A stretch of 32,157 bases of DNA. It comes from Sulfurovum sp. Its GTDB lineage: Bacteria > Campylobacterota > Campylobacteria > Campylobacterales > Sulfurovaceae. The stretch covers positions 1 through 32,157 of the forward strand of contig JALWHT010000191.1 in the NCBI GenBank assembly GCA_026983515.1. The letters are read 5' to 3'. Below the pieces are notes generated by a model. The model was not told the DNA's origin. It was given only the letters and a program-made list of their open reading frames with translations, and searched no databases. Made by a program: the position numbers and the translations under genes. Positions 1 through 32,157 of the stretch are shown one piece after another; position 1 is the first letter of the stretch, and every line of letters begins with the position of its first letter.

Positions 1-16
1 TTGTCAAAGATCACTC
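1..16 (-). promoter_or_regulatory. boxA-like antitermination element of an rRNA operon leader
   Basis: Read on the minus strand the first bases are GAGTGATCTTTGACAA, close to the boxA consensus TGCTCTTTAACA used by Nus factors in rRNA leaders. It lies about 50 bases downstream of a consensus minus-strand promoter, the usual order in an rRNA operon. The 16S gene itself would be outside the window to the left, so the assignment is inferred from the leader alone. Confidence 0.6.
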
Positions 17-69
17 ACTTCACACTCTCTCAACCAACTCGGTTAAGGTCTCTGTGTTTGTGGACGCGT

Positions 70-98
70 ATTATAGCACCGAACCCCTCCCTTGTCAA
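70..98 (-). promoter_or_regulatory. Strong sigma70 promoter, probably of an rRNA operon
   Basis: On the minus strand there is TTGACA (98-93), a 17-base spacer and TATAAT (75-70), a perfect match to the sigma70 consensus. The discriminator after the -10 is GC-rich (ACGCG), typical of stringently controlled stable-RNA promoters. Upstream (about 99-160) is a very A/T-rich tract that could act as an UP element. Transcription would start near position 63 and leave the window leftward. Confidence 0.8.
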
Positions 99-243
99 GG
101 GTTTTTGCGTTTTTTTTTGAAATTTTTTTAATTTATATATTTTACATACATTATTATATACATGAGTGCTACTTTTTGCCATTTCTAAGATTTGTTTCTC
201 TACAATGCCTGCACGCAATACTTATTGACAAGGAGTTTTATAT

Positions 244-432
244 ATGCGAAGCCTGTTTTTTTTATCACTTTGTAGTATATTTTTTTTTACTGGATGCAGT
301 CAGGAAGAGCCGATACCTCCGTCTCATCAGGAAATAGAAGCAAAATCAGCGATAGAGACAAATCGCACGGATGCAAAAAAAGCGCAAAATGAGTATCTTG
401 CCCTACAGCGTAAAAGAAAAGCCGAAGAGTGA
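244..432 (+). CDS. Small predicted lipoprotein, function unknown
   Basis: A 62-residue protein. It starts with a short basic end (MR), a hydrophobic stretch at residues 3-15 and a lipobox-like FTGC with Cys18, so it should be lipidated and anchored in a membrane after signal peptidase II cleavage. The mature part (19-62) is short, charged and rich in Glu, Lys and Ala, probably helical. An AAGGAG ribosome site lies at 230-235, and a TACAAT -10-like element lies at 201-206. No family is recognised. It has its own leader and a gap to the next gene, so it is probably monocistronic. Confidence 0.7.
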   Translation: MRSLFFLSLCSIFFFTGCSQEEPIPPSHQEIEAKSAIETNRTDAKKAQNEYLALQRKRKAEE

Positions 433-505
433 CTGTGATTAACCTTGGATTAATCTGACGTAATTATACTTGCACAAAAACAATCACCAATGAAAAAGGA
501 TTTAC

Positions 506-1195
506 ATGGCGTTATATGACAGAGACTATACAGCTGCCCGACAAACGGGTTATGTTCAGGAAGCGGCAACAGTCGACTTTATGAAAAAAACATATCAACT
601 GCTTGCTGCAAGCATGATCGCAGCTGCAGCCGGAGCATACGTGACAATGCCTTACGCAGCAGCAGTTATGCAATACAAATGGTTTATTTTTGGAGCGGAG
701 CTGCTTGTACTTTTCTTCGGCCTGGGACTCTCAAGAGGCAAACCAGGACTGAACCTGGCGATGCTCTTTCTTTTTACATTCCTCACAGGCGTTTCACTTG
801 TGCCACTCCTGGCTTCTTTCATCGGCGCAGGTATGGGAGCGGTCATCGGCAATGCTTTCCTAATGACATCTGTACTTTTCGGAGCCCTCAGCCTCTTTGC
901 GATCAACAGTAAAAGCGACTACTCCAGCTGGGGGAAACCGCTTTTCATTATCCTGATTGTCGTAATCATAGCATCACTGGTCAACTACTTCCTGCTTCAC
1001 AGCCCGATGATGCATATTATCATCACAGCAGGTGTACTTGTGCTGTTTGGATTCTTTACCATTTATGACACCCAGAATATTGCCAACGGTGCCTATGATT
1101 CACCGGTAGATGCAGCAGTATCACTCTATATAGATTTTTTGAATATGTTTACCACTATTCTTCAACTGCTCGGTATTTTCGGAAACGACGACTAA
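506..1195 (+). CDS. Bax inhibitor-1/YccA family membrane protein
   Basis: A 229-residue protein, the usual length for bacterial BI-1/YccA members. A soluble N-terminus of about 25 residues is followed by six or seven hydrophobic segments. The late segment ending FFTIYDTQNIANGAY, then a short acidic loop and DFLNMFTTILQLLGI, is typical of the family. YccA in E. coli binds and restrains the FtsH membrane protease, and other members conduct ions (calcium or protons); which applies here cannot be read from sequence. The start follows an AAAAAGGA ribosome site. A G/C-rich hairpin follows the stop codon. Confidence 0.9.
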   Translation: MALYDRDYTAARQTGYVQEAATVDFMKKTYQLLAASMIAAAAGAYVTMPYAAAVMQYKWFIFGAELLVLFFGLGLSRGKPGLNLAMLFLFTFLTGVSLVPLLASFIGAGMGAVIGNAFLMTSVLFGALSLFAINSKSDYSSWGKPLFIILIVVIIASLVNYFLLHSPMMHIIITAGVLVLFGFFTIYDTQNIANGAYDSPVDAAVSLYIDFLNMFTTILQLLGIFGNDD

Positions 1196-1208
1196 AACAA
1201 ACCATATT

Positions 1209-1264
1209 GGGGGGGGAAGTACTTTCCCCTGATGGTTCCCCCCCTGACTCCATTTCATTTTTTC
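1209..1264 (+). terminator. Possible terminator: G8/C7 hairpin with T-rich tail
   Basis: Eight G followed by AA (1209-1218) can pair with TT followed by seven C (1236-1244). A T-rich stretch (CATTTCATTTTTT) follows near 1250-1263. It lies just after the BI-1 gene and before the secG promoter, where a terminator is expected. The tail is several bases from the stem, so the call is tentative. Confidence 0.4.
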
Positions 1265-1293
1265 ACATTATCGTACTTTCAATATGGTTTGGG

Positions 1294-1299
1294 TATAAT
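1294..1299 (+). promoter_or_regulatory. -10 element of the secG promoter
   Basis: A perfect TATAAT with no good -35, a pattern common in Campylobacterota, where upstream T-rich DNA substitutes. A start near 1306 would leave a leader of about 40 bases before the secG ATG at 1347. It also argues against the earlier in-frame ATG at 1311. Confidence 0.5.
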
Positions 1300-1346
1300 C
1301 GCCCAAAATATTGCCCGCACACAAGCGGATATTCGAAGAGGATTTT

Positions 1347-1694
1347 ATGACATCTACACTGCTAATTGTACAAATTATTCTGGCAATCGCCATCACTATC
1401 ACTGTACTGCTTCAAAAAAGTTCAAGTATCGGTCTTGGTGCCTACAGCGGAAGTAACGAGTCCGTTTTCGGAGCAAAGGGTCCTATGGGCTTCCTGGCCA
1501 AAGCCACTTTTACATTGGCATTGCTCTTTATTGTCAATACACTGGCATTGGGGTACTTCTATACCAAAGAGAACCAAAGCTCGGTAGCTGACAAGATCGT
1601 TCCAAAGAACAACAAAGTTGTACCTGCCGCACCGATAAAGCCGTCTTCAGATGCGCCTGCTGCACCGGCAGCACCACAGACTCCAGAAAAATAA
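1347..1694 (+). CDS. secG: Protein-export membrane protein SecG
   Basis: SecG is the small third subunit of the SecYEG channel in the inner membrane. The 115-residue product has a first membrane helix (residues 3-20), the family loop with LLQKSSSIGLGAYSGSNESVFG, where Gly and Ser dominate, and a second helix (about 48-70). The C-terminal tail, about 40 residues rich in Ala and Pro, is longer than in E. coli and low in complexity. I chose ATG 1347 because GAAGAGGA sits just upstream and the protein then begins at the first helix. The alternative ATG at 1311 is almost at the predicted transcription start. Confidence 0.9.
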   Translation: MTSTLLIVQIILAIAITITVLLQKSSSIGLGAYSGSNESVFGAKGPMGFLAKATFTLALLFIVNTLALGYFYTKENQSSVADKIVPKNNKVVPAAPIKPSSDAPAAPAAPQTPEK

Positions 1695-1836
1695 ACACCC
1701 CGGACACATTTAAAGCCTGGAATGATTTCCCGGCTTACCTTTCCACCAGACACTATTTCCACACACCTTTCCATGAAGTACGCAAAAAGGTAAAAAAGGG
1801 TAAAATTCACTCAAATAATCCTTTAGGAGAGAATAT

Positions 1837-2394
1837 ATGATTGATGAAATTTTTGAACATACCAAAGAGCATATGGACAAGAGTATAGAGGCACTGAAGC
1901 GTGACTTTGCATCCCTGAGAACCGGTAAAGTGACTACCAGCATTGTTGACAATATCAAGGTTGACTATTATGGAACCCCTACTCCCCTGAACCAGGTAGG
2001 AAGTGTCATCGCAACCGATGCAACTACCATTGCCATTACACCATGGGAAAAAAACCTACTCAGTGACATTGAACGAGCAATCCAGGAAGCCAACATCGGG
2101 GTCAACCCCAACAACGACGGTGACTTCATCAAGCTTTTCTTCCCACCAATGACGAGTGAACAGCGCCAGGAAATTGTCAAGCAGGCCAAAGCAATGGCGG
2201 AAAATGCACGTGTTGCGGTCAGAAACATTCGTAAAGATGCCAATAACAAAATCAAGAAACTTGAAAAAGACAAAGAGATCAGCGAAGATGAATCCAAAAA
2301 AGCACAGGATGAGATCCAAAAGATTACCGATACACACATAGCAATGATCGATGATCTCTTTAAGTCTAAAGAAGCGGATATTCTAAAGGTTTAA
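1837..2394 (+). CDS. frr: Ribosome recycling factor
   Basis: RRF works with EF-G to split the post-termination ribosome in the cytoplasm. The 185-residue length is exactly that of the family. The N-terminal helix, the [20 protein letters not shown] segment and the [14 protein letters not shown] and [10 protein letters not shown] motifs are conserved, and the long C-terminal helix is rich in Lys and Glu. A TTAGGAGAG ribosome site precedes ATG 1837. A TAAAAT near 1801 may be its -10 element. pyrE starts one base after the frr stop, so the two are co-transcribed. Confidence 0.97.
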
Positions 2395-2395
2395 A

Positions 2396-3001
2396 ATGAA
2401 TGTCGAACAAATTTACAAAGATGCTGATGCACTGCTTGAGGGGCACTTTCTTCTTGCCAGCGGCAACCATTCGGCACGCTATCTTCAGAGTGCAAAAGTA
2501 CTGGAGTACCCTGAAACTGCTACCAAACTTGCAGATGCTCTTGCCAACATGATTCGTGAAGCCGGTGTCGAAGTCGATACTGTATGTGCACCGGCACTTG
2601 GCGGTGTTCTAGCCGGTTATGAACTCGCACGTTCCCTTGGTGTGCGCTCTATCTTTGTTGAAAAAAAAGAGGGCGGTATGGAGCTTCGAAGAGGTTTTGA
2701 AGTCAAACCGGGAGAGAAGATCATTATCTGTGAAGATATCATCACTACAGGCGGCTCCGCAGTGAAAGCAGCAGAAGCCATTGAAGCACTTGGCGCAAAA
2801 GTTGTTGCATTCGCCTCACTTGCCAACCGTGGTTTTTGTAAACGTGTCGGAGGAGAAGCCGAAGCAAAGCCTGAGTGTAAGCTCCCTGCCGATGTGCCGC
2901 TCTTCTCTCTGGCAGACTTTACATTTGAAATGTATGCACCTGATGCATGTCCTATGTGTCAAGAGGGAAGCACTGCCATCAAACCCGGCAGCAAAGGGTA
3001 G
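2396..3001 (+). CDS. pyrE: Orotate phosphoribosyltransferase
   Basis: It joins orotate to PRPP to make OMP, the fifth step of pyrimidine synthesis. The 201-residue protein carries the PRPP-binding motif [19 protein letters not shown] (residues 110-128), with the acidic pair followed by TTGGS. The catalytic-loop segment [14 protein letters not shown] (88-101) is also present. The C-terminus holds Cys residues (FCKRVGG and CPMCQEG), as in the longer OPRTs of Campylobacterota and Alphaproteobacteria. It follows frr by one base. The stop lies 5 bases from the end of the convergent PAS gene, with no obvious terminator between. Confidence 0.96.
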
Positions 3002-3006
3002 ACGGG

Positions 3007-3516
3007 CTAAAAGTTACACGCCCCTCTTCCCATAAATACTTCTCCACAATACTGGCTGGTTGTATTTGCATTGCCGCTAAGACGAATCGTTTCATACTCT
3101 TCAATTACTTTTCCCAGCTTGTCCGCATCCGGGGCACGTCTCGTTGCCATAAACCCAACCAATTCACCCTTATCATTACGCTTTGGCTGAATAGTCATTT
3201 CAGTCCAATAGCCTACACCTTCTTTCGAAATATTGCAGATATATCCGCTCCATGTCTTTCCTGCAGACGTCTTTTGACACGCATCTTTAAAAATGGACTG
3301 TGGCATCGTTGGATGCATATGGGCACAGTGTGGAGAGCCGATCACCTCTTCCTTCTCATAACCACTCACTTCGATAAAACGACGGTTGGCATAGGTGATG
3401 ACACCATCCATATCAGTTTCAACAAGTAATGGCTTCCCCTCATAAATAAACTCTTCTTCTTTGCTCTCTTCTCTGCTGACAACATTCTCCGTTTTTACAT
3501 TAGTAAATGTAACCAT
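3007..3516 (-). CDS. Single PAS-domain sensor protein
   Basis: A 169-residue soluble protein. Residues about 25-135 form a PAS domain of the Aer type, with DMDGVITYANRRFIEVSGY, then GSPHCAHMHPTMPQSIFKD and VGYWTEMTIQPKRND. Aer-like PAS domains bind FAD and sense redox or oxygen. No methyl-accepting, kinase or GGDEF output domain follows, so it must pass its signal to a partner protein, perhaps a chemotaxis receptor. The last 20 residues carry a Cys (QYCGEVF) and a second near the end (ACNF). A GGAGAA site precedes the ATG, and it appears monocistronic. Confidence 0.85.
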   Translation of the reverse strand: MVTFTNVKTENVVSREESKEEEFIYEGKPLLVETDMDGVITYANRRFIEVSGYEKEEVIGSPHCAHMHPTMPQSIFKDACQKTSAGKTWSGYICNISKEGVGYWTEMTIQPKRNDKGELVGFMATRRAPDADKLGKVIEEYETIRLSGNANTTSQYCGEVFMGRGACNF

Positions 3517-3565
3517 ATTTATTCTCCTGCTTTTTATATATTAAATATAATAATAAATTGAGAAT

Positions 3566-3571
3566 ATTATA
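3566..3571 (-). promoter_or_regulatory. -10 element of the PAS-protein gene
   Basis: The minus strand reads TATAAT here, 50 bases upstream of the PAS gene start, in a very AT-rich leader. There is no clear -35. It is the only good hexamer in the 105-base gap to the ATPase gene. Confidence 0.4.
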
Positions 3572-3621
3572 GGACAATCTCTTTTAAAACTACTTTATCT
3601 ATCTATACACTCAATATTAAT

Positions 3622-5943
3622 TTAGATACGCCATACAAGTGCACAGCTTTCTATATCAATATCAGTCTTTCTCGGTTTGATTCTAAACTCGGTAACTTCG
3701 CAATTTTCCACACTGTACTTCTCGTTCAATGCATCTATTTTTTGTTCAAGCTCCTCTTCAAGGACATTAATGTCTTCTTCAATGGAGGCTACCCGTTCCT
3801 GCGCACGGTTCATCTCTCCCCTTTCCTTGAGAATCCGTCCACCTTTATTGACAGCTCTACCTACTTTGCTGACACTTGTTTTGCCAAAGAGTGCTCCCAA
3901 TACAGAAATACCTGCCTCGATAATACTGTTCGTAGCATCTGACTCTTCTTTTGCTACACGTGCTTTGGCACGCTCCAAGCGCTCCATCAGTACTTTTTCC
4001 TTTTTGGCATAACGCTCTTTGAGTTTGTCAATGTCTTGTTCCTTCAGCTCTTCTATCATATCCTGAAGACGCACCATAAAGTCTGCCCGGCTCTCCCCCA
4101 CCTTCGATTCAAGCTTTGGAGATCTGCAGCGCCACAATGGCAACGATTCACTCTGATAAAGATAATCTTTTAACTCACGTACACATTTACGCAAACCCTT
4201 ATCCTGGAGCACTATTTCCGGAAGTGGCGCAAAGTGGGCACCGGTAGGTACAGTACGCGGGAAACGTTCAAAATCTACCGACTCCTCTTCTGCTTCTTCC
4301 CAGTCAATACGGGAAAGCGATGCCTCTATCGGCAGGGAGAGCATCAAGGATTTCTCTTCATCGATACCTCTGCTTTGATTGAAAAAGTGGACAGTGGCTT
4401 TTGCTGCCAATGTTGGAAAGTAGTCATTCCTTCCTGTAGCATCCGGTTCAAAATACTGAATAATAGATCTGTCAACCTGCTGATAGGTCTGTGTTGCACT
4501 CTCCTGACGCATTGCCTGACCTGACAACGTGGTAACTTTGCTTGCCTTTTGCGCCATTAATGTGGCGATCTCATCTTTTTTCAATGGTCCCTTAAGATAG
4601 CTCAATACCCAACGGGTTGTAAAGAGTCTGATGTCATCCAGATGTGCACTTTTGAGAAAGAAGGTACGTTTGGCAAGGTTAGCGAGCAGTGCTTTGATTT
4701 CATTCTTGTCGAAGCTAGAACCGACCTTGCCGCCAAGCCCGTCAATGACCCGTTCGATATCCTGTGTTGTCTGCAGCCGCCCAATGAACCAGGTACCGAT
4801 ATTGGCAAGCCCCTTGTAGTCGAGGTCAACCGGATTTTGCGTACTGAGCACCACCCCTACACCAAAGGCACGTGCCTGTTTGAGCAATAACAGCATCGGC
4901 TCTTTACTTGGCGGATTTTTGCTTGGCGGGAAGAAACCGAAAATCTCATCCATGTAAAGCAGTGTCTTGAGTCTCGAGGTACCACTTTGTCGCCGCATCC
5001 ACGCAATGTATCGGTTGAGCAGCAGCGTGACAAAAAACATCCGTTCCTGATCATTCAGGTGCGCAATGGAAAAAATGGCAATTTTTGCTTTGCCGTTCTC
5101 ATCATAGAGAAGTTTTTGGATATCGAGTGCTTCTCCTTCCAGCCATGATGAAAAACTCGGATTTGCAAGCAGTGCGTTGAACCTTGTTGCCAGATAAAAA
5201 CGTTTTTTTTGCGGGAAAAAGTCTTCCAACGGCAACACGCCTATTTTTTTGAACGGCGGATTGATAATCTGTCCGATGATCTTTGCAATGTCCATCTCTT
5301 CATCCGATGTCCAGGCATGCATCAGAATTTGTGCGACAAGAATATATTCAGGGGTATCAAGCGAATCGGTATCTTCCCCGATGAGTGCCAGCAGACTGGA
5401 AGCAGCACTTTTGAGATAAGAGGCAAGTATATCGCTCTCTTCCATAATTTCTACCGGCGGTTTGCCAAGAGAAGAGAGGATGTTCACCGACACACCGGCA
5501 GAGCTTCCCGGGGTATAGATGGTTTTCGCCACAGCAGCAAAACGCGCAACCCTTTCACTGCTTTGCTGCCAGCTTTCAATGCCCTCTTTCCACATTTTGG
5601 CCACTTTCTGGGCATAAACAGCAGGTACTTCACCTTTTGCTTCTGCTTCATCCCGTACCCAGGGTTCAAACTGCTTTGCAGAAAACTCCGGATCTGTCAA
5701 ACAAAGGTTTCCCATATCGCCTTTGGGGTCAATAACAATAGCCGGGATATTGTCAATAGCCGCTTCTTCAATCAGTGCTACACCCAGCCCTGTCTTTCCT
5801 GACCCGGTCATACCGATTATGGCAGCATGTGTAGTAAAATTTTTATTCTTTAACAGTGTAAGTATTTCTGTTGGCTGCTGTGTCTCTTTGTCTACATCTT
5901 TCCCAAGATAGAAAAGTCCCAGTTTCTCGTATACTTCCTGCAT
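3622..5943 (-). CDS. HerA/DUF853-type P-loop ATPase with C-terminal coiled coil
   Basis: A 773-residue protein. The N-terminal ATPase has a Walker A GMTGSGKT (44-51) with IDPKGDMGNL soon after (71-80), a Walker B KTLLYMDE (326-333) and a sensor-like STQNPVDL (367-374). This order matches the HerA-like DUF853 family (FtsK/VirB4-type fold). HerA proteins act on DNA ends with the nuclease NurA, but no NurA is nearby and the role of DUF853 members is not established. Residues about 620-740 are strongly charged and predicted coiled coil, with a Gly-rich patch between. The TACAAT read at 5986-5981 on this strand may be its promoter. It lies after the last T2SS gene with a 79-base gap, so readthrough is possible. 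Confidence 0.85.
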   Translation of the reverse strand: MQEVYEKLGLFYLGKDVDKETQQPTEILTLLKNKNFTTHAAIIGMTGSGKTGLGVALIEEAAIDNIPAIVIDPKGDMGNLCLTDPEFSAKQFEPWVRDEAEAKGEVPAVYAQKVAKMWKEGIESWQQSSERVARFAAVAKTIYTPGSSAGVSVNILSSLGKPPVEIMEESDILASYLKSAASSLLALIGEDTDSLDTPEYILVAQILMHAWTSDEEMDIAKIIGQIINPPFKKIGVLPLEDFFPQKKRFYLATRFNALLANPSFSSWLEGEALDIQKLLYDENGKAKIAIFSIAHLNDQERMFFVTLLLNRYIAWMRRQSGTSRLKTLLYMDEIFGFFPPSKNPPSKEPMLLLLKQARAFGVGVVLSTQNPVDLDYKGLANIGTWFIGRLQTTQDIERVIDGLGGKVGSSFDKNEIKALLANLAKRTFFLKSAHLDDIRLFTTRWVLSYLKGPLKKDEIATLMAQKASKVTTLSGQAMRQESATQTYQQVDRSIIQYFEPDATGRNDYFPTLAAKATVHFFNQSRGIDEEKSLMLSLPIEASLSRIDWEEAEEESVDFERFPRTVPTGAHFAPLPEIVLQDKGLRKCVRELKDYLYQSESLPLWRCRSPKLESKVGESRADFMVRLQDMIEELKEQDIDKLKERYAKKEKVLMERLERAKARVAKEESDATNSIIEAGISVLGALFGKTSVSKVGRAVNKGGRILKERGEMNRAQERVASIEEDINVLEEELEQKIDALNEKYSVENCEVTEFRIKPRKTDIDIESCALVWRI

Positions 5944-6022
5944 TGTTAGATCCTTTGTATAGCATATTGCATATGGGATTATTGTACCAAAATCAAAACT
6001 TCGTCAGCTTACCTTCCTATCA

Positions 6023-6649
6023 TCAGCGCGCCAAGGAAGGTTTTATGTCTGGTGAGGGTGTTTGGGTCGTAGGAGGTTCCTCCGGCTTACGATCCCGGTT
6101 GAACGGTTTTGTTCCTCTTGGCTTTTTAGGGTTTGCTTTCTTTGCTTTCGGCTTGGTAATGCCTTGTATCATGAAACTCACAGGCTTTTTCCCTTTTTGC
6201 TGAAGGGTAACAAGTACCTTGTCTCTTTTCCAGTAAATATCAAACAGGCTCATCCCCTTCATCACAGCATCTACTGCAACCTCTTCATCCTCCCCTACAG
6301 GAAGATGAAAATCGGTTCCCTCCACCCTTACCAGTGTTTTATCTTGTTTCAGTACCATCCAGCAGACCTTTACCTGCGAAAGACCATAAAGTGAATTGTT
6401 GGTTTTTTCTATACAAAGGCGGTCAAACTCATCTTTATGCAGGGTCAGGTTGCCATCACTACTGGCAATATCCAAAAAGAGTGTTTTTGTACTTTTGGCC
6501 TGATCTTTTGCTTTTAAAAGATACCCGAAAAGATGGCTGTTGGAGTCACGCAGGAGGGTAACGCTTTTGTAGAGTGCCGGCAATATGATCCCCAACAGTG
6601 CAATGGAAATAAGTACTTCGATGAGGGTAAATGCCGCGCGCTGTCGCAT
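6023..6649 (-). CDS. Type II secretion minor pseudopilin, GspJ-like
   Basis: A 208-residue prepilin-like protein. The class III leader is very short (RQRA), with cleavage expected between Ala6 and Phe7. The helix FTLIEVLISIALLGIILPAL keeps Glu5 of the mature form. The rest is a globular domain of about 140 residues, then a Lys/Pro-rich tail from about residue 170. Its size and its place as the last gene of the operon suggest GspJ, a tip pseudopilin, but the paralogue cannot be fixed by eye. Its ATG overlaps the gspE stop by one base (TGATG), so translation is coupled. The tail, with many Pro, Lys and Thr, is unusual for this family. Confidence 0.8.
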   Translation of the reverse strand: MRQRAAFTLIEVLISIALLGIILPALYKSVTLLRDSNSHLFGYLLKAKDQAKSTKTLFLDIASSDGNLTLHKDEFDRLCIEKTNNSLYGLSQVKVCWMVLKQDKTLVRVEGTDFHLPVGEDEEVAVDAVMKGMSLFDIYWKRDKVLVTLQQKGKKPVSFMIQGITKPKAKKANPKKPRGTKPFNRDRKPEEPPTTQTPSPDIKPSLAR

Positions 6650-8160
6650 CAGCCGTCCATCAACCCTACCCGGATTGCCTCTTCATAACTGGTCTGTCCG
6701 TCAATCATCATTTGTTTAAGTTTGTCCGAGATAGTAGCCATCCCTTTCTGCTTCATTGCCTCACGGATCTGATGATCATTGTAGCCATCTTTCATCATCA
6801 TCTTAACATCATCATCCACGATGAAGAGTTCACCAATGGCCTGCCTGCCCTTGTATCCGGTAAAATCACACTCCTTACAGCCTACGGCCGTATAGTAGAT
6901 CTGGGAGGAAGGAAGCCCGGCCTCTTCCGTGACTACCGGAGAAAGTGTCGTTTCAGTCTTGCAGTGGATACAAAGTTTACGCGCCAAACGCTGTGCCAGT
7001 ACCCCAAGCAGTGTCGAGGAGATCAGGAAATTTTCGATTCCCATATCCATGAGACGGCTTAGTGAGGAGGTAGCATCATTGGTGTGCAGTGTAGAGAGCA
7101 GCAGGTGCCCTGTGAGTGCCGAACGCAGGGCGATATCTGCTGTTTCGGAGTCTCGAATTTCTCCAACCATGATAATGTCGGGATCCTGACGCAGAATCGA
7201 ACGTAGCCCTGCCGCAAAGGTCAACCCTACCTTATCGTTCACCTGTATCTGTGAAATATTATCCGCGTTGTACTCTACCGGATCTTCTACGGTAATGATG
7301 TTCTTGTCCGGTGATGCAATGTGCTGCAGACAGGCGTGCAGTGTGGTCGATTTACCCGATCCTGTCGGTCCTGTTACCAAGATCATACCGTGAGAATGTG
7401 TCAAAAGCTTGTAAAGACTTTTGGTAATGTCTTCGGAAAATCCAAGCGATTCCAGTGTAGGGATGTGCTCACTCTGTGCCAAAATACGCATGACAACCCG
7501 CTCTCCGTGATAGGTAGGCAAAATAGAGACCCTGACATCGAGTGTTTTACCCGAAATAGAGATCTGTGTACGCCCATCCTGAGGTACACGCTTCTCGGAA
7601 ATGTCGAGGTTGGAGATGACTTTAACACGGTTGATCACCAACCCTATGACCGTCTTGTCAAGATCAAGATGCTTTTTCAATGCCCCATCAATACGAAGCC
7701 GCACATCGCCTTTACGCTCTCCGCTTTCAATGTGAATATCGCTGGCACCTTTCTGAATGGCCTGAAAAAAGAGGGAGTTGACCAGTTTGATAATGGGTGC
7801 AGACGCTTCACTGGAGAGCAGATCTTGTGAGTTCCGGATGAACTCCAGAAGATCTGACTCGACTTCGATAAGCTCCTCTGTTGCCGTCGACATCTCCTCA
7901 AACTCGGAGCCGCGCTGAATTTCCAAAAACTTGTTCTTCAAGCGCTCAAAACTCTCTGCATCCACTACCGTAACAGGATACTCAACTCCCAATTTTGCCA
8001 GATGGTTAAGTGCTTCTCCCATTGTCGTTTCTTCGACAACTGCACGTTTTTCACCATCGATACGGGAGAAGAGAAGGTTATGCCCGATCGCCAGTTTGTG
8101 GTTGATCTCCTCCTCCCAAAGCGGCTCGAGGTTGACATCTTTCAGACGAGAAAACTGCAT
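6649..8160 (-). CDS. gspE: Type II secretion ATPase GspE
   Basis: The cytoplasmic hexameric ATPase that drives pseudopilus growth. In 503 residues it has an N-terminal domain (1-120) that should bind GspL, then the PilB/GspE core: Walker A GPTGSGKS (264-271), the Asp box VEDPVEY (291-297), Walker B DPDIIMVGE (326-334), and the His box with STLHTNDA (356-363). A four-Cys zinc site, CxxC at 397/400 and CxxC at 428/431, marks it as GspE/PilB rather than PilT. It starts one base after the gspD stop with GGAG upstream. Confidence 0.95.
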   Translation of the reverse strand: MQFSRLKDVNLEPLWEEEINHKLAIGHNLLFSRIDGEKRAVVEETTMGEALNHLAKLGVEYPVTVVDAESFERLKNKFLEIQRGSEFEEMSTATEELIEVESDLLEFIRNSQDLLSSEASAPIIKLVNSLFFQAIQKGASDIHIESGERKGDVRLRIDGALKKHLDLDKTVIGLVINRVKVISNLDISEKRVPQDGRTQISISGKTLDVRVSILPTYHGERVVMRILAQSEHIPTLESLGFSEDITKSLYKLLTHSHGMILVTGPTGSGKSTTLHACLQHIASPDKNIITVEDPVEYNADNISQIQVNDKVGLTFAAGLRSILRQDPDIIMVGEIRDSETADIALRSALTGHLLLSTLHTNDATSSLSRLMDMGIENFLISSTLLGVLAQRLARKLCIHCKTETTLSPVVTEEAGLPSSQIYYTAVGCKECDFTGYKGRQAIGELFIVDDDVKMMMKDGYNDHQIREAMKQKGMATISDKLKQMMIDGQTSYEEAIRVGLMDG

Positions 8161-8161
8161 T

Positions 8162-10177
8162 TTAAAAGGCTCCTATGACACTGTCGCTGCTGTGGAGGTA
8201 GCCGGTTGAAGACGGCTGTTTGATACGATGTGCTGAAGGTGCTACAGGAATCACTTCACTTACAGGCTTCCCCTCTGCCCTGGCTTCTACGACCTTTTCA
8301 TAAAGACGGTTATACTCTCGCTGCACCTTTTCCAGCTCATTTAGGTGCCGTCTGAGCTTTTGCAGTTCATCACTTCTGCGTACAATATAGGGAGTAAGAT
8401 AGATAATCACATTGGTTTCACGGCTTAAATCAGAAGTGTGTGTAAACAGTAATTCTCCAAGCACTGGAATATCGCCAAGAAAAGGTACTTTTGTTACCCC
8501 TTTGCTTCCTGCATTCTTGATAAGCCCCCCAAGAATGATCATCTCACCGTTGTTGACAATAGCAGTAGTTTTTACTTCACGTTTTGTCGTTGTTGGACGG
8601 TCTGCAGATGGAGATTCGTTGTCAAGTACATCTTCAATGATAGTACTCACTTCCAGTGTAACCTTGTTGTTGCTTGATAACCGTGGTTTGACCTTGAGTG
8701 TCAACCCAATATCTTCACGGCTGTAATTGTTGACAACATTGGAGACACCTGTTGTTGACTGCTGTGCCTGTGTAAGAATGGAGCGTGTCTGTCCCACGTA
8801 AATTTCAGCCTCTTTATTGTTGGTACAAAGGATAGAAGGTTCACTGAGAATATGTGCCGCACCGTTTTCCTCGAGCAGATCAAGCTGTGCACCAAGAGCA
8901 AAAACTTTATCAACATTCCCGAAGCTGAATGAAGGGTCTGTTTCTGTTCCAATCGGTTCTCCTGCTGCATTGTAAATCGTCTTTGTGGTATTGGTATTCA
9001 AAAAGTCCAACAGGTCCGGAGAGATTTGCAGCGCATTTGCTCCCATGTTCCCCGCCAGGGTATAAAGCCCGTTGGTTGTAATGGCTCCACCATTAATGCC
9101 ATACTTCAAACCTACCTGCTCAGCAAGGTTTCTGTCAATTTCAACAATACGTGCCTTAACGTAAACCTGCACCTTTGGAATGTCAATCTTACGTACTGTT
9201 TCACGGATATTTTTGATCTGTTCCCCTGTTGCCAGGACAATAAGGGCGTTGCGCTCCACATCGGAGACAACCATCGCCTTGCTGGGCGGTTTGCCTCCCT
9301 TTTTGGGCTGGTGGACAGCAACGTTGTTCATCTGTGCTACAAGCTTAGAGAGGATCTTCTCCATCTCTTCGACGTTGGAGTTCTTCAAGCGGATGACATA
9401 CATCTTCTGTGTCTGATCCTCCCCCTCGATATCGAGCTGTTTGATGTAGCGGATCATGCGGTGAATATTGTCCTCTTTGCCCACAAGGATGATGGAGTTG
9501 GTAGCATCATCTTTGAAAATGTCGACCTTCTCGCTCTCAATCGTCTGAGGAAAGAGCTTCTTTGCCATATTTTGCGCATTGGCATAAAGATCTTTGACGC
9601 TGGAGTGTTTGAGTTTAATGACAGTCGAATGTTTGGCACCACGCTTTTCTATGGCGTAGATGAGTTTGGCAATTGACTTAAGCGTACGCGGGGTAGCAGT
9701 GATGGCCAGAACATTATTCTCCTTGAAAGAGATGACTTTATCGCTTCGATTGAGCAGCGGTTTAATCTTTGCTCTGACAACGGCAGCATTGGAATTTTTA
9801 AGCGGGAACATGACTGTTCTCATAGTCTCACCCTCAATTTTGCTACTGACATCCAGCCCTTCTCCAGCCGCATTGCTGCTCTTGACAACCTTAAAAAAAT
9901 CACCCTGATTGATCAGTGTCAGCCCCTTGCTGCTAAGAATAGAGTTTGCCAGAGGGATCAGTGATGACTTCTTGATCGGCTCCTGGGATATAAAATTGAT
10001 CTTGCCTTTCAAGTCTGCATCGATCAGAATATTTTTATGTGTGATCTTGGAAACCATTTCGATAAAGTCTTTGACACTCATATTCCTCAGGTTCAGATCG
10101 ACTGTTTCATCATCGGCATGTACTACCATCGTCACACAGACGAGGCAGAGCAGCAGTATTCGTTTAATTAATCTCAT
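8162..10177 (-). CDS. gspD: Type II secretion outer-membrane secretin GspD
   Basis: It forms the outer-membrane pore. In 671 residues: a signal peptide (1-21), an N0 domain (about 25-97), three KH-like repeats N1-N3 (about 121-181, 185-252 and 258-335), and the secretin core (about 340-600). The core contains VPFLGDIPVLGELLF (564-578), a hallmark of the family. N3 holds a Lys/Gly/Pro-rich loop (290-300). After the core is a charged helix (603-640) where a pilotin-binding S-domain usually sits. No pilotin gene is nearby, and there is no N-terminal lipobox. The start overlaps the end of gspC by 14 bases and has GGAG upstream. Confidence 0.96.
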   Translation of the reverse strand: MRLIKRILLLCLVCVTMVVHADDETVDLNLRNMSVKDFIEMVSKITHKNILIDADLKGKINFISQEPIKKSSLIPLANSILSSKGLTLINQGDFFKVVKSSNAAGEGLDVSSKIEGETMRTVMFPLKNSNAAVVRAKIKPLLNRSDKVISFKENNVLAITATPRTLKSIAKLIYAIEKRGAKHSTVIKLKHSSVKDLYANAQNMAKKLFPQTIESEKVDIFKDDATNSIILVGKEDNIHRMIRYIKQLDIEGEDQTQKMYVIRLKNSNVEEMEKILSKLVAQMNNVAVHQPKKGGKPPSKAMVVSDVERNALIVLATGEQIKNIRETVRKIDIPKVQVYVKARIVEIDRNLAEQVGLKYGINGGAITTNGLYTLAGNMGANALQISPDLLDFLNTNTTKTIYNAAGEPIGTETDPSFSFGNVDKVFALGAQLDLLEENGAAHILSEPSILCTNNKEAEIYVGQTRSILTQAQQSTTGVSNVVNNYSREDIGLTLKVKPRLSSNNKVTLEVSTIIEDVLDNESPSADRPTTTKREVKTTAIVNNGEMIILGGLIKNAGSKGVTKVPFLGDIPVLGELLFTHTSDLSRETNVIIYLTPYIVRRSDELQKLRRHLNELEKVQREYNRLYEKVVEARAEGKPVSEVIPVAPSAHRIKQPSSTGYLHSSDSVIGAF

Positions 10178-10997
10178 ATTCCAACTCCATCTCTTTGTTT
10201 CCTCTTTGAATGGTCAATGTCAGCCCGGAGGCATCATTTACCGCCTTATAGGCATCGAAAGCTGCCTTGTAGCTTGTCAGCGGCTGTCCGTTGACTGCCT
10301 TGAGTATATCACCTCGCCGCAGTCCAAGCTTGGCAAAAGGGCTGCCGCGCTTCACGAAGCTGACACGGAAGCCTTCGATTTTACCACCTTTTTTAACATC
10401 CCTGATACCGATATTTTTGTAAATCTCATCCATATGTGCCGTGTAGTGCTCAAGCAGTGATCGGTCAACGATCTTATGGTCTCCCGCATCTGTCACATCC
10501 CCCTGCACAGAGGCAGATGGTACAGGGGCAGCAATGCTGTGTTTGGGGCTTGAGACCTTGTAGCTGCCGCTCTCTTTCTTCTCCAGCAAGTCTACACGGT
10601 AGGTTTTTGTGCCTTTGCTAAAGAGTGCATATCCGTGACCTGCACCTTCAAGAGCAAAACCGTTGACTGATTCCCCTATGGCAAGCACTTTGCTCTTCCC
10701 CTTGTAAGAGACAGTCACTACCGTCTGGCTGGGAGAGTGATAGATACCAAGCAGTTTAATGTCTTTTATGCTTCCCGCAATCTTCTTTTTGGGTTTTGGA
10801 CGAGGAGCAATACGGTTCCCCGGTGTCAGCTTGATCCGATAGTAAAGCGGCTTTGCCTCTTTGCTTTGCGCATGGTTGACCCCGGATACCGGCATCAATG
10901 CCACTTCAACCGTCAGCCAAAACAGTTTGACCAACAGCAGTACGAGCAGTATTCCGATCAGACGGTTTATAAGACGGGAATTAGAAAGTGCTTTCAT
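10164..10997 (-). CDS. gspC: Type II secretion inner-membrane protein GspC
   Basis: GspC links the inner-membrane platform to the secretin. The 277-residue protein has one N-terminal membrane helix (about 13-31), a homology-region domain (about 76-137, with KLLGIYHSPSQTVVTVSYKG) that binds GspD N0, and a C-terminal PDZ domain (about 195-277, with GSPFAKLGLRRGDILKAVNG). The PDZ type, rather than coiled coil, is that of the Xcp-independent Out/Eps group. The stretch between the two (140-180) is low in structure and rich in Ser, Pro and Ala. Its start overlaps the preceding gene and AAGGA lies upstream. Confidence 0.9.
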   Translation of the reverse strand: MKALSNSRLINRLIGILLVLLLVKLFWLTVEVALMPVSGVNHAQSKEAKPLYYRIKLTPGNRIAPRPKPKKKIAGSIKDIKLLGIYHSPSQTVVTVSYKGKSKVLAIGESVNGFALEGAGHGYALFSKGTKTYRVDLLEKKESGSYKVSSPKHSIAAPVPSASVQGDVTDAGDHKIVDRSLLEHYTAHMDEIYKNIGIRDVKKGGKIEGFRVSFVKRGSPFAKLGLRRGDILKAVNGQPLTSYKAAFDAYKAVNDASGLTLTIQRGNKEMELEYEIN

Positions 10998-11496
10998 AAT
11001 ACCATCCTTCTTTCCCGTGCTTTAGCAGGTTTCGTACTGTTTCAATGTTTCCTTTTTTTAGCAGGTCAAGATGCAGTTTTCGTGTTTGCAAAGAAAAGGT
11101 TCCTTCTGCTTTTCCAAAACTTCCCTCTGCTTCAATATAGAGAGTTTCCGGATGCAACAGGGAATATGTCAGCACAAGATGTGCCACAGAGGCAGGCAGC
11201 ATATGTGCCAAGGAGGCATCTGCCTGTATATCATCGGCTTCCACCCTGGTGTAAAACAGCAGTGTAAAAAGTGATGCTTCCTTTACCGTCGCCACATTGA
11301 TACCCTGAACATAAATCGTAGCATCTTTAATTGTCATACCAAAAAGATGCTCATCCATCTGACCTTCATTGATCTCTACCCCCTGTGATGCCAGTGCCTG
11401 CTCTGCCCGGAAATAGATCTCCTCTTTCGGCATAAATGCCAACAGTGCCAACCAGACAGTCAACATAACCGCCAACGTTTTGATTACCACTTGCAT
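10981..11496 (-). CDS. GspN-like inner-membrane protein of the type II system
   Basis: A 171-residue protein with one N-terminal membrane helix (about 4-21), then FMPKEEIYFRAEQALASQGV and a repeated beta-strand pattern of the AsmA/GspN kind, in which short strands flank a hydrophobic core. GspN is a non-core T2SS part present only in some lineages. The shape and the position between gspM and gspC fit, but similarity is weak by eye. It overlaps gspM by 13 bases and gspC by 17. An alternative is a lineage-specific accessory protein of the same operon. Confidence 0.55.
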   Translation of the reverse strand: MQVVIKTLAVMLTVWLALLAFMPKEEIYFRAEQALASQGVEINEGQMDEHLFGMTIKDATIYVQGINVATVKEASLFTLLFYTRVEADDIQADASLAHMLPASVAHLVLTYSLLHPETLYIEAEGSFGKAEGTFSLQTRKLHLDLLKKGNIETVRNLLKHGKEGWYYESTF

Positions 11497-11885
11497 ACAA
11501 TCTCCATGCTGTACGTATTTCCCGTTTTTTCACTTTTCAGTTTTTGCACCTGTACGGGAATATTGAGTATGCGGGTCACCACCCTGTTCACTTCTGAAGC
11601 CGTCAGGTCATGCAGCGTCATATGCAGTTTGCGCCCTTTCTTCTGCCATACCATCTTTGAGGGATTCACCAGGTTTTTCAGCGCGTCAACCTTTTTCCCT
11701 ATCTGTTTGTTTCCCCAGATTTTTTTAAGACTGACGGTCTCCTTCAGGAGAGCGAACTCTTTTGCCATCTGCTGGTTCGACTGGGCCATTTCCGCACGTT
11801 TGGTATGTTTGTAGAAAAATGCCGAGAGGGCAAAGAGCAGTGCCGCTGCGACAATCAGTTCATTTCGGTAGCGCTGCCAGATCAT
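11484..11885 (-). CDS. gspM: Type II secretion GspM-like platform protein
   Basis: A short GspM: 133 residues with one N-terminal membrane helix (about 10-25), a coiled segment (30-65) and a small C-terminal ferredoxin-like domain (about 80-133). GspM pairs with GspL in the inner-membrane platform; the family is poorly conserved and usually about 160 residues, so the name rests partly on position after gspL. The start overlaps the gspL stop by four bases, with AGAGGGGAAAG upstream. A Cys lies three residues before the end. Confidence 0.7.
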   Translation of the reverse strand: MIWQRYRNELIVAAALLFALSAFFYKHTKRAEMAQSNQQMAKEFALLKETVSLKKIWGNKQIGKKVDALKNLVNPSKMVWQKKGRKLHMTLHDLTASEVNRVVTRILNIPVQVQKLKSEKTGNTYSMEIVCKW

Positions 11886-12814
11886 ACTTTCCCCTCTATT
11901 GTCATCGTTGTGCCTGTTTTACGCTGTTTTTGAACAATACCCGAAGCCTTCGCCAATGCTTCCAAACGTTTCAGTGTCTTGGCATCGACAGCTTCAAAAA
12001 CGGCATGAAACCCTTTTTCATCCATTTCAAAAGACTTTAATGTCACACCCTTGAAAAGCATTCCCGCTATTTTCCCTACAACTTGACGTTTTTTCCGCTC
12101 TATCTTGTCGATCTTGCGGTACTTTGCAGCAATACTGTCACGCGTATAGGCACTTTGCAGGCTCGGATATGTTGCATAATACGCTTGAAGTTTGGCCTGT
12201 AATGTCGTATTGGTACGACCGTATCGCCACCCTTCTGCCAACCATATCGTACCAAAAAGAAAAAGGATCGCGGCAAGGGAAAGAGCCTGCTTTTGCGTTA
12301 ACAGAGTTGTTCCCGCTGCACCAAGGCTCACCCCTTTGCCGGGGCGGAACGTTTCATCAAACGTACTCCACTTCTGCTCATGCAATACTGCACGCGGGAC
12401 AACGGTGACCGTCTGGTCAATCAGTACCAGCGCTTCTCTTTCTCCCAGTGCCACAGGTGCAGTAAAATGTGCTTTTGCCTGCTGGGCAAAAAAGAGTTTT
12501 GCAACCTGCTGCGGTGCTATACCCCGGCTTTCAAGAAATGCAGCAATCTCCTTGGAATCATACGCAATAAATACCCAAGTCTCATCTTCACGATAGACAA
12601 AGTAATCGTGTTTGGCAGGGTCTTCAAGCAGGCCGTCAAAGAGCGATGGAGCGATCTTTTGCGCCTGATGGACAAAACGGATATGGAGCGCTTCCCGTTT
12701 CACAGTATAGAACTGAGGGGGCACCATGACATCGACCCTTCCCTCGATACCGGTGATCGTCTTCATGGCACGGTGTACCAAAATAAGCGGTCTGCTACTC
12801 CCTGAAAAATTCAA
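11882..12814 (-). CDS. gspL: Type II secretion platform protein GspL
   Basis: GspL recruits the GspE ATPase and binds GspM. The 310-residue protein has a cytoplasmic actin-like domain (1-175) that is short for the family (typically over 230), one membrane helix (about 178-194) and a periplasmic part (200-310) ending in a ferredoxin-like fold. The start is TTG at 12814, chosen because a GAGAGGT ribosome site lies about 8 bases upstream; the next in-frame ATG (12766) has no such site. The gene overlaps the end of gspK by 20 bases. Similarity to GspL is weak and rests on domain order and operon position. Confidence 0.75.
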   Translation of the reverse strand: MNFSGSSRPLILVHRAMKTITGIEGRVDVMVPPQFYTVKREALHIRFVHQAQKIAPSLFDGLLEDPAKHDYFVYREDETWVFIAYDSKEIAAFLESRGIAPQQVAKLFFAQQAKAHFTAPVALGEREALVLIDQTVTVVPRAVLHEQKWSTFDETFRPGKGVSLGAAGTTLLTQKQALSLAAILFLFGTIWLAEGWRYGRTNTTLQAKLQAYYATYPSLQSAYTRDSIAAKYRKIDKIERKKRQVVGKIAGMLFKGVTLKSFEMDEKGFHAVFEAVDAKTLKRLEALAKASGIVQKQRKTGTTMTIEGKV

Positions 12815-13709
12815 ATTCGTTTACCTCTCCCTCTTGGTCTTTGAATGCAAATGCAAACCGCTCACCTTCGTACATGTAGTGCACTTCGCAACGTGCTTTC
12901 TGGCTAAACTGTGATGCAAACAACTGTTTGTCAAACGGTATGCCATGTGCCTGAAGCAGTGATTTGAGCGCGCCTTCTGATGCTACCCATTCTCCCTGCA
13001 GCAATGCGGGCTCAATCTCAAACAGTGCAGCAAGCAGTGCTTTGGAAACAAAATCTCCTGCAATCAGATTCTCATCGGGACGCTTGCCTGCCGCATGAAA
13101 AACAAAGTAATCTTTCCATGGCACCCGCCCTACCGCTTTGTCATCCGTTTCAAACTGGTACCGGCTGAGAATCTGTGCAAATTGTTGGTACGATATAATA
13201 CCATTTTTCCGCACAAAACGGCTTTGCCCCTCCTCATTGCCGTGTATGGCATGCAGCAGCATCTCTTTAAGACGAAGCGGGTTGGCCAGCGCATACTTTT
13301 CTGACAGATAGTCAAACACCTTCTGTGCAGCCGCATACTGTGATTGCATCTTCGCACTGTTCTCATCGGCCAGCCAGTTGATATTAACACCGTTATCAAG
13401 CGGACGACACTGTAAAACCAGAGAAAAACGGCCGTCTTCAGACTGAAGCGGTACCGGAGCACTAAAGAGGGTATTGTAAAGTGCTTTTTTATCTTTGAAC
13501 TTTTTCAGAATCTGCTTAACATCGGTAAAATAGAGGTTCGCCTGTACCAGTGCTTTCGTTACAGAGGCCTCTTTTCTTGCAACATCAAGATAGCCTACGA
13601 GCACCCCCGTCAAGGCAATGACAATTGCCAGCACGGAAAGGGTAATAATGAGGGCAAATCCCTTCTGCTGCCGATATGCCCCTCTTGGCGAGGTCTTCTG
13701 TTTATCCAT
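12795..13709 (-). CDS. gspK: Type II secretion tip pseudopilin GspK
   Basis: The largest minor pseudopilin, which caps the pseudopilus. In 304 residues the prepilin leader ends RQQKG, with cleavage between Gly17 and Phe18, and the helix FALIITLSVLAIVIALTGV follows. It has no Glu at mature position 5, which is expected for GspK only. A large globular domain follows with the Asn-Trp-Leu motif seen in NINWLADEN (positions about 118-126). It is the first gene of the minus-strand operon and starts 60 bases from the divergent gspG start, so the two share a short promoter region. Confidence 0.88.
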   Translation of the reverse strand: MDKQKTSPRGAYRQQKGFALIITLSVLAIVIALTGVLVGYLDVARKEASVTKALVQANLYFTDVKQILKKFKDKKALYNTLFSAPVPLQSEDGRFSLVLQCRPLDNGVNINWLADENSAKMQSQYAAAQKVFDYLSEKYALANPLRLKEMLLHAIHGNEEGQSRFVRKNGIISYQQFAQILSRYQFETDDKAVGRVPWKDYFVFHAAGKRPDENLIAGDFVSKALLAALFEIEPALLQGEWVASEGALKSLLQAHGIPFDKQLFASQFSQKARCEVHYMYEGERFAFAFKDQEGEVNEFEFFRE

Positions 13710-13740
13710 CTGAAAGCTCTGTTAAAGTAAAATCGTTATG

Positions 13741-13746
13741 ATTATA
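13741..13746 (-). promoter_or_regulatory. -10 element of the minus-strand T2SS operon, overlapping the divergent promoter
   Basis: The minus strand reads TATAAT here, about 32 bases upstream of the gspK start. The plus strand has TATGAT at 13737-13742 in the same place. The 60-base gap between gspK and gspG must serve both arms, so they probably share regulation. No clear -35 is seen for either. Confidence 0.45.
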
Positions 13747-13769
13747 CCAAAAGGAACCCAAGGATTGTT

Positions 13770-14216
13770 ATGTATTACCGTACTTCCCAAACACAAAAGA
13801 ATATGAGAAAAGGTTTCTCGCTGATCGAACTGCTTATTGTCATCGTCATTCTCGGCGGGCTTGTCGCTGTGGTTGCCCCGGGGCTGATGGACTCTGCCGA
13901 TCAGGCGAAACGTGATACTGTCTGCCTGAAAATGGATGATCTTAAAAAACGTTTGGATATGTTCAAACTCGACAACGGGGTCTACCCCGATACCGAAGAA
14001 GGATTCGAAGCACTTTTGAGTAACCCTGATCCGGACAAATATCCAAACTACCGTGCCAAACCCTACCTTAAGAAACTGCCCAAAGACGCATGGAGGACAC
14101 CATTTATCTACATCAACAAGGGGGATGATGTAGAAATCATTTCACTGGGTGCCGACCGCAAGCAGGGGGGAGAAGGCAACGGCAAAGACATTAAATTTTC
14201 CGAGTGCAACAAATAG
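13770..14216 (+). CDS. gspG: Type II secretion major pseudopilin GspG
   Basis: The main subunit of the pseudopilus. The 148-residue protein has a leader ending NMRKG, cleavage between Gly15 and Phe16, and the helix FSLIELLIVIVILGGLVAVV with Glu5. The C-terminal domain has the calcium-site and loop features of GspG: YPDTEEGFEALL, YLKKLPKDAWRTPFIY and the Gly-rich EGNGKDIKF. Two Cys (in DTVCLKM and SECNK) could form a disulfide. AAGGA lies upstream of ATG 13770. It opens the plus-strand arm of the locus. Confidence 0.96.
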   Translation: MYYRTSQTQKNMRKGFSLIELLIVIVILGGLVAVVAPGLMDSADQAKRDTVCLKMDDLKKRLDMFKLDNGVYPDTEEGFEALLSNPDPDKYPNYRAKPYLKKLPKDAWRTPFIYINKGDDVEIISLGADRKQGGEGNGKDIKFSECNK

Positions 14217-14773
14217 CATTTTTTATGTTGCCTCATAGATCCTTCAGCAGCCGGCGTGCCTTTTCCCTGCTGGAGCTGCTGCTGGTAATCTTCATCATAT
14301 CGCTGGTCTATTTTTTCGGTTTCAGCGGTTTTGAGAAGGAGAAAAAACGTATACCGGTGCTTACGCCGCTAAAACTGAAAGAAGCAGTGACACAAAGCCC
14401 TCTTTTCAAAGGGAAAGGCACGCTGATTTGTATCGATGAATGCAAGTCGTGTTATTTCAGGGAAGATATTGCTTCTCCTTTTGAAGCCTACCCTGGGAAA
14501 ACCAAACTTGCACATCTCAAAGTCTACTCCATCGATGCGAACAATGCCCTGACACAGCTTGAATACGGGCGATATCAGGATCAAAAAATATGTCTGGAAG
14601 TCAACTTTTATCCCAACGGCAGCAGTACACCCCTTATTCTTCAGGATGATGAGGGCGTCTACTTCCTGCCTGCCTTCTTCGGTAAAGCCAAAAAGACAGC
14701 ATCGCTCGAAGAAGCCAAAAATGTATGGCTAAAATACAACGATGTTCTTCATCATCGAGGAGATTACTATTGA
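14204..14773 (+). CDS. Minor pseudopilin, GspH-like, with a Cys cluster
   Basis: A 189-residue prepilin-like protein. The leader ends SSRRA, with cleavage between Ala19 and Phe20, then FSLLELLLVIFIISLVYFF with Glu5. A C-x3-C-x2-C cluster (Cys76, 80, 83 in CIDECKSC) is unusual for a pseudopilin and might form a disulfide or bind a metal. It is in the gspH position after gspG, but I cannot exclude GspI. The start is GTG 14204, overlapping the gspG end by 13 bases; ATG 14225 is an alternative, and neither has a strong ribosome site. A TTG start for the next gene overlaps its stop. Confidence 0.7.
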   Translation: MQQIAFFMLPHRSFSSRRAFSLLELLLVIFIISLVYFFGFSGFEKEKKRIPVLTPLKLKEAVTQSPLFKGKGTLICIDECKSCYFREDIASPFEAYPGKTKLAHLKVYSIDANNALTQLEYGRYQDQKICLEVNFYPNGSSTPLILQDDEGVYFLPAFFGKAKKTASLEEAKNVWLKYNDVLHHRGDYY

Positions 14774-15186
14774 AAACGCTGCGTCCGGCCTTTACCCTTA
14801 TTGAAATTCTCATTTCGGTACTGATTCTTTCGACTTCCATTGTCTACATTCTAAAGATCTACGGGCAGAACCATGAACAGGTCGTCTATATAACCCAACG
14901 TAACGCCCATGCCCTCGAAGATTCGCTCTTTCTAAGCAAAGATGTACTGCGCTATCACAAAGAAGAAAAATCTGCGTATGACCTTATCGAGCGCGAAATG
15001 AAAATAGATGATTTTGAGAGCCGAAAAATCCTCAAAAATATCAAACGTACCATCTTCATCCCCAATCCCATCACACTGGCTCCGGAAGAGGAGGGCGATG
15101 AAAGTCCCGCAGCAACCATCAACGAGATCAAACTCAAAGGTGACTACGCCTCCACCTACTTCCGCTTCGATCTGCAGTCTTTCTGA
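14770..15186 (+). CDS. Minor pseudopilin, GspI/J-like
   Basis: A 138-residue prepilin-like protein with a seven-residue leader (ending LRPA, cleavage between Ala7 and Phe8) and the helix FTLIEILISVLILSTSIVYI with Glu5. The start is TTG 14770, whose bases overlap the stop of the previous gene (TTGA), with GAGGAG seven bases upstream; the earlier in-frame start at 14725 adds a Ser/Arg-rich stretch that is not part of a prepilin leader. The globular domain is about 110 residues, close to GspI. It fits as the third pseudopilin of this arm. Confidence 0.75.
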   Translation: MKTLRPAFTLIEILISVLILSTSIVYILKIYGQNHEQVVYITQRNAHALEDSLFLSKDVLRYHKEEKSAYDLIEREMKIDDFESRKILKNIKRTIFIPNPITLAPEEEGDESPAATINEIKLKGDYASTYFRFDLQSF

Positions 15187-15203
15187 TATAAATACGGTGG
15201 CGG

Positions 15204-15231
15204 TTGGATTTGAGCGAAAAAAAGCTATAAT
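15204..15231 (+). promoter_or_regulatory. Possible internal promoter upstream of gspF
   Basis: TTGGAT (15204-15209), a 16-base spacer and TATAAT (15226-15231) lie in the 83-base gap between the pseudopilin and gspF. gspF could therefore be expressed both from the gspG promoter and from this site. Confidence 0.45.
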
Positions 15232-15269
15232 GGCACCAATGATGCAAAAGGCAGGATTGAGGATGGCGA

Positions 15270-16484
15270 ATGCTGTTTAAATACAAGGGATTCGACAAAG
15301 CAGGCAAACGTGCCAAAGGGACAGTAACCGCAGCCAGCAGTGAAGAGGCAGCACAAAAACTCCGCACACAAGGCATTTACTACGAATCTCTCACTCCCGC
15401 CAAACACTTTTCAATCGAAGGTTTCGGAAAACGGCAAATGTCCGGAGAGATGCTCGCCTCATTTTCCAAGGAGCTCTCCTCCTACCTCAATTCCGGCATG
15501 ACGATCCTTACCGCTATACGGCTTATGGAGAATCAGCATGAGGGCGAAAAGCGCTACACATCCTTCCTCAATGCTATTCGGACAATGATTGAGGAGGGGA
15601 ATTCTCTCTACCATGCACTCAATGCCCAAAAAGTGTACCAGCTTCCGGAATTCTACGTACAAAGTCTTAACATTGCAGGCCAAAGCGGCAAAATGGCAGA
15701 AGTGCTAACCAATATGGCCTCTTTCTTCTCCGCCCAGGACAAGGTGAAAAAGCAGGTCAAAGGAGCAATGGTCTACCCTGCCGTCATTATGACCGTTGCC
15801 ATTGCCATTACGGCCTTCCTCATCAGTTTCGTCGTACCGAAAATTACCGAAATATTTGAAGATACCGACCAAAAACTGCCGCCTATTACACAATTTGTTC
15901 TCAATATCAGCGACTTTCTGAGTGCCTACTACATTCACCTTATTGTAGGCATTGTACTCTTCATCATACTCTTCAAGCTTGCCTATGCCAAACTATACGG
16001 CTTTCACCGTCTCATCGACGGATGGCTGCTGAGGATGCCGATACTTGGCAACATCATCCAGAACCATGAACTCGGACGCTTCTCATACATTCTCTCCCTG
16101 CTGCTTGGCAGCGGAGTAGCCTATGCACAGGCAGTCAAACTGGCTGTTGCCTCTTTTGGCAACTACCGTCTTGCCGAAATGTTCGAACGTGCTTCAGACA
16201 AAGTAATGGAAGGGAACAAACTTTCCAATGCGCTACAGCTTGAGGGCGGTGTCAAACTCAAACGCAACTTCCTGCAGTCCCTTGCACTGGGAGAAGAGTC
16301 CAGCGAAGTGGCCGAAGTACTGGCCAACCTCTCCACACTCTATGCCGAAGAGAACGAAGAACGGCTGAAGATGATGCTCAGTATGCTCGAGCCGATCATG
16401 ATGCTCATCATTGGTGCTGTTGTCGGTGTCATTGTCTCTGCCATGCTGCTGCCGATCTTTACCATGACACAGGGACTCAAATGA
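15270..16484 (+). CDS. gspF: Type II secretion inner-membrane platform protein GspF
   Basis: GspF sits in the inner membrane under the pseudopilus. The 404-residue length and layout are standard: a soluble N-terminal domain, two repeats of the T2SSF domain (about 60-190 and 265-390) and three membrane helices (about 170-190, 215-237 and 375-398). Family motifs include LNSGMTILTAIRLME (in the first repeat) and LGSGVAYAQAVKLA (in the second). TGAGGA lies upstream of ATG 15270. It is the last T2SS gene on this strand. Confidence 0.93.
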   Translation: MLFKYKGFDKAGKRAKGTVTAASSEEAAQKLRTQGIYYESLTPAKHFSIEGFGKRQMSGEMLASFSKELSSYLNSGMTILTAIRLMENQHEGEKRYTSFLNAIRTMIEEGNSLYHALNAQKVYQLPEFYVQSLNIAGQSGKMAEVLTNMASFFSAQDKVKKQVKGAMVYPAVIMTVAIAITAFLISFVVPKITEIFEDTDQKLPPITQFVLNISDFLSAYYIHLIVGIVLFIILFKLAYAKLYGFHRLIDGWLLRMPILGNIIQNHELGRFSYILSLLLGSGVAYAQAVKLAVASFGNYRLAEMFERASDKVMEGNKLSNALQLEGGVKLKRNFLQSLALGEESSEVAEVLANLSTLYAEENEERLKMMLSMLEPIMMLIIGAVVGVIVSAMLLPIFTMTQGLK

Positions 16485-16502
16485 TCACACAAGGGAAATA
16501 CC

Positions 16503-17003
16503 ATGGCCAAACAGCGATTTAGAGATGTCAAACAGGGGAAAGTGACTGCCCCCGAACCTAAACATACTAAAAAAAATGTACAGGAGCGGCGCTATGCCAC
16601 AGCAGGAGAGAAAGTCAAAGCCTTTCTTACTGACAGCTTCATGCTGCTGATGCCTATTATGTATGCCGTTTTTTACCTTATTATGGGAGGAAGAGAAGGG
16701 TTTGCCGCACACAAAGCACTGGGATGGCTCTACATTCTTATTCCTCTGATTGCCGCACAGACACTGTTTATGTACAAAAGCGGACAGACACCCGGTTACC
16801 GCGCCTACGACCTGGAAGTGATCGATGAGAGCACCGGTAAGCGGCCTTCGCTCCCGCTTATTCTCTTTCGTAACCTCTGTGCTGTACTCTCGGCCGCCAC
16901 GCTCTTTGGCTGGATGCTGATGTTTTTCAGAAAAGACAAAAAGAACCTGCACGACCTGCTAAGCAACACTGCCGTTATCAAAAAGCCATGCACGTCCTGC
17001 TAA
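16503..17003 (+). CDS. RDD family membrane protein
   Basis: A 166-residue protein with three hydrophobic segments. It has the RDD pattern: RYATAGEKVKAFLTDSFML near the start, where the family has Arg-Ala and Asp, and a later GYRAYDLEVID. The function of RDD proteins is mostly unknown; some act as Na+/H+ antiporters. The N-terminal 35 residues are very basic. It starts 18 bases after gspF and overlaps the following MFS gene by 16 bases, so it could be the first gene of a run with MFS and mobA, or read through from gspF. Confidence 0.8.
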   Translation: MAKQRFRDVKQGKVTAPEPKHTKKNVQERRYATAGEKVKAFLTDSFMLLMPIMYAVFYLIMGGREGFAAHKALGWLYILIPLIAAQTLFMYKSGQTPGYRAYDLEVIDESTGKRPSLPLILFRNLCAVLSAATLFGWMLMFFRKDKKNLHDLLSNTAVIKKPCTSC

Positions 17004-18103
17004 GACCTTCGTCGCTGCTGCTGAGCGCCTTTTACTTTTTTTACTTTGCCCTGGTGGGGGTCTATGTCATCTTCATGCCCAAAGTGCTTGTGGAGCTTGG
17101 CTACAGTACGGTAGAAGTGGGTATTATCTATGCGGCTGCTCCCTTTATGCGCTTTCTGCTGCCCTTTGTTTTCAAGCACTTCATTGCGCTCACACCGCGT
17201 GTCTATCTGACTGCCCTTGTACTTACTTTTCTTGCCACACTGCTCTTCTGGGTGACACGGGAACATTTCTTCTTCTATCTGCTGGCCAATCTTCTCTTTG
17301 GTGCAGCCATGGGTATATCCCTGCCCTATGTCGAAACCATTGCCCTGGCAACACTCTCCAAAAGCCATTACGGCAAAGTACGGCTATGGGGTTCCCTTGG
17401 CTTTATGGGCATTGCCCTGTGGCTTGGGAAGGTACTGAGTTCACCGATGGAAGCACTGTACTACCTTTCAGCCATGACTTTTCTTACAATGCTCTTCGGT
17501 ACACAGTTGGTACGCTACGATACGGTAGAGCATGCAGGCAGTACTGATGACGCCGGCTTTTCACTGAAACGCTATTGGGCTTTTTGGGTTTCAGTCTTTT
17601 TAATGCAGGTAGGATTTGGAGGGTTTTACAATTTTTTTACTATCTACGAAACCGCCCATGGCATTTCACTGGAAATGACAAGCTGGATGTGGAGTTTCGG
17701 GGTCATTTGTGAAGTTGTCATGCTCTACTTTCAGGGACCTCTGCTGCAGCGAAACCTGCTTCACATTCTGCAGTTTGCCACATTTGTTACCGCAATACGC
17801 TGGCTGATGCTCTACCTCTTCCCTGACTCCGTTGCACTTACCTTTGCTTCACAGTCGTTGCATGCTGTTAGCTTTGCACTCTACCATACTGCTGCCATTA
17901 CCTATGTATTTTCCCTCTACCGTCAGAAGAAACTTGCACAACAGTTCTTTCTCGGTATCGCTTTTGGACTTGGCGGTTCGGTAGGTGCAATTCTTTCCGG
18001 ACAAATGTATGGGCCATACCTTTTTCTGGTCGAATCACTGATTACACTCATTGCCTTCATAGTACTTGTCATTCACCAAAAACGCAAAGAGGCTCTTGCA
18101 TGA
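16988..18103 (+). CDS. MFS transporter of the LacY/nucleoside-symporter-like type
   Basis: A 371-residue protein with about 12 membrane helices, shorter than usual for MFS. The N-terminus SAFYFFYFALVGVYVIFMP and YSTVEVGIIYAAAPFMRFLLP match the MFS_1-like (PF12832) group. The loop KSHYGKVRLWGSLGFMG is its RXXGSXGF signature. Substrate not evident. It overlaps the RDD gene by 16 bases and mobA by 4 (ATGA). Confidence 0.85.
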   Translation: MHVLLRPSSLLLSAFYFFYFALVGVYVIFMPKVLVELGYSTVEVGIIYAAAPFMRFLLPFVFKHFIALTPRVYLTALVLTFLATLLFWVTREHFFFYLLANLLFGAAMGISLPYVETIALATLSKSHYGKVRLWGSLGFMGIALWLGKVLSSPMEALYYLSAMTFLTMLFGTQLVRYDTVEHAGSTDDAGFSLKRYWAFWVSVFLMQVGFGGFYNFFTIYETAHGISLEMTSWMWSFGVICEVVMLYFQGPLLQRNLLHILQFATFVTAIRWLMLYLFPDSVALTFASQSLHAVSFALYHTAAITYVFSLYRQKKLAQQFFLGIAFGLGGSVGAILSGQMYGPYLFLVESLITLIAFIVLVIHQKRKEALA

Positions 18104-18672
18104 AACAGACTATTCCCGCTGTCATCTTTGCCGGAGGCAAAAGCTCCCGCATGGGTATAGACAAAGCAACGCTCCCCTTTGGAAACTACGGCAGCCTGGC
18201 CGAATACCAGTACAGAAGGCTCAAAAAAATCTTCAAGAATGTCTACATAGGCAGCAAAACAGAGAAGTTCAATTTTGACGCACCGATCATACTTGACCGC
18301 TATGCGGCATGCTCTCCCATGGCAGGATTGGTCTCCGCATTTGAAATACTGGAGGAAGCCAAAGCCATCTTCGTACTGAGTGTCGATGCACCGTTTGTCG
18401 ATAAAGCAATCATTTCAGAACTCCTTTGTGCAGACGATAACGCCGATACTGTCATTGCACGCTGCTGCCAAAAGATACAGCCGCTATGCGGACTTTATCG
18501 ACGAAGCTGTTTACCATATGCAAAGTCCGCACTGGAAGCCGACAAGCACAAAATGGGAATTCTGCTTGGAGAACTCAACACATACTATGTTGACTTTGAA
18601 GAGAGAGAGGCTTTTTTGAATCTCAACCACCCCGAAGAGTATGAGGCAGCACTGAAACTTATCAGTTCTTAA
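18100..18672 (+). CDS. mobA: Molybdenum cofactor guanylyltransferase MobA
   Basis: MobA attaches GMP to molybdopterin to give the bis-MGD cofactor used by enzymes such as formate dehydrogenase and periplasmic nitrate reductase. The 190-residue protein has the nucleotide-binding motif FAGGKSSRMGIDKATL (10-25) and the metal-binding SVDAPFV (94-100, Asp96). The segment CGLYRRS later is also typical. Its start overlaps the MFS stop (ATGA), so translation is coupled. It ends 11 bases inside the 3' end of the convergent LysR gene. Confidence 0.93.
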   Translation: MKQTIPAVIFAGGKSSRMGIDKATLPFGNYGSLAEYQYRRLKKIFKNVYIGSKTEKFNFDAPIILDRYAACSPMAGLVSAFEILEEAKAIFVLSVDAPFVDKAIISELLCADDNADTVIARCCQKIQPLCGLYRRSCLPYAKSALEADKHKMGILLGELNTYYVDFEEREAFLNLNHPEEYEAALKLISS

Positions 18673-19576
18673 ACTGAAGCGGTGTATCTGCTTCGAGCAT
18701 CTGAAGCATCAGTTTTTTAGAGAAGAATACAAATTTGTCAAAGAGGGTACTGTGGTACTTGTCTTTGTGGTATATCATGAGAAAATCACGCTTGCACTCA
18801 AAGTTTTTCACCGGTACCTGATAGAGTTTTTTTTCTGCCAATTCATTTTCTACAGAAATTTTTGAAATACAGGTAAGGCACTCACGGTTCATCAAAATAC
18901 TCTTGATCGATTCGGTATGTCCCAGTTCAAAGAAGATATTGAGATCATCGACTTTGTCTTTAATGTAGTTGAGGAACACTTCCCGTGTTCCCGAACCCTC
19001 TTCTCTGAGAACCCACCGTTTCTCTGCAAGCTCGTCAATGTAGCAAGGTTTGGCAAGCTCCTCCTGGGAAGTAACGATAATCAGTTCATCCACCCCTATC
19101 TGCTCTTTGATGATATCACTTCCGCCGACAAAACCTTCGACAAACCCGACATCTATCTCTCCGTTTTTGATCAAATCGCTGATCTCTTTGGTATTTCCCT
19201 CTTTGAGTGAAATCTGCACATCAGGGTAGGAGCTCATATAGCTGCATATAATGGAAGGCATCAAATAATCGACAATTGTCGTACTCGCGCCTACTCGAAT
19301 CATCCCCTTGTTCTCAGAGTTTTGGAATTCGTATTCTATATCGGACAGTTTTTTGTAGATGGGGTCTATTTCTTTGTGGAAGGCACGTCCCACTTCATTG
19401 AGCACAAGTTTCTTATTGATACGGTCAAACACTGGACGACCGAGAATATTTTCCATCTCTTTAATGGACATGGAGATGGCCGACTGGCTGAGATTCATCT
19501 CTTTGGCAACATTGGTCAGATGCCCTGAAGCAACAACATTGAGAAAAATTTCCATCTGCCGGAGGGTTAGTTTCAT
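18662..19576 (-). CDS. LysR-family transcriptional regulator, YeiE-like
   Basis: A 304-residue LTTR. The N-terminal winged helix has MEIFLNVVASGHLTNVAKEM then LSQSAISMSIKEMENILG (residues about 8-50). The C-terminal effector domain begins near 90 (MIRVGASTTIVDYLMP) and is a standard two-lobe fold. It is divergent from a YeiH-family exporter, the same partnership as YeiE-YeiH, where YeiE responds to sulfite. The sulfite link is inference from context. The 136-base shared intergenic region holds the predicted binding sites. A convergent 11-base overlap with mobA closes the 3' end. Confidence 0.88.
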   Translation of the reverse strand: MKLTLRQMEIFLNVVASGHLTNVAKEMNLSQSAISMSIKEMENILGRPVFDRINKKLVLNEVGRAFHKEIDPIYKKLSDIEYEFQNSENKGMIRVGASTTIVDYLMPSIICSYMSSYPDVQISLKEGNTKEISDLIKNGEIDVGFVEGFVGGSDIIKEQIGVDELIIVTSQEELAKPCYIDELAEKRWVLREEGSGTREVFLNYIKDKVDDLNIFFELGHTESIKSILMNRECLTCISKISVENELAEKKLYQVPVKNFECKRDFLMIYHKDKYHSTLFDKFVFFSKKLMLQMLEADTPLQFKN

Positions 19577-19712
19577 AGGTGACTCGCTTTTCTTCGAAAA
19601 AATTTATTATGGCTGACGATAATATTGATTTTACTATTATATCAAGAATATGGTACAATTCCAAAAAAATTATCAGTTTTTTTGAATTCAATCCAATATA
19701 TGAGGTAAATAC
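19577..19712. promoter_or_regulatory. Shared LysR/yeiH regulatory region
   Basis: The gap is AT-rich. It contains the inverted repeat ATAATA (19619-19624) / TATTAT (19635-19640) with a 10-base spacer, the size expected for an LTTR recognition site, and TACAAT (19654-19659) placed as the -10 for the plus-strand exporter. A second T-rich stretch at 19676-19685 lies further downstream. A typical LTTR arrangement would put activation and autorepression here. Confidence 0.45.
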
Positions 19713-20780
19713 ATGCCATTTTCTCCAGAAAACCGCCAGGGTACCATAAGCGGTATCCTTTTTGTCGCCATTTTTGCTGCGGCAGCAACTTACATTGCAG
19801 GACTCGGTCCGGTCAAAGCCTTGGGGCTTTCTCCTTTGGTTATCGGTATCGTCATGGGTATCTTTTACGCCAATACCCTTCACAACCACACACCCGTTGA
19901 GTGGCAGGGAGGTATCACCTTCTCAGCTAAAAAGATCCTGCGTTTCGCCATTGTCCTCTACGGCTTCCGCCTGACATTTCAGGAAATTATCGCTGTAGGG
20001 CCTGACGGATTTTTTGTCTCTCTGACCATGCTGACAAGCACACTGCTTCTGGGTTCATGGCTCGGATACAAAGTCTTTGGAATGGAAAAAGACACATCCA
20101 TCCTGACCGCTTCCGGCGCAGCTGTTTGTGGTGCTGCTGCGGTTCTTGCAACCGAACCGGTACTTAAATCAGAAGAGTACAAAGCTGCCATCGCCGTTTC
20201 AATGGTCGTCCTTTTCGGTACGATTTCCATGTTCCTCTATCCAATCCTCTATACAGGTATTATCGAACATGCGACAGGCTTCCTGCATATGACAGCACGT
20301 GAATTCGGTATCTACACCGGTGGAACCATCCACGAAGTGGCACAGGTTGTTGCCGTTCCTGCTTCCGTTCCGGGCTCTCCAAAAGAGATGGCCGATGCCG
20401 CAGTCATCGTCAAGATGACACGTGTCATTATGATCGCACCGATGCTGATCGTACTGGGGCTCTACCTTGCCTGGGATGCGAAGCGTTCAGGGGCAGAGCA
20501 CAGCGGAAAAACAAAACTGGTTATTCCCTGGTTTGCCGTGTACTTCATCCTGGTTGCAGGGTTCAACTCGCTGCATCTTCTGCCGGAAAATGTAGTGCAT
20601 CTGATCAATCAGGTGGATACATTCCTGCTGACCATGGCGATGACCGCTCTTGGTATGGGAACCATCTTCAGCAAATTCAAGGGACTCGGCCTTGCACCAC
20701 TCTATACCGCCCTGGGCATGTTCGCCTGGCTGGTAGTCGGCGGGTTTATCGTCACCAAGGTGATCGTCGAAGTCCTTTAA
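19713..20780 (+). CDS. yeiH: YeiH/UPF0324 family membrane protein (putative sulfate/sulfite exporter)
   Basis: A 355-residue protein with about 10 membrane helices. Family motifs visible are KILRFAIVLYGFRLTFQEI, the Gly/Ala-rich ASGAAVCGAAAVLATEP (about 130-146) and GIYTGGTIHEVAQVV (about 200-215). UPF0324 proteins are annotated as putative sulfate exporters on limited evidence. The divergent LysR gene makes a sulfite- or thiol-related role plausible, which would suit a sulfur-oxidising organism. A single gene, it ends 4 bases inside the convergent coiled-coil gene. Confidence 0.88.
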   Translation: MPFSPENRQGTISGILFVAIFAAAATYIAGLGPVKALGLSPLVIGIVMGIFYANTLHNHTPVEWQGGITFSAKKILRFAIVLYGFRLTFQEIIAVGPDGFFVSLTMLTSTLLLGSWLGYKVFGMEKDTSILTASGAAVCGAAAVLATEPVLKSEEYKAAIAVSMVVLFGTISMFLYPILYTGIIEHATGFLHMTAREFGIYTGGTIHEVAQVVAVPASVPGSPKEMADAAVIVKMTRVIMIAPMLIVLGLYLAWDAKRSGAEHSGKTKLVIPWFAVYFILVAGFNSLHLLPENVVHLINQVDTFLLTMAMTALGMGTIFSKFKGLGLAPLYTALGMFAWLVVGGFIVTKVIVEVL

Positions 20781-21274
20781 GCCTTCGATGTCCGAGTGAT
20801 CTTGCGTGAGAGCATCTGCATAATACGAGAGGCTGCCTGCATATACATATCGCGTTCTCGGTAGAGTGCAGCTTTCTCCTCTTCAAGCGCCATCTCTTTT
20901 TTCACCACCTTCTCTTCTTTTCTTGCAAGTGTTTCATACGCTTCTTTAAGTTTTTTGTATTCCTTGTCAAGTGCATGCACCTCTTTCATCAGACGGTTGT
21001 AATCTTTTTCGTACATCTTCATCTCTCTGTCAGTCTGTGCATTGAGGTATTTCTTGCGTGTTCTGCCTACCTTGTTGAGTTTGTCATGCAGTGCCCGTTC
21101 CGTCTTGTTCATCTTAGAAGCAATCTCCAGCAGCTCTACCTCCATAGGTTCAAGCTCTTTTCGTACCTCCTGCAGTTCCTTGTCGATCTTCGCTGCTTTT
21201 TTTTCGGTAGCATCAAGCTCCTTCATAAAACGCTCAACCGATTTCTCAATGGCTTTAATAGACTCTTTCATCAC
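20777..21274 (-). CDS. Coiled-coil protein, function unknown
   Basis: A 165-residue protein made almost entirely of charged heptads (Lys, Glu, Leu) from residue 3 to about 145, with no signal peptide or membrane segment. The composition suggests a long soluble coiled coil. A short basic C-terminus (about 150-165) ends SRKITRTSKA. No enzymatic motif is visible. GGAGAA lies upstream of the ATG. I do not recognise a named family. Confidence 0.7.
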   Translation of the reverse strand: MMKESIKAIEKSVERFMKELDATEKKAAKIDKELQEVRKELEPMEVELLEIASKMNKTERALHDKLNKVGRTRKKYLNAQTDREMKMYEKDYNRLMKEVHALDKEYKKLKEAYETLARKEEKVVKKEMALEEEKAALYRERDMYMQAASRIMQMLSRKITRTSKA

Positions 21275-21408
21275 TATTCTCCTTTAGTATAAATTGATAT
21301 TCTAAGAGATATTGTAGCACGAATTTGAAAGGAGGGGTGTAACCTTGGTTGCATATGAGAATGAACCAGGTTTTGTGTACAGCAAACAGCCGACAAAAGA
21401 AACTTTGT

Positions 21409-21900
21409 CTACTGTTTTTGAGAAATGGTTACAGAGGTATTCTGCATTTGCTGCTGACTTTTTTCTACATCATGGGATTTAGCAAGTTTTGGAATGACTA
21501 CAGCCGATACTATACCCAAAACGACAATACCGACAAATATGATTGCAATCACTCCCATAATGCCCAACTGTTTCTTTTGTTCACCCGAACTATCGACCGC
21601 TTTTGCAGGAGCAAACAGCAGATACAAAATCGCTATGGGTGTCAAAAGAAACCAGATCACCAATATTAAAAATGTACTTGAAGCTGTATTATTTGCTCTC
21701 TTAATAGTTGCATTTAAAATAACATAAGCTGCAATTACAACACATATTACCGAAAATGTTTTTGCTATATCATTTCCTATTTGACTATATGTCACCAAGC
21801 CTATTGCAAAAATTATAATCGGAACTATAAATCCATAGATCAGGTATTCTATTCTGTTTAATTCACCTCTTGGTGAAAAGATTTTACTAAGTATTGCCAT
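21409..21900 (-). CDS. DUF805-like small membrane protein
   Basis: A 163-residue protein. The N-terminal FSPRGELNRIEYLIYGF resembles the DUF805 start motif (Gly-Arg-x-Asn-Arg-x-Glu-Tyr). Three hydrophobic helices follow (about 20-38, 47-65 and 77-98) and then a fourth (113-136). The fourth reads MGVIAIIFVGIVVLGIVSA and then VVIPKLA, similar in style to a type IV pilin helix, but there is no prepilin leader. The C-terminus (137-163) is polar and Gln-rich. Function of DUF805 is unknown. Confidence 0.7.
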   Translation of the reverse strand: MAILSKIFSPRGELNRIEYLIYGFIVPIIIFAIGLVTYSQIGNDIAKTFSVICVVIAAYVILNATIKRANNTASSTFLILVIWFLLTPIAILYLLFAPAKAVDSSGEQKKQLGIMGVIAIIFVGIVVLGIVSAVVIPKLAKSHDVEKSQQQMQNTSVTISQKQ

Positions 21901-22132
21901 TTGTTCTCTCCTTCATTGTTTTACAGCGTTTATTTTGAATTGGCAGAATAATATACTGTTGTAAACGTTTTGTCATTAACAAATGATAATAAACGCATAC
22001 TAAATTTGGAGATGTTATAAGAAATGTTACCAGGCGTATGAAGCAGATATACAAAAAGCGTTATTTTGTGCATCAAATCCCATGTATTCGGTAAGTATTT
22101 GGATTTTGTTAGATTGTTATGGATATGTAGCG

Positions 22133-22217
22133 TGGTGCGGATGAGAGGACTCGAACCTCCACACCGTTAGGCACCAGATCCTAAGTCTGGCGTGTCTACC
22201 AATTCCACCACATCCGC
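22133..22217 (-). tRNA. tRNA-Leu (anticodon UAG)
   Basis: Read on the minus strand from 22217, an acceptor stem GCGGATG pairs with CATCCGC. The anticodon stem-loop is CCAGA-CTTAGGA-TCTGG, giving UAG, which reads CUA codons and by wobble others. A long variable arm (GTGCCTAACGGTGT region) and an 85-base length fit leucine. The 3' CCA is encoded. It is the last gene of the cluster. Confidence 0.95.
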
Positions 22218-22253
22218 ATGTGATTGTTTTACGAAACAATAAAAAATAAGGGG

Positions 22254-22330
22254 TGGTACACCCGTCAGGATTCGAACCTGAGACCGCCCGCTTAGAAGGC
22301 GGGTGCTCTATCCAGCTGAGCTACGAGTGC
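22254..22330 (-). tRNA. tRNA-Arg (anticodon UCU)
   Basis: The anticodon arm is CCCGC-CTTCTAA-GCGGG, giving UCU for AGA/AGG. The 5' half GCACTCGTAGCTCAGCTGG is a normal D arm, and the T arm has GGTTCGAATCC. CCA is encoded. The first acceptor pair would be G1-U72, a wobble. It is 77 bases long. Confidence 0.93.
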
Positions 22331-22410
22331 AACAATAAAAAAGCTATTAACTGTTCACAATTATAAAATGTGATCAGTCACATGAGCCGACTGCTGAAGT
22401 CAATCATCAA

Positions 22411-22487
22411 TGGTACGCCAGAGAGGAGTCGAACCCCTAACCCTCAGATCCGAAGTCTGATGCTCTATCCAATTGAGCTACTGGCGC
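22411..22487 (-). tRNA. tRNA-Arg (anticodon UCG)
   Basis: The anticodon arm is TCAGA-CTTCGGA-TCTGA, giving UCG for CGA/CGG. The D arm AGCTCAATTGGATAGAGC and T arm GGGGTTCGACTCCTC fold normally. It also has a G1-U72 acceptor pair and an encoded CCA. It shares the D-arm pattern with the preceding Arg gene, but the anticodon and T arms differ. Confidence 0.93.
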
Positions 22488-22512
22488 TTCGGCAGGGCTA
22501 CTGATTAATAAA

Positions 22513-22589
22513 TGGGGTAGGCGACGGGACTCGAACCCGCGACAACCAGTGCCACAAACTGGCGCTCTACCAACTGAACTACGCCTACC
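22513..22589 (-). tRNA. tRNA-His (anticodon GUG)
   Basis: The anticodon arm is CCAGT-TTGTGGC-ACTGG, giving GUG. An extra G (position -1, complement of 22589) pairs with discriminator C73 (complement of 22516), the identity element of histidine tRNA in bacteria. CCA is encoded. Confidence 0.95.
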
Positions 22590-22677
22590 ATATATAAGAC
22601 TTCTGTTTAAGTATGATGCCTTGGCACTTCTAAACTGTCTTAATGGATATTTTTGATGTTACTTGCATAACTTTTAA

Positions 22678-22754
22678 TGGTCGGAGTGAAAGGACTCGAA
22701 CCTTCGACCCCCTGGTCCCAAACCAGGTGCGCTACCAGACTGCGCTACACTCCG
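22678..22754 (-). tRNA. tRNA-Pro (anticodon UGG)
   Basis: The anticodon arm is CCTGG-TTTGGGA-CCAGG, giving UGG. The acceptor stem starts with C1 and pairs as CGGAGTG/CACTCCG. CCA is encoded. It is the promoter-proximal gene of the cluster. Confidence 0.95.
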
Positions 22755-22770
22755 CTTAAAAAGGACTGCA

Positions 22771-22799
22771 ATTATAGTCAAAACTATTTTAAAAGTCAA
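22771..22799 (-). promoter_or_regulatory. Promoter of the Pro-His-Arg-Arg-Leu tRNA operon
   Basis: On the minus strand TTGACT (22799-22794), a 17-base spacer and TATAAT (22776-22771) lie just upstream of tRNA-Pro. The start would fall near 22764, about 10 bases before the tRNA. It is the only good promoter for the five genes, which are 23-90 bases apart and so likely one transcript. Confidence 0.75.
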
Positions 22800-22923
22800 T
22801 AGTTATTGCAAAATTTGTGTATTTTTCCTATTTCTTTCAAAAAGTACCCGTCTGAAGAGACGCTTTTTTGCTGATATTTTCCCAACTCGTGATAGAATCA
22901 CATATCACACAAGGAGCGCAGAT

Positions 22924-24276
22924 ATGGCAAAAGCACGGTTTAGCCGGATAGGATTCATACTCGCTGCCGCAGGTGCGGCGGTTGGACTGGGGAATATCTG
23001 GAAATTCCCCTACATTACGGGACTGTATGGCGGAGGTGCCTTTGTATTCGTCTACCTCGTCACTGTGATGCTGATCGGTTTCTCGATCCTTGCAGCGGAG
23101 ATGTTCATTGGGTATAAAGGGGGCAAAGATGCCGTCACTAGTTTCGAGGTGGTAGCACCCGAAAGCAAGAAGGGGTGGAAATATGCCGGCTTCATGTTCA
23201 TCAGCGGTATGATCATCATGACCTTCTACTCAGTGGTCATCGGCTGGATCTTCCACTACATCTTTCTCTCTGCTACAGGGAGCCTTCCGGAAACGATGGA
23301 TCAGGCCAAAACTACTTTCGATACACTGGTAGGACTCTCTCCACTGACAGCTACACTGTGGCACTTCCTGGCCACACTCTTTGTCGCTGCGGTACTGATG
23401 GGCGGCATCAAGGCCGGTATTGAAAAAGCCAACCTCATTTTAATGCCGATGCTGATGGCCATTCTCATAGGGCTGCTTATCTACGCGATGAATTTTGACG
23501 GATTTACGAAAGCGCTCACCTTTATGTTCGAGCCTGACTGGAGCAAACTCAATTCCGAAGCGATTGTGCGTGCTGTGGGGCATGCCTTCTTCACCCTCTC
23601 CATCGGACTTGGTACGATGATCACCTATGCCGCTTCCATGAGCCACAAGCAATCGGTATTCAAGGCTGCTTTCTGGGTTACGATGCTCGATACGCTCATT
23701 GCCCTCATTGCCGGGGTTATGCTTTACAGCTTCATCTTTCAGTTTAACGCAGAACCGGGACAGGGCCCGGGACTGGTCTTTAAGACACTGCCTATCGTTC
23801 TTGCCAAACTTGGTACAACCGGTTCCCTGCTTGCTGCCATTTTCTTTATCGGTCTTGCGTTTGCCGGGCTTACCTCGGCCATCTCACTGACAGAACCTGC
23901 GGTGGAGTACTTTATTCAGCGTTTCCACTGGAGCCGCCCAAAAGCGGTCATCGTGAACACATCGCTCTACTTCATTGTGGGTATTGGGGCGATTCTAAGC
24001 TACACCAAGGCGTACGGCAAAACTTTCAGCATCGGAGGCACACCGCTCTTTGATGCGCTGGAATTCTCAACAGACTCCATTCTCCTGCCCCTTGGCGGGT
24101 TGCTGATCGCGATATTTGTGGGATACGTGCTTCCCGAGCATGTACGTGAGGAGATGCGGAAACACCACCGTGTACCGCTGCGGGTTTACAAAGTCTGGCT
24201 TTTCAGCCTGCGCTACATCGCACCGCTGGCAATTGTATTCATGATGCTCAACAACTTCGGAATCATCAAGATTTAG
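22924..24276 (+). CDS. Neurotransmitter:sodium symporter (NSS/SNF) family transporter
   Basis: A 450-residue protein of about 11 helices, as for bacterial NSS members such as LeuT. The first helix carries the sodium- and substrate-binding unwound segment FILAAAGAAVGLGNIWKFPY (10-29), with the family GNIWRFPY motif (Lys for Arg). It probably takes up an amino acid with Na+. The substrate cannot be read. It follows AAGGAGC with ATG 22924 and is isolated by the tRNA cluster upstream and the convergent ars operon downstream. Confidence 0.93.
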   Translation: MAKARFSRIGFILAAAGAAVGLGNIWKFPYITGLYGGGAFVFVYLVTVMLIGFSILAAEMFIGYKGGKDAVTSFEVVAPESKKGWKYAGFMFISGMIIMTFYSVVIGWIFHYIFLSATGSLPETMDQAKTTFDTLVGLSPLTATLWHFLATLFVAAVLMGGIKAGIEKANLILMPMLMAILIGLLIYAMNFDGFTKALTFMFEPDWSKLNSEAIVRAVGHAFFTLSIGLGTMITYAASMSHKQSVFKAAFWVTMLDTLIALIAGVMLYSFIFQFNAEPGQGPGLVFKTLPIVLAKLGTTGSLLAAIFFIGLAFAGLTSAISLTEPAVEYFIQRFHWSRPKAVIVNTSLYFIVGIGAILSYTKAYGKTFSIGGTPLFDALEFSTDSILLPLGGLLIAIFVGYVLPEHVREEMRKHHRVPLRVYKVWLFSLRYIAPLAIVFMMLNNFGIIKI

Positions 24277-24314
24277 ACAATAACCTCAACTCGATAGCGA
24301 AGCGGTACGTTAAC

Positions 24315-24992
24315 TCACTTGTTAAGCACTTTCGAACGAGACAGTGCTGCTTCGATCTCTTCAACGCTTACTTCCCCCTCAAGCTTGAGTTCGACATTGC
24401 CGTCATTGCCTTCAACCTGCATATCTTTCACTTTCGCTTTGGTTTCATCACTCATGCATTCACACTGTCCTGTAGCACAGTTTTGTACCATTTGCATAAT
24501 ATTCTGCTTTTGCACACCTCCGGTAAAATTGATCTTCACCCCGTTGTTTGTTTTACTGACATTTTTTTGCATATTGATTCCTGTATTGCATAATTCCTGC
24601 TTGACGGTAGGCAGCAGCTCTTTTTCTATAAGTTCATAAGTCTTTTCGTACTCTGCTTCGACTTTCCCGCTGGGGTCTTCGAAACCGACGTGGATGGTCT
24701 TGACCGCTTTGGGAAACACGGGACAGGTCTCCCTGGCATTGTCGCAAACCGTGATGACCAGATCAAAAGGCGTATCAAGTACCGTATCGATGGTTTTTGA
24801 GTGGTACTCCGGCCGCCAAACACCTTTACGCTCCAGCAGTGCCTGTGCACTCGGGTTAACTTTTCCACTGGCTTTAACTCCGGAACTCTGTGCTTCTACG
24901 CAGTCGCCCAGCTTTGCATTTATAAGCGCTTCTGCCATAATGGAACGGCAGCTGTTCCCGGTGCAGAGTACCAATGCCTTTTTTTTATTCAT
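24315..24992 (-). CDS. arsC: Thioredoxin-type arsenate reductase ArsC with a C-terminal Cys-rich extension
   Basis: ArsC reduces arsenate to arsenite using the low-molecular-weight phosphatase fold. The start at 24992 (rather than 25001) overlaps the arsR stop as ATGA with AGGAGA about ten bases upstream, and it places the catalytic CTGNSCR so that Cys10 and Arg16 fall where they do in S. aureus ArsC. The resolving pair is Cys83 and Cys90 in CDNARETC. A typical ArsC ends near residue 130. This one continues to about 225 with an extra domain: VKINFTGGVQ, a CxxxxCxC cluster (Cys172, 177, 179) and an acidic end with VEEIEAALSRS. What the extension does is unknown; a metal or thiol function is a guess. 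Confidence 0.88.
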   Translation of the reverse strand: MNKKKALVLCTGNSCRSIMAEALINAKLGDCVEAQSSGVKASGKVNPSAQALLERKGVWRPEYHSKTIDTVLDTPFDLVITVCDNARETCPVFPKAVKTIHVGFEDPSGKVEAEYEKTYELIEKELLPTVKQELCNTGINMQKNVSKTNNGVKINFTGGVQKQNIMQMVQNCATGQCECMSDETKAKVKDMQVEGNDGNVELKLEGEVSVEEIEAALSRSKVLNK

Positions 24993-25312
24993 ATCGTACA
25001 TTCTCCTGTTTGTGACAGTTTTTTCAATTCCGGCAGTTCTATGTCAAGATGGCGTATCTCTTCAAGCGCTTCAGCCCTGAATCTGTCCAAAGGAGTGCGA
25101 ATGCTGTAGTATGCCCATGTTCCTTTTCGATCGACACGAAGGAATCCTGCCTCTTTGAGTATCTTCAGGTGCCGTGAGAGGCGCGACTGGATCATCTTCA
25201 GCGATGCCTGCAACTCACAGACACAGAGCGCCCCATGTTCATCGAAAAAACGCAACATCAACACCCGTGTTTCGTCATTGAGTGAGGCAACGGTTTTTAG
25301 AAAATCGTCCAT
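24989..25312 (-). CDS. arsR: ArsR/SmtB-family metalloregulator
   Basis: A 107-residue winged-helix repressor. Helix 3 carries ALCVCELQ with Cys30 and Cys32, the As(III)-binding CVC motif of arsenic-type ArsR. The recognition region IQSRLSRHLKILKEAGFL (41-58) and the wing VDRKGTWAYYSI (59-70) follow. It should be released from DNA by arsenite or antimonite. It is the first gene of arsR-arsC, overlapping arsC by four bases. An inverted repeat 47 bases upstream of its start fits its operator. Confidence 0.92.
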   Translation of the reverse strand: MDDFLKTVASLNDETRVLMLRFFDEHGALCVCELQASLKMIQSRLSRHLKILKEAGFLRVDRKGTWAYYSIRTPLDRFRAEALEEIRHLDIELPELKKLSQTGECTI

Positions 25313-25358
25313 CTTTATCCTTTCGATTTGGCAAAGTGTAGCATAAACTAATTAATAT

Positions 25359-25374
25359 ATCAATATATCTTGAT
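25359..25374. promoter_or_regulatory. Probable ArsR operator
   Basis: A perfect inverted repeat ATCAA, six bases (TATATC), TTGAT. It lies between the divergent arsR gene and the arsB remnant, within a longer AT-rich segment (25348-25381). The placement in a divergent ars promoter region fits an ArsR operator. Confidence 0.5.
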
Positions 25375-25406
25375 TTATATTCTGCTATACTCCACAAAAA
25401 ACAAGG

Positions 25407-25641
25407 CTATCCATATTTCCTGCAACGAGCCTCTTTTTGGTTACTCTCCTTTTCATCATCTGGCAGCCAAAAGGTTTACTGATAGGAACAACTGCTGTTA
25501 TCGGTGCCGTTACTGCACTGCTTTGGCTGCATGTGCTGGCACAAAAAGGTATGAAGAGTAGTAGGATGGGAGGAATACATGAAGATAGGTATGGTCGTCA
25601 CACCGCCGATACTGTTCATCGCCCTGCTTGGACTGCTGTAA
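25407..25641 (+). pseudogene. arsB: Remnant of an ArsB-type arsenite efflux pump
   Basis: An ArsB of about 430 residues has been reduced to its two ends. Reading frame 25407-25500 gives SLFLVTLLFIIWQPKGL and then IGTTAVIGAV, matching the ArsB N-terminus (VIWQPKGLGIG...). It then joins ALLWLHVLAQKGMK, which matches the C-terminal segment of ArsB (SLATLLWLHVLSQKNM). So the middle, roughly 350 residues, is deleted. A further +1 shift near 25565 is needed to read WEEYMKIGMVVTPPILFIA, ending with LLGLL and the TAA at 25639-25641, again the ArsB end. No usable ATG heads the frame; the codon where one is expected reads AGG. Confidence 0.8.
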
Positions 25642-25647
25642 CCTATT

Positions 25648-26139
25648 CTACTTTCGCAGCAGCCTCTGGGCAACAATGCCCTGTACCCAGGCACCCACCA
25701 CGACCCAAAAGGTATAAAACAGCGTAAAGCTCCATCCAAAATAGGTGACCATCAGCGGTATCCACGGAATTTTAATGGCACGCGCATAAATGAATGCGAC
25801 GATGAGTCCGTCTTTGGCACCCTGCTCACGCAGGTTTTGCAGCAGCGGATACCAGACATATCCCGGACCGTGGCTGAGAATGCCGCCAAAAAGTGCCAAG
25901 AACCACCCTTTTATGCCACTCTCCTCTCCTATATAGCTGCTAATCGCCTTTTCATCAATGTAGGCATTCAGCAGTGCCATCAGAAAGAATACCAGTAACA
26001 AAATCGGAATGATCATCTTCAATACCCCAAGACTTGCCCAGAGCGCTGACACCGTTTTGTCTGGGTGCAGGATACCAAGTACCAGATAGAGAAGTGCTAC
26101 AACGCCAAGCATCACCAGCCCGCTGTGGTTCTTTTTCAT
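25648..26139 (-). CDS. Half-size permease, C-terminal partner (DUF318/ArsP-like)
   Basis: A 163-residue membrane protein with about four or five helices. It carries FGGILSHGPGYVWYPLLQNL and then YARAIKIPWIPLMVTYFGW, as in PF03773-type predicted permeases. Its central stretch can be aligned to the partner gene (FGGI...G.P...L..L.E.GA), so the two are likely the duplicated halves of one transporter. It starts four bases inside the partner's end (ATGA). Its stop is 7 bases from the convergent arsB remnant. A substrate such as arsenite or a metal is inferred from context. Confidence 0.8.
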   Translation of the reverse strand: MKKNHSGLVMLGVVALLYLVLGILHPDKTVSALWASLGVLKMIIPILLLVFFLMALLNAYIDEKAISSYIGEESGIKGWFLALFGGILSHGPGYVWYPLLQNLREQGAKDGLIVAFIYARAIKIPWIPLMVTYFGWSFTLFYTFWVVVGAWVQGIVAQRLLRK

Positions 26140-26561
26140 GCAAATATCCTAACACAATAGGTAATAAAGAAAGCCAGTACAAAAGAAAATAGCAGGCTCA
26201 GCAAGTTACGTACCAAAGCAAAGCGGAATCCGAAAATAGAAAACTCCATAGGCAGCTGCACCACGCCGAGGGTAACAAAGGCAAGAATAAATGCCGTCAC
26301 TCCGTAAAATGAAGCTCCCTCCTTGAGCAGCTCACCGCCGATGATGTAGCTTAAAAAGGGCTGCCCGACAGAAATTCCGCCAAATCCTACCCCCACCAGC
26401 ATGTCATGCAGTGCAGTGCCATTAAAAAGAGTTCGGAGCATTTCGGGAGTAATGTAGATTTTAAAGAGTCCGATAAGTCCGATGATCGCCAGCAGCATCG
26501 GGGCGATCATTCTCAGACTTTTAAGCGTTCCGGTTGCCGCCGCTTTCAGTTTTTGCTTCAC
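26136..26561 (-). CDS. Half-size permease, N-terminal partner (DUF318/ArsP-like)
   Basis: A 141-residue protein with four hydrophobic segments. The motif VGFGGISVGQPFLSYIIGGE and then LLKEGASFYGVTAFILAF corresponds to the repeat found in the partner. The end, SIFGFRFALVRNLLSLLFSF, fits the family. It overlaps the partner by four bases. A weak GAGT-type site precedes the ATG, 56 bases downstream of the cytochrome gene, so an operon with it is possible. Confidence 0.78.
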   Translation of the reverse strand: MKQKLKAAATGTLKSLRMIAPMLLAIIGLIGLFKIYITPEMLRTLFNGTALHDMLVGVGFGGISVGQPFLSYIIGGELLKEGASFYGVTAFILAFVTLGVVQLPMEFSIFGFRFALVRNLLSLLFSFVLAFFITYCVRIFA

Positions 26562-26617
26562 GCTATCACCTTTTTTTCGGCATTATGAAGGCAAACGGCT
26601 GACAGGGAGTTGAAAGC

Positions 26618-27397
26618 CTATTCCCAGAATGGCAGCAGGTAGGCGATCTGCTCATCACTCAGCACCGCTGTCGTCTGCGAAATACACTTCAAATGCACCT
26701 TTGTCGCTTCAATTTTAAGCTTGGCGATCTTTTCAAGCAACGGCGCGACACTGCTTGGATCCTCTCTGTCGATCATCGCTTCGGCAACCTCATCCTCAAG
26801 CGGTTTGAGCTGCATCTTGATCTTCTTGACTGCACTTAGCGTCTCCTTACGGATGACAAGCAGTTTTTTCTTCTGTTCTGGCGTGAGTCCCAACGCACCC
26901 TTGTCCCAGTGCTTGACAAGCAGTTTGGTCAGATGCGGCAGACGGTCACTGTTGATAAGAAACGGAGAGTCGGTCAGGGCTCGGATCTTATCGTTAGCCT
27001 GTACTTCTTTGATCATTGCCGCAAAATCTTTATGGGGGTACGTCTTTACAAGATAGTCTGCAATCGTCTCCAGCTCAGCTTTCGTGACATTCCCTTTCTG
27101 AGAAGGCATCACACCAAATTTGGCTACCTTGTTGGACTCACACACCGACTTGGAAACATCGGGATTGAGTACATAGTCGACAATGAAAGCTTTTTGCGCT
27201 TCAGGCTTCTCCTTTGCCAGTTTCACATGAAACACCACCGCATCCATTGCAGGCGCTTTGAGCTTCTGAAGCTGAAAAAAGTTGGGGCTTTCTAGCATAT
27301 GGCAAGTGGCACACTTGGCTTTGGCAAGGGCTGCGGCATCGTTGGCAAGCAGCGTGCTGCCAAGCATAGAGAGGAGTACAATTGTTTGTTTCATCAT
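26618..27397 (-). CDS. Mono-haem c-type cytochrome with CpxP/Spy-like C-terminal domain
   Basis: A 259-residue exported protein (signal peptide about 1-18). The N-terminal class I cytochrome has CATCH (29-33) and a likely axial Met97 in GVMPSQKG. From about 165 comes a second region, with LGLTPEQKKKLL (170-181) and, near the end, VLSDEQIAYLLPFW. These paired LTxxQ-like motifs resemble the periplasmic CpxP/Spy/ZraP chaperone and metal-sensing family. Fusion of the two types is unusual. It lies upstream of the two permease genes. The AT-rich region before its start holds the promoter. Confidence 0.8.
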   Translation of the reverse strand: MMKQTIVLLSMLGSTLLANDAAALAKAKCATCHMLESPNFFQLQKLKAPAMDAVVFHVKLAKEKPEAQKAFIVDYVLNPDVSKSVCESNKVAKFGVMPSQKGNVTKAELETIADYLVKTYPHKDFAAMIKEVQANDKIRALTDSPFLINSDRLPHLTKLLVKHWDKGALGLTPEQKKKLLVIRKETLSAVKKIKMQLKPLEDEVAEAMIDREDPSSVAPLLEKIAKLKIEATKVHLKCISQTTAVLSDEQIAYLLPFWE

Positions 27398-27504
27398 TTG
27401 GGTTCCTTTTGTATTACAATTTAAATATATAATAATAGCACAGCAATCTCAACCTAATATGAATTTTATATTAAGTGAATAAGTTGAGAAACAAATCCGT
27501 GCAC

Positions 27505-29205
27505 TTAGGAAGAACAACTCATATGCGATACCCCCGCAATGTCAAAAAGTTCAGCAGGTTTCTTTCGGTAATATTTGCTCTCCACTGCTTCAGACTGTTC
27601 AGCGTAGGGATTTGTCATGACTTCCATAAGTTCCTCTATCAGAGAGTAGTCTCCGCGCTGGGCAGCTTTATAGGTGGGTACGAGTATCCACTCACGCAGT
27701 GTGTATTTGGGGTTGGTCTTTTTCATCTGTGCAGAGAGTGTTTCTCGGGATTCCAGTGTATCCGCATCGATAGCACTTCGCCACTGCTTGAGCCATGCTC
27801 GCCAGCGATCAAGGAGTGCTTCGTTGTCGGTATTGGCATAGAAGCTCTTGGTAAGCGGTGCAATGATATCGGGGATATGGGAGAGTTCACGGAAAAAGAT
27901 CGTATAGTCCACCGTTGTCTCTATCATCAGCCGCATCAAGTCGTTGAAAAGTTCTGCATCAAACGTTTGCAATCCAAGCTTGGAAGTCCACATCTCTGTC
28001 ATCCTCGCATACATGAGGGCAGAAAATGCCTTTTGTACCTCATTCAGTCTTTTCAGTGCCTCTGCATCATCCTGTAACAGCGGCTGCAGTGCCAAGACAA
28101 ACATCTTGAAATTCTGCTCCGCCGCTTTGGGCTGGTTTAGAAAAGAGAAGTGCCGCCCTCCGCCCGTCCAAGGCTGGTAGTAGGGATCGAATGCATCCAT
28201 AAACCCGAATGGTCCATAGTCAAGCGTAAAGCCGCCTACTGCACAGTTGTCACTGTTGAAGTTCCCCTGACAGTACCCTACCCGTATCCAGTTGGCTACC
28301 AGTGCGCTCAGACGCTTGCCAAAGGCATGGGCAAGCTGCATGACCTGCTCTCTCAATGGTAGAGTGGTATCAACCTCTTCACTGTACTCACGGTTGATGA
28401 TGTACCGCACCATCACTTCAAGCTCCTCCATCGCCTGAGGATGCTCCTCTTTGCGTGCACGACGACCAAAGAGTTCAAGCTGCCCTACACGCAAAAATGA
28501 GGAGGCAACCCGCGTTGTGATAGCTACAGGTTCATCGATCATCACTTCGGGGTCTCTGGAGTGCGACCCCTCGCGAAACCATGGGCGTTTGACCATTTCA
28601 GTCGCAGAGGTGTAGAGTGTCAAGGAACGCGTAGTCGGCACACCAAGCGCATGCATGTGCTCCTGCGCCAGAAACTCCCGCACACTCGAACGAAGCACCG
28701 CACGCCCGTCCGCACCCCGGCAGTAAGGTGTTCGCCCGCCGCCTTTGAGCTGCATCTCCCACCGCTTGCCATTGAGTACCCCCTCAAAGATAGAGACAGC
28801 ACGCCCGTCACCATACCCGTTACCAAACGGACACTGTTCATAGAGCTCCGTACCGTAAATAGAGAGCGCATACCCCGTCGCCCAGCCGTGTGGTCGCAGC
28901 GGTTCGGGCAGACTGGAAGCATCGCCGCTGAACATTCGCATAAAAGGCTCTGAGGTTGCCAACGCATCCGACAATCCAAGCTCCTTGAAAAACGCTTTGC
29001 TGTGTGCCACATAGCGAGGGTTTGCTATGGGTGTGGGTTTAAGCGGCACGTAGTGCCCCCTGAAGACCTGGCGCGAGTCGTGGTCTCTGCCATCATCAGT
29101 TGCCTGAGGGTCGGGCTGCAGAGTTTCAAGCAGTGAATAATTCGCGTATTGTGCAAAGGTTGCAAGCGTCTCTATTAGTATGGTGTTTGTATCATTTTTC
29201 ATCAT
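27505..29205 (-). CDS. selO: Protein adenylyltransferase SelO (YdiU family)
   Basis: SelO is a pseudokinase-fold enzyme that transfers AMP from ATP to proteins and helps resist oxidative stress. The 566-residue protein has the ATP-site features [20 protein letters not shown] (about 153-172), GVPTTRSL, and [20 protein letters not shown] (about 315-335), where Asp, Asn and the final Asp bind metal. It ends in SCSS: the penultimate-region Cys is where animal SelO has selenocysteine. The usual HGxxNTDN is QGNFNSDN here, a variant I believe is typical of a longer subgroup. It is divergent from the two-component genes and single. Confidence 0.92.
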
Positions 29206-29269
29206 GCTTCCAATTAGGAGTATATCTATCTTATTTACACTATAGCAGAGAAATTTGAAAGTAGTGACA

Positions 29270-29302
29270 GTTGATATTTGGTTGATACTCTCTTGCTACA
29301 AT
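29270..29302 (+). promoter_or_regulatory. Two-component promoter with an 11-bp-period direct repeat
   Basis: GTTGATA occurs at 29270-29276 and again at 29281-29287, exactly 11 bases (one helical turn) apart, a spacing used by OmpR/PhoB-type regulators. TACAAT (29297-29302) is the -10. No normally spaced -35 is seen, so activation by a bound regulator, perhaps the encoded one, is plausible. Confidence 0.5.
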
Positions 29303-29319
29303 AACGCAAAAGGAGTTGT

Positions 29320-29985
29320 ATGCACCAGAAAATCCTGCTGCTTGAAGATGATCTGCAGCTGAACGATACCGTCAAACAGTTTCTCGAACACCATGGCTAC
29401 ACGGTACTTAGTGCCTACGATGCACACCGTGCAAAAGAGATCGCCTATGAAACCGATGTGGATCTGATGCTGCTTGACATCAAGGTGCCGGCACAGAACG
29501 GTTTTGACCTGCTTGCAGAGCTGCGTAAAGAGGGCAACGACACGCCGGCTATCTTCATTACCTCTCTGCACAGCGTTGAAGATGTCAGCCACGGATTTGA
29601 TGTGGGATGTGACGACTACATCCGCAAACCTTTTGCCCTCAAGGAGCTGCTGGTACGCATTGAAGCACAGCTGCGCAAACGCTACGGCAGCAGAGATGCC
29701 TACATCGACCTGGGAGAGGAGATGTGCTTCTACCCCAAAGAGTTCCGGCTGACAAAAGCAGGCGAAACGCTTTCACTCAAGAACAAAGAGGCCAAACTGC
29801 TGGCTCTCCTGCTCGAACACAGCAACCAGCTTGTTGACTACGACAAAATCAACACCGCTCTTTGGGATTACGATGAGGAACCAAGCCCTGGATCGCTGCG
29901 CACCTACATCAAGACCCTGCGCTCGTTAATTGGCAAAGCGCATATCGAAACTGTCAAAAATGTAGGATACCGCTTTGTTCCGTAG
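29320..29985 (+). CDS. OmpR-family response regulator
   Basis: A 221-residue DNA-binding regulator. The receiver domain (1-118) has acidic residues Glu9-Asp11, the phosphorylation site Asp53 in LLDIKVP, Thr81 and Lys103 in IRKPF. The winged-helix output (about 125-221) ends with the OmpR-type recognition helix GSLRTYIKTLRSLIGK and the wing VKNVGYRFV. AAGGAG precedes ATG 29320. Its end overlaps the kinase gene by 11 bases. Confidence 0.95.
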   Translation: MHQKILLLEDDLQLNDTVKQFLEHHGYTVLSAYDAHRAKEIAYETDVDLMLLDIKVPAQNGFDLLAELRKEGNDTPAIFITSLHSVEDVSHGFDVGCDDYIRKPFALKELLVRIEAQLRKRYGSRDAYIDLGEEMCFYPKEFRLTKAGETLSLKNKEAKLLALLLEHSNQLVDYDKINTALWDYDEEPSPGSLRTYIKTLRSLIGKAHIETVKNVGYRFVP

Positions 29986-31138
29986 CGAAAAGAAGAGCCT
30001 TTATCGTTTTCTCTCCATCTATCTGCTCTCCACATTCATTCTCTTTGCTATTGGAGCTTCCATCTTCTACACCCTTGAGAAGCACCACCTCATCGATAAA
30101 CAGCGTCAAATGATGACGCAGGAGGCAGAGCATCTCCAACACCAACTCATTGCGCTGCACAAAAGTTTCGCTAAAAAGCTGCCGATCTACATCGACCCGG
30201 CCTACACGCTCACACTGCTTGACATCGACAAACAGCCCATCACAGGAAGCTCCACACTTTTAAAACTGATAGACTTTACAAGGGAGTATCAGAGTATCGG
30301 CAGCGAGCTTGTCTATCTCAAATTTGTAGAGCCCTACTACCTCGGTACCGCTTACATCGTGCTGCAAACCCCGTTAGATCAGGCTGGTCTTTCGCAGGTA
30401 AAACGAACCATTATCCTCTTTATGCTCGCCGCCGGTCTTTTCTTTCTACTGCTTGGGCTCTTTCTTGGACGCCTTTTCATCGCTCCGATGCGCGAAGCGA
30501 TAGAGACAATGAACCGCTTCATTCAGGACACCACACATGAACTCAATACACCTGTGAGCACCATTTTAACCAACCTCGAGCTGATACAGACCATGCAAAA
30601 ATGCGATGCCAAAGAGGAGATGCAGCGCATAGAGATCGCCTCCAAGACACTTAGCCGCATCTACGATGACCTGACCTATCTCAAGCTCAACCACGCCTAC
30701 CACAGAGATATACGCCCTCTTGACCTTTCATCTCTTTTAAAAGAGCGCATCGCCTACTTTGCCACAGCCATCGAAGCAAAAAAACTGCAACTTGAAGAGC
30801 ATGTAGAGGAGGGGGTCGTGCTTGAGATGGATCATGACGATGCACTCAGACTCATTGACAATCTGCTCTCCAATGCCGTCAAATACAACCGTACTGGAGG
30901 GAAACTGCGTATTGAACTTGGGGCTACACGGCTTGTTATTGAAGACAGTGGTATTGGCATGGATACACAGACACTGCAGTATATCCATGAACGCTTCAGG
31001 CGAGCCAACAGCAGCGAAGGTGGATTTGGCATCGGTCTGGATATTGTCCATCAAGTCATCAAAGCATACGGATTTGAGATTACATTCAACTCACAGCCAC
31101 ACAAAGGTACGGAGGTAACAGTACAATGGAAAAAATAA
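29975..31138 (+). CDS. Sensor histidine kinase
   Basis: A 387-residue membrane kinase paired with the upstream regulator. There are two membrane helices (about 15-33 and 147-168) enclosing a periplasmic sensor of about 110 residues with no recognisable fold. The phospho-acceptor is His188 in TTHELNTPVSTI. The N box DNLLSNAVKYNRTGG and G box EDSGIGMD follow. The start is TTG 29975, about eight bases after AGGA, and overlaps the regulator's end. A small cytochrome gene overlaps its stop, so the stimulus may be redox related. That is inference. Confidence 0.93.
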   Translation: MFRSEKKSLYRFLSIYLLSTFILFAIGASIFYTLEKHHLIDKQRQMMTQEAEHLQHQLIALHKSFAKKLPIYIDPAYTLTLLDIDKQPITGSSTLLKLIDFTREYQSIGSELVYLKFVEPYYLGTAYIVLQTPLDQAGLSQVKRTIILFMLAAGLFFLLLGLFLGRLFIAPMREAIETMNRFIQDTTHELNTPVSTILTNLELIQTMQKCDAKEEMQRIEIASKTLSRIYDDLTYLKLNHAYHRDIRPLDLSSLLKERIAYFATAIEAKKLQLEEHVEEGVVLEMDHDDALRLIDNLLSNAVKYNRTGGKLRIELGATRLVIEDSGIGMDTQTLQYIHERFRRANSSEGGFGIGLDIVHQVIKAYGFEITFNSQPHKGTEVTVQWKK

Positions 31139-31527
31139 ACAATACAGCACATAGATACAGCCCTGTCTTGCTTTGCATTCTTGTGCTTATACCCGGCACA
31201 CTCAAGGCTGCCCCACAACAGGAAACAGTCTCTTTGCAGAAACAATGTCTTGCCTGCCATGAAGCACAGCAGATCCCTTCAGAGATGATCTACCGACGCT
31301 ACCTGATGCGCTACTCCTCCAAACAAACCATCAAAAAAAAGATATTTTCCTACCTCCAGCATCCTTCAGTCAGTACTTCTATCATGCCTGCACCCTTTTT
31401 CGGAAAATTTCCTCTCAAAAAAGCCACAACACTGGATGACAAAAGGCTGGAAAGACTCATAGAGGCTTACATAGCACACTACGATGTCGACGGCAAGATC
31501 GTCATCGTAACACAAAATGAGGACTAG
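31126..31527 (+). CDS. Small c-type cytochrome
   Basis: A 133-residue exported protein: signal peptide to about residue 28, then a single haem site CLACH (41-45) and a likely axial Met87 in SIMPAPFFG. This is a short class I-like cytochrome. The start overlaps the kinase stop by 13 bases with GGAGGT upstream, so translation is coupled to the kinase. The 3' end overlaps the convergent haem-binding gene by four bases. Its link to the two-component system (sensor part or target) is unknown. Confidence 0.82.
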   Translation: MEKINNTAHRYSPVLLCILVLIPGTLKAAPQQETVSLQKQCLACHEAQQIPSEMIYRRYLMRYSSKQTIKKKIFSYLQHPSVSTSIMPAPFFGKFPLKKATTLDDKRLERLIEAYIAHYDVDGKIVIVTQNED

Positions 31528-31970
31528 TCCTCATCCTCCTCTTCATGCTTTTCTTCTCCAAAAGTGCGTTTAAGCCCCTCTATCAGAGCATGCTTCTCCT
31601 CTTTAGAGAGTCTGGCTTCAGGATGTGCAAGCAGGTATGAGGCAAGCGGCATTTCACCCTCTTCTACCTCCTCAGCAGCCTCATCTCCTTTGTTCTTCTT
31701 CTGAGCACCCCACATAGAGATATTGAAGTGTTCTCTTCCTTCCTCTACATGACGATAGACCATCCATGAAACCGGAGCAATGTTGCTGTACCACGGCCAT
31801 TTGGTTTCATTGGAGTGGCAGTCTCCGCAAGCACGCATAAAGAGTGTACGGGTTTGGGGACTGTCCCACTTCGGTTCAGAGAAGACTTTGGGGTTAGCGT
31901 GGTCTCTTCCGTAAGGGATAAACTGAATAAGTACCAAAAGAGCAATCACTCCGATAACTGTTTTTTTCAT
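31524..31970 (-). CDS. Haem-binding domain (PF14376-like) cytochrome
   Basis: A 148-residue protein with an N-terminal membrane anchor (about 4-19), then ACGDCHSNETKWPWYSNIAP with a CxxCH site (Cys48, Cys51, His52). The layout, with SWMVYRHVEEGREHFN after it, is that of the haem_bd family. The tail (130-148) is very acidic. I chose ATG 31970 because AGGAG lies six bases upstream; the upstream ATG at 31988 would contain that site in its coding sequence. Its role is not known; other members accompany thiol or metal oxidation systems. Confidence 0.83.
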   Translation of the reverse strand: MKKTVIGVIALLVLIQFIPYGRDHANPKVFSEPKWDSPQTRTLFMRACGDCHSNETKWPWYSNIAPVSWMVYRHVEEGREHFNISMWGAQKKNKGDEAAEEVEEGEMPLASYLLAHPEARLSKEEKHALIEGLKRTFGEEKHEEEDED

Positions 31971-32101
31971 TACACACTCCTTATACAATTAATATATGTC
32001 AACAGTATATCATATATGGCATTGATACCAAAGATAGTATAAAATAAAGTTCGCAATTTTCATTTACGATACTCTTTCAGAAGAAAGAAATGGAGTATAA
32101 A

Positions 32102-32157
32102 ATGAGAATTGATGAACGAGAGTTGTTTAAAAGCGTCATGGTAGGTTTCATGACAGA
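32102..32157 (+). CDS. Start of a new gene, cut by the window edge
   Basis: ATG 32102 opens a frame with no stop to the end of the window, encoding MRIDERELFKSVMVGFMT and one partial codon. TGGAG lies about 6-10 bases upstream. The 18 visible residues are too few to name a family. Confidence 0.5.
   Translation, partial: MRIDERELFKSVMVGFMT

Follow-up and report, generated by a model that had tools for sequence, protein, structure and literature searches.

A Two-Gene Form of the ArsP_1 Permease, Probably Antiparallel, beside a Decayed arsB in a Sulfurovum-like Bacterium

In a vent bacterium resembling Sulfurovum, two short genes that overlap, which we call P2 and P1, probably encode a single secondary permease, assembled from a pair of homologous ArsP_1 superfamily (PF03773, UPF0718) subunits of half size each, rather than a substitute for the exporter ArsB, the remains of whose gene lie next to them. 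The window, namely the whole stretch of 32,157 nucleotides that was analysed, contains the pair and its neighbours in the following arrangement.

26618..27397, minus strand: protein of 259 aa that combines a cytochrome c-like part with an LTXXQ (CpxP-like) part and lies upstream of P2 at a distance of 56 bp
26136..26561, minus strand: P2, half-permease of 141 aa with a GTG start (PF03773, E 4.8e-4; family profile of 40; charge bias)
26136..26139, minus strand: ATGA overlap of 4 nt between the stop of P2 and the start of P1, with identical spacing in the closest relatives
25648..26139, minus strand: P1, half-permease of 163 aa with an ATG start (PF03773, 40.5 bits; AlphaFold model; charge bias)
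25374..25641, plus strand: dead arsB, in which residues ~5-56 of ArsB are joined to residues ~395 to the end, as seen by comparison with intact relatives
24989..25312, minus strand: arsR, regulator of the ArsR/SmtB family, 107 aa (dN/dS ~0.07)
24315..25001, minus strand: arsC, thioredoxin-type arsenate reductase with a Cys-containing C-terminal part of ~86 aa, 228 aa in total

As had been reported in the preliminary description of this DNA, the pair adjoins arsR-arsC and ends 7 bases from the dead arsB, the TAA of which occupies positions 25639-25641 while the stop of P1 lies at 25648. Set against its intact relatives, the arsB remnant is short of ~1.04 kb and has suffered a frameshift through four nucleotides inserted near 25556-25561. 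No other ArsB-like sequence occurs in the genome of the window, an assembly 92.5% complete in which neither an intact ArsB nor an Acr3 was found, and arsR-arsC are under purifying selection according to their dN/dS. The additional tail of arsC contains the motif NCATGQCECM; it corresponds to a separate ORF of 86 aa in locus L035 and also matches as a separate piece in L036 and L056.

Homology of the Two Subunits

That the two overlapping genes align to each other, as separately encoded halves of one permease type, had been claimed from their recurring motifs, and it holds: they are homologous, tightly coupled and each equivalent to half of an ArsP_1 protein. BLASTP aligns P1 and P2 with 28% identity over 116 aa (E 8e-7). 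The pairwise comparison of family profiles that had been proposed as a check, carried out with 40 relatives for each protein, returned a probability of 96% with E values of 1.8e-9 to 3e-9 over 130-131 columns, whereas the same profiles gave probabilities of 0.0-2.4% against 11 unrelated families, mostly membrane proteins, taken from the same loci as a control for hydrophobicity. Moreover, one of 2000 shuffles of P2 that preserved the residue class at each position, and none of 2000 free shuffles, attained the observed local alignment score of 86. Given the BLASTP result, the profile match, the low values of the control families and the outcome of the shuffles, we take the likeness of P1 and P2 to be real and their homology, on sequence grounds, to exceed what hydrophobicity produces. 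The overlap of 4 nt between the genes is likely to reflect translational coupling.

Membership of the ArsP_1 Superfamily

Both proteins match the Pfam profile PF03773 (ArsP_1) over positions 14-134 of 294, which correspond to its first half. P1 scores above the curated cut-off of 32.3 bits, whereas P2 alone remains below it at 19.8 bits; the link of P2 with ArsP_1 comes from its homology to P1 and from a profile match to full-length proteins (probability 91%). Against NCBIfam, P1 attains 17.2 bits with NF033936, for which the equivalog cut-off is 300, and P2 has no match; another, full-length ArsP_1 protein of the same genome, of the SO_0444 Cu/Zn type, passes the NCBIfam cut-off at 399.7 bits. 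Shewanella SO_0444 itself has been linked to copper and zinc through mutant fitness (PMC3219624).

Nearly all the full-length ArsP_1 proteins that we extracted carry a Cys-Ser/Thr-Cys motif in their first half. The family alignments of P1 and P2 lack the Cys-X-Cys that the full-length exporters have, and do not contain any conserved cysteine. Conservation is concentrated instead in Ser, His, Tyr, Arg and Lys residues in P1, the family of which has the conserved segments SHGPxYxWYP and YARxIKxP, and in Asp, Gln and Glu residues in P2. Typical ArsP_1 members have their two halves fused, but P1 and P2 are encoded by separate genes in every locus that has both.

Distribution and Selection

Approximately 50 strong P1 loci are present among 299 genomes of the same order. 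When one genome per species was scanned, 167 relatives were recovered; the 80 that were retained include Campylobacterota, Desulfobacterota and Gammaproteobacteria. In 126 of 130 loci (a set which includes some duplicate contigs and is reduced to 109 without near-copies), P1 is immediately preceded by P2, with a spacing that ranges from -16 to +32 nt. Three of the four exceptions fall at contig ends; the fourth is L144, where P1 has no recognisable P2 despite 1.5 kb of upstream sequence. One Nautiliales MAG (L051) has the P2-P1 pair twice in tandem, with one gene between the copies. A Thermococcus plasmid has a pair annotated as two permeases overlapping by 4 nt; a collection of plasmids provided three distant matches, and a phage collection none.

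Compared with four loci of Sulfurovum type, P1 has a dN/dS of 0.07-0.10 and P2 one of 0.03-0.07, values similar to that of arsR. Such low values argue that the pair is in use. P2-P1 is an old and widespread module, and it is under purifying selection.

Predicted Topology

Single-chain AlphaFold models were obtained with a pLDDT of 86.1 for P1 and 86.9 for P2. In these models P1 has an additional N-terminal helix (residues 6-24) ahead of the core that the two proteins share, which P2 lacks. P1 has a helix break at residues 89-95 and P2 one at 64-67. The distribution of positive residues along the core differs systematically between them: ahead of core helix 1 there are 1.4 K+R in P1 versus 4.3 in P2, behind it 4.1 versus 0.9, and between helices 3 and 4 2.7 versus 0.5, while between helices 5 and 6 the direction of the bias is reversed again. 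The sign of the difference is constant in 39 of 39 loci for two of the loops and in 35 and 33 of 39 for the others, these loci being related to one another and hence not equivalent to 39 independent events. Since homologous loops carry opposite K+R bias, the positive-inside rule (PMC3962082) implies that the cores of P1 and P2 would insert in opposite directions. P2 is predicted to have its N-terminus inside and its core repeat running from in to out, and P1 to have its N-terminus inside as well, with a core repeat inverted relative to that of P2. The charge bias, taken together with the coupling of the genes, thereby predicts an antiparallel two-subunit permease. P1 and P2 would pair head-to-tail as a heterodimer forming one transporter, which may work by alternating access in the way proposed for DUF606 pairs (PMC3962082).

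The same pattern extends to the full-length ArsP_1 proteins, in which N-halves resemble P1 and C-halves resemble P2 in charge. This resemblance suggests that an inverted repeat may run across the whole ArsP_1 superfamily, unlike its published description as a family of 4+4 TMS, in which 4-TMS members are mentioned (PMC7176098); the published parallel 4+4 topology of ArsP would then be open to question. No solved structure was found to be related to P1 or P2 by sequence, and Foldseek searches of the PDB with the two models gave no match at E <= 0.001. In a VIA structure comparison the sorbitol PTS transporter 9x2m came out on top for each half, with Z 6.3 and rmsd 3.8 over 99 residues in one case and Z 7.5 and rmsd 4.2 over 136 in the other, values which lie within the noise of helical proteins and make this a lead only.

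Genomic Context and the Link with Iron

What, then, does the pair transport? In five loci feoA starts inside the stop of P1, overlapping it by 4 nt, and feoB comes next: one of them, L095, is from Sulfurimonas, and the other four, L034, L037, L088 and L129, are from Sulfurovum and a symbiont MAG related to it. The order in L129 is P1-feoA-feoB, with arsB-arsR-arsC further along; the line of the window may have lost a feoAB that once separated the pair from arsB, a loss which would have made the ars genes neighbours of the pair. The genome of the window has kept one FeoB, away from the pair.

Among the 109 non-redundant loci, a PF02579 protein lies near the pair in 11, a MinD-type ATPase with ferredoxin domains in 9, an MBL-fold protein in 12 and ArsP_2 in 4; further recurrent neighbours include TauE and chromate transporters. 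Relatives of the 259-aa protein upstream of P2 were seen near the pair in 10 of the 109 loci, and are close in L084 and L086. Because the neighbours vary from one lineage to another, gene context fixes no substrate; as a whole it points to the handling of inorganic ions, with iron as the best single lead. The absence of Cys-X-Cys, the nature of the conserved residues in the two subunits and the presence of feoAB and Fe-S genes among the neighbours make a hard or borderline cation such as Fe(II), or a small anion, a more likely substrate of P2-P1 than trivalent arsenic.

The strongest competing interpretation is that P2-P1 works with FeoAB as its partner in metal transport, serving iron uptake, release or balance, and that elsewhere it accompanies genes for Fe-S storage and trafficking. 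The overlap of feoA with P1 in the five loci above speaks for it, as do the recurrent PF02579 proteins and ferredoxin-domain ATPases; IssA, an iron-sulfur storage protein, is considered alongside NifB-type proteins in a published study (PMC5524996). However, of 48 genomes only 6, belonging to two lineages, have FeoB at a distance of 10 kb or less from the pair, and the MBL-fold, TauE, chromate-transporter and other neighbours are recurrent too, so we regard this partnership as possible but doubtful, and the connection of P2-P1 with iron as a lead. Somewhat more speculative still is the broader proposition of an ancient two-gene antiparallel lineage of ArsP_1 which lacks the Cys site and, in bacteria and archaea of sulfidic habitats, transports iron or an ion linked to it in concert with FeoAB and the genes of Fe-S storage; the ArsP fold would on this view be an inverted repeat and not the parallel 4+4 of the literature.

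Did the Pair Replace ArsB?

The preliminary description had also suggested that the pair stands in for ArsB, and this part of it is not supported by the comparison with related genomes. In L084-L087 and L035 the layout is P2-P1 / arsB / arsR-arsC with an intact arsB, the P1 of these loci being 91, 91, 86 and 87% (L084-L087) and 74% (L035) identical to that of the window. An intact arsB beside the pair in five relatives means that the pair was present before arsB decayed. Furthermore, a full-length ArsB is encoded in 36 of the 48 pair-bearing Campylobacterales genomes that we sampled (two of the 36 with one internal stop codon), and an ArsB match of any kind in 39. Proximity is rare: in 4 of the 48 genomes, all of the genus of the window, ArsB is found no further than 10 kb from the pair, and the surroundings of the majority of pair loci contain no ars genes, linkage with ars being almost confined to Sulfurovum. 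Considering that intact arsB adjoins the pair in relatives and that ArsB is common in the genomes which have it, the pair did not, as far as synteny and sequence tell, arrive or spread as a replacement of ArsB; rather, arsB decayed beside an existing pair under constraint. Substitution for ArsB was thus rejected as the origin of the arrangement.

A narrower proposal would make the pair the present exporter of arsenite or antimonite for arsR-arsC, taking over from the dead arsB. The pair does adjoin arsR-arsC, which are still under purifying selection in a genome without intact ArsB or Acr3, and PF03773 includes exporters of metals and organoarsenicals. Yet the five relatives that have an intact arsB in this position, the many pair-bearing genomes with full-length ArsB, the near restriction of ars neighbours to Sulfurovum and the lack of conserved cysteines in both families all weigh against it, and an exporter may simply be missing from an assembly that is incomplete; we consider such a role improbable. 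The case is a warning that a permease next to arsRC is not automatically an arsenite pump, since this pair predates the decay of arsB and is usually not close to ars genes.

Decayed arsB genes were also encountered at G080:C1:870419-871001, with an internal loss and stops, and at G025:C1:542558-542722, as a C-terminal remnant, in both cases with a full-length ArsP_1 gene close by. These remnants suggest that the decay of arsB is repeated in Campylobacterales.

Origin of the Pair

In a maximum-likelihood tree, P1, P2 and the Thermococcus pair are split from all the halves of full-length ArsP_1 proteins with support of 100/97, a separation that comes with long-branch warnings. On account of this split, P2-P1 looks like an old separate lineage and not like a broken ArsP gene. 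Profile comparison with the two ArsP halves is consistent with an N-half for P1 and ambiguous for P2, and the gene order P2-P1 is opposite to the N-half/C-half correspondence deduced from the charge pattern. A recent mutation splitting a full-length ArsP gene into pseudogene-like halves, which might be imagined from two half-proteins adjoining where superfamily relatives have one long protein, is extremely improbable and was rejected in view of the conserved pairing of the same two genes in more than 100 loci of several phyla, the low dN/dS of both, the inverted gene order and their separate placement in the tree.

Comparison with Known Systems

P2-P1 is a permease of a known superfamily in a two-gene form, probably antiparallel, that is previously undescribed within the literature searched, in which we found no two-gene ArsP permease. 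If the antiparallel reading is true, the ArsP superfamily gains a living stage of two separate halves beside its fused proteins, as in DUF606 and SMR, and the origin of an inverted-repeat transporter becomes open to direct testing.

The closest relatives by sequence are the full-length ArsP_1/UPF0718 proteins (PF03773, TC 2.A.119), such as ArsP of C. jejuni, Shewanella SO_0444 and SaoE. They have in common with P1 and P2 the homologous repeat unit, and their N- and C-halves carry the same opposite charge bias; P2-P1 differs in being encoded by two genes instead of one, in lacking Cys-Ser-Cys, in occupying its own branch of the tree and in falling below the NCBIfam cut-offs. ArsB (PF02040) is a membrane exporter and a neighbour of the pair in the window, but it has no detectable sequence similarity to P1 or P2 (hhalign probability 0.3 and 0.4%) and coexists with them in relatives. 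The nearest parallel in organisation is provided by the DUF606 pairs and the SMR pairs such as YdgE/YdgF, which are predicted to form antiparallel heterodimers (PMC3962082) and in which, just as in P2-P1, two half-size genes homologous to each other sit side by side and have products of opposite K+R bias. P2-P1 is distinguished from them by belonging to another superfamily, by its larger repeat and by the extra N-terminal helix of P1.
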